Source: an uncultured Ignavibacteria bacterium (lineage in GTDB: Bacteria > Bacteroidota > Ignavibacteria > Tepidaquicellales > OLB5). Taken from it: a DNA stretch of 64,000 nucleotides. The translations under genes and the position numbers were made by a program. Shown piece by piece: positions 1 through 64,000 of the stretch (positions are counted from its first letter, which is position 1; each line of letters begins with the position of its first letter). The stretch covers positions 124,001 to 188,000 of the forward strand of contig CALMYL010000007.1 in assembly GCA_937873695.1 (NCBI GenBank), given 5' to 3'. The notes under the pieces are model-generated. The model was not told the DNA's origin, did no database searches, and saw only the letters and a list, made by a program, of their open reading frames with translations.

Positions 1-1
1 G

Positions 2-1036
2 GGTCTGCCGGAAACAGAAGAAAGATCGATACTGCTTGTGCATGACAGTGAGATATCGTGCAACGAGGAATTTGATTATATTATAATAAATAACAACACA
101 CCCGCAGAAGCAAAAAGCGCAATAATTCTTTTTCACGGACTCAACGAAAAGAAGTGGGATAAATACCTGCCATGGGCTTACCGGCTGCTTAAAAACACCG
201 GCAAGCCGGTAATATTATTTCCGCTGGCGTTTCATATGGACCGCGCGCCTAAGGAATGGTCTGTAGCCGCAAATATGAATGCCGCAGCCAAAGAGCGGGC
301 GCATACCGACTTGCTTAACAGCCACACATCATTTGTGAATGCGGCAATAAGCTCACGCTTAGAAGCAAACCCCCAGCGGTTTTTCTGGTCAGGATTGCAT
401 AGCTATATTGATGTATCTGTTTTTCTGCATGAACTGAACCGGGGCAGGGTAAAGGGTTTTGCGGCGGGTACCGCTGCGGATATTTTCGGGTATTCAATTG
501 GCGCGTACTTTGGACTTATACTCATTATGGCGGGCGCCGGGGGACTTACTGAAAACTCAAAACTCTTCACATTCTGCGGCGGGGCTACACTGGACAGAAT
601 GTATCCAATTTCAAAATACATACTCGATGCGCATGCGGCATCCGCCATCAGCAGTTATTACCTTGAACTATTGAACAACGACTTTAAAGGTACGCCCAGG
701 ATGCAACATTACTTAAGCGCGGAGCATCCCGAGGAAGGTTATTTTAAATCGATGCTGCTGTATCACCATTTCAAAGAACTGCGCGAGGGCCGTTTGCGGC
801 AGATCTCAGCGCGCATACGCTCGGCTGCGCTAAAGCATGATTCCGTTGTACCGCCGGTTGAAGTAATGAACACTCTTCAGGGCGAAATGCGCGATATAGA
901 TATTACTGTTGATATTGAAGACTTCCCGTACCCGTACTCACATGTAAATCCGTTTTCGCCGGCAGAAAAGCATTCAATTGAAACAAATAATGCGTTTGTA
1001 AAAATTATGGATAAGGCAAGTGAGTTTTTGGGGTGA
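2..1036 (+). CDS. alpha/beta-hydrolase-like protein, 5' end outside window
   Basis: The frame is open from base 2 and reads sensibly upstream of the GTG at 38, so the start probably lies before the window and this entry is 5'-partial. Counted from that GTG, an FHG oxyanion-type motif is at residues 32-34 and a nucleophile elbow G-Y-S-I-G puts Ser at about 153. A KHDSVVPP segment (Asp about 268) and an SHVNPF segment (His about 302) could complete a Ser-Asp-His triad. This order fits the alpha/beta-hydrolase fold. It may belong to a Bacteroidota family of unknown function (DUF6051-like is my best guess). No signal peptide is visible in the part seen. The substrate is unknown. A repeat-filled intergenic region follows. 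Confidence 0.6.
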   Translation, partial: GLPETEERSILLVHDSEISCNEEFDYIIINNNTPAEAKSAIILFHGLNEKKWDKYLPWAYRLLKNTGKPVILFPLAFHMDRAPKEWSVAANMNAAAKERAHTDLLNSHTSFVNAAISSRLEANPQRFFWSGLHSYIDVSVFLHELNRGRVKGFAAGTAADIFGYSIGAYFGLILIMAGAGGLTENSKLFTFCGGATLDRMYPISKYILDAHAASAISSYYLELLNNDFKGTPRMQHYLSAEHPEEGYFKSMLLYHHFKELREGRLRQISARIRSAALKHDSVVPPVEVMNTLQGEMRDIDITVDIEDFPYPYSHVNPFSPAEKHSIETNNAFVKIMDKASEFLG

Positions 1037-1084
1037 GAGGTGGCAGGTTACATCCCGCGGAGCGGGACCGGTAACAAACGCCGG

Positions 1085-1098
1085 GGTTACAAGTTACA
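1085..1098. repeat. tandem heptamer, two units (GGTTACA AGTTACA)
   Basis: Two 7-base units lie about 50 bases after the stop of the first gene, with a further single GGTTACA-like copy at 1047-1052. Similar heptamers follow the stops at 9121, 21053 and 33034. A short palindrome, TCCCGC-GGA-GCGGGA, sits at 1053-1067. The rest of 1037-1203 shows no gene. Confidence 0.5.
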
Positions 1099-1203
1099 GG
1101 CGATATGTTGCAAGTTTCTAGTTACCATTCGGGCTTAGAATCATGTCGGGGCGGGATTTCAATCAGTCTTTCAAACGGATTTCAATGAGTTACGGGTTTT
1201 AAA

Positions 1204-1433
1204 GGACTCCGTCAGGAGTCCAATGTTTATAAGTATCTGGATGACAAAAGATTTCGACTCCAGAGGAGTCGCACGTTACAATCACTGTGTGACCCCGATG
1301 GGGTCAGATTTATTTATTGAACAAAACTATAAATGTGTGACCGCTACGCGGTCAGTAATTATTAAACAACTCCGTCAGGAATCAAATGTTTGCAGTAACG
1401 GGTATAATAAAATACTCAGGTTCCTTAGGAATC
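1204..1433. repeat. array of short hairpins with varying but self-complementary stems
   Basis: Six hairpin units recur every 31-51 bases. Perfect 7-bp stems occur at 1204-1221 (loop GTCA), 1255-1271 (loop AGA), 1290-1306 (loop GAT) and 1338-1354 (loop TAC). Weaker units are at 1368-1383 and 1420-1433, and a decayed one is near 1461-1475. Stem halves run GGACTCC, CGACTCC, TGACCCC and TGACCGC, each matched by its own complement. A loosely conserved tract like AATGTTTATAA often follows the stem. The array fills the gap between convergent genes at 1036 and 1496. A second array is at 31797-32007. A reading frame across it (1223-1513) is judged spurious. Confidence 0.8.
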
Positions 1434-1495
1434 GAAAGCAAACAAATTATGAGCATTTAACCGCTTTTTGGTCTACTCATGCTGTCGCACTTCAT

Positions 1496-1972
1496 TCACT
1501 TCCCGGCGCCTAATCCCCAAACCCACTTGTGAATATTGTGTGGAAAGCCCGGGTGATCGAGGAACATTAAAATACACTCGCCGCTTACCACGTTTATTCC
1601 GCTAAGCTCGCAAAAACGCACTGCCTTTTCGCTTTCAGCGCCCTGCTGGAACCAGATATTTTTTATACCCGCAACAATAGCCTCATTGGCGGCATGTTCC
1701 GCTTCATGGGGAGGGATAACAATAATGGCCGCATCCGGCACGCGCGGAAGCTGGTGCAATGAGTTATAGGCTATCATGTTATCTATTAATTTTGCGGTGG
1801 GGTGAACGGGGTAAACACTGTATCCTTTTTTCTTCATGGCGGCAAGTATCATATTGCCGAACTTTTTCTTTTTCGCCGATGCGCCAAAGAGCGCGAACGA
1901 ACGAAGTTTCAGGAAATCCTTTGTTTGCTGTATATTCTTTTCTTTTTTCATGGGTGTTGTATTGTGGTACAT
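1496..1972 (-). CDS. CoA-binding domain protein (YccU-like)
   Basis: A 158-residue single-domain protein resembling the stand-alone CoA-binding (Rossmann-type) family. After a short Lys-rich N-terminus, the strand FALFGASAKKKKFGN (about residues 27-41) gives the glycine-rich nucleotide loop. It is followed by GYSVYPVHPTA, the DAAIIVIPP segment, and an IWFQQGAES motif typical of the family. Size matches the usual 140-150 residues. Two in-frame Met codons are possible starts (1972, or 1951 at residue 8); the second gives a more typical N-terminus. It is a cytoplasmic protein of unknown role in which CoA or acyl-CoA binding is inferred from the family. It is convergent with the preceding gene and separated from it by the hairpin array. 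Confidence 0.75.
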   Translation of the reverse strand: MYHNTTPMKKEKNIQQTKDFLKLRSFALFGASAKKKKFGNMILAAMKKKGYSVYPVHPTAKLIDNMIAYNSLHQLPRVPDAAIIVIPPHEAEHAANEAIVAGIKNIWFQQGAESEKAVRFCELSGINVVSGECILMFLDHPGFPHNIHKWVWGLGAGK

Positions 1973-2087
1973 CCAACAAAATTAAGTTAATTAAGGTGAC
2001 ATATGGTATGATTGGTATCAGATGAAATTATGATAAATAATCCCGAAAAGTTTAATATTTTGCATTTTTTAATTGTTTTGCCGGATG

Positions 2088-2095
2088 TAAATTTG
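2088..2095 (+). promoter_or_regulatory. possible -7 promoter element TAAATTTG
   Basis: TAAATTTG matches the Bacteroidota TAnnTTTG -7 consensus and lies 48 bases before the ATG at 2143. No well-spaced TTTG -33 element is obvious, so this is weak. Confidence 0.25.
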
Positions 2096-2142
2096 CATAA
2101 TGGTTATTTAAAAATTTCAAACAATACTAATTTCTTATTAAT

Positions 2143-2550
2143 ATGAAAAAACTGTCAGTTGTTGTTTTGGGTTTATTTATCGTTTTGGTTTCATCAAATA
2201 TTTTCGCAGGCGAAAAATGGGCTGAGCTTGAAGCGTTTCATAAGATAATGTCCTCAACATTTCACCCTGCTGAAGAAGGAAATTTTGAGCCTATAAAAAC
2301 GCGCATAGGCGAAATGGTTGAAGCCGCCGGAAAGTTGAACACCAATCCCGTACCCGCAGAGTATAACAAACAGGATATCCTGGATGCTGCAAAGAAACTT
2401 GAAGCTGATTCAAAAGCTCTGGAAGAGAAAATTAAAGCTAACGCAACAAACGAAGAGATATTTAAAGATCTGAATGTACTGCATGATACTTTCCATACGA
2501 TAGTTGGATTATGCAACCCGAAAGAAGAGCATAAGGACGAACAGAAATAG
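2143..2550 (+). CDS. small secreted helical protein
   Basis: A 135-residue protein with a clear signal peptide (MKK, a hydrophobic core, and a probable cut after FAG near residue 23). The mature part is rich in Lys, Glu and Ala and looks all-helical, with segments ending in DVLHDTFHTI-like and FHKIMSSTFHP motifs. The histidines and the helical pattern recall four-helix periplasmic bundles such as cytochrome b562 or c', but there is no CXXCH and no assignment is safe. It stands alone, followed by a terminator, and probably acts in the periplasm. Confidence 0.6.
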   Translation: MKKLSVVVLGLFIVLVSSNIFAGEKWAELEAFHKIMSSTFHPAEEGNFEPIKTRIGEMVEAAGKLNTNPVPAEYNKQDILDAAKKLEADSKALEEKIKANATNEEIFKDLNVLHDTFHTIVGLCNPKEEHKDEQK

Positions 2551-2615
2551 CTTCTCTTTGCGAAGTAAGGTTTTGCCGCAAAAAATGCGGCTTAACAAAT
2601 TGAATATTACAAAAA

Positions 2616-2640
2616 ATTCCCGTTTAGAGCGGGGATTTTT
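2616..2640 (+). terminator. Rho-independent terminator
   Basis: A 7-bp stem, ATTCCCG/CGGGGAT (one G-T pair), with a 7-base loop and a T tract, lies about 65 bases after the 2143-2550 stop. An A tract on the other side could let it work for the opposite strand too. Confidence 0.65.
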
Positions 2641-2735
2641 GTTTGTGTTACTCGTCCGATGACTGCACAGGAAAGATCGATGAGATCCTTCGCCTCACAC
2701 GTCATTACATTCCGGGTCCCGCACAGGTTTGGCGG

Positions 2736-3830
2736 TTACTTCAAATACTCTTCTTTCAGCAGGTAATAATACGCAGGCATCATGTGGTGAACGAAAGCCC
2801 CGGCGATTCCCCCGGTTGATACAAACTTCTCTTTATAGGAATCCGTTGGCATTAATATTACCGGTGAGCCGGTTACGGTGTAATCCATAGTGGTTACATA
2901 TTTGGGTTCCTTAAAATCCGGAAGGAAAGTTTTGATTATTTTGTAGAGCTCCGCGCCGGTATATTTTATTAATATATCCCGCGCGTCATCCATATCACCA
3001 AGTACCGATCTTTGTATGAGTCCGATCACCACCCTTGGGAAAAATCCCAGGTTTGCGGCTAAAGTTGAATCAACCGGCGTAAACGGATCGTTATGTTTGA
3101 AGTCATACCTTGTCTGCACGGTGGGCGGCATTTGCGGAACCCAGTCCATTTGGTTTACTACACGGTGAGACCAGCCGCCGCGCGTGATGAACTCAAAATC
3201 ATACGCGTAATACAGGTTACCCGGCTTTGGCGCCGCGCTGCAGTAAGTTTTAAATGTTACATCATTTGGAATTGTGCCGTAAGGCAGGTAATAAAAATAT
3301 GAGCGCATCAGGTACGCAATTGCAGCGCCCTGGCTGTGCCCGAAGATAATAAAATCCTTTACACCCTTTGCGTAATACTCATTTATTTTTTCTATAATAG
3401 ATGGCGCCAGGAATTTCATGCCGAGCAGAAATCCCGTATGCACCGCCGCGTTCTTATCTTCTGCAAGCTTATAATTGAAAGTTTCTTTGCCGAACTTCAA
3501 TGAACCCTCTGCGGGCACCATTGGTGCATAGAAATCAAGCATCCAGGATTTTTCGGTAGCTACGGTTCCGCGGATATTAATTACCGCGACGGAGTCACTG
3601 CTGAGCCACATATCCCACCGGTTATCAAGCCCGACTGTATCGCCAATGTAAGCATGGCTCCATCCCGCAGGATACGGGTCAGCCGGCGGTACCTTGGTTG
3701 TATCGGCAAAACGCTCGGTCATTTCAAGTCCGCGCGCGTATTCGTTTGCATCAAACCCGGGCTTAAGTTTTTGCGAAAAGGAAGATGAGATAACAATACA
3801 AAGAAGAAACAGGTAAACAGTATTTTTCAT
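2736..3830 (-). CDS. secreted class 3 lipase family protein
   Basis: A 364-residue exported protein with an N-terminal signal peptide ending around SSSFSQ. A strand leading to V-I-N-I-R-G-T (about residue 85) and the nucleophile elbow G-H-S-Q-G-A (Ser about 166) are characteristic of fungal-type class 3 lipases. NQMDWVPQMPP offers the catalytic Asp, and HHMMPAYYYLL near the C-terminus offers the His. Between them lies a YCSAAPKPGN segment typical of the family's TFG.PRVG strand. Likely a periplasmic or extracellular ester or lipid hydrolase; the substrate is unknown. It appears monocistronic. The ATG at 3830 directly precedes the signal sequence. Confidence 0.75.
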   Translation of the reverse strand: MKNTVYLFLLCIVISSSFSQKLKPGFDANEYARGLEMTERFADTTKVPPADPYPAGWSHAYIGDTVGLDNRWDMWLSSDSVAVINIRGTVATEKSWMLDFYAPMVPAEGSLKFGKETFNYKLAEDKNAAVHTGFLLGMKFLAPSIIEKINEYYAKGVKDFIIFGHSQGAAIAYLMRSYFYYLPYGTIPNDVTFKTYCSAAPKPGNLYYAYDFEFITRGGWSHRVVNQMDWVPQMPPTVQTRYDFKHNDPFTPVDSTLAANLGFFPRVVIGLIQRSVLGDMDDARDILIKYTGAELYKIIKTFLPDFKEPKYVTTMDYTVTGSPVILMPTDSYKEKFVSTGGIAGAFVHHMMPAYYYLLKEEYLK

Positions 3831-4033
3831 ATTAATATAATGTTATTCTGCGAAGTTAAGTGAAAAGGCAAAAGTAAAAAGGCAAAAATGGCGAAAGTCA
3901 GGCTTTTTCTGGCGTACCCGGTTTGTTTGGCGCGATAATTATTAACAGAGGTTCGTTCTTACTACAAAAATTTCTCTATTTAACCATTCTATAATAAAAG
4001 TTATCTTACGGGGTTGTTAGACCCCACCCCTGA

Positions 4034-4054
4034 CCCCTCCCCGAAGGGGAGGGG
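4034..4054. repeat. dispersed palindrome CCCCTCCCC-GAA-GGGGAGGGG
   Basis: A perfect 9-bp stem with a 3-base loop, preceded by ACCCCACCCCTGA. It lies just upstream of cysS and, translated in frame, gives [11 protein letters not shown], a familiar false N-terminal extension. A close relative is at 63765-63785, and degenerate ones are near 20561 and 14311. Confidence 0.85.
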
Positions 4055-4085
4055 AATCATAATTACTGTTAAGAAAGAATCAACA

Positions 4086-5507
4086 ATGGATATTACTTTA
4101 TTTAATACATTAGGCAGGGAAAAACAGGTGTTTACTCCAATAACTGAAGGTAAGGTTGGGCTGTATACATGCGGACCCACGGTCTATGATTACCAGCATA
4201 TTGGCAACTTCCGCACATTTATGTTTGAAGACCTGCTGAAGCGCGTGCTGTTATACAACGGCTACGATGTTACGCATATTATGAACATTACCGATGTGGG
4301 TCATTTAGTAAGCGATGGCGACGAAGGCGAAGATAAAATGGAAAAGGGCTCCGCCCGTACCGGCAAAACCGTTTGGGAAATTGCGGAGTACTACACGGGA
4401 TTTTTCCTTGATGATGCTAAAGCGCTGAACATTATACCGCCTACAAAATACACCAAGGCTACCGACTACATTCAGGAGCAAATTGATATGGTGAAGTGCC
4501 TGGATAATAAAGGCTACACATATGTAACAAGCGACGGTGTTTATTTTGATACATCAAAACTTAAGGATTACGGCAAGCTTGCCAATCTTGATATCGAAGG
4601 GCTTGAAGAAGGCTCGCGCATACAGTTCAGCACCGAGAAAAAAAATAAAACCGATTTTGCGCTGTGGAAATTTTCACCGAAAGATAGCGATACGAAAAGG
4701 CAGATGGAATGGGATTCCCCATGGGGAAAAGGTTTCCCCGGGTGGCACATTGAGTGCTCCGCGATGAGTAAAAAATTCCTTGGTGATACGTTTGATATTC
4801 ACTGCGGCGGAATTGACCACGTGCCTATTCACCACACCAACGAGATCGCGCAGTCTGAAGCGTGCAACGGCAAGATGTTTGTACATTACTGGCTGCACGG
4901 CGCATTCCTTGAGGAAGAATCCGGCAAAATGAGTAAATCAAAGGGTGAATTTTTACGGGTTAAAACACTGATTGATCACGGATACTCGCCTTTAGATTAC
5001 CGCTACCTGTGCCTTGGTACGCATTACCGCAAGAGGCTGCTCTTCAGCTGGGAAATACTTGAGCAGGCAAAAACAGCGATGACAAGGCTTAAACAGAATG
5101 TGCAGCAGATACGCGATGATGCGAAGAAGAATTTTGACTCTCGCGACGCATCAATGCCCGAAGGCGAGAGGGAGAAATTCCTTGAAGCTGTGAACGATGA
5201 CCTGAACATGCCGCAGGCGCTTGCAGTGCTGTGGGGTGTAGTTAGAAATGATAAGCTCTCGAGCATCGAGAAGATGAATCTGATAAACGATTTTAACCGC
5301 GTGCTTGGACTTGATCTTGATAAAGATATTGAAGCCGGAAATACAGACGTTCCCGCGGAAATTATGGAGCTTGTTGATAAGCGCATTGCCGCAAAGAAGG
5401 CTAAGGATTTCAAGAAGGCTGATTCATTGCGCGATGAGCTGAAAGCGCTGGGCTGGGAAGTTTTGGATAAGAAGGATGGTGTTGAAGTAAAGCAAATTAC
5501 GGGTTAG
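4086..5507 (+). CDS. cysS: cysteinyl-tRNA synthetase
   Basis: Charges tRNA-Cys with cysteine in the cytoplasm. The 473-residue chain starting at this ATG opens with [16 protein letters not shown], the normal CysRS N-terminus. Class I signatures are clear: CGPTVYD with the first zinc Cys (about 28), HIGN (about 37-40), GWHIECS with the second zinc Cys, [11 protein letters not shown], and KMSKSKG (about 279). The C-terminal anticodon-binding region contains [15 protein letters not shown]. The frame is open upstream to a TTG at 4014, but those 24 codons translate the dispersed palindrome and should be excluded. The following gene starts 9 bases after the stop and may be cotranscribed. Confidence 0.96.
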
Positions 5508-5516
5508 GAGTAAGTA

Positions 5517-5924
5517 TTGTCACCAGAGGAAAATATTGGTAATGATGATGAATCGTTTCTGATTGGAGAATTTTCTCCTGACGGGAAATGGTGCGTTACG
5601 TTTGAAGATAATGGCGAAACCGGGTATTTGTACATTCAGCATGTAAACGAAAAGGGGGAAACAGGCGATATATTTGATCATTTGTGGATATATAATAGAA
5701 TTATGCCGCCTATTAGTGCATGCAAAGAAGTATATATTTTATGGAATGACGATTCAACGAAGGCCGGACTGATAGTTGACCAGGAATGCTGGGGCATTTT
5801 TGATCTGAAAAGCAGGAGAAAGCTAAATGCACCAAGAAATGGAAACGAAATCATCGACATTCCTTTTGAAAAATGGGAAAATAATCTGCTCAATACGGAT
5901 GGCGAAGCAATGAAAAATATGTAG
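5517..5924 (+). CDS. hypothetical protein, DUF2251-like
   Basis: A 135-residue cytoplasmic protein with a TTG start preceded at good spacing by TAGGAG. The start lies 9 bases after cysS. Recognisable stretches are FSPDGKWCVTFEDNGETGY, an acidic middle part, and LIVDQECWGIFD. The pattern of a conserved F.D.G.TGYFY segment followed by a DHLWIYN-like segment recalls DUF2251, whose function is unknown. No catalytic motif or membrane segment is visible. Placement after cysS is probably incidental. Confidence 0.55.
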   Translation: MSPEENIGNDDESFLIGEFSPDGKWCVTFEDNGETGYLYIQHVNEKGETGDIFDHLWIYNRIMPPISACKEVYILWNDDSTKAGLIVDQECWGIFDLKSRRKLNAPRNGNEIIDIPFEKWENNLLNTDGEAMKNM

Positions 5925-5968
5925 AATTGCGGCCCCAAAAGAAACCCCCAGGAAGAGAGAAGTTAGTC

Positions 5969-6958
5969 ATGGCAAAAACCACAATTGTTTTTTGGATGTA
6001 TATTTCAGCGATACTCTACGCACAGGATTACGATACCCCTGAGCAGCAGAACCGGGAAGCGGTTAAATCGATAGAAGTTATCAATAAGATTTTATCCACG
6101 ACAGATACATCTTCATACGCACCTTTCGAAAAAACTCAACCGGGTTTAGTTGACTCGATATGCAATTTGTATAAATCGGTTCAGGATTACGAAGACGAAA
6201 AGGTATACAGAGGCTTCCGGGGAAATACAGAAGAACTTGGAAATCAACTTAGATATTACCATCATTCTCTGGGCAGACTGAATGTCAGTTATGTAACATA
6301 TAAGATATTTTTATTTAAGATCAGTTTTGATTTCACCTTTACATATGCTCACGTTAATGGAGGATCTTTTTTTTATTCACCTGAAAAAGAGTTCATAGAT
6401 TCCCTTATTGGTCATTCAAAAATTCCCGTTCAGATTTTTTATTCTAAATACGAAAATGAACCATACGGTTTTGGCTGCAGTTTCTATTTTAATTCGGCAA
6501 AACGGCAATTGCTTTCTTATAAAAAGGATATGGTCCTGGATATTGATTTTAACATTGCCGATAAAGTCCTGGTAAATGAAGTTAATTCTGTAAACGACCC
6601 GGCAAATTTATTAGAATATGGATTTGCGTGCGGCATAGGGGGCAGTCCACCGGAAGGTTTAAAAATTTTTGCGAAACTTGTTCATTTAAAAAAAATGAAT
6701 ATCATAGAGCAATTGTTATTTTCGGCGAACCCGGTTACAAGATTAATGGCGGTTGATGCAATTGAATATTATGCCGGTAAAAATTTTTACTCCCCACCTG
6801 AAAAGATATTAAAAAAGATGGAAGAAGTAAAAAACGAACAAATCGTTATTAATACCTGCTGGGGATGCTTTTATGAAAATTTAACGATGAAGGAAGCGAA
6901 TGTTAAGGCAGCTGAAGATAAAAAACATCTTTATGATAACTTTCGGTTTTTTAAGTAA
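5969..6958 (+). CDS. secreted protein of unknown function
   Basis: From the ATG at 5969, preceded by GGAAGAGAGAAG, the product is 329 residues and begins with a short signal peptide (MAKTTIVFWMYISAILYAQ). An upstream in-frame start at 5927 would put 14 charged residues before the signal sequence and is less likely. The chain is rich in Tyr, Phe and Lys. A C-terminal stretch, VTRLMAVDAIEYYAG, resembles a HEAT-like helical repeat, followed by a CWGCF motif. I do not recognise the family. A periplasmic or surface location is likely. A large repeat element lies downstream. Confidence 0.6.
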   Translation: MAKTTIVFWMYISAILYAQDYDTPEQQNREAVKSIEVINKILSTTDTSSYAPFEKTQPGLVDSICNLYKSVQDYEDEKVYRGFRGNTEELGNQLRYYHHSLGRLNVSYVTYKIFLFKISFDFTFTYAHVNGGSFFYSPEKEFIDSLIGHSKIPVQIFYSKYENEPYGFGCSFYFNSAKRQLLSYKKDMVLDIDFNIADKVLVNEVNSVNDPANLLEYGFACGIGGSPPEGLKIFAKLVHLKKMNIIEQLLFSANPVTRLMAVDAIEYYAGKNFYSPPEKILKKMEEVKNEQIVINTCWGCFYENLTMKEANVKAAEDKKHLYDNFRFFK

Positions 6959-7049
6959 TTTGAAGCAGAAATTTTGATCTTATTTTTATAACAATACCTG
7001 CCACGCCCGTGATACAAGGGCACCCGGCGGATTTTTTATTAACGTGATT

Positions 7050-7230
7050 GTTCTTCTTTTGCTTGTCCAAAAGAAGAACCAAGAAAAGGACACCCTTGAA
7101 AAACTGACTACGTCACCATTCGGAAAGCTAAAAATCCGGAACTCGTCCCGCTGATAGCGGGACTCAGACTGCCGGATTTTTTTAACGCTTTCCAAACGGT
7201 TCCGCTTAACGTCAGTTTTTCAAAAGGGAT
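7050..7230. repeat. composite double-hairpin element, copy 1
   Basis: The left hairpin is a perfect 12-bp stem, 7050-7061/7068-7079, with loop CTTGTC. The right part is a nested structure with an outer 13-bp stem 7096-7108/7211-7223, a middle 7-bp stem 7122-7128/7187-7193, an inner 10-bp stem 7130-7139/7172-7181, and an apical hairpin GTCCCGCT-GAT-AGCGGGAC (7145-7163). Copies 2 (7723-7900) and 3 (15151-15327) keep the architecture and the AACTCGTCCCGC and GACTCA core, but several stems have other sequences. No protein is convincingly encoded. It occupies most of the gap 6959-7331. Confidence 0.85.
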
Positions 7231-7275
7231 TGTATCTGAAAAATCTACAAAACGTTATACCCTGATGAAATTATA

Positions 7276-7306
7276 TTGAAAATAGCTTTTTGTTAGATTA
7301 CCTTTG
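7276..7306 (+). promoter_or_regulatory. Bacteroidota-type promoter
   Basis: TTG at 7276-7278 and TACCTTTG at 7299-7306 are spaced 20 bases apart, matching the -33 TTTG / -7 TAnnTTTG pattern of the Bacteroidota housekeeping sigma factor. The next ATG is 25 bases downstream. Confidence 0.5.
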
Positions 7307-7331
7307 TAAAAATCAATAACTTATTAATCAA

Positions 7332-7679
7332 ATGAAAAAACTACTGGCTATTTTATTCTTTCTTGTTTTAATTATTGCAGCGCAGAATATTTTTTCGCAG
7401 AAAGCTTATGATGTTGAAGGCAGGTATGCGGTTGGTAAAACGTATTGTACTATTGAGTGGAGCGAAAGCTCAAAGGCTTTCCGCGTCTATTGGGATAACG
7501 GAACGGGCTACACGCTGCTTTTTTACAGCGATGAATATCCGAATGGCAACATTGTTTACACCGAATATGAAAATGACGGTGTGACATATACCGGTATGTT
7601 CACATTTACCGATAGCGCATGCAATACGGGTACATATGACAGGTGGGATGGGAAGAAGTTTTCGATAAGGAAGAAATAA
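7332..7679 (+). CDS. small secreted protein of unknown function
   Basis: A 115-residue product with a strong signal peptide (MKKLLAILFFLVLIIAAQNIFSQ). The mature domain of about 92 residues is beta-rich and aromatic: VEGRYAVGKTYCTIEWSES, VYWDNGTGYTLLFYSDE, and GMFTFTDSACNTGTYDRWDGKKFSI. Two cysteines could pair after export. The pattern recalls a small lipocalin-like or beta-barrel domain, but no family is assigned. It lies between two copies of the composite hairpin element and has its own promoter-like sequence. Confidence 0.65.
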   Translation: MKKLLAILFFLVLIIAAQNIFSQKAYDVEGRYAVGKTYCTIEWSESSKAFRVYWDNGTGYTLLFYSDEYPNGNIVYTEYENDGVTYTGMFTFTDSACNTGTYDRWDGKKFSIRKK

Positions 7680-7722
7680 AAAGATACTATTAGGATCCGG
7701 GTATTTCTAAAATTTTTGTGAT

Positions 7723-7900
7723 GTTCTTCTTTTGCTTGTCCAAAAGAAGAACCAAGAAAAGGACACCCATGAAAAACCGTCTGCTTCGCAGCTTAGAAAG
7801 CTAAAAATCCGGAACTCGTCCCGCTTGCAGCGGTACTCAAACAGCCGGATTTTTTTAACGCTTTCCAATCTGCTTCGCTTTTCGCCGGTTTTTCATAAGG
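7723..7900. repeat. composite double-hairpin element, copy 2
   Basis: The left hairpin is a perfect 12-bp stem, 7723-7734/7741-7752, identical to copy 1. The outer right stem is ATGAAAAACCG at 7769-7779 with 7886-7896 (11 bp, a different sequence from copy 1). A middle stem GAAAGC/GCTTTC is at 7796-7801/7860-7865. The inner stem 7803-7812/7845-7854 is the same as in copy 1. The apical hairpin GTCCCGCT-TGC-AGCGGTAC has one mismatch. It fills the gap 7680-8044 with no gene. Confidence 0.85.
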
Positions 7901-8044
7901 GGAGTTGTTTTGAAATGCGTATTTTATAAATATTCCATAGAGTATTTTGCAGCATTCAATTTGGTTAATTAGTTTCATAATTATTTTTTTTCTTCAGAAA
8001 CAAACCGTCCTTGCGCCAAGTATCATATAAAAAAGGAGATTACA

Positions 8045-9121
8045 ATGATTTCTCTGTTTATTTCTCTGGTGTTAATGTTTACAGTCTGCACGGTAACCGC
8101 GGAGCAGCGGAGCGTTAACAATATGCCCGGCGATACTTGCCGGACTATGGATGATGCCGAAAAAAATATGAACAAAGATGCCGTAATTTCGGGCAGGCTG
8201 CAGAAGTTCACTCCCTGGCAAAGCGGCAAAGGCGCGGGGCATATGTTCTGGCAGTGGGAAATAAAGCTTGCCGATGGTACCGCAATCCCGGTGGTGAATA
8301 AAAATAAATCCGATGGCGAATCAATTGTTTTTGATGAATACGAAAGCCGCAATGTCGTTATATACGGAAGGGTATTTTACGGAATCATAATCGGCGATAG
8401 CAATCCTGAACATCAGAGTATGACGGGATTCAGAATTGATGCAGAAGGAATTGATATCACGGGGAATGTAATAATACAGGATACATGCTGGGTCTATGCT
8501 GATATACAGTCCTTTGCGGATAAAGATGTAATTGTCGCCGGCAAGTTAGTTGAGTATGTTCCGCCGGGTGACGGCAGCAAGCTGGGCGATGAGAAGATTT
8601 GGAATTACGAACTCTTAACGCAGGATAATTTCCGTGTACCGGTAAGGAAAGATAAATATCTTAACCTTGAGAAATTCAAAGATAAAGAGGTGTTCATAAA
8701 TGGGTATGTTAAGTACGGAATAATTTTCGGTGAGCCCAATACCGCGAATATGCAGGGCTACAGGATCGATGCATTTGAAGTGAGCCTGAATGAAACGGGT
8801 TATGGTAATACATTGACCGATGGAAAGATAAGAATTGACCTCACAAAATTTGATGATGAAGGCTACCGCGTTCACCCGGATGGCGAGAAGAGCGCGACAA
8901 GTTATGAGTTTTGTATTCCCGCAAATGATTCACTGCTTGCCGAAGTGAAAGCGATCGATCCAACCGCAGAAGAAATGAAAGGCTCCAAGGGGCGCTCAGG
9001 GTGCATAGATGAAGAGTGGCTTGTGATATCATCAACACGCAAGACGGGGTTTAAGGAAATTATCAGAAATCTCGCGGAGCTGAAGTATATAAGGAAGATT
9101 ACAGAGACGTTTTGGGAATGA
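8045..9121 (+). CDS. secreted protein with two tandem repeats
   Basis: 358 residues with a signal peptide (cut near VTAEQ) and a good AAGGAG site before the ATG. Residues about 31-137 and 139-245 are two copies of one domain: each begins DTC, has a KD(A/V)VI(S/V)(A/S)G(R/K)L strand, a W-x-x-E-x-x-L segment, a (V/I)YG-type strand, then YGII(I/F)G, and closes with (F/Y)RIDA. This resembles an OB-like beta-barrel duplicated in tandem. A C-terminal region of about 110 residues carries Cys in YEFCIP and RSGCIDEEWL. Function unknown; a periplasmic location is likely. Confidence 0.65.
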   Translation: MISLFISLVLMFTVCTVTAEQRSVNNMPGDTCRTMDDAEKNMNKDAVISGRLQKFTPWQSGKGAGHMFWQWEIKLADGTAIPVVNKNKSDGESIVFDEYESRNVVIYGRVFYGIIIGDSNPEHQSMTGFRIDAEGIDITGNVIIQDTCWVYADIQSFADKDVIVAGKLVEYVPPGDGSKLGDEKIWNYELLTQDNFRVPVRKDKYLNLEKFKDKEVFINGYVKYGIIFGEPNTANMQGYRIDAFEVSLNETGYGNTLTDGKIRIDLTKFDDEGYRVHPDGEKSATSYEFCIPANDSLLAEVKAIDPTAEEMKGSKGRSGCIDEEWLVISSTRKTGFKEIIRNLAELKYIRKITETFWE

Positions 9122-9126
9122 GGCAG

Positions 9127-9168
9127 TTGCAGGTTGCAGGTTACAGATTACAGATTGCAGATTGCAGA
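9127..9168. repeat. six tandem heptamers, consensus TTRCAGR
   Basis: Units TTGCAGG, TTGCAGG, TTACAGA, TTACAGA, TTGCAGA and TTGCAGA start 6 bases after the stop of the preceding gene. A further degenerate repeat (GCGGGATTTCGCTTCGCTC) follows at about 9180-9198. The rest of the gap to 9313 shows no gene. Confidence 0.85.
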
Positions 9169-9312
9169 TTGTCACGTAAGCGGGATTTCGCTTCGCTCAT
9201 AATGACAGAACTCAAATGTCTAAAATATGGAGATATATGAAAGAAACAGGTTTGCGGGCTTTTTTTATAATATAAAAAGCATTATTTTTAAGTAACAGAT
9301 AATTTCAGTACA

Positions 9313-9549
9313 ATGACAACAAATCAAATTAAAAAACTTCTGATCTCGAAAATAGATGATACAAATGATGATGAACTTCTCAGAGCGGTATATAAGATCA
9401 TGGACCATAACTCAACTCCCGGTAATGTATATAATCTGACAAACGAACAGAGAACAGAGGTTGACGCAGGTTTAAGAGAAATCGAAAATGGCGAAACGGT
9501 TTCTGATGAAGAGCTGCAGAAAGAAATTGATAAGTGGTTAAACGAATAG
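9313..9549 (+). CDS. antitoxin-like component of a RelE/ParE-type module
   Basis: A 78-residue acidic protein. MTTNQIKKLLISKIDDTND and a C-terminal segment with EIENGETVSDEELQKEIDKWL match the small antitoxins that pair with ParE/RelE-like toxins in Bacteroidota: an N-terminal regulatory helix pair and a C-terminal toxin-neutralising helix. The following toxin frame overlaps it by 16 bases, so the two are co-translated. The same organisation and a related sequence occur at 43639-43872. It probably represses its own promoter, as such antitoxins usually do. Confidence 0.75.
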   Translation: MTTNQIKKLLISKIDDTNDDELLRAVYKIMDHNSTPGNVYNLTNEQRTEVDAGLREIENGETVSDEELQKEIDKWLNE

Positions 9550-9827
9550 TCTGGTCCAGAAAGGCTGCCGCAGAAAAAAGGAATATACTTACTTACTGGT
9601 CAAAAAAGAACGGCAATAAAACTTACAGCAGGAAACTTAATTTAAAATTTCGTGAGACCTTAAGGCTCATATCTGACTTTAATTACCTTGGCAAAAATAC
9701 TGATTATAAAGATATGCGCGTAGCAGTAGTAGAATCTTACCTTATCTTCTACAGATCACTTGAAACACAAATTGAAATAGTTACTGTTTTCGACAGCAGA
9801 AGGAACCCTGATGAACTTGTGATTTAA
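9534..9827 (+). CDS. RelE/ParE-type toxin
   Basis: A 97-residue basic protein with a GTG start inside the antitoxin gene. It begins VKRIVWSRKAAAEKRNILTYW, continues with a LIFYRSLETQIEIVTVF strand pair, and ends with FDSRRNPDEL, the RelE/ParE hallmark (D-x-R-x-x-P). Members act as mRNA interferases or gyrase poisons, and sequence alone does not decide between these. The complete C-terminal motif suggests an intact gene, unlike its relative at 43350-43654. Confidence 0.75.
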   Translation: MVKRIVWSRKAAAEKRNILTYWSKKNGNKTYSRKLNLKFRETLRLISDFNYLGKNTDYKDMRVAVVESYLIFYRSLETQIEIVTVFDSRRNPDELVI

Positions 9828-9846
9828 TTTCATGATTAATAAATAG

Positions 9847-10746
9847 ATGATAAAAAAAGTTTTTCTTGGAATATTTCTGCTTGTGCTTGCGGCTGTGATA
9901 TTCCTTTTTTATTTCGCATGGCGCTCACCAGCCTTCTACGAAGGCAATGCTGATTACAAATTTTCTTTGCCTCCTATGACGATGGCGGAGTACGACAGCG
10001 TCTCCCAAACCCACCCACGCCCATTTATTATAGATATTGACGCATCAAAGAAAGACCCGAAGTGGGGGAAAGTGCTGTTTTATGGTGCCGCGCATACCCG
10101 CGATAAGAATGACCCGCAAATAATGGATATTGAAAAGCGGTGGGATAACTTTGATCCAACCGTGTGCCTGGTTGAAGGCAGGCTGGGATTCCTTGTGCCG
10201 GGATTAATGGATCCCGTTGAGGAGTATGGTGAAATGGGTTACGTATATAAACTTTCCCGCCGTGACGGCGTAGAGGCATTCACATGGGAGCAGCCGCTTG
10301 ATAATGAAATTACCGCAGTGCTTAAAAAATTCAAGCCAGAGCAGGCAGCGATGTTTTACATATTACGTCCATATTTCAGTAACATTAGATTTGGAAAGCC
10401 GGAGAATCCCGATGAATATGTAAAAGGATTCATAGAAAAACGCACACAGCATCCGGCATTACAAAATACGATAAGATCAGTGGGTGATATTGATGCAATA
10501 TGGAACAGGGAATTTCGCGGTAACGATAAGAACGGCAAACCTATTAAGGATTGGCGCGAAACATCCGATGAATACGGTCTGCCGCTCTGGCTTGGTGATG
10601 TTTCAGCCGAAAGTAATTTTGTCCGCAACGAATATCTGGCATGCGTGATAATAACATTGGTTAAGCAGGGTAAACGCGTTTTTGTGATTGGCGGTTCAAG
10701 TCACCCAGTTTGCATTGAGCGTACATTGAATTTGGAATTAAGATAA
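9847..10746 (+). CDS. TraB/GumN (TIKI)-like membrane-anchored protein
   Basis: 299 residues with an N-terminal membrane anchor (residues about 4-25). The body has a GAAHTRD motif (about residue 80) near its start and a matching GGSSHPVCIERTL motif at the C-terminus. Two such G-x-x-H motifs bracketing the domain define the TraB/PrgY/GumN/TIKI/EreA superfamily, some of whose members are metalloproteases or esterases. CLVEGRLGF after the first motif supplies the conserved Glu. It is likely periplasmic facing; the substrate is unknown. It stands alone, 20 bases downstream of the toxin gene. Confidence 0.65.
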   Translation: MIKKVFLGIFLLVLAAVIFLFYFAWRSPAFYEGNADYKFSLPPMTMAEYDSVSQTHPRPFIIDIDASKKDPKWGKVLFYGAAHTRDKNDPQIMDIEKRWDNFDPTVCLVEGRLGFLVPGLMDPVEEYGEMGYVYKLSRRDGVEAFTWEQPLDNEITAVLKKFKPEQAAMFYILRPYFSNIRFGKPENPDEYVKGFIEKRTQHPALQNTIRSVGDIDAIWNREFRGNDKNGKPIKDWRETSDEYGLPLWLGDVSAESNFVRNEYLACVIITLVKQGKRVFVIGGSSHPVCIERTLNLELR

Positions 10747-10771
10747 TTTGAAAAATTTAACAATATAAATT

Positions 10772-11053
10772 ATGTTTACAGTATCCACGCCGCATTTTTT
10801 GGTGAATGTGGTAACAAAACCCGAAGTTGCAGACCACCTGATACCGAACATTAAAAAATTCGCTATTGTATATTATGTGAGGGAAGATCTTAAAGGCTCC
10901 CGCCCTTCAGATGTGGGCGAGAAAGATATTACCAAAGTGCAGATGCTCTGCAGCAGGGGAATTTTGAGCGATGTAATGGGCTATATTAAGGAGTATTACA
11001 TCAAAGGTTACGGCGCGGTGTGTTATTACGAAGAAGTTAACGTTCCGATGTAG
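10772..11053 (+). CDS. small protein of unknown function
   Basis: A 93-residue cytoplasmic protein, MFTVSTPHFLVNVVTKPEV onwards, with mixed alpha/beta composition, two cysteines (LCSRG, GAVCYYEE), and no signal peptide or membrane segment. It starts 26 bases after the preceding gene and could be cotranscribed. I do not recognise the family. Amino-acid composition and a lack of internal repeats support real coding. Confidence 0.5.
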   Translation: MFTVSTPHFLVNVVTKPEVADHLIPNIKKFAIVYYVREDLKGSRPSDVGEKDITKVQMLCSRGILSDVMGYIKEYYIKGYGAVCYYEEVNVPM

Positions 11054-11070
11054 GATTTCAAAAAAGATAA

Positions 11071-11161
11071 TCGTGCCACGAAAACAGTTCATTCGGAGAC
11101 TCCTGAAATTTATTAATAAATAGGTTTTTGCTGTTTCACGAAGGATGTATTCGTGGCACGA
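11071..11161. repeat. 12-bp inverted repeat around a 67-base loop
   Basis: TCGTGCCACGAA at 11071-11082 is exactly complementary to 11150-11161. Inside, AAACAG (11081-11086) can pair with CTGTTT (11131-11136), extending the stem with a bulge. It sits between genes. It might be a terminator-like or mobile hairpin, but no T tract follows. Confidence 0.6.
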
Positions 11162-11221
11162 AAGACATGGTTTTTATTTAAATCCCTTATATAAAAAAAT
11201 ATAATTGATTATTTTTGTTTT

Positions 11222-12070
11222 ATGGGAGAGCTTAAGGCAAAAGATTCCGTGCAGCTGAATTACCCGGTAGATTATGTTTACCGTACGGTGACAGATATTG
11301 CATCCTACAGCCAGTGGTGGCCGCATGAGGTAAAAAGCGAGCTGGAGTATCTTGATCCGGCGATAATTGGAACCCGGATAAATGTTCAAAACGGTCCGTT
11401 TGTAAAATGGAAATCGGTTGTAAGCGCATTTAAGACCAACAGGCTGCTTGCCATTGATTATGTAGAAGGCGCGTGGACAGGCAAAACCGCATGGCGGTTT
11501 GAAGAGTCTGCAGCAGGCGGCACTAAGCTTACCATGGAAATTGATATAAGCTGCAACAGGCTGTGGCTTAAGGCGGTATCAAAGATTGTTAATCTGAGCA
11601 GGATGCACTCAAAACAGATGAGCAGGATCTTTGCGAATTTGGGGAAATACCTGGAGCAGAATTTTGAGGAGTACAGGGCGCAGCAAAGCAGCGGCGGGAT
11701 CTCAGTTTCGGGAATTGATCATTTAATTCTGCATGTACGTGATATGAGCAGGTCAGCCGCATTCTACAAAGATGTTTTCAGGGTAGAGAATATTTCAAAT
11801 GGAAACGGCGAAACCTCGCTCAAATTCGGCAGCCAGAAGATCATGCTTGTTCAGCAAAACAGCAATCACGTGCCCAATAAAGATGAAGTAATATTCAGAA
11901 TGGAGCTGAACACTCCGCTTGAAAAAGTGCGCTCAATACTGAAAGATAAAGGAGTTGAAGTCATTACGGGACCGCTTTACGCCAAGGCAATTAACACAAA
12001 TAACGATATGTTCTTTATCAAAGACCCTGACGGATATTTAATAGCATTAAGATCAAATAACAGGGGATAG
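11222..12070 (+). CDS. SRPBCC-domain / glyoxalase (VOC) fusion
   Basis: 282 residues in two domains. Residues about 1-150 form a START/Bet v1-like SRPBCC domain (SVQLNYPVDYVYRTVTDIA, SQWWPHEV, WRFEESAAGGTKLTMEIDI), a hydrophobic ligand-binding fold. Residues about 160-280 form a glyoxalase/VOC domain (SGIDHLILHVRDMSRSAAFY, FGSQKIMLVQ, FFIKDPDGYLIAL), with His and Glu-type metal-ligand positions partly kept (IDHLILHV; the usual terminal Glu position reads as Ala-Leu). It is presumably a cytoplasmic small-molecule enzyme or binding protein. The fusion is uncommon in my experience. No clear operon partner. Confidence 0.75.
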   Translation: MGELKAKDSVQLNYPVDYVYRTVTDIASYSQWWPHEVKSELEYLDPAIIGTRINVQNGPFVKWKSVVSAFKTNRLLAIDYVEGAWTGKTAWRFEESAAGGTKLTMEIDISCNRLWLKAVSKIVNLSRMHSKQMSRIFANLGKYLEQNFEEYRAQQSSGGISVSGIDHLILHVRDMSRSAAFYKDVFRVENISNGNGETSLKFGSQKIMLVQQNSNHVPNKDEVIFRMELNTPLEKVRSILKDKGVEVITGPLYAKAINTNNDMFFIKDPDGYLIALRSNNRG

Positions 12071-12105
12071 CGGTATTTCCGCAGACAGTTAAGTGTTGAA
12101 CTAAT

Positions 12106-13344
12106 ATGAATAAAAAATCATTATTGCTCGTTTTATTTACGGCAATCCTGCAAACCGCAGCATACGGACAGGACGCGGCAACTTATTCCAAACAGGGTGA
12201 TTCATTATATTATCTTCAGGAATACGAAAGCAGCGCCGCCAAATATGAAGAATCGTTAAAGCTTGATCCCTCAAACCGTGACGTTGTTTACAATGCAGCC
12301 TGCGTTTATTCATTGCTTAACAGGACAGATGAAGCATTTGGCAAACTGGAGAAGCTGCCCGGACTTGGATATGAAAATGTGAGCTGGATATCGGAAGATT
12401 CTGATCTTGAAAAGCTGCGTGGTGACCCCAGGTGGATAACGCTTATAGCGAAGCTGCAGGCAAATCTTGATAAACGCAAAAACATCGGGAATATGAAAAT
12501 TGTTACTTCCGATATTGATAATTTCTGGGAAATGTATGATGTATACAAAACCACCGGTAATATTGAAGATATTCAGAAGCTTTATTTCGATAAAAGAAGC
12601 GCGGGCCTGGATGCATTTACAAAAGTGAGGGTTATTAATGCCGTTCAAATGGAAAAAGCCATCAAAATGTACCCGGAATACCTTGAATCAATAAGGGAAA
12701 ATACATTAAAACTATCAGACATCGATGAAAAGATCACCGGTTATTTTGCGAAGCTTAAAGAGATATATCCCGATGTCTACTTTCCGGATGTTTATTTTAC
12801 CATTGGATGTTTTAACACGGGAGGCACGGTTTCTGGGCGTATGCTGTTAATTGGAGCCGAGATGATGTGTGCCGATAAGTACTCTCCGAAAGATAAGCTG
12901 AACAACTGGTTAAAGGGCAACATCGGTAATTTTGATAATATTGAACAGATCGTAATGCACGAATCCATTCACACCATGCAGACACTCAAACAGAGAAACC
13001 TTCTTGGCGCAGCCATTCTTGAAGGAGCCTGTGATTTTATAGCTTCTATGGTGACGGGCTATGAACAGAATTCAGCTCATTATGTGTACGGAAACAGATA
13101 CGAAAAAGGTTTATGGAAAGAATTCAAAAAAGAAATGAACGGTGATGATTATTCGCGCTGGCTGTATTCGGGAAATAATTCCATTGGCAGGCCAAGCGAC
13201 CTGGGATATTTTATCGGTTATAAAATATGCGAATCATATTATGAAAACGCAGAAGATAAAAAGCAGGCAGTAAAAGATATCATAGAAGTTCAGGACTTTG
13301 AAGCGTTCCTTAAGAAAAGCGGCTATGACAAAAAATTTAAATGA
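12106..13344 (+). CDS. secreted TPR protein with HEXXH metallopeptidase-like domain
   Basis: 412 residues with a signal peptide (MNKKSLLLVLFTAILQTAAYGQ). Residues about 23-115 hold TPR-like repeats (YSKQGDSLYYLQEYESSAAKYEESLKLDPS, then VVYNAACVYSLL). The C-terminal domain has H-E-S-I-H at about 285-289, followed by a Glu in AILEGACDFIA (about 306), the arrangement of gluzincin-type zinc peptidases (DUF2268-like). A later GYFIGYKICESYY segment also fits that group. Probably periplasmic. The substrate is unknown. A terminator lies just downstream. Confidence 0.7.
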   Translation: MNKKSLLLVLFTAILQTAAYGQDAATYSKQGDSLYYLQEYESSAAKYEESLKLDPSNRDVVYNAACVYSLLNRTDEAFGKLEKLPGLGYENVSWISEDSDLEKLRGDPRWITLIAKLQANLDKRKNIGNMKIVTSDIDNFWEMYDVYKTTGNIEDIQKLYFDKRSAGLDAFTKVRVINAVQMEKAIKMYPEYLESIRENTLKLSDIDEKITGYFAKLKEIYPDVYFPDVYFTIGCFNTGGTVSGRMLLIGAEMMCADKYSPKDKLNNWLKGNIGNFDNIEQIVMHESIHTMQTLKQRNLLGAAILEGACDFIASMVTGYEQNSAHYVYGNRYEKGLWKEFKKEMNGDDYSRWLYSGNNSIGRPSDLGYFIGYKICESYYENAEDKKQAVKDIIEVQDFEAFLKKSGYDKKFK

Positions 13345-13365
13345 AGAGTGTTTGAAGCCATAGAA

Positions 13366-13396
13366 AAAGGAGGCTCTAACGGCCTCCTTTTTTTAT
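13366..13396 (+). terminator. bidirectional Rho-independent terminator
   Basis: The stem AAAGGAGGC/GCCTCCTTT (9 bp), a 7-base loop and a run of T lie between convergent genes ending at 13344 (+) and 13416 (-). The A tract on the left side serves the minus strand. Confidence 0.85.
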
Positions 13397-13415
13397 TATG
13401 AATTCCGGATGCAGA

Positions 13416-14237
13416 TCATTTTAAAGGACTGTCTGGCGCCAGCAGCGGCGTAATATCTGCCTTTGTTAATGTAACTTCAATAGGTCCTGCGGCATACGGA
13501 GCAATTTCATACGGGTTATAATAGAAAGTCAGGCTGCCGTCTTTATTGACAAGCCAGTTATAATTAAATGTGATCTTGTTATCAAACAAACCGCCTTTAT
13601 CGGCAAGATTATCGCCTGGCTTAAGGTTGTTGGCCTTGCGGAATGCAGCATCAATCAGTTCGTTAAGTTTCTTTTCAAATCCCGGGATAAATAAATTACC
13701 CAGCGAAATTGTATCGCCCGTTTCCCTGCTGATATTATAATATTCAAGATAGCTGTTTGGATGGGCGCCTCCCATGAATGATGAATTTCCAGCCGCCAGA
13801 TTGATCATCTTCGGGTGGTCAAGATTTGCCGATACAGAAAGCTCTAAATACCAGTATTGATCGGATTCGGGAACATCTTTACGGAATGAAATATACTGAG
13901 CCATAAATGAATCAGCCGCTGCCTGCATTGTGGATGGTACAGTATCACCAAAAGTAACGCCGCTGTTAATTATGTTAGTAATAAGTTTGTTAACTTTATC
14001 TTTGTTATTCCCCGAAACCGCTTCTATATAATCAACTTTAAAATATGTGCATGTATCGTTTGGCGTGCAGTTGTTATATGATTTCAGGAATGATTTATCG
14101 GAAAATTTGATATCGCTGCTTTCTGTTGTTTTGGGGTCTGTGGTTGATTGTTTTTGCTCTGTGGATGAATTTTCGGTCTTCTTGCCGCAGGAAGAAATGA
14201 AAAACACAGCTATAAGAATCAGTAATAAGTATTTCAT
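13416..14237 (-). CDS. lipoprotein with DUF3298 (RsiV-like) domain
   Basis: 273 residues with a lipoprotein signal peptide and a lipobox ending SSC (Cys about 17), followed by a Ser/Thr/Lys-rich linker. The body has the DUF4163/DUF3298 pattern: YWYLELSVSANLDH, a GGAHPNSYLEYYNI segment, GDTISLGNLFIPGF, and the end NPYEIAPYAAGPIEV. The family includes the lysozyme-binding anti-sigma factor RsiV and many envelope lipoproteins. It is likely anchored in a membrane facing the periplasm. Monocistronic by context. Confidence 0.75.
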   Translation of the reverse strand: MKYLLLILIAVFFISSCGKKTENSSTEQKQSTTDPKTTESSDIKFSDKSFLKSYNNCTPNDTCTYFKVDYIEAVSGNNKDKVNKLITNIINSGVTFGDTVPSTMQAAADSFMAQYISFRKDVPESDQYWYLELSVSANLDHPKMINLAAGNSSFMGGAHPNSYLEYYNISRETGDTISLGNLFIPGFEKKLNELIDAAFRKANNLKPGDNLADKGGLFDNKITFNYNWLVNKDGSLTFYYNPYEIAPYAAGPIEVTLTKADITPLLAPDSPLK

Positions 14238-14310
14238 TAATGTAATTTAATTAGTAGTTCTACAAATATAACGAAAAGAAAAAAAAGGCTCTATTGCAAA
14301 GAAACCTCAG

Positions 14311-14373
14311 GAACCTTTCCCCCCGAAGGAGACCTTTGGACAAACGGGTCTGCCACGGCGGATCGGGGGAAGA
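14311..14373. repeat. degenerate CCCCCGAAGGAG-type repeat region
   Basis: CCTTTCCCCCCGAAGGAG and a downstream ATCGGGGGAAG tract look like a decayed relative of the palindromes at 4034 and 63765. It occupies the gap 14238-14400, which has no gene. Confidence 0.4.
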
Positions 14374-14400
14374 AAAAAATCAAGTGAAACAAAGAAGCAT

Positions 14401-15102
14401 CTACACAACATTAATTTTCAGTTCCGCGTAGGCTGCAGAGCAAATATAAAGCCTCCCCGTGCCTGCTTTCTTAAGCGCCCCGGCGCATTCAAGTATTGTA
14501 GCTCCTGTGGTGATAATATCATCAGTCAGCAGAATATTTTTTCCGTTCAGTATACCGGCGTATTTTTCATTAACGGTGAATGCGCCCGAAACATTAATTT
14601 TCCTTTCGGCTTTGCTTAGCCGAGTCTGCGTTGGTGTGAAGCGGGAGCGGATAACGGCATCATTTATTACTTCGGTTTTCATGATGTTACTGATGCCCCG
14701 CGCAATGTATTCGCTTTGATTGTATGTTCTATCCCTGTATCTTGCTTTGTGCAAAGGTACGGGAATAATGAGATCAATATCATTTAATTTTTTTGCAGCG
14801 GCCAGCTTGCCGATCTCTTCTCCCAGCATTAAACCCGCTCTTTTTATTTTCTGGTATTTCAGCGCATGGAAGAGCGGCTGAATCGCAGTACCTTCACGAA
14901 ACCAATAAACGCTGAACGAACCATCAATTGTACCATCCGCAACATGTTCCGCCTGCCAGGGATGGGTTTCGCTGTACGGCTCAAGCCTGCCTTTACACGT
15001 TTTGCAAAGGTAGCTTTCATCAGGATCCATAACCTCATCACACGCCAAACAGGTGTTTGGCAGGATGAAATTGAGGAGGTTATTGAAAATATTGTTTAGC
15101 AA
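14401..15102 (-). CDS. comF: ComF-family phosphoribosyltransferase-like protein
   Basis: An N-terminal zinc-finger segment (CLACDEVMDPDESYLCKTC) is followed by a PRT-fold domain with LIPVPLHKARYRDRTYNQSE and the PRPP-binding motif LLTDDIITTGATI. This is the ComF/GntX architecture linked to DNA uptake in competent bacteria. The frame is open to an ATG at 15171, but that ATG lies inside the hairpin of repeat copy 3 and the resulting N-terminus is atypical. The TTG at 15102 (product starting LLNNIFNNLLNFILPN) is preferred. About 233 residues, the usual family length. Cytoplasmic. Confidence 0.8.
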   Translation of the reverse strand: MLNNIFNNLLNFILPNTCLACDEVMDPDESYLCKTCKGRLEPYSETHPWQAEHVADGTIDGSFSVYWFREGTAIQPLFHALKYQKIKRAGLMLGEEIGKLAAAKKLNDIDLIIPVPLHKARYRDRTYNQSEYIARGISNIMKTEVINDAVIRSRFTPTQTRLSKAERKINVSGAFTVNEKYAGILNGKNILLTDDIITTGATILECAGALKKAGTGRLYICSAAYAELKINVV

Positions 15103-15150
15103 AAAAATTTGATTAACTCGTGGTTTTATTATCAATTTACAAACAATAAT

Positions 15151-15327
15151 GTTCTTTTTGTCTTGATACAAAAAGAACCAAAAAAATCAAGGCTGTTTAA
15201 AAATTAGCTAAAATTATTCTCGCTTCGCTGCAAGAAAAAAACTCGTCCCGCTTTCAGCGTGACTCAAACAGTTTTTCTTGCTAACGCTCACTCGAATAAT
15301 TTCTTAACGCTAATTTTTAAAAGGCCG
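15151..15327. repeat. composite double-hairpin element, copy 3
   Basis: The left hairpin is GTTCTTTTTGT/ACAAAAAGAAC (15151-15161/15168-15178) with loop CTTGAT. The right structure has an outer 13-bp stem 15196-15208/15309-15321, a middle 9-bp stem 15211-15219/15294-15302, an inner 9-bp stem 15231-15239/15272-15280, and an apical hairpin near 15245-15263 with core CGTCCCGC. The stem sequences are unlike copies 1 and 2, yet each is self-complementary. It fills the gap between divergent comF and rnhB. Confidence 0.85.
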
Positions 15328-15478
15328 GAAAAAACAGAAAAACCATTAAAGATCAACTCTATAAGATAACTTTTTGAATTTTAAATTCAAAGTAAAACTC
15401 ATAAATTCAGGTTTTACGCAAAAAAGCACTTCATAAATGCCGCAGGAGCAAAAATATTAAGGCGGCTTTTACCAAAAA

Positions 15479-16117
15479 ATGGCAAAAACACCATCCATCA
15501 GAACCCGGGGAATAATAGAGTACGATACTATAATCAGGCGTGAAGGTAAAGGTTTGCTGTGCGGGGTTGATGAAGCCGGGCGGGGACCCATTGCCGGACC
15601 CGTTGTTGCGGCTGCGGTTATCTTCAGTGATGATGTATACATTGAAGGCGTGTATGATTCAAAAAAAGTCACCCGCAAACGCAGGGAAGAGCTTTACGAA
15701 GAAATTACATCGCAGGCTCTAAGCTGGGGTGTTGGAATTATTGATAACCGGCAGATTGATGAGCTGAATATTCTGAATGCCACCAAAGAAGCTATGAATT
15801 TGGCTATCAGCAGGTTAAAGGAACTTCCCGGTGTAATTATTGCAGACGGGAATTTTTATTTTAACCCGGTAGCTGAAGTGCGCAACGTAATTAAGGCTGA
15901 TGAAAAAAGTTTTTCGGTAGCCGCGGCATCAATTATTGCCAAGGTTACCCGTGACAGAATAATGTGCGAGTATGAGAACAGGTTTCCCAATTATTCATTC
16001 TCTCACCACAAGGGTTACGGCACACAGGATCACATAGAAGAAATAATAGAGTTTGGCTACACGGAAATTCACAGAAGATCGTTTAAGCTGAAAGCCGTGC
16101 AAGGAGAACTTTTTTAA
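15479..16117 (+). CDS. rnhB: ribonuclease HII
   Basis: Removes ribonucleotides misincorporated in DNA and RNA from RNA-DNA hybrids. 212 residues. The signature LLCGVDEAGRGPIAGPVVAA carries the first catalytic Asp-Glu pair. DSKKVTRKRREELYE follows, then IIADGNFYF (Asp) and KADEKSFSVAAASIIAKVTRD with the remaining acidic and Ser/Lys residues. HHKGYGTQDH is the conserved distal motif. Length is standard. The next gene (YraN family) begins 3 bases after the stop, the common rnhB-yraN arrangement. Confidence 0.95.
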   Translation: MAKTPSIRTRGIIEYDTIIRREGKGLLCGVDEAGRGPIAGPVVAAAVIFSDDVYIEGVYDSKKVTRKRREELYEEITSQALSWGVGIIDNRQIDELNILNATKEAMNLAISRLKELPGVIIADGNFYFNPVAEVRNVIKADEKSFSVAAASIIAKVTRDRIMCEYENRFPNYSFSHHKGYGTQDHIEEIIEFGYTEIHRRSFKLKAVQGELF

Positions 16118-16120
16118 GCC

Positions 16121-16483
16121 GTGGGTACGCTTACAGATCTGGGTAAGACCGGCGAAGCTATCGCAAAGGAACATTTTGAGTCACTTGGATTTGAATTTGT
16201 TGAGCAGGGCTTCAGGTATGAGCGCGCCGAAACTGACCTGATATTTAAGGATGATTCTAAAAAGATAATAGTGTTTGTTGAAGTTAAGACCCGGCGCAGT
16301 AAAAAGTTCGGCGAGCCGGAAGAATCGGTGACCGAAAGAAAAATGCAGCAGATGATACACTCAGCCCAGGGATATATTATGCTGAATCCCGAGTACGATG
16401 ATTATGAAAAACGATTTGATATAGCGGCAATTATGATAGAAAATGGCAGGGCGAAGGTGAATCATATAATAAATTGTTTTTGA
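16121..16483 (+). CDS. yraN: YraN/UPF0102 family nuclease-like protein
   Basis: 120 residues, GTG start 3 bases after rnhB. GKTGEAIAKEHFESLGFEFVEQ is followed by RAETDLIFKDD and IVFVEVKTRRS, giving the D...ExK pattern of a PD-(D/E)xK endonuclease-like (RecB-type) fold, then KMQQMIHSAQGYI. It is almost always linked to rnhB. Family members are suspected to act in DNA processing. Cytoplasmic. Confidence 0.9.
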   Translation: MGTLTDLGKTGEAIAKEHFESLGFEFVEQGFRYERAETDLIFKDDSKKIIVFVEVKTRRSKKFGEPEESVTERKMQQMIHSAQGYIMLNPEYDDYEKRFDIAAIMIENGRAKVNHIINCF

Positions 16484-16510
16484 AAAGTAATTCAAAATTC
16501 AGAAAAATTA

Positions 16511-16994
<484 letters not shown>

Positions 16995-16997
16995 ATT

Positions 16998-17717
16998 ATG
17001 CTTGATAGAATAAACCTGAAGAACATACTTGTGCTTGATATTGAAACGGTACCGCAGTACGCCGCATACGGGGAGCTGGCGGATGAGTGGAAAGAGCTGT
17101 GGAAGAAAAAAATGGCGCGTGATATCAAAGAGGGACTCACCCCCGACGGGCTTTATCAAAGGGCGGGCATTTATGCGGAGTTCGGGAAGATAATCTGCAT
17201 CTGTGCCGGATATTTTTTTGAGAACGGTACGGGTCTTCAGTTTAAAGTGAAGGCATTCTACGGTGATGATGAAAAAAAGCTGCTTGAAGAGTTCAGTGAA
17301 ACGCTGAACAAAAGTTTCAGTACCGATGAACATTTGTTATGCGGGCATAACAGCAAGGAATTTGACTTTCCCTACATTGCTCGCAGGTGCCTGATTAACG
17401 GACTGCCGATTCCCTACCTGCTTGATAATGCCGGCAAAAAGCCATGGGAGGTTCAGTTGATTGATACTATGGATATGTGGAAGTTCGGCGATTACAAAAG
17501 TTATACATCCCTTAACCTTCTTGCTGCGGTATTCGGGATTGAATCACCAAAGGATGATATTGACGGCAGCCAGGTCTGGAGTACTTACTGGATAGATAAG
17601 GACCTTGAACGCATAAAGAATTATTGCATGAAAGATGTTGTTACCGATGCGCAGCTTTTGCTTAAGTTCAAAGGGATGGAGCTGCTTAAACGGGAAAATA
17701 TTAGTTTTACAAATTAA
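16998..17717 (+). CDS. predicted 3'-5' exonuclease, PolB-like
   Basis: 239 residues. NILVLDIETVPQ contains the Exo I D-x-E motif, GHNSKEFDFPYIARR contains Exo II with the catalytic Asp, and YCMKDVVTDAQL contains Exo III (Y-C-x-x-D-V). This order fits the stand-alone exonuclease family related to the proofreading domain of DNA polymerase B. It likely trims single-stranded DNA or RNA 3' ends in the cytoplasm. The DUF433/DUF5615 pair follows. Confidence 0.8.
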   Translation: MLDRINLKNILVLDIETVPQYAAYGELADEWKELWKKKMARDIKEGLTPDGLYQRAGIYAEFGKIICICAGYFFENGTGLQFKVKAFYGDDEKKLLEEFSETLNKSFSTDEHLLCGHNSKEFDFPYIARRCLINGLPIPYLLDNAGKKPWEVQLIDTMDMWKFGDYKSYTSLNLLAAVFGIESPKDDIDGSQVWSTYWIDKDLERIKNYCMKDVVTDAQLLLKFKGMELLKRENISFTN

Positions 17718-17727
17718 CATAAATCAT

Positions 17728-17958
17728 ATGAGCTATAAGGAAAGAATCGAAAGTAATTACGAAGTTATGCTTGGTAAGCCTGTAATCAAAGGAACCAGAA
17801 TAACGGTTGAACTTATCCTGAAAAAACTTGCAGGAGGATTTACTGTTGATGAAATTCTGAGTTCTTATGATCAGATAACAAAAGAAGATATTTATGCAGC
17901 AATTGAATATGCTGCATATGTTGTATCTGAAGAAGAAACCGTTGAACCGGTTAAATGA
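17728..17958 (+). CDS. DUF433 antitoxin-like protein, module A
   Basis: 76 residues from the ATG at 17728 (an upstream TTG-type extension to 17635 runs back into the exonuclease gene and is rejected). The motif LGKPVIKGTRITVELILKKL is the DUF433 hallmark (G-K-P-x-I-x-G-T-R-I), a winged-helix-type DNA-binding fold; DEILSSYDQITKEDIYAAIEYA completes it. Its TGA overlaps the ATG of the following DUF5615 gene (ATGA). Such pairs are regarded as toxin-antitoxin candidates. Confidence 0.85.
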   Translation: MSYKERIESNYEVMLGKPVIKGTRITVELILKKLAGGFTVDEILSSYDQITKEDIYAAIEYAAYVVSEEETVEPVK

Positions 17959-18304
17959 TCATAGCGGATGAAAATATAGATTTCAAGTTGATTAGAAAAT
18001 TGCGTTCACTTGGATATGAAGTTCTCTCAATTAAGGAATCTCACAAAGGAATAAGCGATCCGCAAATATCAACATTGCAAAAACATCAAGCGGGATATTA
18101 ATAACAGAAGACAGCGATTTTGGTGAATGGGTTTTTGCTCACAGGATGGATGGATTTTCAGTTATTTTTTTGAGATACCATAATGTACGGGAGTATTTTG
18201 AAATTGAAGCTCAGTTAATTAAAGCGGTCGTATCTGCACTAAGCTCCGAAGAAAACAAGTTTATAACTATAACTAAAAATAAAACCAGAACCAGAATAAT
18301 ATAG
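17955..18304 (+). pseudogene. DUF5615 PIN-like toxin gene, frameshifted, module A
   Basis: The ATG at 17955 overlaps the DUF433 stop. The frame reads MIIADENIDFKLIRKLRSLG (Asp5 of the D-E-N motif), then SHKGISDPQ, and stops at TAA after TY-like residues near 18102. In the +2 frame the sequence continues INIAKTSSGILITEDSDFGE (second catalytic acid motif, TEDSDFG) and GFSVIFLRYH, ending at the TAG at 18302-18304. Joining them needs one inserted base near 18066-18069. The break is either a real inactivation or a base-call error. The intact counterpart is at 21441-21782. Confidence 0.8.
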
Positions 18305-18316
18305 GAGTTTAATTAA

Positions 18317-20557
18317 ATGTTTGATTTAGATCTGATCAAAAAAGTGTATTCAGGATTCAAAGGAAAAGTTGATGCTGCAAAAAAAGTTTTAGGCAGGCCA
18401 ATGACCTATGCGGAAAAAATTCTTTACGCGCATTTATGGAATGAAACGGTAACGCCTTATACAGGCGGCAAGGATTTTGTTGAGTTTGCGCCCGATAGGG
18501 TCGCGATGCAGGATGCAACCGCGCAGATGGCGCTGCTGCAGTTCATGTCAGCGGGCATCCCTAAAGTTGCAGTGCCTTCAACCGTACACTGCGATCATTT
18601 GATTCAGGCTGAAGTAGGCTCGGCAAAAGATCTGCTTAACGCGGAAAACGAGAATAAGGAAGTTTATGATTTTCTTGCAAGTGTATCAAATAAATACGGC
18701 ATCGGCTTCTGGAAACCGGGCGCGGGAATAATTCACCAGGTTGTGCTGGAAAATTACGCGTTCCCGGGCGGTATGATGATCGGTACTGATTCGCATACAC
18801 CAAACGCAGGCGGACTTGGAATGATAGCAATTGGCGTAGGCGGCGCAGATGCAGTTGACGTAATGGCGGGTATGCCGTGGGAGTTAAAATTCCCCAAACT
18901 TATAGGTGTAAAGTTAACCGGTAAATTAAGCGGGTGGACCTCACCAAAGGATGTGATACTTAAAGTCGCAGGAATACTCACAGTAAAAGGCGGCACAGGC
19001 GCCATTGTTGAATACTTCGGCGAAGGCGCTGATAATATTTCATGCACAGGCAAAGGTACCATATGTAATATGGGCGCCGAAATAGGCGCGACAACATCAC
19101 TGTTTGCATATGATAAAAAAATGTATGAATACCTGGCTGCAACAGAGCGCGAAGAAGTTGGTAAGCTTGCCAACGAAATTGCGGATTACCTCAGACCTGA
19201 TGAAGGCAGCGAAAAATATTATGACCAGGTAATTGAAATTAATTTAAGCGAGCTGGAGCCGCACATAAACGGTCCGTTCACACCTGATCTTGCGTGGCCG
19301 ATCTCTGTATTCAAACAGGCCGTTAAGGATAAAGAGTACCCCGAAGAGCTTAAAGTCGCGCTAATCGGCAGCTGTACAAATTCATCGTACGAAGATATGG
19401 AGCGCTCCGCATCAGTTGCCAAACAGGCACTGGATATGGGGCTTAAGGTGAAATCAGAATTTACAATAACGCCGGGCAGCGAGCAGATCCGCGCAACAAT
19501 TGAGCGTGACGGTCAATTGGAGATATTTGAAAAAGTAGGCGGGCTGGTACTTGCCAACGCATGCGGTCCGTGTATTGGTCAATGGAAACGCCATGATGTT
19601 AAAGAGGGCGAGAAGAACTCAATTATAACGTCGTATAACAGGAATTTTTCCAAGCGTAATGACGGTAATCCGGCAACAAACGCTTTTGTCGCATCGCCTG
19701 AAATTGTAACGGCGCTTGCCTTTGCGGGTAAGCTTACGTTCAATCCTTTAACCGATACATTAAAGAACAGCAAAGGCGAAGATGTAAAACTTGCCGAACC
19801 CAAAGGCGATGAACTTCCAAAACATGGTTATTTAAAAGGTGTAAACGGATATGTTGCCCCGGCTGCCGATGGCTCAGCGGTGCAAGTTGAAATTGATCCG
19901 AACAGCAAACGTTTACAGAGACTTTTCCCGTTTGTACACCCTGATTTTGAAAAGGATTACAGGAACATGCACCTTCTGTTAAAGGCTAAGGGAAAGTGTA
20001 CCACCGATCATATTTCGATGGCGGGTCCGTGGTTAAGGTTCAGAGGGCATTTGGATAACATTTCAAATAATATGTTCATTGGTGCTGTAAACTGGTTTAA
20101 CGATAAAACCAATTATGTAAAGAACCTGCTCACAGGAAACTATGATGAAGTACCAAATGTTGCAAGAGAATATAAAGCTCAGGGAATTCCCTGGGTAGTA
20201 GTTGGCGAAGAAAATTACGGTGAAGGTTCATCCCGTGAGCATGCGGCAATGGAGCCGCGCCATCTGGGCGGTAAGGCCATCATTGTTAAATCATTTGCAA
20301 GGATACATGAGACCAATTTAAAGAAACAGGGTATGCTGCCTTTAACTTTTGCGGATCCGGCTGATTATGACAGGATAAAGGAAGATGATATGATAGACCT
20401 TGATGTAAAAGGTATTGAACCCGGCGGCCAGGTTACAATGACGCTGAAGCACTCAGACGGAACAATTGAAACCGTTCTGCTGAATCATACGATGAATAAA
20501 CAGCAGATAGACTGGTTTAAAGTGGGCAGCGCGCTTAATTTGATGGCGAAGAAATGA
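18317..20557 (+). CDS. acn: aconitate hydratase, mitochondrial-like type
   Basis: Interconverts citrate and isocitrate in the TCA cycle. 746 residues, close to the length of the compact (mitochondrial/short AcnA-like) aconitases. The [16 protein letters not shown] motif (about 155-170), [11 protein letters not shown] (cluster Cys about 353) and [10 protein letters not shown] (cluster Cys about 416 and 419) supply the 4Fe-4S ligands. [18 protein letters not shown] near residue 635 is the swivelling-domain active-site loop. The TAG of the broken toxin gene is 12 bases upstream, with GGAGT as the ribosome site. A degenerate palindrome follows. Confidence 0.95.
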
Positions 20558-20560
20558 TAA

Positions 20561-20594
20561 CCTCACCCTCTCCAAAGGAGTCCTTCGGAGGTTA
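20561..20594. repeat. degenerate CCTCTCC-AAA-GGAG palindrome
   Basis: CCTCACCCTCTCCAAAGGAG followed by TCCTTCGGAGG lies just after the aconitase stop. It appears to be a decayed member of the CCCCTCTCC-GAA-GGAGAGGGG family. Confidence 0.6.
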
Positions 20595-20651
20595 AAACAA
20601 ACAAAATAGATTTCATTTAAGTAATAGTAGCGTTCAATTTTATTAATATTG

Positions 20652-21053
20652 ATGAACAATAAAGTAATAATAGCAATAGCTGTAGTGGCAGTTTTGGTTT
20701 TTGTGTATATGTTCTTCTTAAGCGGTCCCAAAAGTACGGCTGAAGACGTTACCCCCGAAAAATTCAGTGAGCTTGCAAAAGAACCGGATGCGGTGATACT
20801 TGACGTGCGCAGCGCGTTTGAGTTCGGCGGGGATAAGATAAAAGGCGCACAGAATATGAGCTATACTTCAAGCGGATTTAAGGCGTATCTTGAAAAACTT
20901 GATAAAAAGAAACCATATTTAGTATACTGTGCAACAGGCTCAAGAAGCGTTGGCGCGGTGAAGCAAATGAAAAGTATGGGCTTTGAGCAGGTGTATAATC
21001 TGAAGGGCGGAATTGAACACTGGAAATCAGCAGGAATGCCTGTGGTGAGATGA
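20652..21053 (+). CDS. membrane-anchored rhodanese-like protein
   Basis: 133 residues from the ATG at 20652. An N-terminal transmembrane anchor (residues 4-24) is followed by a rhodanese domain: EKFSELAKEPDAVILDVRSA, then the active-site loop VYCATGSRSVGA with the catalytic Cys, and a closing VYNLKGGIEHWKSAGMPVV. It likely carries persulfide sulfur on the periplasmic face. Single domain, complete loop. A heptamer repeat begins 4 bases after its stop. Confidence 0.85.
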   Translation: MNNKVIIAIAVVAVLVFVYMFFLSGPKSTAEDVTPEKFSELAKEPDAVILDVRSAFEFGGDKIKGAQNMSYTSSGFKAYLEKLDKKKPYLVYCATGSRSVGAVKQMKSMGFEQVYNLKGGIEHWKSAGMPVVR

Positions 21054-21056
21054 GTT

Positions 21057-21084
21057 GGTTACAGGTTACAGGATGCAGGTTATG
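21057..21084. repeat. four tandem heptamers, GGTTACA type
   Basis: GGTTACA, GGTTACA, GGATGCA and GGTTATG begin 4 bases after the rhodanese stop. The remainder of 21085-21204 shows no gene. Confidence 0.75.
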
Positions 21085-21204
21085 GAATTTAGTTGCTGTT
21101 GGATGTGTATCCGACACATTTTAATTTATTGAAAATAGTTTATTTTAGCTGATAAACATACTTTTCAATTTTTCTATGTATAAAATTTATGTATATTTAA
21201 AATT

Positions 21205-21441
21205 ATGACGAAGTTAGCGAATAGAATAATAATAGATGATAATATCTGTAACGGCAAGCCCGTCTTAAATGGGAAGCGAATAACCGTTCAAAGTATTCTT
21301 GAATACCTTGCATCCGGAGACAGTAAAGAAAATATTTTAAAACAATTTCCTTCGTTAGTGCCCGAAGATATAGAGGCATGTCTTAAATTTGCCGCCAATA
21401 TTCTTGACAGGCAATATATTATCAAAGAAGAAACAGCGTAA
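21205..21441 (+). CDS. DUF433 antitoxin-like protein, module B
   Basis: 78 residues: RIIIDDNICNGKPVLNGKRITVQSIL matches DUF433 (N-G-K-P-V-x-x-G-K-R-I-T-V), followed by DSKENILKQFPSLVPEDIEACLKFAA. Its stop overlaps the start of the next gene by one base (TAATG). It is the intact version of the module at 17728-18304. Confidence 0.85.
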   Translation: MTKLANRIIIDDNICNGKPVLNGKRITVQSILEYLASGDSKENILKQFPSLVPEDIEACLKFAANILDRQYIIKEETA

Positions 21442-21782
21442 TGGCAAAGTTCTTGGTTGATGTTAACCTCCCCTATTATTTTTCTTTCTGGAATTCCGAT
21501 GAATTTGAACACCTTAAAGATATTAATGATGAAATGAAAGATGAAGAAGTATGGGAGTATGCGAAACGAAAAAATCTAACAATTATTTCAAAAGACTCCG
21601 ATTTTTCAAACAGAATAATTATTTCAAACCCGCCACCAAAGGTCATACACATTAAAATAGGAAACGTTAGTTTAAAAGAACTATATAGAATATGTTCTTC
21701 TTTATGGGAAGATATAATGAAACTAAATCAGGACTATAAGTTGGTAAATGTATTTAAAGACAGAATAGAAGGAATAAAATAG
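21441..21782 (+). CDS. DUF5615 PIN-like toxin, module B
   Basis: 113 residues. FLVDVNLPYYFSFW carries the first acidic motif (D-x-N-L), EVWEYAKRKNLTIISKDSDFS the second (K-D-S-D-F), and PPKVIHIKIGN the following strand, together the DUF5615 Mut7-C/PIN-like nuclease fold. It is intact in all visible motifs. It is overlapped at the 5' end by its DUF433 partner. The next gene (DUF5996) starts at 21783, directly after the stop. Confidence 0.85.
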   Translation: MAKFLVDVNLPYYFSFWNSDEFEHLKDINDEMKDEEVWEYAKRKNLTIISKDSDFSNRIIISNPPPKVIHIKIGNVSLKELYRICSSLWEDIMKLNQDYKLVNVFKDRIEGIK

Positions 21783-22604
21783 ATGACAGTTTTCCCTGAA
21801 TTACAGGAACAGCAGTATATTAAGACCAGGCGGAGGATCCACTCCGTTGCGGAGCTTGTTGGCAGACTGCGCGAAGCGCTGGTACAGCCAATTGCAAAGA
21901 ATGATAATATATGGCTGAGCATTGTAAGCAAAGGATTCTGCACGCCCCCTATGAGTGCATTAAATGAACTTGAAATTGGCTTCAACGCTGAAATACTTGC
22001 CGTTGAGATTGCGGATAATAAAAACCGATATGCATCGGTTACGGTAACAGGTAAAACTCTGAACGAACTTTGCGCTGAAGTGCTTGATGTATTGAAAGCG
22101 GATTTTGGTATAACTCCCAACGTAACGGCAGGTGAGTTTGACAATGAGCGCAAAATTGAAATTGATCCCGAAGCAGCGCAGGAATTCCTGCTGCAATTTG
22201 TGAATTTTTCTGAGTTGCTTAATGCTTTCCATAAGGACATCCCTTTCAATGATGGCATTAAGTCTCAAGTTTGCCTTTGGCCGCATCACTTTGATAATGC
22301 CTTCAAGTGGTTCAGCGGGCGCAAGATAGATGAAATTGATGAATTTATGGGAATAGGTGTCTCTAACGGTGACGAAATGTATGAGCTGCCTTATGTATAT
22401 ATGACAATTTATCCCGAATTGCGGAAGATGAATACACTCGAGCTTCCCGAAGGCGCGCATTTACACGATTCAGGATGGCAGGGTCTGCTGCTGACATACG
22501 AGGCAATCATGGAAAAGAAATCTGCCGATGAACAGGAAGATTTGATTAATAATTTTTTTGATGTTGGATTTAAGGGTATTAAACGGGGATTTTCGAAACG
22601 TTAA
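21783..22604 (+). CDS. DUF5996 family protein
   Basis: 273 residues. FPELQEQQYIKTRRRIHSVAEL, SIVSKGFCTPPM, VCLWPHHFDNAFKWFSGR and GIGVSNGDEMYELPYVYMTIYP match the DUF5996 pattern, with a conserved W-P-H-H-F-D motif and a G-x-S-x-G-D segment. No signal peptide. The function is unknown; the conserved His and Asp cluster hints at an enzyme. A tandem 9-mer (ACTAATTAC) lies just downstream at about 22619. Confidence 0.75.
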   Translation: MTVFPELQEQQYIKTRRRIHSVAELVGRLREALVQPIAKNDNIWLSIVSKGFCTPPMSALNELEIGFNAEILAVEIADNKNRYASVTVTGKTLNELCAEVLDVLKADFGITPNVTAGEFDNERKIEIDPEAAQEFLLQFVNFSELLNAFHKDIPFNDGIKSQVCLWPHHFDNAFKWFSGRKIDEIDEFMGIGVSNGDEMYELPYVYMTIYPELRKMNTLELPEGAHLHDSGWQGLLLTYEAIMEKKSADEQEDLINNFFDVGFKGIKRGFSKR

Positions 22605-22618
22605 GGATATTAAAGCAG

Positions 22619-22645
22619 ACACTAATTACACTAATTACACAAATT
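22619..22645. repeat. tandem 9-mer, ACTAATTAC type
   Basis: ACTAATTAC, ACTAATTAC and ACAAATTTC follow the DUF5996 stop by about 15 bases, another short tandem repeat placed at a gene 3' end. Nothing else is seen to 22708. Confidence 0.6.
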
Positions 22646-22708
22646 TCGCAGATAAGTCTTTACCGATTTGTACATCATAAGCTATGTAGAAATAGTTAAT
22701 TTTCAATT

Positions 22709-23125
22709 TTAATTTTCAATCTTAATTTTCACCAGCTTCCTTATATTGCTAACCATAGTTTTACTTTTTACTTCAAGTCTTATGCCCCTGCCTTCGGCGT
22801 ACGGTTTTGCTGCTTTCAGTTCATTTTTAATTTCATCTGATATATCACTTGCCATAATCTCCTCATACGCTTTTCTTCCAAAAACAAACGCAGCCTTGAA
22901 AAATCCATCACGCGGCAGGAGGTATATTATTACGCGCTTTTTATCACTGATGCGATAGCTCCACCCGAACTTTGCACCTGAAAAATACCAATCACCTTTA
23001 GCTGCAGGCTCAGTTTTTAGTGTAAATTCTTCGAGGGTTTTCCAGTAAGGGAATGTTTTACTTAATGCCGTTTTCAGTTCAGCTTCGCCGGGCTTTTTGC
23101 CCTTATTCATAAATATACTTTGCAT
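22709..23125 (-). CDS. DUF3788 family protein
   Basis: 138 residues. WKTLEEFTLKTEPAAKGDWYFSG, GWSYRISDKKRVIIYLLP and GFFKAAFVFGRKAYE followed by AKPYAEGRGIRLEV are the characteristic DUF3788 blocks. Cytoplasmic, no signal peptide, no known activity. The start used (MQSIFMNKG) has a second Met five residues later that would also serve. Convergent with the DUF5996 gene. Confidence 0.8.
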   Translation of the reverse strand: MQSIFMNKGKKPGEAELKTALSKTFPYWKTLEEFTLKTEPAAKGDWYFSGAKFGWSYRISDKKRVIIYLLPRDGFFKAAFVFGRKAYEEIMASDISDEIKNELKAAKPYAEGRGIRLEVKSKTMVSNIRKLVKIKIEN

Positions 23126-23215
23126 ACTTTACCAAAATTTTAATCTATGAATTTTGAACGCAAACAATTAATTTAGCGCTTTAAGTGTAAAAATAATTAC
23201 AAATAAGTTAATTGG

Positions 23216-23235
23216 ATACCCGCTTTCGCGGGTAT
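23216..23235. repeat. palindrome ATACCCGC-TTTC-GCGGGTAT
   Basis: A perfect 8-bp stem with a 4-base loop lies immediately before exonuclease III. An ATG at 23234 falls inside its right arm. The same stem, with loop AGGT, lies at 33181-33200 before another gene start. Confidence 0.85.
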
Positions 23236-23242
23236 GGATCAA

Positions 23243-24022
23243 ATGGCAAAAAAAGAGATCAAAATATTCTGCTGGAATGTTAACGGTATTAGAGCAATAT
23301 GGAAAAAAGATTTCCCGAAGTGGTTCAAAAAAACCTCTCCTGATATATTATGCCTGCAGGAAACCAAGGCGCAGCCGGATCAGCTTGATGACGAAGTGAA
23401 GAAATACTGCGGATGCTGGAGCGAATTCTTTTCAGCCGAAAAAAAGGGGTATTCAGGCGTAGCCACGTATTCCAAAATTGCCCCGGTTGATTTTAAAAAA
23501 GGTCTCGGTAATCCCTATTTCGATAACGAAGGACGCGTGCTGCAAACTGATTTTAAGGATTTTTCTATATATAATGTTTACTTTCCAAACGGGGGCAGGG
23601 GACCCGAGAGAGTAAAATATAAACTCGATTTCTATAATGAACTATTTTTTAACGTAGAAAAAAAACGCAAGAAGCAGAAAAATATTATTATATGCGGTGA
23701 CTATAATACCGCGCATAAGGAAATTGATCTTGCCCGCCCGAAAGAAAATTCAAAGAATACGGGATTCCTGCCGGAAGAACGCGCCTGGATAGATACCATT
23801 ATTAATATGGGATATATAGATATATTCAGGGAATACAACCAGAAACCGGAACAGTATACTTATTGGGATCAGATTACACGCGCGCGTGAGCGCAATGTTG
23901 GCTGGAGGATAGATTATTTTATGATAACAAAAGAAATGCGCTCCATGGTTACTGACGCCAAAATTCACCCCAAAGTAATGGGAAGTGATCACTGCCCAAT
24001 TGAACTGGACATCAAAGTATAG
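23243..24022 (+). CDS. xth: exodeoxyribonuclease III / AP endonuclease
   Basis: Cleaves at abasic sites and degrades DNA 3' ends in base excision repair. 259 residues from the ATG at 23243. The EEP fold motifs are all present: KIFCWNVNGIRA (Asn), DILCLQETKAQ (metal-binding Glu), YNVYFPNGG, ICGDYNTAH (Asp and Asn), VGWRIDYFMIT and GSDHCPIELD (catalytic Asp-His). An ATG at 23234 would add three residues but lies in the palindrome; 23243 gives the usual MAKKEIKI start. Cytoplasmic, monocistronic. Confidence 0.93.
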   Translation: MAKKEIKIFCWNVNGIRAIWKKDFPKWFKKTSPDILCLQETKAQPDQLDDEVKKYCGCWSEFFSAEKKGYSGVATYSKIAPVDFKKGLGNPYFDNEGRVLQTDFKDFSIYNVYFPNGGRGPERVKYKLDFYNELFFNVEKKRKKQKNIIICGDYNTAHKEIDLARPKENSKNTGFLPEERAWIDTIINMGYIDIFREYNQKPEQYTYWDQITRARERNVGWRIDYFMITKEMRSMVTDAKIHPKVMGSDHCPIELDIKV

Positions 24023-24118
24023 CATGTGCTTATTCAGCACAGCACTTAATGCCTTTACGTTAGAAATAATATAATATAAATACAGCTATTTAGGCAATAA
24101 ATTGCCACATCTACCATA

Positions 24119-24213
24119 ATTACGGTATAGTATTCGCTAACCATATACCCTATTTTTGAAACGGGGAATAATTAACGATATAAGCTATATTAAATGAATC
24201 ATTATACCGTAAT
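24119..24213. promoter_or_regulatory. 11-bp inverted repeat spanning a TATTTTTG promoter-like element
   Basis: ATTACGGTATA (24119-24129) and its exact complement TATACCGTAAT (24203-24213) flank 73 bases that include TATTTTTG (24151-24158), a TAnnTTTG match. The ATG of the next gene is at 24244. It could be an operator pair or an mRNA leader structure. Confidence 0.45.
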
Positions 24214-24243
24214 ATTCGAGGGAAGAAACAAGGAGTCTAATAG

Positions 24244-26394
24244 ATGAAAACCTTTATATTTTTATTTCTGATAACAATTATAACAGTTGATGCCGGTGCG
24301 CAGGTTGGCTGCGATCCTTCGCTCAACTCCAATATTCCTCCATCACCATACGTTGACGGGTATTTAACTTTCGACGGCAAGGGCGATTTCCTGCGTTCAG
24401 ATGATCTTAACCAGCTTGAATTCCCCGCCGGAAATACGGATAGTTTTTCAATTCACACAAACATGAAAATAGCGGTTCCCTACAAGGCGATGTACATATT
24501 TGGCAAGTACCGCTCAGCCGGATGGATGGTTGGATATAACACAAATGAATCAGGCTACATCAGCATTTATATCAATAATTCATGGAAGAGGATTTATCAG
24601 CTTGGCGCCGATACAAGCTGGCATGAATATGAAATAAAATATAATAAAGCCTCACAAAGCCTCAAAACTTATGTTGACGGAATACTTACCAATACATATA
24701 ATAATTTTTCATACAGCACTATGGAAGATAATTGCGCTTTTTCTGTTGGTAACGTGGGATTTTTCGCACAGTACGGTCCGCAAACAGTTAATCTTTCTTC
24801 ACTGTGGTTCAACGGTTCAATTGCTGAAATTAAAATACACGTAAATACAAACTGTATATTGAATTACGGCTTCAATGAAGGCGGGGGTCAGGTCGCAAGA
24901 GACTCTTTGACATATTTCTATTCTGATAGATCCTACCCAGGAAGCTCAACCTGCGGGATATCTCACATGATGCTTGGCTACATGCCATCGGTGGATACAT
25001 GTGACCCTGAGTGGAGCGCGTTTGATAACCCGCTGCCATCAAGGTTTACACCTCTTGGCACGGGTACGCAGTATTGGTACAGCAATGCGGGTATGGAATT
25101 TTACGCAGAGCATTTTTCAACCGCTATGACAATCCACAACGGGGACCTGATAAACGGCGGTTACTTCAATCTTGCAGGCGGCAATGCCGCAAGCTGCATA
25201 GCCAAATGGAACGGCAGCACATGGTCACCGCTTGGAAGCGGGCTGAACCATGAACCGCTGGGACTTCTTTCATTTAACGGTGAGCTTTACGCGGCGGGAT
25301 ATTTTGATACAGCAGGCAGTGTGCCGGTTAACCATATTGCAAAGTGGAACGGAAGCCAGTGGCTATCTGTTGGCGAAGGTTTTAATAATGTTGTAAATAC
25401 TTTGTTTGAGTTCAACGGCGAATTAATTGCAGGCGGGTGGTTTACATCCTCAGGCAATGATATCATTTCAGCTGTCGCAAGATGGGATGGCACCAAATGG
25501 ACGGCTATGAGTACAGGAATGAACGGGACCGTTTACGCATTCTGTAATTACCGCGGCGAGCTTTATGCCGCAGGAAACTTCAACTTCGCAAGCGGTATCC
25601 CTGCAGGCGGAATCGCTAAATGGGACGGATACAAATGGAATCCCGTAGGCACAGGCGTAGCAGGCGGAGAAAAAACGATCTATTCACTGGCGGTATATAA
25701 CGATGAGCTATACGCGGGCGGTTCATATATAAAAATGGGAGACGATTTCTGTTATAATATTGCAAAGTATAATGGTATTTCATGGCGGCCAATTGGCGCT
25801 GGCGCGGATGGAGCTTTCTGTAATACATCCAGAGGCTATATTAGTTCGATGAAGGTATGCAATGACGAACTATATATAGCGGGACACTTCAGTAAAATAA
25901 ACGGCGTAATTGCCAATAAGCTTGCCAGGTTCAACGGCGCAAACTGGTGCAGCGTTGAGTACGGAGTTGACCTGAGGCCAAGGGCACTTGAAGTTTTTGA
26001 TAATGATCTTATCATTAACGGTGATTTCTACAGCGCTTCCGGGGTTGAAAGCAATAATATTGTGAGATACTCTCCACAAAGAAACCTGACAGGGATTGAA
26101 AATAACAATACACCGCTGGGCTTTAAGCTGGAACAGAACTATCCAAACCCGTTCAACCCCAAAACAAAAATAGGGTTCAGCATTGCAAACCCCGGTTATG
26201 TATCGCTTAAAATTTTTGATATTACCGGCAAACAGGTTGCTGTACTTGCTGATAAAGATATGCAGGCGGGTTATTACAATTTTGATTTCGACGGACAGGA
26301 TCTTGGAAGCGGAGTTTATATTTACAGGCTTGAGGCTTCAGGCAGGGACGGAATTAAGAATACCGAAAGTAAAAAGATGATCCTGATCAAATAA
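24244..26394 (+). CDS. T9SS-exported protein: lectin-like domain, propeller repeats, sorting domain
   Basis: 716 residues with a good AAGGAG site. Signal peptide 1-20. Residues about 38-200 form a LamG/concanavalin-like domain (YLTFDGKGDFLRSDD, then LKTYVDGILT and WFNGSIAEIKIHV). Residues about 285-610 hold six or seven repeats of roughly 50 residues built around (I/L)AKWNG-x-x-W-x-P-x-G-x-G and ELYAAGYF, likely a beta-propeller. The C-terminal 85 residues are a type A T9SS sorting domain with LEQNYPNPFNPKTKI and LGSGVYIYRLEA. It should cross the outer membrane by the type IX system and end on the surface or outside. Ligand unknown. Confidence 0.85.
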   Translation: MKTFIFLFLITIITVDAGAQVGCDPSLNSNIPPSPYVDGYLTFDGKGDFLRSDDLNQLEFPAGNTDSFSIHTNMKIAVPYKAMYIFGKYRSAGWMVGYNTNESGYISIYINNSWKRIYQLGADTSWHEYEIKYNKASQSLKTYVDGILTNTYNNFSYSTMEDNCAFSVGNVGFFAQYGPQTVNLSSLWFNGSIAEIKIHVNTNCILNYGFNEGGGQVARDSLTYFYSDRSYPGSSTCGISHMMLGYMPSVDTCDPEWSAFDNPLPSRFTPLGTGTQYWYSNAGMEFYAEHFSTAMTIHNGDLINGGYFNLAGGNAASCIAKWNGSTWSPLGSGLNHEPLGLLSFNGELYAAGYFDTAGSVPVNHIAKWNGSQWLSVGEGFNNVVNTLFEFNGELIAGGWFTSSGNDIISAVARWDGTKWTAMSTGMNGTVYAFCNYRGELYAAGNFNFASGIPAGGIAKWDGYKWNPVGTGVAGGEKTIYSLAVYNDELYAGGSYIKMGDDFCYNIAKYNGISWRPIGAGADGAFCNTSRGYISSMKVCNDELYIAGHFSKINGVIANKLARFNGANWCSVEYGVDLRPRALEVFDNDLIINGDFYSASGVESNNIVRYSPQRNLTGIENNNTPLGFKLEQNYPNPFNPKTKIGFSIANPGYVSLKIFDITGKQVAVLADKDMQAGYYNFDFDGQDLGSGVYIYRLEASGRDGIKNTESKKMILIK

Positions 26395-26471
26395 GTTTTC
26401 CACCTATATAGTACCACAGTATTTTAGTACCTCAGTTTTTTCTTCATGTTGTTGTTCTTCTCCATTCCCCC

Positions 26472-26502
26472 GACCGTCCGGCGAAAGCCGGACGGTCTCA
26501 TT
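26472..26502 (+). terminator. Rho-independent terminator with GAAA tetraloop
   Basis: A perfect 11-bp stem, GACCGTCCGGC/GCCGGACGGTC, with a GAAA loop is followed by TCATTTTT. It is placed after the T9SS-protein gene and before a convergent gene. Confidence 0.85.
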
Positions 26503-26557
26503 TTTATCTATAAATCATTAATCATGAATTCCCCCAACGGAGGCGTAAAGCATAAGT

Positions 26558-27022
26558 TTACTTAGTGTGATTGATTAAGTAATTTTTCATTACTTCAGCC
26601 CTCTTTTTAAAATAGTCTTCTTCGCCTTCAAAAACAATTGGTTCCGATAATGTAGCCAGTTTGAATTCTGTGACTAATGGCAATTCAATTTTTCCAATTG
26701 CAGGATCCAGGAAGTGAAGCGTATAACAGTAAAAATCCAGGTTGTCGATAAAGTGTTTAGGCTTTTCAATAAGCTCTCGTTCTATGAATGCAATTTCCGG
26801 ACCGACACATGCACTTTCCCATTCCAGATTCAATCTGAAATTCGATACATTGTTAAACGTTGCAACACAGGGCTGATAAGAAATATTATTCTGAACGTTA
26901 CTGATATTTAAATCTATACAGAAAGAAACACTGTTTTTTAAAACGTCAAACTCAATTGATATTAGCATACTATCGTGCCAATAGATGCTTTCAAAATCAT
27001 TTGTTTCAGTTATCTCGTACAT
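26558..27022 (-). CDS. hypothetical acidic protein
   Basis: 154 residues, cytoplasmic. It starts MYEITETNDFESIYWHDSMLISIEFD; the W-H-D motif followed by a beta strand recalls small immunity-like or DUF families with an I-W-H-D-x-x-L start, but the match is too weak to name one. The rest alternates beta strands (NVQNNISYQPCVATFNNVS, NLDFYCYTLHFL) with a C-terminal helix. It lies between the T9SS protein and the first glycosyltransferase with no clear partner. Confidence 0.5.
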   Translation of the reverse strand: MYEITETNDFESIYWHDSMLISIEFDVLKNSVSFCIDLNISNVQNNISYQPCVATFNNVSNFRLNLEWESACVGPEIAFIERELIEKPKHFIDNLDFYCYTLHFLDPAIGKIELPLVTEFKLATLSEPIVFEGEEDYFKKRAEVMKNYLINHTK

Positions 27023-27086
27023 TTAAGTTTCAGTTCTCTTTCAGGTTGCTTTATCTTTTCGATAGCAATTTAATTCCATAATATAT

Positions 27087-28274
27087 CTACGCTATCAACT
27101 TTTCCACAATCTTCAAATACCTGTCTCTCATTATTTCCCAGCTCAGCTTATCGTAATCAGCCCGCGCATTTGCGGTTTTACTTTTCACCATTTCTTTATT
27201 GTAGAACACTTCTTTTATTCTTTCGGCAAGCTCGCCTGCATTACCAGAGTTAAAATAGAACAGCGAGTCTTCGCTGTAATAACGCAGGTATGTATTCAGC
27301 CTGGTAGCTATTACGGGGATTCCGAGATAAATGGTCTCAATGAGCTTGATAGTATAAAAAAGATCACTGTATATATTTTTAATTGGCGGCAATATAAGCA
27401 CTCCCGTTTTCAGCACTTCCCTTCGCATATCTGCAGGTTGAAGGTATCCCATATACTGAACTTTATCAGCCACTCCCCGTGATTTTGCGGCTGCCAGTAT
27501 TTCTTCCAGCGCGGGACCATCGCCATAAAGCCGGAATACAATTCTGCCGAAATCATTTTCCGGCAATTCACTCTTCAGTTTTGCGAGGGCTTCAACTATC
27601 ATTGTAAGGTTCAGCAGTTTTACAATTGTACCGTTGTATATAATTACGAATTCGTTTTCAACCGGCGCGGCCGGGTGCGGAAACTCACGCGGGTCAACTG
27701 AATTCATAACTACCGATATTTTTTCATCGCTCAGTTTGTTGCGGTTAACAAAAATATCTTTCGCATTATCGTGAATGGTAATGACAACATCAGCAAGCTT
27801 GATTGAATATTTTTCGGCGAATTTAAGCAGCCTGACCTTAAATGAATCATGCGCCGCGCCGGTTCGCGCCATATATAGCTCAGGAAATATCTCATGCAGG
27901 TCAAGAATCAGCTTCACGCCGAATATCTTATTCCACAGCGCGGCAAAGATGAGGAAGTCAGGCAGTGTATGTGTGTGAACAATCTTAAACCGGTATTTGA
28001 TCTGCAGGTACAAAAGCAAAAAGGACGCCATCCACGCAAAGAGCAGGTATTCAATTAGTGTTAATAAAAAGCTGCCGCGTTTTTTGGAGACCGGCAGGCG
28101 GTATATCAGGTTTCCGTTTATGTTCTCAAAGTAAGAGTCATTCTTTTTTTTGCTGCATACCACAATGCATTTTTCGCCTTTTTCGTTCAGCGCGTTTACA
28201 TACCTTCTCACCCTTGGGTCGCGGGGATACTCTTCGTACAGCAGGTGACACACAGGATATCCGGATTTACTCAT
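27087..28274 (-). CDS. family 4 glycosyltransferase
   Basis: 395 residues, GT-B fold. The N-terminal domain runs VCHLLYEEYPRDPRVRRYVNAL, through FKIVHTHTLPDFLIF, to LILDLHEIFPELY. The C-terminal domain contains VIIYNGTIVKLLNL and the sugar-nucleotide region KLIETIYLGIPVIATRL, with the Glu of the E-x7-E-type motif. It transfers a sugar from an NDP-sugar during surface-glycan assembly at the cytoplasmic face. It is divergent from the GT2 gene at 28429, with which it brackets the start of the large plus-strand cluster. Confidence 0.85.
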   Translation of the reverse strand: MSKSGYPVCHLLYEEYPRDPRVRRYVNALNEKGEKCIVVCSKKKNDSYFENINGNLIYRLPVSKKRGSFLLTLIEYLLFAWMASFLLLYLQIKYRFKIVHTHTLPDFLIFAALWNKIFGVKLILDLHEIFPELYMARTGAAHDSFKVRLLKFAEKYSIKLADVVITIHDNAKDIFVNRNKLSDEKISVVMNSVDPREFPHPAAPVENEFVIIYNGTIVKLLNLTMIVEALAKLKSELPENDFGRIVFRLYGDGPALEEILAAAKSRGVADKVQYMGYLQPADMRREVLKTGVLILPPIKNIYSDLFYTIKLIETIYLGIPVIATRLNTYLRYYSEDSLFYFNSGNAGELAERIKEVFYNKEMVKSKTANARADYDKLSWEIMRDRYLKIVEKLIA

Positions 28275-28428
28275 TTTTACTCAAAAACGCAGGTTAATTT
28301 ATCAGCAGTTTATGGTTATAAATAGCGGATTTTTAACAATTTTTATAGGATTTAATATAAATAAAAAAATATTTATTATTAATTGCAAAATTACGCAAAA
28401 ACATAAATTTTAAAATAAGATATCGGGT

Positions 28429-29364
28429 TTGGATAAAATTTCCGTTGTAATTCCGGTTTATTATAATGCAGATGTACTGAGCGAGACCCACGCCACGCTT
28501 AGCAGCGTACTGGGCGGGCATTCAGCTAAATTCGATTACGAGATAATTTTTGTGGATGACGGCTCAAAGGATGAGTCATACCGCGTAATGCAGGAAATAG
28601 CGGCCCGTGACCCGAAAGTAAAACTTGTGAAGCTTTCAAAAAACCACGGGGCGTATGTGGCGATACTTTCAGGGATGAATTTTGCGACAGGCGATGCGGT
28701 GGTGTTTCTTGCAGCAGACCTGCAGGACCCGCCGGAGCTTATACCACAAATGTATGATGAATGGGTGCTTGGCAATAAACGCGATCTTGTTCTTTGCGTA
28801 AGGCAAAGCCGCTCGGACCCGTTCCTTTCAAAATTGTTTTCAGCGGCGTTCTACAAGATTTTCCGCGCGCTGGTTCTGCCCGAGTATCCCAAAACAGGGT
28901 TTGACCTGTGTATGATAAATAAACAGCAGGCTAAAATACTTGTTGATATGGACGAAAAGAATTCTCATTTAACCGTGCAGATAATCTGGCTCGGATTCGG
29001 CAGACGTTTTCTGAATTATCACCGCCGGGAGCGCAAGCACGGGAAATCAAGATGGTCGTTCTTTAAAAGGCTGAAACTTGCATTCGATACATTCTTCGGA
29101 TTTTCAGCGCGCCCGTTAAGAATTGCATCGTTCATTGGAATGCTGACATGGGTTCCGGCATTCCTGCTGGCACTGTATGTTATTCTTCGCAAAATATTGC
29201 TTGATGCGCCGCTCTTTGGAATTCCCGCTTTAATAGCCGCGATATTTGTTACGGGGGGTTTGATATTGCTGAGTATTGGCATTGTGGGTGAGTACCTGTG
29301 GCGTAATTTTGACGCGACAAGAAAGCGCCCGACATTTATTGTGGAAGAGACGAAGAATATTTAG
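28429..29364 (+). CDS. GT2 family glycosyltransferase, polyprenyl-phosphate type
   Basis: 311 residues from a TTG start. ISVVIPVYYNADVL, YEIIFVDDGSKDES (the donor Asp-Asp) and GDAVVFLAADLQDPPEL (D-x-Q-D-P) are those of dolichol-phosphate-mannose-synthase-like enzymes such as GtrB and ArnC. HYRRERKHGKSRWSFFKR is the basic acceptor loop. Two C-terminal transmembrane helices (about 232-254 and 264-288) and EYLWRNFDATRKRP complete the family pattern. It likely loads a sugar on undecaprenyl phosphate. A homologue is at 53635-54591. Confidence 0.85.
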   Translation: MDKISVVIPVYYNADVLSETHATLSSVLGGHSAKFDYEIIFVDDGSKDESYRVMQEIAARDPKVKLVKLSKNHGAYVAILSGMNFATGDAVVFLAADLQDPPELIPQMYDEWVLGNKRDLVLCVRQSRSDPFLSKLFSAAFYKIFRALVLPEYPKTGFDLCMINKQQAKILVDMDEKNSHLTVQIIWLGFGRRFLNYHRRERKHGKSRWSFFKRLKLAFDTFFGFSARPLRIASFIGMLTWVPAFLLALYVILRKILLDAPLFGIPALIAAIFVTGGLILLSIGIVGEYLWRNFDATRKRPTFIVEETKNI

Positions 29365-29460
29365 AAAAAATATCTGTTTTCTGCGAGGGAGATTTATCGC
29401 CCGTGGCAGTCTTGTTAATGCTGCCAAAATCCTTTTAATATCAGCACAATTTTAACTTCA

Positions 29461-30657
29461 ATGATAGAGCTTCCTGTAATACATTTCGATTGTCTGCATT
29501 TTTACGGAGACAGACCATGCAAGCCTAATAAGGAGCATGGTGTCTTCTGCGGGAGCTGCAATTATTACGAAAAAGACAGCAGCATTACGGAACCATATCC
29601 GCCAATTCCTGAAGCGGATGAGCATAAGGATACCGAAGGCGAAAAAAAGATTATCATTATTAAGCTTGATGCGGTAGGCGACGTACTGCGCACTACTTCA
29701 ATTCTGCCAAGCCTTAAGGAAAAATATACTGAGTCAAATATAACCTGGATAACCAAAGAACGCTCTTACGATGTTTTAAAAGATAACGATATGATTGATG
29801 AGATCTATTTTACATCCGATGAACTTGATCATGTATATAACGATACTTTTGATATTGCTATAAATCTTGATAGCGGTGCCGATAGCTCGGAAATTATGAA
29901 CAGGATAAACGCAAAACAAACATACGGGTATTACATTGTGAACGGTAAACCATACCCGCTGAACAAAGCAGCAAATGAATGGTACCTGATGGGCGTGAAT
30001 GATACTGTTAAAAAGCAGAACCGGAAAACATACCATTTCATAATACATGAAATATGCAATCTGGAATACGAAAACTCAGAGCCCTATATTTTCCTTCCTC
30101 CCGAAAAGCGGAAACGCGCGGCTGAACTGAACGAAAGATTTAAGTTATTACCCTTTAACAAGCTGATATTAATCAACTTAGGCGGCGGAAACCGCTGGCA
30201 GTACAAAAAATGGACCGCTGCAGGATACACCTCGCTTGTTGAAATATTAAGCGGGAGACACCCGGAAGCTGCCGTTGGCATAATTGCAGGTGATGAAGAT
30301 GTTGATTTCTATAATAACATTTCCACTGAGCTCAGGAAGCTGAACAGAGACAATATAATTTTCTTTGGAACGGATAACACGATGGAAGATTTCATCTGCA
30401 TCGTTTCACTTGCGCAGGAAATTTTCACTTCTGATTCACTTTGCTTTCACATTGCGACTGCACTGGGTAAGTACACCGTGGTTATTGTCGGGCCAACTTC
30501 AAACACAGAGCTTGATGTATTCGGGAACGGTAAAGTAATTTACTCAGGTAAGGTTGATTGTTTGTGCTGCTATTTAAACACCTGTGATAAAACCGTAACA
30601 TGCATGAATACCCTAAAGGCTGAAGAAATTTCTGAATTATTCAGTGTAGTTAATTAA
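29461..30657 (+). CDS. GT9 heptosyltransferase-like protein with N-terminal cysteine cluster
   Basis: 398 residues. The GT9 domain begins with IIIIKLDAVGDVLRTTSILP (about 65-84), continues to LILINLGGGNRWQYKKW (acceptor and sugar-nucleotide region), and has FTSDSLCFHIATALGKYTVVI with the D-S-x-x-x-H motif, then VGPTSNTE. Residues 1-45 carry C11-x8-C20-x9-C30-x2-C33, a probable metal-binding element not part of the GT9 catalytic domain. CLCCYLNTC at the end adds further cysteines. Family members add heptose or similar sugars to lipopolysaccharide or capsule. The next gene starts 9 bases after the stop. Confidence 0.85.
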   Translation: MIELPVIHFDCLHFYGDRPCKPNKEHGVFCGSCNYYEKDSSITEPYPPIPEADEHKDTEGEKKIIIIKLDAVGDVLRTTSILPSLKEKYTESNITWITKERSYDVLKDNDMIDEIYFTSDELDHVYNDTFDIAINLDSGADSSEIMNRINAKQTYGYYIVNGKPYPLNKAANEWYLMGVNDTVKKQNRKTYHFIIHEICNLEYENSEPYIFLPPEKRKRAAELNERFKLLPFNKLILINLGGGNRWQYKKWTAAGYTSLVEILSGRHPEAAVGIIAGDEDVDFYNNISTELRKLNRDNIIFFGTDNTMEDFICIVSLAQEIFTSDSLCFHIATALGKYTVVIVGPTSNTELDVFGNGKVIYSGKVDCLCCYLNTCDKTVTCMNTLKAEEISELFSVVN

Positions 30658-30666
30658 AATATCAAA

Positions 30667-31755
30667 TTGAAAGTAGTTTACTTAACTTCCGAAAGCTATA
30701 TTGACCACAGCTATACTGTTGTGCAGGAGCTTAAAAAACATATTGAGCTTAAGGTTTTCCTGCAGGCAAAGGAAGCGACTATTGAAATTGACCGCTGGTG
30801 CAAAAAGTTCGGCGCGGAATATGTTCAGCGCAGGCGTTTTCGCAATCCCCTGAGCTTTATCAGTGAGATATTTTTCCTTTTACGGATAAGGAAAATGAAA
30901 CCCGATGTTGTATGGTTTAACACCATGACGGTTTACCAGGTTTTGCTTGCGGGTATACTACTGAAGAAATTCCTTGTTGTAATGCATGATGTTGATTTGC
31001 ACCCTGAAAGTAAAGACAGGCACGGGATGTTTTCGGTAAGGATGACAATGAAGCTTGCCCTGAAGAAAATATGCGCTGCAAGCCAAACACAGGCAGAAAT
31101 ATTCAAGCGCCAGCACGGTTTTTACCCGCCGGTTTTCCGCCTGCCGATAATAAACTATTATAAAGAAACAGGCGAGCCTGCGGAAAAAAAACCGGTAAGC
31201 TCAAATACTTCGCGAAAAGTACGGTTTTTCTTCTTCGGGTCAGTGGAAAAATATAAAGGAATAGAAACCCTGCTTGATGCTGCTGAAATTCTGCAGAACA
31301 GGGGAATGGATTTTGAACTGAATATTTACGGCAGGATAAAATACGACACAGAAGCAATACTTGATAGAATACGCAATATTGTTAACGCAAGCATACATGA
31401 TGAATTCATAGATTACCGGAAAATACACGGTATATATACCGCCAACGATGTATTGATACTGCCTTACAGGCAGGTTACACAATGCGGACCGCTGCTTATT
31501 GGCTACAGTGAGGGAGTGCCGGCAATATGCAGTGACCTTGTGGGGTTCAGGGAATATGTTACAGATGGCAGGGACAGTATGATATTTGATAATACTCCCG
31601 CCGGGCTTGCCGCCAAAATGGATGAGGTCATAAATGATCCTGCAATTGTAGATAAGCTTTCAAAGGGAATCGAAGAAATTGCCATGAAGAAATTTTCGAT
31701 GGGAGCTCTTGCAGCGGAATACATGGATAATTTTAAGAAGTGTAAGGAAGCATAA
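30667..31755 (+). CDS. family 4 glycosyltransferase
   Basis: 362 residues from a TTG start 9 bases after the GT9 gene, probably one operon with it. Motifs: KVVYLTSESYIDHSYTVVQEL, RKMKPDVVWFNTMTVYQVL, VVMHDVDLHPE, then RFFFFGSVEKYKGIETLLDAA, ANDVLILPYRQVTQCGPLL and YSEGVPAICSDLVGFREYV, the GT4 nucleotide-sugar region. Cytoplasmic; substrate unknown. A 9-mer (CGCAAAGAA-type) repeat starts about 14 bases after its stop. Confidence 0.8.
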   Translation: MKVVYLTSESYIDHSYTVVQELKKHIELKVFLQAKEATIEIDRWCKKFGAEYVQRRRFRNPLSFISEIFFLLRIRKMKPDVVWFNTMTVYQVLLAGILLKKFLVVMHDVDLHPESKDRHGMFSVRMTMKLALKKICAASQTQAEIFKRQHGFYPPVFRLPIINYYKETGEPAEKKPVSSNTSRKVRFFFFGSVEKYKGIETLLDAAEILQNRGMDFELNIYGRIKYDTEAILDRIRNIVNASIHDEFIDYRKIHGIYTANDVLILPYRQVTQCGPLLIGYSEGVPAICSDLVGFREYVTDGRDSMIFDNTPAGLAAKMDEVINDPAIVDKLSKGIEEIAMKKFSMGALAAEYMDNFKKCKEA

Positions 31756-31796
31756 AAACATAAACCGCAAAGAACGCAAAGAGCGGTAAGGAGGTG

Positions 31797-32007
31797 TGAC
31801 CCCTCCGGGGTCAGAATGTTTGTTTACGAAGCAGTTATAAACGTGCGACCGCTCTGCGGTCAGAGATGAGTGTTGATGAAAGGGCGTTGCAATTTTTGTA
31901 AGTTTGTTGTTTTGGTAAGGGTTTTTTTAAGCGTGAATCCAGACTCCGTAGGAGTCTAACGTTTATAGATTTGAGTTTGCATTTGTGTTTCGACTCCATA
32001 GGAGTCG
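31797..32007. repeat. second array of short hairpins with varying stems
   Basis: Units are at 31797-31813 (TGACCCC/GGGGTCA, loop TCC), 31847-31861 (GACCGC/GCGGTC, loop TCT), 31941-31957 (AGACTCC/GGAGTCT, loop GTA) and 31991-32007 (CGACTCC/GGAGTCG, loop ATA). Spacings are about 50, 94 and 50 bases, so one unit near 31894 seems lost. Tracts such as AATGTTTGTT and AACGTTTATAGA follow some units. Same family as 1204-1433. It fills the gap 31756-32128, where 9-mers CGCAAAGAA/CGCAAAGAG also occur at about 31767. Confidence 0.85.
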
Positions 32008-32128
32008 AACAAAAAAACACAATAGCTACATTGTTGAAGGAAGATAAAATCCGTAAAATAATTATATTTCAAATGCCTCAAGATATGGCTATTTTAGCGA
32101 TTGTAAATAAAAATTCTCGGTCAATTAA

Positions 32129-33034
32129 ATGAAAATACTGGTTACGGGCGGGGCGGGATTCATAGGCTCGCATGTTGTTGATGTGCTGATGGAACAGGGT
32201 CATACAGTGGTTATTTACGACCTTGAAGCGCCCGTTTACGGGCAAAAATGCGAAAATATTGTTGGCGATGTTAACGATACAACGAAGTTCAGTAAAGCAT
32301 CAAAAGGATTTGATGCCATATATCATATGGCAGCGCAGGCTAATGTGAATATTTTCTTTAATGAACCGATAATATCAAACCTGAATACATCCAACTCCAC
32401 AATAAATGTGCTTGAAGCCGCGCGGGAGAATAATGTTGGCAGAGTTTTGCTTTCATCAACAGAGTGGATCTACGGAAGCGTGGAAGGCGATGATGATACA
32501 CAGATAACCGAAGAAACCATTTACGCGCAGAATCCGGACCATTTATATACATCGTCAAAGATTGCCGCAGAGATGTTCTGCAGGAATTACAAAAATCTTT
32601 ACGGTGTAAATTATACCATCATGCGTTACGGCATACCATTTGGTGAACGCGCAAGAGCGGCAACTGTTACACCCATATTTATAGATAAGATCTTAAAAGG
32701 CGAAGAAATCACCATACATGGCACGGGAAGTCAGACCCGGCAGTTTATTTACGTACGCGATCTTGCCGAAGGCAATGTCAGCTGTCTTAGTAACGAAGGA
32801 GAAAACCAGATCTTCAATATTAACGGCAGGGAAGTAGTAAAAGTAATTGATATAGTTACCACACTCGAGGAAATAATTGGTAAAAAAGCAAAGGTGAAAT
32901 TCATAGAAGACCGTAAGGGTAATTATAAAGGCAGGTTTATTTCGAGTGAAAAGGCAGAGCGGATGCTTGGCTGGAAGCCGAAGTTCACATACCGCGAAGC
33001 GATGGAGAAGTATGTGAAGACGGTTCTCAAATAA
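32129..33034 (+). CDS. NAD-dependent sugar epimerase/dehydratase
   Basis: 301 residues, extended SDR fold. GGAGFIGSHVVDVLMEQG is the NAD-binding loop, YHMAAQANVNIFF and SSTEWIYGSVEGDD follow, and YTSSKIAAEMF holds the catalytic Y-x3-K. GTGSQTRQFIYVRDLAEG is the typical substrate-domain segment. It probably works on an NDP-sugar (4-epimerase or similar) for the surrounding glycan genes. Cytoplasmic. Heptamer-like repeats begin at its stop codon. Confidence 0.85.
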   Translation: MKILVTGGAGFIGSHVVDVLMEQGHTVVIYDLEAPVYGQKCENIVGDVNDTTKFSKASKGFDAIYHMAAQANVNIFFNEPIISNLNTSNSTINVLEAARENNVGRVLLSSTEWIYGSVEGDDDTQITEETIYAQNPDHLYTSSKIAAEMFCRNYKNLYGVNYTIMRYGIPFGERARAATVTPIFIDKILKGEEITIHGTGSQTRQFIYVRDLAEGNVSCLSNEGENQIFNINGREVVKVIDIVTTLEEIIGKKAKVKFIEDRKGNYKGRFISSEKAERMLGWKPKFTYREAMEKYVKTVLK

Positions 33035-33071
33035 CAAAAAACAAATAACAAGTATCAGATAACAATTATCA
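33030..33071. repeat. six tandem heptamers overlapping a stop codon
   Basis: AATAACA, AAAAACA, AATAACA, AGTATCA, GATAACA and ATTATCA run from 33030 across the TAA at 33032-33034. Consensus NNTANCA. Confidence 0.75.
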
Positions 33072-33180
33072 AGATATAATAAGAATTTTAAGATCAGTTT
33101 TTCCGGTGGAAAAATGAAAAATTGAATTTTTCACCGAGCAGGGCTTCTGCCCGAGGATATTTTGTAAATTAGAAATCGAG

Positions 33181-33200
33181 ATACCCGCAGGTGCGGGTAT
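33181..33200. repeat. palindrome ATACCCGC-AGGT-GCGGGTAT
   Basis: A perfect 8-bp stem ending 10 bases before the ATG at 33210. The stem is identical to 23216-23235, but the loop differs. Confidence 0.85.
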
Positions 33201-33209
33201 AATAAAAAA

Positions 33210-34211
33210 ATGAATAAAGTTTTGGTAATTGGCGGAGCGGGGTATCTTGGGGCGGTCTTAACAGACCGGCTTTTAAGCGAAGGATACCAGGTAAGGATAC
33301 TGGACAGCTTTATATATGGTAAGCGTTCAGTAGAAAAATATGCCGGAGATAAGAGGGTTGAAATAATCGAAGGTGATATACGGAATATTGAAACCGTAAA
33401 TCTTGCCATCCGTGACTCCGGCAGTGTTATACTGCTTGCCGCTGTTGTGGGTGACCCAGCCAGCAAAGCCAGACCCGAACAGACAGTTGAAACAAATTTT
33501 CTGGCAGCACAGGTTGTTGCCTCTTCAGCAAAGCTTGCGGGAGTTAGTAAGTTCATATATGCTTCAACCTGCAGCGTGTACGGAGTTGGCAGTGATATAC
33601 TTAATGAAGAGGCCCCCTTGAATCCCGTGAGCCTTTACGCGAAGACAAAAATATCCAGTGAAGAAAGCATTATGGGAATTGCCGATGGGAATTTTAAGCC
33701 CGTTATTATGCGTATGTCAACATTATACGGCTGGTCACCCCGTATGCGGTTTGATCTGGTTGTAAATACAATGACGATGACCGCCTACACCGAAGGCAGA
33801 ATAAATGTATTCGGCGGTAACCAGTGGCGTCCGCTACTATCACTGCCTGATGCAGCAGAAGCATACCTGAGGGTTTTGCAGCTTGAGCAATCAGCAGGCA
33901 GAATATATAACGTAGGTTCAGAAGAGCAGAATTATGTTATAGCAGATGTTGCGAAACTGGTTGCCAAGGGAATTAAAGAAGCAAGCGGCAAGGATATTCC
34001 CGTGAACATTGAAGGCGAGAGCGTTGATGCACGCGATTACAGGGTGTCATTTAAAAAAATACAGAGTGAGCTTGATTTTTCAGTAAAGCACTCCATAAGC
34101 AGCGCAGCTGCTGAAATATGGGATAAGCTTGAATCAAAGGAAATTAAGGACCCGAAGCAGAAGGTCTATTACAACCATTATTTTGATCCGAGTGAAGAGC
34201 TGATTGGGTGA
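33210..34211 (+). CDS. NAD-dependent sugar epimerase/dehydratase
   Basis: 333 residues, extended SDR. VIGGAGYLGAVLTDRLLSEG binds NAD; VILLAAVVGDPAS, YASTCSVYGVG and SLYAKTKISSEE give the Ser-Tyr-x3-Lys catalytic set. FGGNQWRPLLSLPDAAEAYL and RIYNVGSEEQNY follow. Close in type to the previous epimerase gene but clearly distinct. It probably modifies an NDP-sugar for the cluster. A hairpin directly upstream could affect ribosome access. The restriction-modification gene starts 36 bases after its stop. Confidence 0.85.
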   Translation: MNKVLVIGGAGYLGAVLTDRLLSEGYQVRILDSFIYGKRSVEKYAGDKRVEIIEGDIRNIETVNLAIRDSGSVILLAAVVGDPASKARPEQTVETNFLAAQVVASSAKLAGVSKFIYASTCSVYGVGSDILNEEAPLNPVSLYAKTKISSEESIMGIADGNFKPVIMRMSTLYGWSPRMRFDLVVNTMTMTAYTEGRINVFGGNQWRPLLSLPDAAEAYLRVLQLEQSAGRIYNVGSEEQNYVIADVAKLVAKGIKEASGKDIPVNIEGESVDARDYRVSFKKIQSELDFSVKHSISSAAAEIWDKLESKEIKDPKQKVYYNHYFDPSEELIG

Positions 34212-34247
34212 GAAGTTAACAATAAATTTCATATAACAAATTAGACA

Positions 34248-36893
34248 ATGCAAAATATATTTTGTAAGAGAAAAGATATAAGAAACGAAGCTGATGTAGA
34301 GGCATTGTTTGTGGAAAGATTACTTTCACTTTTAGGCTATAAGGATGATAGAATTCAAAGAAAAAGGTCATTAAGCGAAATAGTTATTGGGAGAGGAAGC
34401 TTAAAAGAAAAATACAAACCAGACTATGTTTTACTTGATTCTGCTAATGATCCAATTGTGGTCATAGACGCAAAAGCTCCAACCGAAAAGCTAGAAGATT
34501 ATCATTATCAAGTATCATCGTATGCCTTACATTTAAACCAAGCCTTTAAAGATAAGAATCCAGTATTATATACCGTATTAACAAATGGTAGTTATTTCAT
34601 TGTGTATCCTTGGGATAATAATCAACCAGAATATTTTTTAAAGTTTGAAGACTTTATACCATATAACGAAAACTTTATAGAATTACGTTCGAAGTTGTCA
34701 TATTCTGTTTTTGAGCAAGCGAAAGCTACCAAAGGTGTTTTTGAATATCGTCGACCCACATTGTCGGAATTATTAAAGACATTTAATGAATGTCATGATT
34801 TAATATGGAAAAAAGAAAAAATTAGTCCAACTGATGCATTTTATGAATTTGCAAAGATTATGTTTATTAAGATACGTGAAGACAATAAAATACATGATTT
34901 AATCGCCAAAGGTAGAAAAGCTAGTTTAGAGGATTTCATTTTCTCAACTCATTGGCTTGACTCTCTAAAAAAGGCTGAACCGCATCCTTTTGATAGAATA
35001 TTATTTCGTCAAATCCAAGAAGATCTCGAAATTCAAATAGAAAAAAATAAGAAGAAAAGAGTTTTTGAAAAAGGAGAGATATTAAACCTGAAAGCTTCAA
35101 CCGTTTACGAAGTGGTAAAAAAAATACAACACTTAGATTTGTACGGTATTGATGAAGACCTGAATGGAAGAATGTTTGAAACATTTTTAAATGCAACAGT
35201 AAGAGGAAAAGGCCTTGGACAATTTTTTACACCACGAGGTATTGTACATTATATGGTAGAAGCATCATCTATTAAAATTTCAACAGATTCTACAAAACCA
35301 CTCGATGAACAGATACCCTATGTTTTTGATGGATGTTGTGGTAGTGGTGGCTTCTTAATTGATGCAATGGCTCAATTTATTAGAGAAGTAAATAATAAAA
35401 ATAATTTAACAAACAAACAGAAAGAAGCATATCTTGAAAGAGCTAAAAATCACCATATTTATGGTATAGAAGCAAATCCTAAGATGTCCAGAATTTCTAG
35501 ATTAAATATGTATTTACACGGCGATGGTGGTAGTAAAATTTTTAAAGCAGATGCTTTAGACAAAGAGCTGAAAAGTGAAGCGGGTATATTGCCCGAGGAT
35601 GAGGATGGATTAAGAGAATTAAGAAGTATTTTTAACAGGAAAGGATTGAAATTTGATATAATTTTATCCAATCCGCCTTTTAGCATGAGATACAATAGTA
35701 ACGACTCTAATGAAAAGGAAATTTTAGATCAATATAGTATGGTTACCCTTGACAAAACTACGAAATCATCTTCTGAGAAATCAAATGTTTTGTTTATTGA
35801 AAGATATTTAGACTTATTAAAAGAAGAAACTGGACAGTTGCTTACTATTATTGATGATACAGTAATTAATGGACAAAAAAGTCAAAGATATAGAAAATTT
35901 CTTTTAGATAACTTTATTATTATTCAAATTATTTCATTACCGTTCAATACTTTTTTTGGAGCAGAAGCAAACATTAAAACATCTATTTTACATTTAAGGA
36001 AAAAGAGGAAAAACGAAGAGCAGGGGCACATTTTTATGGCAATAACAAATAATATCGGACACGATGACCATAAAAATCCAACACCAGAAAGAAATAATCT
36101 ACGGGAAGTAATAAAGTATTACGAAAAATGGAAAAGCGATGGGAAACTTGAAAATATTGTTATACACAATGAAAGCAAAGATGAACCTTTAAGTTGTCCA
36201 CTTCAAATTTTTACAATCTCACCAGAAGAACTATGCGTAGACCGCCTAGATGCATTTTATTATTCACCAGAACTTAGCGATTCTAAGAAAAAAATTCATG
36301 AGTTCAACGAAAAAGGAATTGTTGAAATTAAATATGGTAAGGATTTTAATATAATTCCGGAATTGAAGAAGAACGATGAGATATGTATGAAGGGACGAAT
36401 TTTTAAGTATTTTGAAATTGGGGACGTTACCGTTGATGGTACAATTACAAAGTATAAAGAAGATTATTTTGAAAACTTACCAACTCGTGCAAGATTATTA
36501 GTAAAAGAAAATGATGTTATCTTTGCTAAAAACAATAGTTCAAGAGGAACTACCGTAATTGTCCCTAAGGAATTTGATGGTCAATTAGTAACAACCGGTT
36601 TTATCGGTATTAGACCTGAAAACAAGGATGTTGGATATTTGCTATGGGGTATATTTGAATCTGAATTCTTCAGAAAACAAATTTATTATCTTTCAATAAC
36701 AGCATCACAACCAGAAGTAAGGGAAAATATATTTCGGGATGAAATTATGATTCCATTTCCCAAATCAAAAAAGGAAAAAACAAAAATAATAAACATGGCA
36801 AAAGTTGCTGAAGAATCTAGAATGAAGTTAATGTGGGCGGTCAAAAATTCATCAAAAGCAATAAACGATATTTTAAACTTATATGATTTATAA
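34248..36893 (+). CDS. single-chain restriction-modification enzyme (nuclease-methylase-specificity)
   Basis: 881 residues in three parts. Residues 1-100 form an HsdR-N-like nuclease with PDYVLLD (Asp59), IDAK (Asp74, Lys76) and a Q-x3-Y (Gln88, Tyr92) motif. Residues about 290-600 form an N6-adenine methylase: GQFFTPRGIVHYM, FDGCCGSGGF (SAM motif I) and DIILSNPPF (motif IV). Residues about 650-881 look like one target-recognition domain (GDVTVDGTITKYKEDYF, VKENDVIFAKNNSSRG). One protein thus cuts, methylates and reads DNA, as in type IIG enzymes. The gene is visibly AT-rich, with many AGA and TTA codons, unlike its neighbours, and stops 3 bases before the aminotransferase, suggesting acquisition into the glycan operon. 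Confidence 0.85.
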   Translation: MQNIFCKRKDIRNEADVEALFVERLLSLLGYKDDRIQRKRSLSEIVIGRGSLKEKYKPDYVLLDSANDPIVVIDAKAPTEKLEDYHYQVSSYALHLNQAFKDKNPVLYTVLTNGSYFIVYPWDNNQPEYFLKFEDFIPYNENFIELRSKLSYSVFEQAKATKGVFEYRRPTLSELLKTFNECHDLIWKKEKISPTDAFYEFAKIMFIKIREDNKIHDLIAKGRKASLEDFIFSTHWLDSLKKAEPHPFDRILFRQIQEDLEIQIEKNKKKRVFEKGEILNLKASTVYEVVKKIQHLDLYGIDEDLNGRMFETFLNATVRGKGLGQFFTPRGIVHYMVEASSIKISTDSTKPLDEQIPYVFDGCCGSGGFLIDAMAQFIREVNNKNNLTNKQKEAYLERAKNHHIYGIEANPKMSRISRLNMYLHGDGGSKIFKADALDKELKSEAGILPEDEDGLRELRSIFNRKGLKFDIILSNPPFSMRYNSNDSNEKEILDQYSMVTLDKTTKSSSEKSNVLFIERYLDLLKEETGQLLTIIDDTVINGQKSQRYRKFLLDNFIIIQIISLPFNTFFGAEANIKTSILHLRKKRKNEEQGHIFMAITNNIGHDDHKNPTPERNNLREVIKYYEKWKSDGKLENIVIHNESKDEPLSCPLQIFTISPEELCVDRLDAFYYSPELSDSKKKIHEFNEKGIVEIKYGKDFNIIPELKKNDEICMKGRIFKYFEIGDVTVDGTITKYKEDYFENLPTRARLLVKENDVIFAKNNSSRGTTVIVPKEFDGQLVTTGFIGIRPENKDVGYLLWGIFESEFFRKQIYYLSITASQPEVRENIFRDEIMIPFPKSKKEKTKIINMAKVAEESRMKLMWAVKNSSKAINDILNLYDL

Positions 36894-36896
36894 ACT

Positions 36897-37859
36897 ATGA
36901 ATTTTTCAATTGGGTTTGATAAAAGAGATTTGCCGAAGGTGCATGAGGCATTTGATAAAATTGTCGCATCTAACAAATGGACAGAAGGCTATTACACCGA
37001 GCTGTTTGAAAACAAGTGGGCTGAGATGAATAAACTCGGCTCAGTCGCGTTTTCAAGCTGGGCTGGCGCTGCGCTTGCAGCTTTGGATTTCTACAACCTG
37101 AAAGGTAAAACCGTACTGTGTCCATCAAACACATTTATGGCAACTCCGCTTGCGACCCTGCAGGCGGGAGCCGAAGTGCAGTTTGTTGACTGCAATAAAT
37201 TTGACCTTTGCATGAGCTTTGATGACATGAAAGCCAAAGCTGAAAAGTATAAACCTGCTGCAATATGGGTAGTGCATATTGGGGGACATTTAGCATTTGA
37301 AATAGAAAAAATTGCTGCATACTGCAAAGAAAATAATATCATACTGCTTGAAGATTGCGCGCATGCAGCCGGCGCATCGTGGAACGGTAAAAATCCTGGT
37401 GAGTGGGGTGATGCGGGATTCTATTCTTTTTACGCCACAAAGACAGTTACAACCGGCGAGGGCGGTATGCTTGTATCAAAACATAAAGATGTGATAGAGC
37501 ATGCTAAAAAATTCCGCAACTACGGCAAGTTTGATTATGTTGTGCGCGGGCTGAATTACAGGATGACGGAATTCCAGGCGGCAATCGGCGCTATTGAAAC
37601 TGACAGACTAAAAGATATAATTGATTTCAAAAATGATTATGCTTTAACACTTGACCCGCAGTATGGTAATCGTGTTAAACTGCCGGATGGCATGATATCA
37701 GGGTATTATAAGTATATAGTGTTTGATCCAATAGAAAAATCAACAGGCAAGGTTTACGATGAGCAGTGCCACCGCATATTAAAACATGATGTTGTATTGT
37801 CCAACAGCGACTGGGTTGCGGGTAATCACTGGTGTGTGCCGATTTATTATAATCCGTAA
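36897..37859 (+). CDS. DegT/DnrJ/EryC1 family sugar aminotransferase
   Basis: 320 residues, PLP-dependent. SSWAGAALAALDFY, VLCPSNTFMATPLATLQAGA, VVHIGGHLAFEIEKI and LLEDCAHAAGA (PLP Asp) lead to FYATKTVTTGEGGML with the PLP-binding Lys. RNYGKFDYVVRGLNYRM follows. The chain ends at HWCVPIYYNP, some 40-60 residues shorter than common members, with nothing coding after it. It probably installs an amino group on a keto-sugar nucleotide made by enzymes elsewhere. It is cotranscribed behind the restriction-modification gene, from which it is separated by 3 bases. Confidence 0.8.
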   Translation: MNFSIGFDKRDLPKVHEAFDKIVASNKWTEGYYTELFENKWAEMNKLGSVAFSSWAGAALAALDFYNLKGKTVLCPSNTFMATPLATLQAGAEVQFVDCNKFDLCMSFDDMKAKAEKYKPAAIWVVHIGGHLAFEIEKIAAYCKENNIILLEDCAHAAGASWNGKNPGEWGDAGFYSFYATKTVTTGEGGMLVSKHKDVIEHAKKFRNYGKFDYVVRGLNYRMTEFQAAIGAIETDRLKDIIDFKNDYALTLDPQYGNRVKLPDGMISGYYKYIVFDPIEKSTGKVYDEQCHRILKHDVVLSNSDWVAGNHWCVPIYYNP

Positions 37860-37884
37860 TTTTGCCATATCTGCTTAGGCAGGT

Positions 37885-38961
37885 ATGACATTCAAATATA
37901 GCATGAATCCATCTCAATATTACGATTACACTCCCGGCAGCGTAGATTTTTCGGGGTATGAAAGGGGCGAAGCGAGCAAAATTCCCTACGGATTTTTGGC
38001 GCTTTACTTCATTTTATCTATCGTAATATGTTATTTGTACCACAAAAAAATTGTGTCGCAGGCTGACTGGAATGCGCCGAACAGTCTTAACGCTGTGGCA
38101 TCATTTCAAACGGCAAAGCCGTACCAGTTCCGCCTGCTAATGCCGGTGATATTCGATTTCTTCAGGCCGCTGCACGCCGTTTACGGTAAGTATCTATATA
38201 ATGCATGGAATGTAGCTGCTGTTCTGTTAATTCAGGTGGTTTATTATAAATTACTTTGCGGCTATTTTAAGAACAGAAGATACCTGTTATGGATCGCGCC
38301 GGTGATATTGTACCCGGTTTTGTTTAACTATATAATACTCAACCAGTCTTTTCAGTATTACGATTTTACCGCAATCCTGTTTTTTACTATAGGGCTGTAT
38401 TACATACTGAATCAAAAGACAACAGCTTTCATTATATTTTTTGTAATTGCAATTATTAATAAAGAAACTGCCGGCTATCTTATTTTTGCATACCTGTTGT
38501 TTAACTATAGGAATCTGTTCACCAAAAAAGTAATTGTTAATACTTTTATTTTAGGCGTTATTTTTATAGGTTATAAACTGCTGCTGAATTATATTTTCCG
38601 CAATAACCCGGGTGATAGTTTTGAAGTTGGATATTATGAAAATATCAGGATAGTTCAGGAGTTATTCAGCAACAGGATTCTGCTTAAAAACCTGGCGCTT
38701 AACTTTGGCGGGTTGTACATATTTGTAATACTGCTTTTTGTAACGGGCCTGTGGCTTAAGTATCCCGATAAAAGAAAGGTATATATGAACCTGGCTATAG
38801 TGCCGTATTACCTGTTCGGTATTTACATAACATATATTACCGAAGTCAGGGTTTATACGGAACTTATACCTATGATAACTACATTATTTTTAATATTTTT
38901 AAGCAGTTTCAAATTCTCAGGGTTAGAACCATGGGCTGCAGTTAAGCAAAAGCAGGTATAA
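37885..38961 (+). CDS. polytopic membrane protein, paralogue A
   Basis: 358 residues with about nine hydrophobic helices after a 40-residue soluble N-terminus. A QFRLLMPVIFDFF motif follows the first helix; later landmarks are ETAGYLIFAYLLFNYRNL, NFGGLYIFVI and TEVRVYTELIPMITTLFLIF. The gene at 39763 has the same landmarks in the same order, so the two are paralogues. No DxD or known GT-C motif is certain. Its place among glycosyltransferases suggests a membrane step of glycan assembly (transfer or polymerisation), but this is inference. Confidence 0.7.
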   Translation: MTFKYSMNPSQYYDYTPGSVDFSGYERGEASKIPYGFLALYFILSIVICYLYHKKIVSQADWNAPNSLNAVASFQTAKPYQFRLLMPVIFDFFRPLHAVYGKYLYNAWNVAAVLLIQVVYYKLLCGYFKNRRYLLWIAPVILYPVLFNYIILNQSFQYYDFTAILFFTIGLYYILNQKTTAFIIFFVIAIINKETAGYLIFAYLLFNYRNLFTKKVIVNTFILGVIFIGYKLLLNYIFRNNPGDSFEVGYYENIRIVQELFSNRILLKNLALNFGGLYIFVILLFVTGLWLKYPDKRKVYMNLAIVPYYLFGIYITYITEVRVYTELIPMITTLFLIFLSSFKFSGLEPWAAVKQKQV

Positions 38962-38991
38962 AATAATTCATAATTTTTCATTTCTCATAAT

Positions 38992-39741
38992 TTGAAGAAG
39001 GATCACGATATTACAAAGCAGCAAATAAATACTGATAACCAGGCAAAAACCGAAAGCCAGGTAAGTTTTGATGACTACGTTGAAACATACAGGACGGAAA
39101 TTGATGATTCGATCGGTTTTATAGGTCAGGACGTAGATTTTTTTATTGAAATTAAAGCAGAGCTATTATTAAAGCTTGCCCGGAAAAACTTTGGTTCGCT
39201 GGATAAAGTTAAAGTTCTTGATATTGGCAGCGGGGTTGGACTTGTTGACCGCTTTCTGAAATCAGAGATAAAACAGCTTTACGGGGTGGATGTAGAAGAA
39301 GGCGTTGTTGAAAAAGCAAAAGTAAATAATCCCGAAGTGAATTATCAGATGTATGACGGCGCGAAGCTGCCCTTTGAAGATAATACCTTTGATATGTGTT
39401 TTGCCATAAACGTAATGCATCATGTGCCGCCCGGAATGTGGGAAAATTTTTCGCGGGAAATGTACCGGGTTTTAAAACCCGGCGGCATAGCCGCAGTGTT
39501 TGAGCATAATCCATGGAACCCGCTTACAAGGCTTGCCGTGGCAAGATGTGAATTTGACCGCGACGCCGTATTGCTTAACCATCCTAAAATAAAGAGCCTG
39601 TTCAAAGGCGCAGGATTAAGGGTGTTTGATGATTCATTTATCGTGTTTTTTCCCTTTCAGGCAAAGTTATTCAGAAGCATTGAAACAGCATTGGGCTGGC
39701 TGCCCATTGGCGCGCAGCATTACGTAACAGGCAAAAAATAA
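38992..39741 (+). CDS. SAM-dependent methyltransferase, class I
   Basis: 249 residues from a TTG start. VKVLDIGSGVGLVDRFL is motif I, LYGVDVEEGVVEKAK motif II, and MCFAINVMHHVPPGMWENF with YRVLKPGGIAAVFEHNPWNP cover motifs IV-VI of the Methyltransf_11 group. Substrate unknown; a sugar or lipid-linked glycan intermediate fits the location. It lies between the two paralogous membrane protein genes with short gaps (30 and 21 bases), so one operon is likely. Confidence 0.8.
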   Translation: MKKDHDITKQQINTDNQAKTESQVSFDDYVETYRTEIDDSIGFIGQDVDFFIEIKAELLLKLARKNFGSLDKVKVLDIGSGVGLVDRFLKSEIKQLYGVDVEEGVVEKAKVNNPEVNYQMYDGAKLPFEDNTFDMCFAINVMHHVPPGMWENFSREMYRVLKPGGIAAVFEHNPWNPLTRLAVARCEFDRDAVLLNHPKIKSLFKGAGLRVFDDSFIVFFPFQAKLFRSIETALGWLPIGAQHYVTGKK

Positions 39742-39762
39742 TCTACAGGCGGAATATATATA

Positions 39763-40803
39763 TTGATAAAATACTTAAATAAAAAATTTCCGAACGACAA
39801 CTACCCTTCAATACTGATACATCTTTATTATATGATGATATCCTTTACACTGTGTTATGTTTATTACCATAAATTCATAACGCGGGCTGATTTTTTTTCA
39901 CCGGCATCAAGCGGCGGAATATACGCCGTATTGAACGGCGAAGCCTTAAAACCCGTTCAGTTCAGGATCCTGATACCGCTCATTTTCAAAGCCGCACAGG
40001 CTGTTATTTTTCTTGTTAAAGCTATCCCCGATAAGGCTCTGTTTTTTCTTATAACGATCATGCTGTGCTATATGATACTGTTTTCATTCTATCTTTTGCT
40101 TGGGCAGTATTTTAAAGGCAACGCTATGAATTGCTGGCTGGCATCAATTATCATTTATCCCATGATATGGAACCTTGTAATAATGAACGGGCAGTTCTTT
40201 TATATGGATTTCAGCATACTGCTCATAATAATTCTTGGGTTTTACTGCATTGTTGCCGAAAAATATAACTCGCTGCTTGTGGTGTTCTTCCTTGGTGTGC
40301 TTAATCACCCCTCGGTTGGTTACCTTATAATTGCTTTCCTGCTGTATAACTACAGGAACCTGCTGAAGCTTAAAACAATAGGGTATGCCGCCGCAATGAG
40401 CGTATTGTACATTGGCATATACAGGCTGATGGATGCTTACTTCCCCAGTACAGCCGGCTATTTTGTAATTTATAATCTTCCAAGGAACCTGAACCTTCTG
40501 CACATACTCCCTATGCATATCATACTTCGCGATATATTCTTTAACTTCGGGGGACTGCATATATTTGTTATAATATTTTTCCTTTCAGGTGCATGGAAAA
40601 AGTACCGGAGCCCGCTGCTGTATATAAATCTTGTAATTATTCCCTATGTAATATCAGTATTGATCAACTTCAGCATCGAAGAGATAAGGAATTATGTGAC
40701 CATAATTCCGTTTGTGCTTATCTTAACGCTTTTGTTCCTCAGCTCTTTTGATAATTCTTTCCTGAAACCTGTTGACAGGCTATTTGAAAAGAACAGCAAA
40801 TGA
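39763..40803 (+). CDS. polytopic membrane protein, paralogue B
   Basis: 346 residues from a TTG start, about nine hydrophobic helices. It shares with paralogue A an N-terminal QFRILIPLIF motif, SVGYLIIAFLLYNYRNL, NFGGLHIFVIIFFLSGAWKKY and IEEIRNYVTIIPFVLIL. Its stop overlaps the next glycosyltransferase start (ATGA), so translation is coupled. Inner-membrane protein; a role in glycan assembly is inferred from context. Confidence 0.7.
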   Translation: MIKYLNKKFPNDNYPSILIHLYYMMISFTLCYVYYHKFITRADFFSPASSGGIYAVLNGEALKPVQFRILIPLIFKAAQAVIFLVKAIPDKALFFLITIMLCYMILFSFYLLLGQYFKGNAMNCWLASIIIYPMIWNLVIMNGQFFYMDFSILLIIILGFYCIVAEKYNSLLVVFFLGVLNHPSVGYLIIAFLLYNYRNLLKLKTIGYAAAMSVLYIGIYRLMDAYFPSTAGYFVIYNLPRNLNLLHILPMHIILRDIFFNFGGLHIFVIIFFLSGAWKKYRSPLLYINLVIIPYVISVLINFSIEEIRNYVTIIPFVLILTLLFLSSFDNSFLKPVDRLFEKNSK

Positions 40804-41891
40804 AGGTATTATACGTTAGCTCAAACGGGGGAATACACGATTACAGGTTCTTAAAAAAACTTGTGGAAGACCACGAAGTTTTGTTCCTTCATTATGCCGC
40901 AGGCGAGATAATTGATGAGATAGATAAACTTGAACACTTACAGATAATTTCAAAAAAACCCGCATTCCGCTCAATGCCGCTTATCAGCGAGCGCGGGCAC
41001 TTTAAAAAAGTTGTGGATGAATTCAAACCGGATTTAATCCACTCAGGGTATGTTTGGCAGGTAGGCATTCTTGCCGCCAATTCAGGCTTCCACCCGCATC
41101 TATCGATGCCGTGGGGATCTGATATACTTACAGAGCCAGATAAAAGCATGTTCCGCAGGGTCCTTGTAAAGAAAGTAATGAATACATGCGACCACGTGCA
41201 GTGCGATGCGGAGTTTGTGAAGCAAAAAATAATCAGCGATTACGCCCTGCCCGCCGATAAGATATCGGTCTTTCCATGGGGAATTGACCTCCAGCTATTC
41301 AGTAAAACAGACAAGGTTTCCGCCAGGAAAAGTTTAAAACTGGAACAGGATAAATTCATCGTTCTGTTTAACAGGTATTTTGAACCAGTTTACGGGGTGA
41401 ACTTCCTTATGGAGGCATTCAGGAATTTTTGCGCAGCCAAAGATGATGTGCTGATGCTGATGCTTTCGGAGGGTTCGGGGAAAGTTGACGTTCTGAAATA
41501 TATTACCGAAAGCGGACTGGATAACAAGATACAGGTTTTGGGCAGAGTGCCAAATCACGAGCTGCCGCTATTTTTGAACGCCGCCGATGTGTATGTTTCG
41601 CCCTCACTCAGTGACGGAACGTCACTCTCGTTACTGGAAGCAATGGCATGCGGAACAGGGCTGATTGTAAGCGATGTGCCGGCAATTAAAGAATGGGTAA
41701 ATGCTGAAAACGGACTTATGGTCAAAAGGGGTGATGCAGCAGAACTGAATCGGGCACTTGAAGAGTATTACACAAACCGCACACTGGCAGAAACACACGG
41801 CGCAAAGAACCTGGAAATTGCCAAAGTGCGGGCAGACTGGGATAAGAACTATCTTAAGCTGAAGGAAATTTACAGCATGCTGGTTAAATAA
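40800..41891 (+). CDS. family 4 glycosyltransferase
   Basis: 363 residues; the ATG overlaps the previous stop. FKPDLIHSGYVWQVGILAA, LSMPWGSDIL, then KISVFPWGIDLQLF, IVLFNRYFEPVYGVNFLMEA and VYVSPSLSDGTSLSLLEAMACGTGLIVSD with the GT4 catalytic Glu pair (S-L-L-E-A-M-A). Retaining transferase of the GT-B fold. Cytoplasmic, translationally coupled to the membrane protein upstream. Sugar donor unknown. Confidence 0.87.
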   Translation: MKVLYVSSNGGIHDYRFLKKLVEDHEVLFLHYAAGEIIDEIDKLEHLQIISKKPAFRSMPLISERGHFKKVVDEFKPDLIHSGYVWQVGILAANSGFHPHLSMPWGSDILTEPDKSMFRRVLVKKVMNTCDHVQCDAEFVKQKIISDYALPADKISVFPWGIDLQLFSKTDKVSARKSLKLEQDKFIVLFNRYFEPVYGVNFLMEAFRNFCAAKDDVLMLMLSEGSGKVDVLKYITESGLDNKIQVLGRVPNHELPLFLNAADVYVSPSLSDGTSLSLLEAMACGTGLIVSDVPAIKEWVNAENGLMVKRGDAAELNRALEEYYTNRTLAETHGAKNLEIAKVRADWDKNYLKLKEIYSMLVK

Positions 41892-41941
41892 GATCTCCGG
41901 GATAGACCCGCTTACAAAAAAAATCAATTCAAAAAATCAAT

Positions 41942-42628
41942 ATGAAAAGGATACTTCTGCTTCACGGCGCCATTGGCGCAAAGGATCAATTCGGGGTTTT
42001 ACGGGAATTGTTATCTGCGGATATAGAAGTTCACACTATGAATTTCACAGGACACGGCGGGGGAGAAATACCCGACGAGCCTTTTACAATTGATTTGTTT
42101 GAACGTGATATTATCAGATATCTTGATGCGAATAATATAGATGAGATAAATATATTCGGTTACAGCATGGGAGGTTATGCCGCATTGTATGCGTCTTTGA
42201 ATAATCCCGGAAGGATAGGAAAGATATTTACGCTTGCCACAAAATTTGAATGGACCCCCGAAATCGCCGCGCGCGAAGTAAAAATGCTGGATGCTGAAAA
42301 GATGAAAGTGAAGGTCCCAAAGTTTGCCGGAGAGCTTGCAAAGAGACATGGTGAAGATAATTGGGTTACTCTTCTGAAGAAAACAGCGGAAATGATGACA
42401 GGGCTTGGAAATAAGAATGTACTTACCACGGAATTACTGAAACAGGTAACAAACAAAGTGCTTGTTGGAATTGGTGACAGCGATAAGATGGTAACGCTTG
42501 AAGAGACTATTGCCGCATACAGGGCTTTAACAAACGCAAACCTGATAGTTTTGCCCGCCACGCCTCATCCCATTGAGATGGCGGATTGTACAAGGCTCGT
42601 TGCGGAAATAAAAAGGTTTTTTGGATAA
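41942..42628 (+). CDS. alpha/beta-fold hydrolase
   Basis: 228 residues. ILLLHGAIGAKDQF has the oxyanion HG, INIFGYSMGGYAALY holds the nucleophile Ser (G-Y-S-M-G), VGIGDSDKMV gives Asp and LPATPHPIEMAD gives His. A lid-like helical insertion lies at about 115-160. The order matches MhpC/thioesterase-type alpha/beta hydrolases. Cytoplasmic; its place at the end of the plus-strand glycan cluster may be incidental. Confidence 0.8.
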   Translation: MKRILLLHGAIGAKDQFGVLRELLSADIEVHTMNFTGHGGGEIPDEPFTIDLFERDIIRYLDANNIDEINIFGYSMGGYAALYASLNNPGRIGKIFTLATKFEWTPEIAAREVKMLDAEKMKVKVPKFAGELAKRHGEDNWVTLLKKTAEMMTGLGNKNVLTTELLKQVTNKVLVGIGDSDKMVTLEETIAAYRALTNANLIVLPATPHPIEMADCTRLVAEIKRFFG

Positions 42629-42701
42629 ACGTTATTTTGCTTTGATGCAACTATAACAACAAGCTGTTCATTGATACAGTAACAGCACTCAATAATATTA
42701 C

Positions 42702-43328
42702 TTAACCAAGAGAGGTAATATCATTGCCGGCAAGATTATTCACATTAGCGGTTATCTTTTTGATATCCCAATCCCACCATTTTAACTCAAGAAGTTTGGC
42801 GATCTTATCATCATCAAAACGTTTGCGTATAAGCTTCGCGGGGTTCCCGCCAATTACTGAATACGGCTCAACATCCTTTGTGACAGTTGAATTTGCCGCA
42901 ATTATCGCGCCGTCACCAACGGTAATTCCCGCCATCAGTGTGCTGTTGTAACCGATCCATACATCGTTACCAATAACCATGTCACCTTTATAAGGATACT
43001 GCCTGCCTTCCATTGCTTTCTCCCATCCGCTGCCGAAAATGGCAAACGGGTAAGTTGAAAGCGCATCGGTTAAGTGATTAGCGCCGTTCATAATAAATTT
43101 TACATCTGAGGCTATCATGCAGAATTTGCCGATGATAAGTTTATCACCTGTGAAATCGAAATGATACTTCACATTCTTTTCGAAGTTGTGAACGTCCTCA
43201 AAATCATCGTAGTAAGTATAATCACCAACCAAAATGTTTGGATTTGTTATAATGTTCTTTAAAAAGCACAGTCTGTCATATCCCGCAAGCGGATAAATTG
43301 TGTTTTTATCTGGTCCGTTTTGTGGCAT
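42702..43328 (-). CDS. Vat/CatB-type xenobiotic acetyltransferase
   Basis: 208 residues, left-handed beta-helix (hexapeptide) acetyltransferase. KLIIGKFCMIASDVKFIMNG followed by ANHLTD (catalytic His), STYPFAIFGSGWEKAM, VIGNDVWIGYNSTLMAGI, GDGAIIAANSTVTKDV, YSVIGGNPAKLIRKRFDDD and LLELKWWDWDI follow the streptogramin A (Vat) acetyltransferases segment by segment. Family enzymes acetylate streptogramin A or chloramphenicol. Whether this one does is inference from motifs; other hexapeptide enzymes acetylate sugars. The neighbouring glycan cluster makes both possible. Confidence 0.8.
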   Translation of the reverse strand: MPQNGPDKNTIYPLAGYDRLCFLKNIITNPNILVGDYTYYDDFEDVHNFEKNVKYHFDFTGDKLIIGKFCMIASDVKFIMNGANHLTDALSTYPFAIFGSGWEKAMEGRQYPYKGDMVIGNDVWIGYNSTLMAGITVGDGAIIAANSTVTKDVEPYSVIGGNPAKLIRKRFDDDKIAKLLELKWWDWDIKKITANVNNLAGNDITSLG

Positions 43329-43349
43329 AAATTGTATGATTATGGAATT

Positions 43350-43654
43350 TCAATTACTCTCCAAAGATTTAAGCCTTTCGGGATTTTGTCTGTTATCCCA
43401 TACAGATTGAATATAAAGATCTTCCCCGTTAATCCTGTAAAAAATAGAATAATGTTTGAGAATGAAAAACGAACATTACTTCTGTTAGTTTTTTTACCTG
43501 CCAGTGGAAATTTTGAAAGAGTTACAGCAGAATTTTCAAACTGAGAATCCAATTTAATACTATATGTGTTGGATTTATTATTCTCAACCCAGAATCTGAA
43601 TATTTCGAATCTGTCTCTTAAAGCCCTCTCAGTCCATACTATTTTTTTTGCCAC
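43350..43654 (-). pseudogene. RelE/ParE-type toxin gene with frameshift in T6 run
   Basis: The frame from 43654 reads AKKIVWTERALRDRFEIFRFW and on to NIILFF, then runs into a non-homologous tail ending at 43340. In another frame the same DNA reads FYRINGEDLYIQSVWDNRQN followed by PERL and ends at the stop at 43350-43352. That tail is the normal RelE/ParE C-terminus, with D-N-R-x-N-P-E-R-L. The shift falls in the minus-strand T6 tract at 43439-43444; seven or four T would restore the frame. It is a decayed toxin, a slippage switch, or a homopolymer base-call error. It overlaps the antitoxin by 16 bases. Confidence 0.85.
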
Positions 43655-43872
43655 TGCTTAGCAATTTCATGCGCTTCTTCATGTGAGTAGACTTTGCCTT
43701 CAGAAATATTCCGGTCAGCTTCATTCAGTGCTTTTTCCTGATCTTCATTCAGCACGTATATTTCAGAATCTTCTTCAATGTGAATAAGATGCGAAATGCC
43801 TTCAAGCATTTCTACATTATCAGATTTGCTTATTTTTTCAATGAGTTTAATTTTAAGTTCAGCTGTTGTCAT
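43639..43872 (-). CDS. antitoxin-like component of second RelE/ParE-type module
   Basis: 77 residues: MTTAELKIKLIEKISKSDN, then YVLNEDQEKALNEADRNISE and GKVYSHEEAHEIAKQW. It aligns with the antitoxin at 9313-9549 along its length (M-T-T start, L-I-x-K-I, I-x-x-G-x-x-x-S-x-E-E). The toxin frame overlaps by 16 bases, exactly as in the first module, so the two modules are related copies. Confidence 0.75.
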   Translation of the reverse strand: MTTAELKIKLIEKISKSDNVEMLEGISHLIHIEEDSEIYVLNEDQEKALNEADRNISEGKVYSHEEAHEIAKQWQKK

Positions 43873-43966
43873 ATCCCGAATTCTATTTCAGTTAATTTAA
43901 AAATTTTTTGAATAATTTAACAGGAATATATTCTATTGAGCTTAAATTTGTAAAAACAGATACTTA

Positions 43967-44911
43967 TCAACCCGCTGCCCGCATTATCAAAAATGCATTA
44001 AGTGAAATGTATATAATGGAAACTGAATAAAAGCTCAGCCTATCCAGTTTTTTTGCTTTGGCTAAATACTCCGGTTTTTCGGTCTCGTTCCATTTGAAGG
44101 ATATTACCGCGACAACCAGAATTACAAAGATCGCGATAAATGTTATGTTGTGGATATTATCAAACAGTGTGTTGGATACAGTTGAAGGTACGACTGACTC
44201 AATAATATATTTATTACCCACGGCGGCAAAAAGGCCGCCAACGCAGAGCCCAAGTCTATCACTTGGCTTTACAAAGAATGCCAGCAGAACAATTGAAAAC
44301 GCAACATACACACCGGTGAGCATTTTGAAAAGAGTGTTCCAAGAATTTTCACGGGTAAGGAAAATATCGGCTGTCACCGATGGATATGTGCTTGAGCCTT
44401 TTATCACAGGGTCGCCAAAAGTTGTATTGTAGGTTTGATTATTTACGTAAAATGCCAGTGAATCAATTTTCCAGTTGCTCAAAAGCAGGTTTGAATCAAT
44501 GGCTGAATTTCCGGCATCGGTAATGAAGGCGAGTTTTTTGGTATCGTAAATAGTGTGATCAATATGCAGCGTTAATTTCTGCTTATCGAACGGAAAAGAA
44601 GAGACATCCCACTCCTTGAAAACAACGGCGCTGAATTTCATCATATCCCAATTGATCCCGTCCTTTTTCATTTTGGAATAGTTTGTAAAGGATGATGATT
44701 TGGAATTGGTAACTTCAAGGGCATCATTGAACTGGAGACTATCATTTTTGTAATTGAACCACATCCAGAAATCAGATGAGAAGCTTTGATCGCTGATGTT
44801 GAAATCGGTAAGAGAGTTGATGTATATGCCCACCTTACAGGTGTCTTCTGCGGAGCGGGTGAAAGAGCTGCCCAATACAAGAAGCAGCAATACAGATAAA
44901 ATTTTATTCAT
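43967..44911 (-). CDS. pentameric ligand-gated ion channel (Cys-loop-like) homologue
   Basis: 314 residues. Signal peptide about 1-20. The extracellular-type domain opens with CKVGIYINSLTDFNISDQSF and SDFWMWFNYKND and carries WDVSSFPFDKQKLTLHID, the F-P-F-D-x-Q-x-L signature of pentameric ligand-gated channels. Four hydrophobic segments follow: about 191-213, 219-241, 251-273 and 290-311. The second, RLGLCVGGLFAAVGNKYIIE then SVVP, corresponds to the pore-lining M2. As in bacterial relatives (GLIC, ELIC) no Cys-loop disulphide pair is seen. It likely forms an inner-membrane channel gated by an unknown ligand or pH. Monocistronic. Confidence 0.8.
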   Translation of the reverse strand: MNKILSVLLLLVLGSSFTRSAEDTCKVGIYINSLTDFNISDQSFSSDFWMWFNYKNDSLQFNDALEVTNSKSSSFTNYSKMKKDGINWDMMKFSAVVFKEWDVSSFPFDKQKLTLHIDHTIYDTKKLAFITDAGNSAIDSNLLLSNWKIDSLAFYVNNQTYNTTFGDPVIKGSSTYPSVTADIFLTRENSWNTLFKMLTGVYVAFSIVLLAFFVKPSDRLGLCVGGLFAAVGNKYIIESVVPSTVSNTLFDNIHNITFIAIFVILVVAVISFKWNETEKPEYLAKAKKLDRLSFYSVSIIYISLNAFLIMRAAG

Positions 44912-45016
44912 TAAATTTATTGATTATTAGAATTAACTTGCCGTTTACATTTTGATGGCAAATTTAACAATGTAATATTATAATTGTTAGTTAATAATTT
45001 ATATTAGTTTGAACTT

Positions 45017-46099
45017 ATGGCTGAACCGTTAAAGAATATGTATAACAAGCCCTACCTGGAAAAATTCGCGGGTGTATTTAAAGAGATTCACCCGGGGTTT
45101 GATACGAAAAGATTCATGAAACTGGTTTTTGATAATGAGTGGGGTAACCGCGAGCTTAAAGGGCGGATGAGCCACATTGCGCGTCAATTAAATGAAGTTT
45201 TGCCAGGTGATTACAAAAGGAACGTTTCAATTCTTAAAAAAGCTGTGCCGCATTTTAAGGGATTTTTATCAATGATATTTCCGGACTATGTTGAACAATT
45301 CGGCCTTGAAGATCCTAAAACATCTGTTCCCGCGCTTGAGCTTTTCACGCAATACGGCAGCAGTGAGTTTGCGGTACGACCCTTTATAATAAAATACCCG
45401 GAAATATTAATACCTGAAATAATGAAATGGGCAAAGCATAAAAATCACCATGTAAGGAGACTTGCCTCCGAAGGCTCCCGGCCGCGCCTGCCGTGGGCAA
45501 TTGCATTGCCGGAATTCAAACGCGATCCGCGACCGGTATTGAAAGTACTGGAATTGCTTAAGAATGATGAATCAGAGTACGTAAGGAAAAGCGTGGCAAA
45601 TAACCTTAACGATATTTCGAAGGATAATCCGGCACTGGCATTTGAAACTGCCAAAAAATGGTACGGCAAAAGTAAAAACACAGACTGGATAGTTAAACAT
45701 GCAATGCGGGGTCTGCTGAAAAAAGGGAACACCGATGCGCTCAGACTCTTCGGGTGGCATGGTTCTGAGGGAATAGAAACAACAAATCTGAAGCTAAACA
45801 GCACGAAAGTTCAACCCGGCGGAAAACTTGAATTTTCATTTTCAATTGAACCCGTAAAACCTGTAAATGAGAACGTAAGGCTTGAATACACAATAGATTT
45901 TATTACATCATCAGGAAAGATTAGCAGGAAAATTTTCAAAATTACCGAAGGTAAGTTTGAAAAAGGGAAAATTTATAAATTTTCGAAAATGCATTCGTTT
46001 AAAGATCTGACAATACGGAAACACTTTAAAGGTCAGCACTTAATTGGAATAATTGTGAACGGAGAAAGAACTGCTGAGAAGAAATTTTATGTTGTGTAA
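45017..46099 (+). CDS. alkC: AlkC-type DNA alkylation repair protein
   Basis: 360 residues. Residues about 1-250 form a HEAT-repeat array of the AlkC/AlkD superfamily (FDTKRFMKLVFDNEWGNREL, KMKRWAKHKN-like helices, HHVRRLASEGSRPRLPWA, ESEYVRKSVANNLNDISKDN). Residues about 255-360 form a beta-rich Ig-like domain (LKLNSTKVQPGGKLEFSF to IVNGERTAEKKF), the C-terminal extension that distinguishes AlkC from AlkD. These glycosylases remove alkylated bases such as 3-methyladenine. Cytoplasmic; it stands alone. Confidence 0.85.
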   Translation: MAEPLKNMYNKPYLEKFAGVFKEIHPGFDTKRFMKLVFDNEWGNRELKGRMSHIARQLNEVLPGDYKRNVSILKKAVPHFKGFLSMIFPDYVEQFGLEDPKTSVPALELFTQYGSSEFAVRPFIIKYPEILIPEIMKWAKHKNHHVRRLASEGSRPRLPWAIALPEFKRDPRPVLKVLELLKNDESEYVRKSVANNLNDISKDNPALAFETAKKWYGKSKNTDWIVKHAMRGLLKKGNTDALRLFGWHGSEGIETTNLKLNSTKVQPGGKLEFSFSIEPVKPVNENVRLEYTIDFITSSGKISRKIFKITEGKFEKGKIYKFSKMHSFKDLTIRKHFKGQHLIGIIVNGERTAEKKFYVV

Positions 46100-46176
46100 A
46101 GATATTATTTCGCCCTTTCAGGGCTGGTTAAAAATATTGTAATTTCATCGATCAAAAAGTCAACATTTCAGAATAT

Positions 46177-46695
46177 TTATTTTCTCAATTCAAAGATCCT
46201 TACGTTATCGTATGTTGATTTGTGGCACGTAACACAAGCTTTGCCGTTTTTGCTTACACTGTACTCAACATCTCCCGAAGGTGAGTATTCTGCCCACAGC
46301 CAGTCCTTATTTGAATTTGGCGCACCTTTGAGCTTTACCATCACAGCAAGAATTTCAGCCGCACCCGTTTTTTCGGAGTAGATCTCTTTTACAATAATTG
46401 ATGAATCGGGAAACATTATACCTTTGGGAAGATGTCCATCTTGATTCAGTACATCTGCAGCTTTTTTATTGAACCTGATACGCATAAAATTATCGTGTGC
46501 CCGCTCGGTTTCTTCGGTAGTTGGCAGAATTTCGGGATTATTCTGATAGTAATAATAACCGGTATCGGAAGTTATCCATTTGAATAACTGATCATCATCG
46601 GCGTTATTTCCGGCGGAAAACAGAAATATATAACCTGTAATTGCAAAAGCAATAAAAATAAATGCCAGATTCTGGATCACTTTTCTTTTTTTCAT
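46177..46695 (-). CDS. cytochrome P460 family protein
   Basis: 172 residues with an N-terminal anchor or signal segment (residues about 9-28). PKGIMFPDSSIIVKEIY, ILAVMVKLKGAP, WLWAEYSPSGDVEYSV and a single heme-binding C-V-T-C-H near the C-terminus match cytochrome P460. Covalent c-type heme and a periplasmic site are expected. Members oxidise hydroxylamine or are of unknown role. No nitrification gene is nearby, so the substrate is open. Confidence 0.85.
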   Translation of the reverse strand: MKKRKVIQNLAFIFIAFAITGYIFLFSAGNNADDDQLFKWITSDTGYYYYQNNPEILPTTEETERAHDNFMRIRFNKKAADVLNQDGHLPKGIMFPDSSIIVKEIYSEKTGAAEILAVMVKLKGAPNSNKDWLWAEYSPSGDVEYSVSKNGKACVTCHKSTYDNVRIFELRK

Positions 46696-46796
46696 TATCT
46701 GAATGGTTTTATTTATGAATTCAGGCTTCTTTAACAGAGTAATACGAAAATATCAGAGCAGTACGAAAATATTTTACTGAACAGAAAGTTCAGTTA

Positions 46797-47315
46797 TTAA
46801 GTCAATTTCCTGATATCAAACAGATTAACAAATCGCGAGACAGTTTTTTGCAGAAAAACGGGAATCCATGGATGGTAAATATCATACTTTCCGCACATTC
46901 CGGCAGCCTGCATAAAAGTTGGGGCACCGTTATTTTTGGTCTTTCCCAAAGAAGCCAGCGCAAAAATTTCTTCAAAAAACTCTTCAGTGTTTTTTGCAGG
47001 AATAAATCTGACATTGAGCTCTGAAGATGTCTCAGGGTTATTCCACCAGCGGTGCGGAATCCCCTTTTTCATTAGTATTGTTTCACCCGGTTTTATTACA
47101 AATTTTTTTGCCCCGACTTCAACATTTACCATACCGGAAATTACTCCGAATATCTCGTCCTGTTCTGTGTGAACATGTTTCATTGGCACGATACTGCCCG
47201 GTTTCAGCACAAGCAGAAACTCCAGAAATGCCCCGCCGGTCATTTGAGCGGTTTGCAAAAAAGTCAGTGTTTCACCTGTGATCGGGTTAGAAATGGTCTG
47301 TCCGGGAATAGCCAT
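46797..47315 (-). CDS. cupin-domain protein
   Basis: 172 residues. The cupin barrel spans about 30-115: the first motif is P-x-K-H-V-H-T-E-Q-D-E (two His and Glu metal ligands) followed by VISGMVNVEV, the second KPGETILMKKGIPHRWWN with the last His. A C-terminal helical extension (ALASLGKTKN onwards) is unassigned. Cytoplasmic; possibly a small metal-dependent enzyme or sugar-binding cupin. It lies 102 bases from the P460 gene; linkage is unclear. Confidence 0.75.
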   Translation of the reverse strand: MAIPGQTISNPITGETLTFLQTAQMTGGAFLEFLLVLKPGSIVPMKHVHTEQDEIFGVISGMVNVEVGAKKFVIKPGETILMKKGIPHRWWNNPETSSELNVRFIPAKNTEEFFEEIFALASLGKTKNNGAPTFMQAAGMCGKYDIYHPWIPVFLQKTVSRFVNLFDIRKLT

Positions 47316-47349
47316 AATTTCATTAAAATGGTTTCAAAGTGCCCCGCAT

Positions 47350-48942
47350 TTATTCAGAATCTTCAGGGGGTTCATAGGTCATAACCAGCCATTTTTCTGT
47401 TTCCATTTCAAGCTGGATGCCATTTCTTATATACGGTTTCTTAGCCGTTAGCTCACTAAAGACCCTGTTCATCATCGTGTTCGGATTCTTGCGGTACATA
47501 ATAATGCCTTTGGGATTTTTCTGCATGAATGATTTGATCTCAGCGGTAAGTCCCTCTTTATCAACCGGCACGTTATAACTGCTGATAAGGATCTTTTCTG
47601 GCGGTGCCAGTTTTGTGCGGTAAGGCACATAAAATATACTGGAAGCGTTATCATCAGCATCAAATATCAGTGCCGGGTATTTATCAATAAAATGATCGAC
47701 AAAATATATTAGTTTATCCGTTTCTTCGGGTTCATCGGCAGTAACTATGAACTGGATCACCTTCGGGAACATCTTGTTGTATTTTTCGGGAACCCATTCC
47801 TTTACGTACGAAAGCGGGATGCAGGATAGTATTACAACAGAAGCGAACGCACCCTGCAGTATTCCCGAGCGCATTTTTAAAAGATCAGTATTCAACCCCG
47901 CCGCGGCAATAACCGGGGCTATTAAAAATACCAGATACAGATAATGTGTGGTGTGGTAAATAGCAGACTTCGCGCCGGCAAGACCGTTGACCAGCGAAGG
48001 CGCCAGTACCGGAATGAGCAGTGCAATCAGGAAAACTTTAGGGTACCCTTTATAGAAATATATTGTACCTTTAATGAAGTAATAAAAGAGTATAACTGTT
48101 AAACCCAGCGCAAGAAAGTAGTAAGGAAGGAAAAATCCTTTAGCTCTTAAGCCAAGGCTTAAGCCTTGTATGTTTACCGTATCGGTATATTGATCAGCGG
48201 CGTTTATAGTTTTGAAGGGCTCGCCGTAAAGCGCATAGCTTATGGCAATCCAGATAACCTGGAAGAGGAGCGAGAGCCCGATGTAGTAACAGCATCCGTT
48301 CCTTCGGGTCATAAACGCAAGAATGCACATTGGTATTATTACAAAAATCGCCTCTGGTCTTGATGCGAGGGCAATGAAGGAAAACAACCCTGAGATAACA
48401 AAATATTTCACTGATCTATCAGAAGCCAGAGCCTTTATGAAATAATACAACATAATGCAAGCTGCGGCTAAGAACGTCTGCTGGGCATAAGGTTCAAAGT
48501 TCAGCCTGAATATTACAGGATTTAAAGAAGCTATAATGAAAGCAAGAAGCGCAGTTTTAAAATCTGTCAGTACAAGCGTCATTTTGAAAACGTATGTGCA
48601 CGCAATTGTCATTACGGCTATCATTGTAAGCGCTGAAGTAAAAAACAGCTCTCCCGTTATTTTTAATATTGGACCCATGAAATAAAACCACAGCGGATGA
48701 CCTGATTCAGGCAGAACAAAAAAGGGCTTCTGAGACCACCATAAGGCATTCCACACTCTTGTAGCTGAATCACCCATATCCATCATGTTAAACGGAATGA
48801 GATATATTTTTAATGCTATTGAAATTATGATTGCCGCGGCAAAGAGGCCCATTTGCATGCCTGAAAGTTTTTCAGGTTTCAGGGTAAACTCACCTGAACT
48901 TAGCAGCCCGGGGAAAAGAAACGGTTTTTTGATGTTTGTCAT
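47350..48942 (-). CDS. GT-C family membrane glycosyltransferase
   Basis: 530 residues with about eleven transmembrane helices and a C-terminal soluble domain (about 400-530). The first loop carries MDMGDSATRVWNALWW, an acidic motif in the position of the GT39/ArnT catalytic Asp, and PFFVLPESGHPLWFYF. The pattern matches polyprenyl-phosphate-sugar-dependent transferases that add sugars on the periplasmic side. The GT2 and GT4 genes upstream on this strand form a likely transcription unit. Confidence 0.75.
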   Translation of the reverse strand: MTNIKKPFLFPGLLSSGEFTLKPEKLSGMQMGLFAAAIIISIALKIYLIPFNMMDMGDSATRVWNALWWSQKPFFVLPESGHPLWFYFMGPILKITGELFFTSALTMIAVMTIACTYVFKMTLVLTDFKTALLAFIIASLNPVIFRLNFEPYAQQTFLAAACIMLYYFIKALASDRSVKYFVISGLFSFIALASRPEAIFVIIPMCILAFMTRRNGCCYYIGLSLLFQVIWIAISYALYGEPFKTINAADQYTDTVNIQGLSLGLRAKGFFLPYYFLALGLTVILFYYFIKGTIYFYKGYPKVFLIALLIPVLAPSLVNGLAGAKSAIYHTTHYLYLVFLIAPVIAAAGLNTDLLKMRSGILQGAFASVVILSCIPLSYVKEWVPEKYNKMFPKVIQFIVTADEPEETDKLIYFVDHFIDKYPALIFDADDNASSIFYVPYRTKLAPPEKILISSYNVPVDKEGLTAEIKSFMQKNPKGIIMYRKNPNTMMNRVFSELTAKKPYIRNGIQLEMETEKWLVMTYEPPEDSE

Positions 48943-48991
48943 TAAGTATCCAATTTTTTAAACGATGCGTTAATTCAGCTGCAATTCAGCT

Positions 48992-49957
48992 TTATTTGAT
49001 AAAATGCAAACGTGGTTTTCCTTTATGCCCAAATATTCCGGCATAGGTTCCTTTAATGTAATAAAAGCCCAGCTTAAGATCGCATACTTTTATGAACCAC
49101 AGCAGCCTGAATGGAAATTTTATACTATCCGTTAAATACGATATCAGCAAATTGAAATATAGACCATGTTTGCGAAAATACAAATATTTATTTCTTTGAA
49201 TAAGGTAATATTCAAAGTAATAACCCTGTTTGTTTTCTTTGCTCCATTTGTGGTTATGCCAAAGAATGGCTTTCTTTATGGCAGTACATTTATACCCGGC
49301 ATTTTTAATTCGGCGGGCAAGATCTATTTCATCGCCGTACGCAAAATAATCTTCTTCCCACAAGCCCGTTTTTTTCAGCACATCAGCTCTTATAAATGTA
49401 GCAGCACCGGGCATAACATCAGCATAAGCCACGTCCGGAATCCGGCTTTCGTTCAGTTTATAGTCGGCACCCTCGTAATATTTCAGTATTTTATAGGTGT
49501 TAAAGTCAGCTTTCGCTCCGAATTCCTGAATCCGCCCCATTGTTCTGCTGCCTTCCCAGAAAAGTATAAGCGGCGCGGCTGCTGCTGCCGCGGGGTCATT
49601 TGCCAGTGATGCGCTTAGCGCGGAAAGGCAATTGCTTTCAAGTATGGTATCATTATTAAGAAAAAACACATATTCACAGCCGTCTTCAATAGCTACTTTT
49701 GCCCCGATATTGTTTCCGCCGGCAAAGCCTGTGTTTCCACCTGCTGAAATATATTCGATATTTAAATTAATTCCTGCATTCAGCGATACGGAAAACATTT
49801 TATCTGAATCATCAGGATTGTTATCTACAAAATAGATCTTAAAATCCTTTTCACTTTGTGCTGCAAGCGAATTGTACAGCAGCTCCAGATTTTGTTTCTG
49901 CCGGAACATGACCAATACTATACCTATCTTAGCCAATAGCGCCCCCGTCATAAACAT
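48992..49957 (-). CDS. GT2 family glycosyltransferase, rhamnosyltransferase-like
   Basis: 321 residues. IGIVLVMFRQKQNLELLYNS, then FKIYFVDNNPDDSD (donor Asp), NTGFAGGNNIGAKVAIEDG, YVFFLNNDTIL (D-x-D-like site), GAATFIRADVL and YFAYGDEIDLARRIKNAG (catalytic Asp-Glu-x-D) define the GT2 subfamily with rhamnosyl- or galactofuranosyltransferases. GHNHKWSKE follows. Its 5' end overlaps the GT4 gene by 29 bases. Cytoplasmic or membrane-associated. Confidence 0.85.
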   Translation of the reverse strand: MFMTGALLAKIGIVLVMFRQKQNLELLYNSLAAQSEKDFKIYFVDNNPDDSDKMFSVSLNAGINLNIEYISAGGNTGFAGGNNIGAKVAIEDGCEYVFFLNNDTILESNCLSALSASLANDPAAAAAAPLILFWEGSRTMGRIQEFGAKADFNTYKILKYYEGADYKLNESRIPDVAYADVMPGAATFIRADVLKKTGLWEEDYFAYGDEIDLARRIKNAGYKCTAIKKAILWHNHKWSKENKQGYYFEYYLIQRNKYLYFRKHGLYFNLLISYLTDSIKFPFRLLWFIKVCDLKLGFYYIKGTYAGIFGHKGKPRLHFIK

Positions 49958-51203
49958 TATTTATCAGACCTATGTAATAATCAGATACTTTTTCGATGGT
50001 GTGGTTTTGAACCGCAAAATCAGCTGCCTGAATGCCGAGCTTTTTCGCGGCAGAAGGCTCGCTGACAAGCTTTTTCATTGCTCCTGCAACCGCAGTACTG
50101 TTTAATTCAGTTAACAGGCCATTGGAAGAATTAATAAACAGACCCGTATCACCCGTACTGCTTGCTATAATAGCATTGCCGCAGGCCATTGCTTCCAGCA
50201 CGCTTTGCGAAGGGTAGTTGGTACCTGATTGAAGCGAAACGAACACAGAAGTACGGCTGAAGATCTCCGGGGGATTCTTATGGAATGTGAAGTTTACGCT
50301 TTCCTGTAAGCCCAATTGAGCAATGTACTCTTTAATTACGCTTACAAGCGAGCCTTCGCCAAGCAAGTGAAATTTCACGTGCGGGTACTCATGCAATACT
50401 TCACGGGCTGCATCAAGGTACATCAGCGGATTTTTATCCGGCTCAAGCCGTGCTGCAAACGCAATTTCAAAATTTTTCTTTTCACCAATCACACATTTGC
50501 TGTAATCAATGAATGAACATGGCGCTATTGAAATTTTTTCCCCTGGAATTTCCACGCCGAGTTTTTTAACGCCTTCTGCAATATACGGACTGAGGAAATC
50601 AACCATATCAGCTAAGTGAAGTATATAGTTGAAGGAGTAATACTTTCTGTACCATAATCTTTTGGTATCGCTTAATACTTCGCTGAACCAGCTGTCCATA
50701 TCAGAGAAGATGATTTTTACTCCGCGGATCTTGTTTTCTTTGTAGAACACAAGCGGCAGGCCGCCGGCATAGACCCCTATCAGTACTTCTATGTTGTTTT
50801 GTTTTCTGATACGTTCGATCTGCAGGAATATTTCTTTCTGTTTCCTTTTGTTCTTATAGAACCAGAAAATTTTTCTGGCAAGTGAAGTATTTCTGTCAAC
50901 GTCAAACGGATCAGGGATAATATCATTATACTGATCGGGAATACCTGTTTCGGTCTGCGGCACAGTGTTACCGGTATTGCCTGTTTGGATAATATGAAGA
51001 TTGTTAAGGGAAAGTTCAGGAAATGCGCGATTGATATGCTGCTGCATCAGCGGATTAATGATAAAATGAAATTTCCCCGGGTATAAGTTCTGCAAATGCG
51101 CAAAAAGATTTGTAAATCTCTTTTCAGCTCCGCCAAATGCGCCGCTGGGGAAGATAACAAACGCAGTATTAAGTAAACTGGAATTTGGCTTCGCGGTATT
51201 CAA
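49929..51203 (-). CDS. family 4 glycosyltransferase
   Basis: 424 residues. FVIFPSGAFGGAEKRFTNLF is the G-G-A-x-x-x glycine-rich N-terminal motif of GT4; IIFSDMDSWFSEVL, ISIAPCSFIDYSKC, EIAFAARLEPDKNPLMYLDA and VFVSLQSGTNYPSQSVLEAMACGNAIIAS then TGDTGLF are the C-terminal donor site with Glu. It is the first gene of the 47350-51203 unit and overlaps the GT2 gene. Substrate unknown. Confidence 0.85.
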   Translation of the reverse strand: MNTAKPNSSLLNTAFVIFPSGAFGGAEKRFTNLFAHLQNLYPGKFHFIINPLMQQHINRAFPELSLNNLHIIQTGNTGNTVPQTETGIPDQYNDIIPDPFDVDRNTSLARKIFWFYKNKRKQKEIFLQIERIRKQNNIEVLIGVYAGGLPLVFYKENKIRGVKIIFSDMDSWFSEVLSDTKRLWYRKYYSFNYILHLADMVDFLSPYIAEGVKKLGVEIPGEKISIAPCSFIDYSKCVIGEKKNFEIAFAARLEPDKNPLMYLDAAREVLHEYPHVKFHLLGEGSLVSVIKEYIAQLGLQESVNFTFHKNPPEIFSRTSVFVSLQSGTNYPSQSVLEAMACGNAIIASSTGDTGLFINSSNGLLTELNSTAVAGAMKKLVSEPSAAKKLGIQAADFAVQNHTIEKVSDYYIGLINNVYDGGAIG

Positions 51204-51372
51204 TATCCTGAAATTTATAAATTTTAGTTCAACCGGTTCAAATATAGTTTACTATATAATTTATAAATAGTAAAAAATTTGATATTTTTAGCTATTTGTC
51301 CTAAAATTTCACGTTTTAGGGCTATTAAAATCGACTTGCAGATAATATGAATGGTTTTTAGATTTATAGATT

Positions 51373-52374
51373 ATGAATCATAAAAATGCAATGAAAATAA
51401 TATCTTATCTTTTAGCGATTTTGGTTATAACAGGCAGTGTTTTTTATTATGGTTGTGATGATGCCGGAAAGATCCCGGTACAGGAGACTGCAGGACAGAT
51501 AAAGTTTACGCAGAACGTGAAACTGCCTCCGCTGGATCCTGTTAATGACGGATATTATAATCTGTTCATTATATTGACAGATTCTTTTGGTACGCCAAGG
51601 GCCTCTCATTTGGGAAGATTCAACACGCTGACAAATGGTGATCTTGTGGACCCCAACGGGAATCCTATGACTTTATCTATAAACCCCAATGATACTATTG
51701 ATCTTGGCAGAGCGTTATATTCAATAATAAGTATTGATATTGGTGTAGTTAACCAGCCGGGTCCGACAAGGATTGTTGCCGGTCCGGTTACCGTACTTGC
51801 GGATTCTGTTACCTCGAGACTGCGCATAAATGATACCGCAGCGATTGGTTCCGCAATGACCTCGGCGCTTGGACCCAACAGCGTATTTTATATTGTGAAC
51901 GCGCCTACGGGTTCATCACCTGACTGCGGCAAAGGATTGTGGTTCTGCGATGAGAACGGAGCGCTTTCCTGGCCGGGCGGCAGCGCGCTTACACCGGGCT
52001 GGGGATGGCAGTATCACGGTTATGTGCGCAACAAAACAACCGGTGAACTTTATCATACAGGTACTTTCTACGACCCCGATAATTTTGATTCAGACGGCGC
52101 AGGTCCCTGCGCAGATACGCTTGGCACGGCATACAGCAAACCGGGTCAGGACTGGGTGAAGAGCGGCTGCAGCAACATTACAAATATTCTTGACGGGAAC
52201 CATGAAACGTTTGTAACCCTGGAACCGGAATTCCGTTCAGGCAGCGTACCGCCGTTTGTGCTGAAGCTGTACTACCAGAACATTATTATCCCGGGGCTAA
52301 ACTGCAACAGGCACGATAACATGTTTACACAGAGACAGAATATACCTGATGTAAGTATAAGGATAACAAGATAA
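51373..52374 (+). CDS. putative lipoprotein of unknown function
   Basis: 333 residues with a signal sequence and a lipobox-like Y-Y-G-C-D-D (Cys about 28); the ATG at residue 7 is an alternative start. The mature part is beta-rich: QIKFTQNVKLPPLD, YNLFIILTDSFGTPRASHLG, TIDLGRALYSIISIDIGVV, and a Gly/Trp-rich segment CGKGLWFCDENGALSWPGG then WGWQYHGYV. Six or more cysteines lie in the second half. It could be an envelope-anchored carbohydrate-binding or anti-sigma-like protein, but no family is recognised. A terminator lies after it. Confidence 0.6.
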   Translation: MNHKNAMKIISYLLAILVITGSVFYYGCDDAGKIPVQETAGQIKFTQNVKLPPLDPVNDGYYNLFIILTDSFGTPRASHLGRFNTLTNGDLVDPNGNPMTLSINPNDTIDLGRALYSIISIDIGVVNQPGPTRIVAGPVTVLADSVTSRLRINDTAAIGSAMTSALGPNSVFYIVNAPTGSSPDCGKGLWFCDENGALSWPGGSALTPGWGWQYHGYVRNKTTGELYHTGTFYDPDNFDSDGAGPCADTLGTAYSKPGQDWVKSGCSNITNILDGNHETFVTLEPEFRSGSVPPFVLKLYYQNIIIPGLNCNRHDNMFTQRQNIPDVSIRITR

Positions 52375-52420
52375 AGATCTATTTTCTGCGGCTGCGTAAA
52401 TAAACCGGCTGAAAACTATT

Positions 52421-52459
52421 AAAGCCGTTTCCGAAAAAGGAAACGGCTTTTCTTTTTTT
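52421..52459 (+). terminator. bidirectional Rho-independent terminator
   Basis: A perfect 12-bp stem, AAAGCCGTTTCC/GGAAACGGCTTT, with a 6-base loop and T tract lies between convergent genes ending at 52374 (+) and 52473 (-). Confidence 0.9.
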
Positions 52460-52472
52460 CTTATATCAGAAA

Positions 52473-53606
52473 TTATTTATTGCTGAAGAACCTTTCAGTC
52501 AAAGAAATAACAGTTTCAACCATTTCCAGGTTCATTTCAAAAAATATCGGAAGACGAAGCAGCCGGTCAGAATACATATCCGCATTCGGGAGTTTTCTTC
52601 TGCCATGTTTTTGGGCGTAGTAAGGTGAGCGGTGGAGCGAAAGATAGTGGAAAACCGCGACCACATCGTTTAGTTTCAGATACTCTGCCAGCTCGGTACG
52701 CTCCTGCTGGCTGCGGGTAATAAAATAAAATATATGCGCGTTGTTTGAGGCGTAAGCGGGTATAACCGGAAGCTGTATAAAACCTTTATCTTCCAGATGC
52801 TTCAATCTTTCATAATATGTGTTCCAGAGCAGTAATCTTTTTTCCTGAATTTCTCCAAGGTGCTCAAGCTGTCCCCAGAGATACGCCGCGTTTATTTCCG
52901 AAGGAAGGAACGATGAACCAATATCAACCCAGTTATATTCTTCAACTTCAGCCCTGAAAAAGGCGGCGCGGTTGGTACCTTTTTCCCGGATGATCTCAGC
53001 GCGCTTTGTCATATCATCCCGGTTAACCGTTATCATACCGCCTTCGCCGCAGATCACGTTCTTAGTTTCGTGGAAAGAAAACGCGCCAAAGTCACCAATT
53101 GAGCCCAAAGGTTTGCTTTTGTAATAGGAATCAACAGCCTGCGCGGCGTCTTCTATTACAAAGATCCTGTTTTCACCCGCCAAAGCCAGTATTTCATCCA
53201 TCATGCATGCAATTCCGCCATAGTGAACCACCACAATGGCCTTTGTTTTTTCGGTTATAAGCTTTTTTATTTCTCCTGGGTCTATATTGGGTATATCGGG
53301 CATTGAATCGGCGAATACCAGTTTTGCCCCGCGCAGGGCGAAAGCGTTGGCGGTGGATACAAATGTATAAGAAGGGAGAATAACCTCATCGCCGGGCGCT
53401 ATATCGCAAAGCAGTGATGTCATCTCCAGCGCGTCTGTGCAGGACGTTGTAAGCAGCGCTTTTTTGAAACCATATTCGTTTTCAAAAAACGACTGGCACT
53501 TTTTTGAATACTTTCCGTCACCTGAAATTTTTCCGAAGCGAACCGCTTCTTTTATATATTCAATTTCATTTCCCGCAAGGAAAGGTTTGTTAAAAGGTAT
53601 CTTCAT
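52473..53606 (-). CDS. wecE: WecE-type dTDP-4-amino-4,6-dideoxygalactose transaminase
   Basis: 377 residues, PLP-dependent. IPFNKPFLAGNEIEYIKEAV, SGDGKYSKKCQSFFE, LLTTSCTDALEMTSLL, GDEVILPSYTFVSTANAFAL and VFADSMPDIPNIDP reproduce the WecE/RffA N-terminal half. FVIEDAAQAVDSYY (PLP Asp) and FHETKNVICGEGGM (PLP Lys) follow, and the C-terminal IFYFITRSQQERTELAEYL is also typical. It converts a dTDP-4-keto-6-deoxyhexose to the 4-amino sugar. It is the last gene of a minus-strand set with GT2, NeuD-like and DegT-like genes. Confidence 0.85.
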   Translation of the reverse strand: MKIPFNKPFLAGNEIEYIKEAVRFGKISGDGKYSKKCQSFFENEYGFKKALLTTSCTDALEMTSLLCDIAPGDEVILPSYTFVSTANAFALRGAKLVFADSMPDIPNIDPGEIKKLITEKTKAIVVVHYGGIACMMDEILALAGENRIFVIEDAAQAVDSYYKSKPLGSIGDFGAFSFHETKNVICGEGGMITVNRDDMTKRAEIIREKGTNRAAFFRAEVEEYNWVDIGSSFLPSEINAAYLWGQLEHLGEIQEKRLLLWNTYYERLKHLEDKGFIQLPVIPAYASNNAHIFYFITRSQQERTELAEYLKLNDVVAVFHYLSLHRSPYYAQKHGRRKLPNADMYSDRLLRLPIFFEMNLEMVETVISLTERFFSNK

Positions 53607-53634
53607 CGGTTAACTTTGTTTATATCAATTTAGA

Positions 53635-54591
53635 TTAATCATAAAAGCTTTCAATTACATAAGCCTGTCTTCTTCTCACCTCGTCTAATGTACGCCAGAG
53701 GTACTCTCCTATTATTCCGAGCATGAGCATTTGGAAGCCCGAGAGCAGCAGCACAAGTATCATAAGCGGAGCCCAGCCCTGGAACGGAACGTTTCCGGTG
53801 AATTTTGCAATTACAATAAAGATAGAATATACAAACCCTGATAGTGAAATTAGCAGCCCCAGAATTGACATAAGCCTGATGGGCAGAAATGAATATCCCA
53901 GAACGCCGTCTATAAGGTACTTCAGCTTTTTTGAAAATGTCCATTTGGATTCACCAATTTCCCGTTTCTGGCGCGTATAAGGAATAAATTTCACTTTGTA
54001 ACCTGTCCAGAGAATTTGTCCCTGCCAGAAAGCATTTGCTTCCATGTTGCTGAGAAGAAGGCTTTTTACTTTCTGGTCTATTAACAGGAAGTCAAATCCC
54101 CCGGCGGGCATATTGGAAAAACTCAGTTTTCGCATTGCCGCATAAAACATCTTCGAAGTTGTCCGGCGGGCAAATGATTCATCCCTATCTGAACGCGTGC
54201 AGATAACAATAGGATAATTTTCTTCGAAATAATATTTGAACATTTCGTTGATAAGCTCAGGGGAATCCTGCAGGTCAGCGGATATATTGACAATACACTT
54301 GCCTTTGGCCCGCGAGTATCCCGCATATATTGCATTTACCTGCCCGAAGTTGCGGGTGAATTTGATTATTTTTATGAGCCCTTCGTGTGACTTTTTCAGT
54401 TCAATAAGTTTTTCCAGTGAATTATCATAAGAGCCGTCATCAACAAATATTATTTCAAACATAAGATGCGGGTTTTTCTTTATGACCACATCGTTAATTT
54501 TGTTGAATGTTGGCTCAATATTCAGCTCATTGCAGAATACCGGAATAACAATAGAACACGAAATTTCGCTGTTACTTTCGGGGTTACTCAT
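53635..54591 (-). CDS. GT2 family glycosyltransferase, polyprenyl-phosphate type
   Basis: 318 residues. CSIVIPVFCNELNIEPTFNK, FEIIFVDDGSYDNS, RNFGQVNAIYAGYSRAKG, ISADLQDSPELI, GGFDFLLIDQKV and a basic RQKREIGESKWTFSKKLKYL loop are DPM1/GtrB-like, with two C-terminal transmembrane helices and EYLWRTLDEVRRRQAYV. It probably makes an undecaprenyl-phosphate-linked sugar. It is homologous to 28429-29364 and part of the wecE gene group. Confidence 0.87.
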   Translation of the reverse strand: MSNPESNSEISCSIVIPVFCNELNIEPTFNKINDVVIKKNPHLMFEIIFVDDGSYDNSLEKLIELKKSHEGLIKIIKFTRNFGQVNAIYAGYSRAKGKCIVNISADLQDSPELINEMFKYYFEENYPIVICTRSDRDESFARRTTSKMFYAAMRKLSFSNMPAGGFDFLLIDQKVKSLLLSNMEANAFWQGQILWTGYKVKFIPYTRQKREIGESKWTFSKKLKYLIDGVLGYSFLPIRLMSILGLLISLSGFVYSIFIVIAKFTGNVPFQGWAPLMILVLLLSGFQMLMLGIIGEYLWRTLDEVRRRQAYVIESFYD

Positions 54592-54626
54592 AAGCTTATT
54601 GGAATATTTTTAATTTTCACAGGGAT

Positions 54627-55325
54627 CTAATTTCTTGTTTTAATTATTTTAGCGGGCACGCCTGCGGCAACGGAATACGGCGGGATATCTTTGGTAACAA
54701 CAGCCCCGGCGCCGATAACTGACCATTTGCCGATGGTAACCCTTGGAAGTATAACAGCGCCTGTGCCGATGTTAACTCCTTCTTCGAGGTGCACTCCGCC
54801 GGTTAAATGCACGCCCGGCGAGAGATTACAGTAATCTTCAATTACAACATCATGAGCAATGGAGCACTGCGGGTTAACGTTTACCTGCAAACCCAGAACG
54901 GAATTCACGGTAACAGTGCTTCCGGCAAACATTATAGTGCCATCGCCAAAAACATTATCGTGACCAAGCTCAACAGAGCGGTGTATGACCGGTCCCGGGA
55001 GCCTGCATCCGCAAGCAAGGATCCTTTCGGTAAAACTCTTTTTTGCCTCAGTGGTGCCAATAGCCGGCAGAATAAAATCATAGTCACTGAACCCTGAACG
55101 GATAATGTGATCAAGGCTTCCGAGAATGATGAGTTTTGCTGTCACTGCGCCTTCTGAACCAGGGAGAACAGGCTTGCCGCGTTTAGATTCGTCATCATCC
55201 AGAAAACCGGTGACGGAATATTGACCATACCCTTCTTTTATTTCATTTACCGCCCACAGAGTCTCACGGGCAAAAGCCCCGGCTCCCATCATCACAATTC
55301 TTTTTGTTCCGGCTGTTTTGCTCAT
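54627..55325 (-). CDS. NeuD/PglD-type acyltransferase
   Basis: 232 residues. An N-terminal Rossmann-like part ([29 protein letters not shown]) binds the sugar nucleotide. The C-terminal left-handed beta-helix contains [37 protein letters not shown] (catalytic His), [20 protein letters not shown] and a closing [16 protein letters not shown]. This is the PglD/NeuD family, which N- or O-acetylates amino or sialic sugars. Its start overlaps the aminotransferase stop (ATGA), so it probably acetylates that enzyme's amino-sugar product. Confidence 0.87.
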
Positions 55326-56410
55326 ACGCCGCAGGCTTTATTTACAATTCGGGTAACAAGTTTTATTTGTGAAGCGGTAATATGCACTGAAAGCGGCAGG
55401 CACAACACTCTTCGTGAAATATCGTACGAAACAGGGCAGGTAATTTTTTTGCCGTAAACAAGCTCGAGACTCGGAGAAAAATATTCCCTTGGGAAAATAT
55501 TTTCTTTGTTTAAAGCTTTAACTGTATTTTCGCGCAAAGTGTTATTGCTGAATATGACCGGAAAGTACGCAAAGTTTTGCGGAGCGTTGAATTCCTGGTA
55601 TGATATCCTGAAATTATCTTTCAGCAGTTTCCTGTACAGTTCAAAAGCGGCTTTGCGTTTTTTTAAATTGTAGCCCAAATATTTAAAACCCGCAACTCCA
55701 AGCGCAGCATTCAGTTCGCTCATTTTTCCGTTAATGCCAAGAGAGAGTATTTTATAATTGCTATACCCAAAGTTACGTTTAAAGGCAAGTTCACGCGCAA
55801 CGCGGCTGCTGTTTGTAAAAACAGCGCCGCCTTCGGCGGTATTTATGATCTTGGTTGCATGAAAACTTGTAGTTGAAACGTCGCCATAAGCAAACAGCGG
55901 TTTGCCTTTATAATTTATTCCAATAGCATGAGAAGCATCGTAAATAAGTTTCAGCCCGTATTCTTTTGCGATCTTACCGATGGCTGAAGTATCACACGGG
56001 TTACCGTAAACGTGCACTGCCAAAATAGCTTTAGTTTTACGGGTTATCTTTTTAACTATCTGCGACGGATCTATATTCAGTGTTCCGGGGTCTATATCAG
56101 CGTAAACCGGTTCAGAACCTTCCCAAACAATTGAAGATGTTGTTGCGATAAATGAATAGGGTGTGGTAATTATTTCACCGTTGATATCAAGAGCTTTTAT
56201 TGCCGCCTGCAGAGCGATAGTTCCGTTTGAAACACAAAGCGCGTGGCTGCATCCGGAGAGTTTCTTCAGTTTCTGCTCAAGCTGCCGCAAATATTTACCG
56301 TCATTTGTAAGTACACCGCTTGCCCATATATCTTTGAGCAGTTTTGTGTATTCATCCAGCGGAGGAAGAAACGACCTGGTAACGTAAAGCGGTTTTTTCA
56401 ATGTGTTCAA
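55322..56410 (-). CDS. DegT/DnrJ/EryC1 family sugar aminotransferase
   Basis: 362 residues. [84 protein letters not shown] (PLP Asp), [19 protein letters not shown] (PLP Lys) and [19 protein letters not shown] form the standard DegT family order. It transaminates an NDP-keto sugar. Translationally coupled to the NeuD/PglD-like gene. Different subfamily from the aminotransferases at 52473 and 36897. Confidence 0.87.
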
Positions 56411-56583
56411 CAGGAATAATTGATATTATACACGCGGTTCCGGCACACGTATCGCCATAATAAACCGCTAAATTTATGAAATATAACCAAAATAAAGTGT
56501 TTAAAACAGGAATTAGAACCGGGGCTGCCGTCAAAAGAAGGCTGACATTTCAGGGTTCGTATTATTTCTCGCCAAAAGCAGTT

Positions 56584-58335
56584 CTACTTTGATATACGGA
56601 AAAGTTCATGTTTATCCGTTTTGAATACCAGTTCCTTTTTGACCCCAAGAGAATCAATTTGCGAATAGATCTTTTCAAAGCCAAGGGGATAAAAATCGCG
56701 GGTAACTATCATGTACTTTTCACCGGGATTGGTGTTCAGCGATTCTTTCATTTTATCGAAGGTGCAGACCGGATTAGCAAGATAATACTGCGCAACCCAT
56801 GTGCCGTTATAGACTGTATCTGCGGGTGTAATGAAATTATTTATCCCGCTGTAAAAATCTTTCTGTGAAGTATCGTAGACAGGTGATGCGAAAAGCCTGT
56901 TCCTAAAACCGTCAAGATCAAACTGTACGCCATCGTTATACCCAATGTAAGCGTATATAATATTTGCCGAAAAACCATAAGCCATTAACAAGATAACCGC
57001 AGATACCGAAAAAACTTTTGCAGCTTTCATATAAGCGGGTGATTTCATCTTAAGTTCATTGTACGCTCTTACGGCAAGTACTGCAGCCATGAGGCAAATG
57101 GTTATAATTCCCATAAAAGGATTCCTGTAGGTTGTAAGCGGATACAGGAAGATCCACCAGAGAGCCGTTACTACAGAAAAGAAGAACAGCGCCCGCTCAA
57201 AAAGGTTTCTGGAATAATAATAGAACGCCGCGGAGATAATTATGAACAGCGGAAGGGGGAAAAACCTGTTAAACAACTGGAACTTATCCAGTATAACCAG
57301 CCACGAAGCGTAAGCGGGTCCGGCAAAAATATCTGTGATGAGGATCATTCTGCGAAGCAGGGTATAATCAAAAATCAGAACGGGGATTGTTCTTATAAAA
57401 GAAATAAGCGCTGAAAAAAGTATAGTATATCCAAGCAGTTTTAATACTCCTTTTTGGCGGCTTTGAATATACAACGCCAGCAGGGTAAATGTAATAATAA
57501 ACGCCAGCTGGAACTTTGTGTGAACAGCAAGCGAGATCAATAACGAAGCAAGGATCAGTTTTTTGTTTGAAGCAGTATTCCCGGGGTCTGAAAAAGCGAA
57601 GTAAAACCCATAGAGCAGAAAAGCGGCCTGAAGCAGCTCGCCGAAATATGAGGAAGCTATAAAACCAAAGCCGGGCTGCACGCCAAGAAAGAATATGAAC
57701 AGCACAGCGGCGGCTGCGCCATACAGCCTTTTACTTATTCTGAAAAGAAAAAAAAGTGAAATTAAAGAAAGCAGCACCGAAATGGCTTTAAAGTACCAGA
57801 GAGCCGTCAAGTTAAGCCAGAAAAGCGGCACAGAAGCAATGTAATACGGCAGCATAGCGATGGTATCAACCAGAATGATCTTTTCATTGAGATTGATATA
57901 TACCACTGCGGTTTTGGCGAAATACTTAGCGTACTCAAGATACACGGCTTCATCATAACCAAGATCGTAGTGAGAGACTGCCAGCGGAAACAAAACCGCA
58001 AGATAAATTAAGACTGCCGCAAGCAGCGTATATATATTGAAAAGCCTGAGCAGCTTATCAAAAGCCGCAGAGAGCAGTTCTTTCATTTTAGTAAAGTACG
58101 CGGTTTTTATAAACCACATAATGAACAAAACCGCCGCAGAAAGCACTATCAGCGCCAAAGTCTGTTTATAGAATAAATTATTTATTCTTTCGGGATTATT
58201 GATAGTATACTTAAAAAGACTGCGCAGTATATCAGCAGGTTTTACAAAGCGAATGAAAACATATAAGGCTGAAAGAAGCAGCAAAGCACCTGCCGCCAGC
58301 ACGGTCTTTTTCCGGGAGATGAACTTTTTTATCAT
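56584..58335 (-). CDS. GT-C family membrane glycosyltransferase
   Basis: 583 residues from the ATG at 58335 (an upstream start at 58395 would overlap the preceding gene by 32 bases and adds a polar tail; both remain possible). About twelve transmembrane helices. The first large loop has HYDLGYDEAVYLEYAKYFAK, with the D-E-A acidic motif of GT39/ArnT-like enzymes, and PYYIASVPLFWLNL. A soluble C-terminal tail of about 90 residues follows. It probably transfers a lipid-phosphate-linked sugar in the periplasm. Confidence 0.75.
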   Translation of the reverse strand: MIKKFISRKKTVLAAGALLLLSALYVFIRFVKPADILRSLFKYTINNPERINNLFYKQTLALIVLSAAVLFIMWFIKTAYFTKMKELLSAAFDKLLRLFNIYTLLAAVLIYLAVLFPLAVSHYDLGYDEAVYLEYAKYFAKTAVVYINLNEKIILVDTIAMLPYYIASVPLFWLNLTALWYFKAISVLLSLISLFFLFRISKRLYGAAAAVLFIFFLGVQPGFGFIASSYFGELLQAAFLLYGFYFAFSDPGNTASNKKLILASLLISLAVHTKFQLAFIITFTLLALYIQSRQKGVLKLLGYTILFSALISFIRTIPVLIFDYTLLRRMILITDIFAGPAYASWLVILDKFQLFNRFFPLPLFIIISAAFYYYSRNLFERALFFFSVVTALWWIFLYPLTTYRNPFMGIITICLMAAVLAVRAYNELKMKSPAYMKAAKVFSVSAVILLMAYGFSANIIYAYIGYNDGVQFDLDGFRNRLFASPVYDTSQKDFYSGINNFITPADTVYNGTWVAQYYLANPVCTFDKMKESLNTNPGEKYMIVTRDFYPLGFEKIYSQIDSLGVKKELVFKTDKHELFRISK

Positions 58336-58363
58336 ATAGCAGATAATGTAATAATATGTTTGA

Positions 58364-59758
58364 TCACAGCTCGTACCGCTCTTTAATGTTTTCATACTTC
58401 ACCACCAGGGCGGCTATGTAAAAAGTAATTGACCAGAAACCCCACAGGCCAACTGAAAGGCCGGAGTATGAATAATTGATCACGGTATCAAAAAACAGCC
58501 TGGAAATGAACACAAGAACAAAGAACACCAGCAGATCGTTATAGACCGCGTTTTTCATTACTTTGAGCGATATAACAAAGTAATAGACCTGGAAGAGCAC
58601 CGCAAGAATAAAGCCGATCAGTCCGTAGGCTGTCAGTACGGAGGCCCATCCGACATCAGAGAAACCCCAGGCGTAAATATTTTCCTCTACGGTTTCAGGT
58701 CTTACAACCCACAACGGGTGCATGCCTATTCCGATAAATATATTGCTGCTTTGCCACAATTTCAGCAGAGCGTCAATATTTGCAATGCGCGTACCGAATG
58801 TTCCTTCTTTATACTTAATATCTTCCTGTCCCTGTTCTACGCGCGCTTCTATAGCTTCGAAAAGATAATCTGACTGCGGAACAAAACGGGTAAAAGAGTA
58901 AAACAACCCGAATATAAGCACCAGCATCAGTACTATCTGCCTGATGGCCAGCTTAAACTCTTTCATTTTAAGGGAGTACCACACAAGCATTATAATGATT
59001 GTTAACGTAAAGTAAACCCACGCAGACCTGCCGAATGCGAGAATATGCGGGATGATAAAAAGTATTGCCAGAAACAACTGGTACACCCTGAACCTTTTTG
59101 TCATCCATTGATATATAAAACCCAGGAAGAAAAGCTCGCCATAGAACGTTCCGCCGTACACCCTGAATACCTTCAACCCGCCGGGCAGATTCTGCTCGGA
59201 TATACCTATATCCGGAAGAAAGGCAATACCGGTTACCGCGGAAAGAATGTAAAGCAGGTTTGAGACTATGGCAACAGGAAGCATTATCTTTATCAGGTAC
59301 CCGAGCGCTCTTCTTTTTATAAGAAGCAGGAACGGGAATATAAGGAAACACATCCAGATACCTTTTAGCCTGAAAAAAAGCTCAATGAAATTGTAATCAT
59401 ACATCATAGAGCTTACCACGAACTGGAACAGAAAATACAACAGCAGTATTTTTGGAATTAGCATAGCCCTGCTGTGATAGAGCCTGGGGAATTCCTTTAC
59501 GTTGAACAGAGCATAGGCAGTCAGTCCATAGAGCAGGAAATCAGAAACGCGCATATTTCTGTAAACAAAATAGAACTGCTTGGGTATGAGCCCAAGGGTT
59601 CCGTTTTCAATGAAAAAGATCAGAAAGATACCCCAAGCCAGAAGTTTCGCGTTAAGCGTCAGGTAGTTTCTTTCTTCAAGGATCTCGCTGAAACTTTGTT
59701 TACCCGGCAGTTTTTTTCCTGCGGATACCCGGAAATTATTTGCAAGTCTTACAACCAA
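58364..59758 (-). CDS. O-antigen ligase/polymerase-like membrane protein, paralogue 1
   Basis: 464 residues with about eleven transmembrane helices. Landmarks: FFIENGTLGLIPKQFYFVYR, FFRLKGIWMCFLIFPFLLL, GGTFYGELFFLGFIYQW, HILAFGRSAWVYFTLTII, then a long periplasmic loop with ARVEQGQEDIKYKEGTFGTR and IFIGIGMHPLWVV. The large loop before the last helices and the F-G-x-R positions fit the WaaL/Wzy (O-antigen ligase) superfamily. The gene at 59777 is a clear duplicate. Inner membrane. Confidence 0.75.
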   Translation of the reverse strand: MVVRLANNFRVSAGKKLPGKQSFSEILEERNYLTLNAKLLAWGIFLIFFIENGTLGLIPKQFYFVYRNMRVSDFLLYGLTAYALFNVKEFPRLYHSRAMLIPKILLLYFLFQFVVSSMMYDYNFIELFFRLKGIWMCFLIFPFLLLIKRRALGYLIKIMLPVAIVSNLLYILSAVTGIAFLPDIGISEQNLPGGLKVFRVYGGTFYGELFFLGFIYQWMTKRFRVYQLFLAILFIIPHILAFGRSAWVYFTLTIIIMLVWYSLKMKEFKLAIRQIVLMLVLIFGLFYSFTRFVPQSDYLFEAIEARVEQGQEDIKYKEGTFGTRIANIDALLKLWQSSNIFIGIGMHPLWVVRPETVEENIYAWGFSDVGWASVLTAYGLIGFILAVLFQVYYFVISLKVMKNAVYNDLLVFFVLVFISRLFFDTVINYSYSGLSVGLWGFWSITFYIAALVVKYENIKERYEL

Positions 59759-59776
59759 ATTTTCAGTTCAGTTTTA

Positions 59777-61207
59777 TTATTTCAGGATGCCTCTTTTTTT
59801 ATAATCTTCATACATGTAAACAAGTACCGGAACATAAATGTTCAGTCCGGTGAAGAATCCCCACAGACCAGTGGAAACAAATACATATGAAAAACCAATA
59901 GTACTATCAAAGACCAATTTTGTGAACAGAAGCAGTATCATAAATGTATACAGATTTACCTGCGGCGAGTGCTTAATGATCTTAAATGAAAGATACATAT
60001 AGTAGAACTGGATAATAAGTGTGATAAGAAACCCTATTGCGCCATAGGCTGCAAGCACAGCCGGCCAGCTTACATCGCAGAAGGCGCCGTAGATTATAGC
60101 CTCCTCCCTGGAATCAGGTCCGAGCACCCACATAGGGTGAAACCCGATACCCAGGAATATATCACTGTTCATCCAAAGATATACTAGCGCGTTGTTTTGC
60201 ATTATAACGCGCGTGCCGTATGTTCCTTCATCATGTTTAACATCTTCCTGTCCCTGGAAAATTCTGGCATTAAGTGCATCAAGGTAAAAATCAGATTCAG
60301 GTATGAATTTCATGAACGCGTAAGAAATGCTGATGCCCATAATAATAAGCAGAACCGCCTGCCTGAGAAGTATATGGTAATTCCTTTTGTTCATGGAGTT
60401 GATAACTATCATAACCAGTATGGTAAAAATAAAACCAACCCATGCAAGCCTGCCAAATGCAAGCACATGAGGGATTATGAAAAGTATAACAAGTCCCATT
60501 TGCCAGAACTTGAACCTTTTGGTTATCCAGTAGTAAACAATACCCAGGAAGAAGAGCTCTCCAAAGAAAGTTCCGCCAAAAACCCTGTAAACTTCTATAT
60601 CACCCGGGAGTCTTTGTTTGATAATTGAAACATCGGGCAAAAATGGAATTCCGGTAAGTGCGGTAATGATATACAGCGTATTAGAAATAACCGCGACCGG
60701 GAAAATGATCTTTATCAGAAAAGGAAGTCCGCCGCGCTTCATCAGAAGCAGGTAGGGGAAAACCAGGAACGAGGTCCAGATACCTTTAAGCCTGAAAAAG
60801 TATTCCAGCGGATTAAAGCCGTATCTCACGTAACTGACGGCGAACTCAAAAAGCAGGTATGCCAGGAAAATTTTCGCGATCAGAAACGGTTTGCTTTTGA
60901 AGAGGTCTTTGAATTCACGGTATTGAATAAAAGAATATATTACCATTCCGTAAAGCAGCAGGTCTGATATTCTGACACTGCGGTAAACGAGGTAGAATTT
61001 TGCGGGCACAAGCCCCATAGTACCGTTTTCAACGAAGTAATAAAGGAATATGCATATTGCAAGTACTCTTGCCCTTAAATTAAGAACCAGCTCTTCTTTG
61101 AAAAAATTTTCGCTGTAAAGCATCGAGTCTTTATCGCCTTTTATGGAGGGTAACCCGATAACAGGCATGCGTTTGCCGCGAAAATTATTTATAGATGTTC
61201 TTAACAA
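59777..61207 (-). CDS. O-antigen ligase/polymerase-like membrane protein, paralogue 2
   Basis: 476 residues, about eleven transmembrane helices. It repeats every landmark of the neighbour: FVENGTMGLVPAKFYLVYR, FFRLKGIWTSFLVFPYLLL, GGTFFGELFFLGIVYYW, HVLAFGRLAWVGFIFTIL, ARIFQGQEDVKHDEGTYGTR and FLGIGFHPMWVLG. Nineteen bases separate the two genes. A tandem duplication followed by divergence is the simplest reading; one may polymerise and the other ligate, or they may act as a pair. Confidence 0.75.
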   Translation of the reverse strand: MLRTSINNFRGKRMPVIGLPSIKGDKDSMLYSENFFKEELVLNLRARVLAICIFLYYFVENGTMGLVPAKFYLVYRSVRISDLLLYGMVIYSFIQYREFKDLFKSKPFLIAKIFLAYLLFEFAVSYVRYGFNPLEYFFRLKGIWTSFLVFPYLLLMKRGGLPFLIKIIFPVAVISNTLYIITALTGIPFLPDVSIIKQRLPGDIEVYRVFGGTFFGELFFLGIVYYWITKRFKFWQMGLVILFIIPHVLAFGRLAWVGFIFTILVMIVINSMNKRNYHILLRQAVLLIIMGISISYAFMKFIPESDFYLDALNARIFQGQEDVKHDEGTYGTRVIMQNNALVYLWMNSDIFLGIGFHPMWVLGPDSREEAIIYGAFCDVSWPAVLAAYGAIGFLITLIIQFYYMYLSFKIIKHSPQVNLYTFMILLLFTKLVFDSTIGFSYVFVSTGLWGFFTGLNIYVPVLVYMYEDYKKRGILK

Positions 61208-61278
61208 TCAGATATATTATTATAAAGCACAGTAATCCGGCGGGTACCGGGCGGCAATATTTGATACCGCCGTGATTT

Positions 61279-63732
61279 TTAGCCGTGATATTTTTTTATT
61301 TTTTGTGAATATTCCTTTACCAGCTGCTCAGCGCGTTTATTGGTTTTTGCCTCTGCATTTACATGGAATATCTCCCTTTCGCTATCGGGGATGCAGAGCA
61401 CCCATGTATATTCATCAAAGAATATTTTAATGCCGTCTATCATTTGTCTTTTTAATCCTTCGGAATCCTCAACCAGGCGGCGCATGATCCTGCCTTTTTG
61501 GTCAAGCGAACAAAAGACATTATTCTTTGCCATATGAAGCCGGGGGGTTTTCTTTTCAATTTCGCTCATTTTTTTATGCGATCTTGCGGCAAGCTCCAGT
61601 ATTTTCATGATAGAGAACATGCCATCTGTGGCAAATGAAAACTCAGGGAAAATTACCCCGCCTTTTGTGCCGCCTGCCAGCTCTACATCAGGGTCAGAGG
61701 TCGCGTTCATTATTGCGAAATGAGAATCCTTAACGCGCACAATATCAGTGAAGTATTTTTTTGCGACTATATCAATTTCTCCGGAAGCCTGTATTGGTAC
61801 GGCTATTTTTTTTGTTTTGGGGTACAGGTTAAGGTAAAGGTAAACAACCAGGCTTAAGAAGCGGTCATAACTTAGAATTTTGCCGGTATCATCTACAAGA
61901 TATATTTTTTCTCCGCCGGCATCAATCAGAAAGCCCGCATCATATTTAAGCGATGTAACTATGTATGAAAGCTGCTGCAGCGCCGTTTTGAACTCTTCTG
62001 GTGAGCGCGATTGTTTGGCTGAATCAAGGTGCGAATCAAGCGTAACAAGCTCAATATTAAAATCACCCAGTATATTAGGCAGTATTGTGGATGTTATACC
62101 GTGTGAAAAGTTTATAGCAATGCGGAATTTCCGGCGGTTGATAATTTCTTTATCAAGCAGCGAAATGAAGCGCTCGCTGTAGCTTTCATAGGTTCTTTCG
62201 GCGTAATTAATGGAGCCGATCTTATCAAACGGAATAGGGCGCGCATCGTTTGAAATACAAAGCCGCTCAATTGATTTTATCTTTGCCGAAGAAAGATCTT
62301 TTCCGTTTGAATCAAAAAATATTATGTCACACCTTGATGAATCAAAAGGAGATTTCCTTACAAAGATCCCGCCGGAAGCTTTGCCTTTGCTAAGCTCCTG
62401 TCTGAGGATCGGGATAGGGGTTGTTTGGTAATCAAGCACGGTTACACCGCTTGAAAGCAGCCCGGATGTAATTGAACCTTTAATCATAAGCGATACATTA
62501 TCAATATCGCGGGATATAAGTATTTTTGACTCAAGCCCCGCGAATACCCCGTATGCCATGCCCAGTTTTGCGCTGAAATCGGGGGTAATCTCTATGTTGC
62601 TTAAACCTGTTATGCGTGAATCCGTAAAGAGGGTATCTTTCCATCTTTCTTCCCAAATAAGATTTTTGGTTACAATGGAATTGCTGTCAACAGTTTTTTG
62701 CGGCCATATTTTTACATCGCTGCGTATGGTAACATTATTGCCAACTGCAACATTGCTGCCAAGGAATACATTCTCATTTATCCTGCAGTTAGTCTTTATC
62801 TTCACGCCGTCGCAGATAACATCGTGGGTAATTTTTGAGTTCTCTTCTATGGAAACATTATTCCACAAAATAGAATCCTTCACCACTGCGCCGGGCGCAA
62901 TGTAACACCGTGACCCGATAACCGAGTTGATAACTTTTGCGTTTCTTGATATTTTTGTTCCGCCGGAAATAATGCAACCGTTCTTCAGCAATCCTTTTGC
63001 CAGCGGAAGATTAATTTTGCCTTTCAGCGCTTCAAGGTTTGTTTTGATATAATCATCCAAAGAGCCGATATCGCGCCAGTAACCGCCCAGCGTGGCGCCG
63101 TACAACGGCATTTTGTTCTTAAGCAGGTAGGGGAAAAGATCCTTAGAAAAGTCACAATCAGCTTTGCTGCCCCGGGCTTTGGGTACAAGCCCAAGGGTAT
63201 CTTTTTCAAGTACATAAATGCCGGTATTAATGGTGTCGCTAAAGACCTCGCTCCATGAGGGTTTTTCGAAAAATTTTGTGATCTTTCCGTCTTTATCGGT
63301 GAGTACAATTCCAAACTGCAAAGGATTCTTTGCGCGGGTAAGCACAAGTGTAGAAACAGAATTTCTTTTTTCGTGAAACTTAATTGCCTGAGAGAGATCA
63401 AAATCGGTAACCACATCACCGCTGATTATAATGAACCGGTCATTGATAAGTTCATAACCGCAGTAAACTGCTCCGGCTGTGCCGTAATCAGCATCGGGTT
63501 TAACATACTGTATCTTTACGCCGAATTTTTTACCGTCTTTAAAATAATCCCGGATTATTTCAGCCTGGTGATACAGAATCATTATTATATCGGTTATCTC
63601 ATGTTTTTTGAGAAGCTCAATAATGTGCTCAATGATAGGTTTATTCAAAAGCGGTGTCATTGGTTTAGGAATATTCGCCGTAAGCGGTCTTAGCCTTGTG
63701 CCGAACCCGCCTGCCATCACAACTGCCTGCAT
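61279..63732 (-). CDS. mannose-1-phosphate guanylyltransferase-like protein with degenerate PMM-like domain
   Basis: 817 residues in three parts. Residues 1-235 form a nucleotidyltransferase: VVMAGGFGTRLRPLTANIPK (catalytic G-x-G-T-R-x-x-P-x-T...K-P), LINDRFIIISGDVVTDFDL, FEKPSW. Residues about 245-345 form hexapeptide beta-helix turns (NAKVINSVIGSRCYIAPGAV). Residues about 370-817 follow the phosphohexomutase fold, but the phosphoserine loop, the D-x-D-x-D-R metal loop and the G-E-x-S-G-H loop are not recognisable (SPFDSSRCDI, DAGGEKIYL and LAGGTKGGV stand in those places). It likely makes GDP-mannose or a similar NDP-sugar for the glycan clusters, with the C-terminus regulatory or structural. 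Confidence 0.85.
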   Translation of the reverse strand: MQAVVMAGGFGTRLRPLTANIPKPMTPLLNKPIIEHIIELLKKHEITDIIMILYHQAEIIRDYFKDGKKFGVKIQYVKPDADYGTAGAVYCGYELINDRFIIISGDVVTDFDLSQAIKFHEKRNSVSTLVLTRAKNPLQFGIVLTDKDGKITKFFEKPSWSEVFSDTINTGIYVLEKDTLGLVPKARGSKADCDFSKDLFPYLLKNKMPLYGATLGGYWRDIGSLDDYIKTNLEALKGKINLPLAKGLLKNGCIISGGTKISRNAKVINSVIGSRCYIAPGAVVKDSILWNNVSIEENSKITHDVICDGVKIKTNCRINENVFLGSNVAVGNNVTIRSDVKIWPQKTVDSNSIVTKNLIWEERWKDTLFTDSRITGLSNIEITPDFSAKLGMAYGVFAGLESKILISRDIDNVSLMIKGSITSGLLSSGVTVLDYQTTPIPILRQELSKGKASGGIFVRKSPFDSSRCDIIFFDSNGKDLSSAKIKSIERLCISNDARPIPFDKIGSINYAERTYESYSERFISLLDKEIINRRKFRIAINFSHGITSTILPNILGDFNIELVTLDSHLDSAKQSRSPEEFKTALQQLSYIVTSLKYDAGFLIDAGGEKIYLVDDTGKILSYDRFLSLVVYLYLNLYPKTKKIAVPIQASGEIDIVAKKYFTDIVRVKDSHFAIMNATSDPDVELAGGTKGGVIFPEFSFATDGMFSIMKILELAARSHKKMSEIEKKTPRLHMAKNNVFCSLDQKGRIMRRLVEDSEGLKRQMIDGIKIFFDEYTWVLCIPDSEREIFHVNAEAKTNKRAEQLVKEYSQKIKKYHG

Positions 63733-63764
63733 AGTATTTTTCCTTTAAGTGACCTCACCCCCGG

Positions 63765-63785
63765 CCCCTCTCCGAAGGAGAGGGG
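63765..63785. repeat. dispersed palindrome CCCCTCTCC-GAA-GGAGAGGGG
   Basis: A perfect 9-bp stem with a GAA loop, 32 bases before the start of the nucleotidyltransferase gene. Same family as 4034-4054. Confidence 0.85.
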
Positions 63786-63855
63786 AGAAGATGTAAAAAT
63801 TATTATTCTTCAATAAACGATATGTTTCACATTCTGGTGTTTTTTGTTCCAAAGG

Positions 63856-63870
63856 GGCTCTATCGGAGCC
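63856..63870. repeat. possible single hairpin unit GGCTC-TATCG-GAGCC
   Basis: A 5-bp stem with a 5-base loop that resembles a stray, diverged unit of the GACTCC/GGAGTC arrays. Weak on its own. Confidence 0.35.
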
Positions 63871-63928
63871 GGTCCTGCAATTCTGCGTAACGGGATAACG
63901 TTTCACCTTTGACGTTTCACGTTTGACG

Positions 63929-64000
63929 TTATTTATTTTCTTTCTTCTTATCGAAATCAAAATTCACATCAGGGGCTTTATCTGTTCCCGGGGCTGATTT
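63929..64000 (-). CDS. C-terminal end of an unidentified protein (partial)
   Basis: A minus-strand frame open to the window edge encodes 23 residues, KSAPGTDKAPDVNFDFDKKK then ENK, and stops at 63929-63931. The charged, Pro/Asp/Lys-rich tail looks like a real protein C-terminus, but it is too short to identify. Confidence 0.45.
   Translation of the reverse strand, partial: KSAPGTDKAPDVNFDFDKKKENK

Follow-up and report, generated by a model that had tools for sequence, protein, structure and literature searches.

The gene at positions 43967-44911 of the DNA analysed here, a stretch of 64,000 nucleotides from an uncultured Ignavibacteria bacterium (the window), raises the question of whether it encodes a pentameric ligand-gated ion channel (pLGIC) and, if so, what kind of pore this channel would have. 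To our knowledge, the understanding of gating in bacterial pLGICs rests on a mere handful of channels. The leucine at position 9' of the M2 helix and the kink proline of the M1 helix are thought to be central to gating.

The gene and its family assignment

The open reading frame proposed in the preliminary description was found to be real and complete. It lies on the minus strand, which had not been given before, starts with ATG, encodes 314 aa and ends with a stop codon at 43967-43969. As had been claimed, the N-terminus resembles a signal peptide (aa 1-20, 44852-44911), for which the AlphaFold2 model has a helix at residues 3-16 and low confidence at residues 18-20. The following extracellular (periplasmic) β-sandwich ligand-binding domain (aa 22-189, 44345-44848) is delimited by the modelled strands between aa 23 and 187, the Foldseek match to GLIC and the Pfam match. 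The four membrane segments that had been described are seen as four hydrophobic stretches in the sequence and as four helices in the model, i.e., M1 (aa 190-213, 44273-44344), M2, which is predicted to line the pore (aa 216-240, 44192-44266), M3 (aa 249-276, 44084-44167; also supported by conservation), and M4 (aa 280-313, 43973-44074).

The Pfam model Neur_chan_LBD (PF02931) matched the protein with 27.1 bits (3.2e-6) at a gathering score of 26. The NCBIfam models of ligand-gated channels gave weak matches far under their cut-offs, with 28.3 bits against 500 for LGIC_1 (NF033918). A PF02931 search of the organism's own genome gave no match, and 14 controls were likewise without a match, so that this result carries no weight. 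In the PDB, GLIC was found with the single sequence by phmmer at 4.6e-5, and a profile of 17 sequences retrieved the GLIC-glycine receptor chimera (3e-13), GLIC (~1e-12), sTeLIC (2e-12), and the ELIC-GLIC chimera (1e-11), so that the proposed similarity to the channel families is present. The AlphaFold2 monomer, built from a 17-relative alignment (mean pLDDT 86.8, pTM 0.72), contains both the β-sandwich and the four helices expected of such a channel. By comparing this model with the PDB, Foldseek placed GLIC first (E 7e-20, TM 0.76; GLIC matches 0.76-0.78), followed by GluCl and the glycine receptors (GlyR). It is almost certain that the gene product is related to the animal neurotransmitter-gated ion channels.

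The superfamily features were taken from Table 1 of PMC4795631 (2016), which sets out seven superfamily-defining residues, and six of the seven are present. F106, P107, D109, W147, R187, P242, and R219 (0') were all found. The motif F-P-F-D-x-Q named in the preliminary description is FPFDKQ at aa 106-111 (44579-44596). Within it, F106-P107-F108-D109 corresponds to the [F/Y]PxD Pro-loop (GLIC 119-122), and P107, D109, and Q111 are invariant in the alignment of 106 relatives, which includes near-copies. The pre-M1 arginine (GLIC R192) is R187 (44351-44353), also invariant and the expected salt-bridge partner of D109. The β9 tryptophan (GLIC W160) and the M2-M3 loop proline (GLIC P247, 23') are W147 and P242, each conserved in 104 of the relatives. 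The basic residue at M2 0', present in 79% of the sequences tabulated in PMC4795631, is R219 (Arg in 105 relatives, Lys in one). The M2-M3 loop with Pro242 precedes M3, and D251 and H254 are invariant. The exception is the M1 14' kink proline, in place of which there is Gly200 (Gly in 100 relatives, Cys in six); GLIC, sTeLIC, and DeCLIC have Pro at this position. The glycine marks a variant, and membership of the superfamily is still allowed because the same table lists this substitution (proline 77%, Gly 5%). The two cysteines on either side of the β6-β7 loop in animal Cys-loop receptors are missing, as no Cys occurs in aa 84-142. Taken as a whole, the protein is probably a homopentameric pLGIC of the Pro-loop kind, situated in the inner membrane and restricted to the core architecture of a ligand-binding domain and four helices, like GLIC.

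The gene is real and intact within the genus and is under strong purifying selection. Against a 97%-identical same-genus orthologue, pS was 0.37 and pN 0.017, with a pN of 0.000 in M1-M3, a region almost without amino-acid substitutions within the genus. Against orthologues of 86-90% identity, synonymous sites are near saturation and pN in M1-M3 was 0.005-0.03. Evolution is fastest in the signal peptide and M4, with a pN of 0.19 in the signal peptide vs 0.003 in the extracellular domain.

By clustering the neighbours of 80 loci, no shared partner gene was found, only lineage-specific synteny, such as a small membrane protein encoded divergently upstream in 22 of the 80. Within the genus, the channel gene is divergent from a gene for a DNA-alkylation-repair-like HEAT protein (PF08713), and this neighbour says nothing about function. 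Directly downstream in the window (43340-43872, minus strand) lies a two-gene unit in which a 104-aa ParE-like protein (PF05016 0.005, below the cut-off) overlaps a 77-aa upstream partner, and which resembles a type II toxin-antitoxin pair. Farther out, the genes at 37885-42628 and 47350-51203 encode glycosyltransferase-like and multi-pass membrane proteins, probably for surface glycans.

Composition of the predicted pore and extent of the clade

The M2 string quoted in the preliminary description, RLGLCVGGLFAAVGNKYIIE, is residues 219-238 of the protein. The register from Arg219 (0') to Pro242 (23') is ungapped against GLIC, sTeLIC, DeCLIC, and the membrane domain of the glycine receptor. In GLIC, the pore-lining positions are -2', 2', 6', 9', 13', 16', and 20', and I9' is the activation gate (PMC10997623). 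At these positions the window protein has Ser-2', Gly2', Gly6', Phe9', Gly13', Tyr16', and Ser20'. Gly6', Phe9' (F228), and Tyr16' are invariant among the 106 relatives, and the pattern GGF(G/A)YS at 2'/6'/9'/13'/16'/20' is kept in 95 of them. According to Table 1 of PMC4795631, Leu at 9' (75%; Phe 13%) is common and not defining. Judged from the alignment, the unusual traits of this M2, none of them named in the preliminary description, are the Phe9' in place of a Leu/Ile gate, the glycines at 2', 6', and 13', and Tyr16'. An acid precedes Arg0' at -1' (S-D-R), and 103 of the 106 relatives have one at -1 to -3, counted ungapped, as a gap in the M1-M2 linker misleads the MAFFT columns. A pre-M2 acid with a basic 0' is the usual cation-type arrangement (PMC549065), and such a channel may therefore be cation-selective.

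The preliminary description called these channels rare in bacteria, which holds only in relative terms; matches occurred in 21 of the 99 nearest genomes, 26 of 395 genomes of the phylum, and at 280 loci among GTDB representatives. The best 80 of these 280 relatives are nearly all titled Bacteroidota or its classes, 3 of the 80 being titled Pseudomonadota, and the scan included a 97%-identical copy in an Ignavibacteria record. Furthermore, tblastn against plasmids found relatives in Azospirillum (30%) and Streptomyces (27%), which are more distant, keep Phe9', and do not always keep the other pore positions. Phage records gave no match to the channel protein. Where annotation was seen, members are labelled 'hypothetical protein' or left unannotated.

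In an IQ-TREE analysis of 38 sequences, run after deletion of the 9' and M1-proline columns, all 30 Phe9' sequences were separated from the Leu/Ile9' sequences (other Bacteroidota pLGICs, GLIC, sTeLIC, and DeCLIC) on one branch with a support of 98/96; the tree is unrooted and does not distinguish gain from loss. It excludes three MCP-N/Cache-type proteins, whose M2 is two residues longer so that 9' is ambiguous, as well as L021 with its very long branch. A first tree with the very long rows gave 61-74/80-96 around the same split. We are unsure of the placement of Azospirillum and Streptomyces within the clade, their branches being long. The Streptomyces members have Phe9' with the M1 proline retained, and the two replacements are thus separable.

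Bacteria have been known to possess pLGICs since 2004 (PMC549065, Tasneem et al., an inventory of prokaryotic ART-LGICs). This inventory includes a Cytophaga (Bacteroidota) member, which is MCP-N/Cache-fused like three proteins of our set (L132, L134, and L135), and unlike the window protein. These three and L021, other Bacteroidota pLGICs in open frames of 722-771 aa, have large N-terminal regions reminiscent of the MCP-N/Cache and PBP-I fusions of 2004. Beyond that Cytophaga mention, no Bacteroidota pLGICs were found in the open-licence literature, nor was any account of this clade, of the uniform make-up of its pore, or of its size. The available parts of PMC549065 and of the Pro-loop survey (PMC4795631, Jaiteh et al. 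2016) contain no description of the clade or of its pore pattern. The sequences of the clade are likely to be within that survey, since Phe9' and the M1 Gly are listed in its table, and the clade has thus probably been seen in part before. The clade is large, compact, and uncharacterised, and both of the residues held to be central to gating are replaced in it. It would be a natural experiment on how much the 9' Leu and the M1 proline matter.

Possible ligand, gating and alternative readings

As stated in PMC4795631, none of the pLGICs of unicellular organisms has a known biological role. In ELIC, Glu131 and the loop-C Phe are parts of the primary-amine site (PMC3119659). D118 of the window protein (Glu in 95 of 106 relatives) aligns with this Glu131, and Y176 (Tyr or Phe in all) with the Phe; the loop-C alignment is loose around Y161. 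In addition, W49 lies near loop D, and Y161 is invariant. These four residues weakly suggest a small amine or amino-acid-like ligand. In Azospirillum sp. B510 (locus L138, 474-7231), the channel gene (3827-4867) lies amid genes for ABC substrate-binding proteins and has an alanine racemase gene as a neighbour, which may hint that this member binds peptides or amino acids.

The channel most likely works in the way of other pLGICs. We hypothesize that a small periplasmic solute would bind at the subunit interfaces, where an acidic residue and several aromatic ones, all conserved (W49, D/E118, Y161, and Y176), may form the site, and that the β-sandwiches would twist on binding. The contact between D109 and R187 (Pro-loop and pre-M1), together with the M2-M3 loop (P242, D251), would then pull on M2, so that the ring of five Phe9' opens and cations pass, selected by the acidic ring immediately ahead of Arg0'. 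Such a channel could serve to sense a solute and, in response, to depolarise the cell or let cations in. A further reading, to which we give tentative and clearly less than even credence, is that the pore was rebuilt across the clade (Phe9', Gly2'/6'/13', Tyr16', and mostly the M1 Gly) and would gate unlike a Leu9' hydrophobic gate, for example by an aromatic gate rotating out on flexible Gly-rich helices. This reading covers the Bacteroidota plus some Azospirillum and Streptomyces members.

Because polar rings are absent at 2' and 6' and two rings are aromatic, conduction is not to be assumed for this pore. The protein may have the pLGIC fold and act, without conducting, as a receptor or as a membrane sensor whose movements a second protein detects. 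The invariant rings of aromatic residues at 9' and 16', the glycines at 2', 6', and 13', and the lost M1 proline are all unlike the characterised channels compared, and the clade has no known channel activity. However, the pore-facing side of M2 is among the most conserved parts, although a helix outside the pore would be likely to drift, the filter region of acid and Arg0' is kept in 103 of 106 relatives, no conserved gene for a partner that could receive the signal was seen at the 80 loci, and the survey table of PMC4795631 itself contains Phe9' and M1 Gly at the frequencies given above. We therefore regard a non-conducting sensor as unlikely. The explanation that the pLGIC resemblance of a four-helix periplasmic protein is due to chance could appeal to the single-sequence Pfam score, which is barely over the cut-off, but profile, residue, and fold evidence agree independently, and the profile and Foldseek results refute it in practice, which leaves it a negligible probability.

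The preliminary description proposed that a new kind of ion selectivity could come from M2, with its Gly-rich half and internal Asn-Lys. Asn233 and Lys234 are 14' and 15', and each is kept in 91 of the 106 relatives, which speaks for this idea; however, both positions are off the GLIC pore-lining list (PMC10997623), 14'/15' of GLIC were co-mutated in a propofol complex (5mvm), i.e., in the context of an anaesthetic site, the 15 relatives with Ser-Gln retain the remaining pore, and the pre-M2 acid with Arg0' is of the cation type. A new selectivity by Lys15' or the glycines is thus very improbable. Cation selectivity through the acidic ring is preferred. A second pLGIC paralogue was observed on another contig of the same genome (L024, G000:C17:125347-126420, 34% identity); it has a membrane-anchor-like N-terminus with a charged linker and not a short signal peptide, and Ser14'-Gln15' and not Asn-Lys. 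An obligate heteromer of both proteins would fit the presence of both genes in each of the six members of the genus that have a complete gene of the window type (G000, G002, G008-G011). On the other hand, there is no linkage between the two genes, only the second type is seen in several members of the genus, and other genera have a single member, so we hold a heteromer to be unlikely and the homopentamer to be the preferred assembly.

Comparison with known channels

The proton-gated GLIC of Gloeobacter violaceus is the best PDB match in both fold and sequence. It has the same length and the same core-only build of β-sandwich and four helices, and it shares the Pro-loop, the pre-M1 Arg, the M2-M3 Pro, and the β9 Trp. 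Identity is 16-17%, however, and the window protein has Phe9' and Tyr16' where GLIC has Ile, Gly2'/Gly6' instead of Thr/Ser, Arg0' instead of Asn, and the M1 Gly instead of Pro. GLIC also lacks the long conserved YxTxxGDP stretch ahead of loop C. In the primary-amine-gated ELIC (Erwinia/Dickeya), the likeness is in the loop-B acid (D118/Glu131) and the loop-C aromatic (Y176/Phe), an alignment that suggests a related pocket, whereas the remaining pocket differs; the M2 comparison covered the ELIC-GLIC chimera only. The bacterial pLGICs sTeLIC and DeCLIC have Gly6' in common with the window protein and likewise an aromatic residue at 16' (Phe in both). Unlike it, both have Leu9' and the M1 Pro and are situated on the opposite side of the 98/96 branch, and DeCLIC has an additional N-terminal domain.
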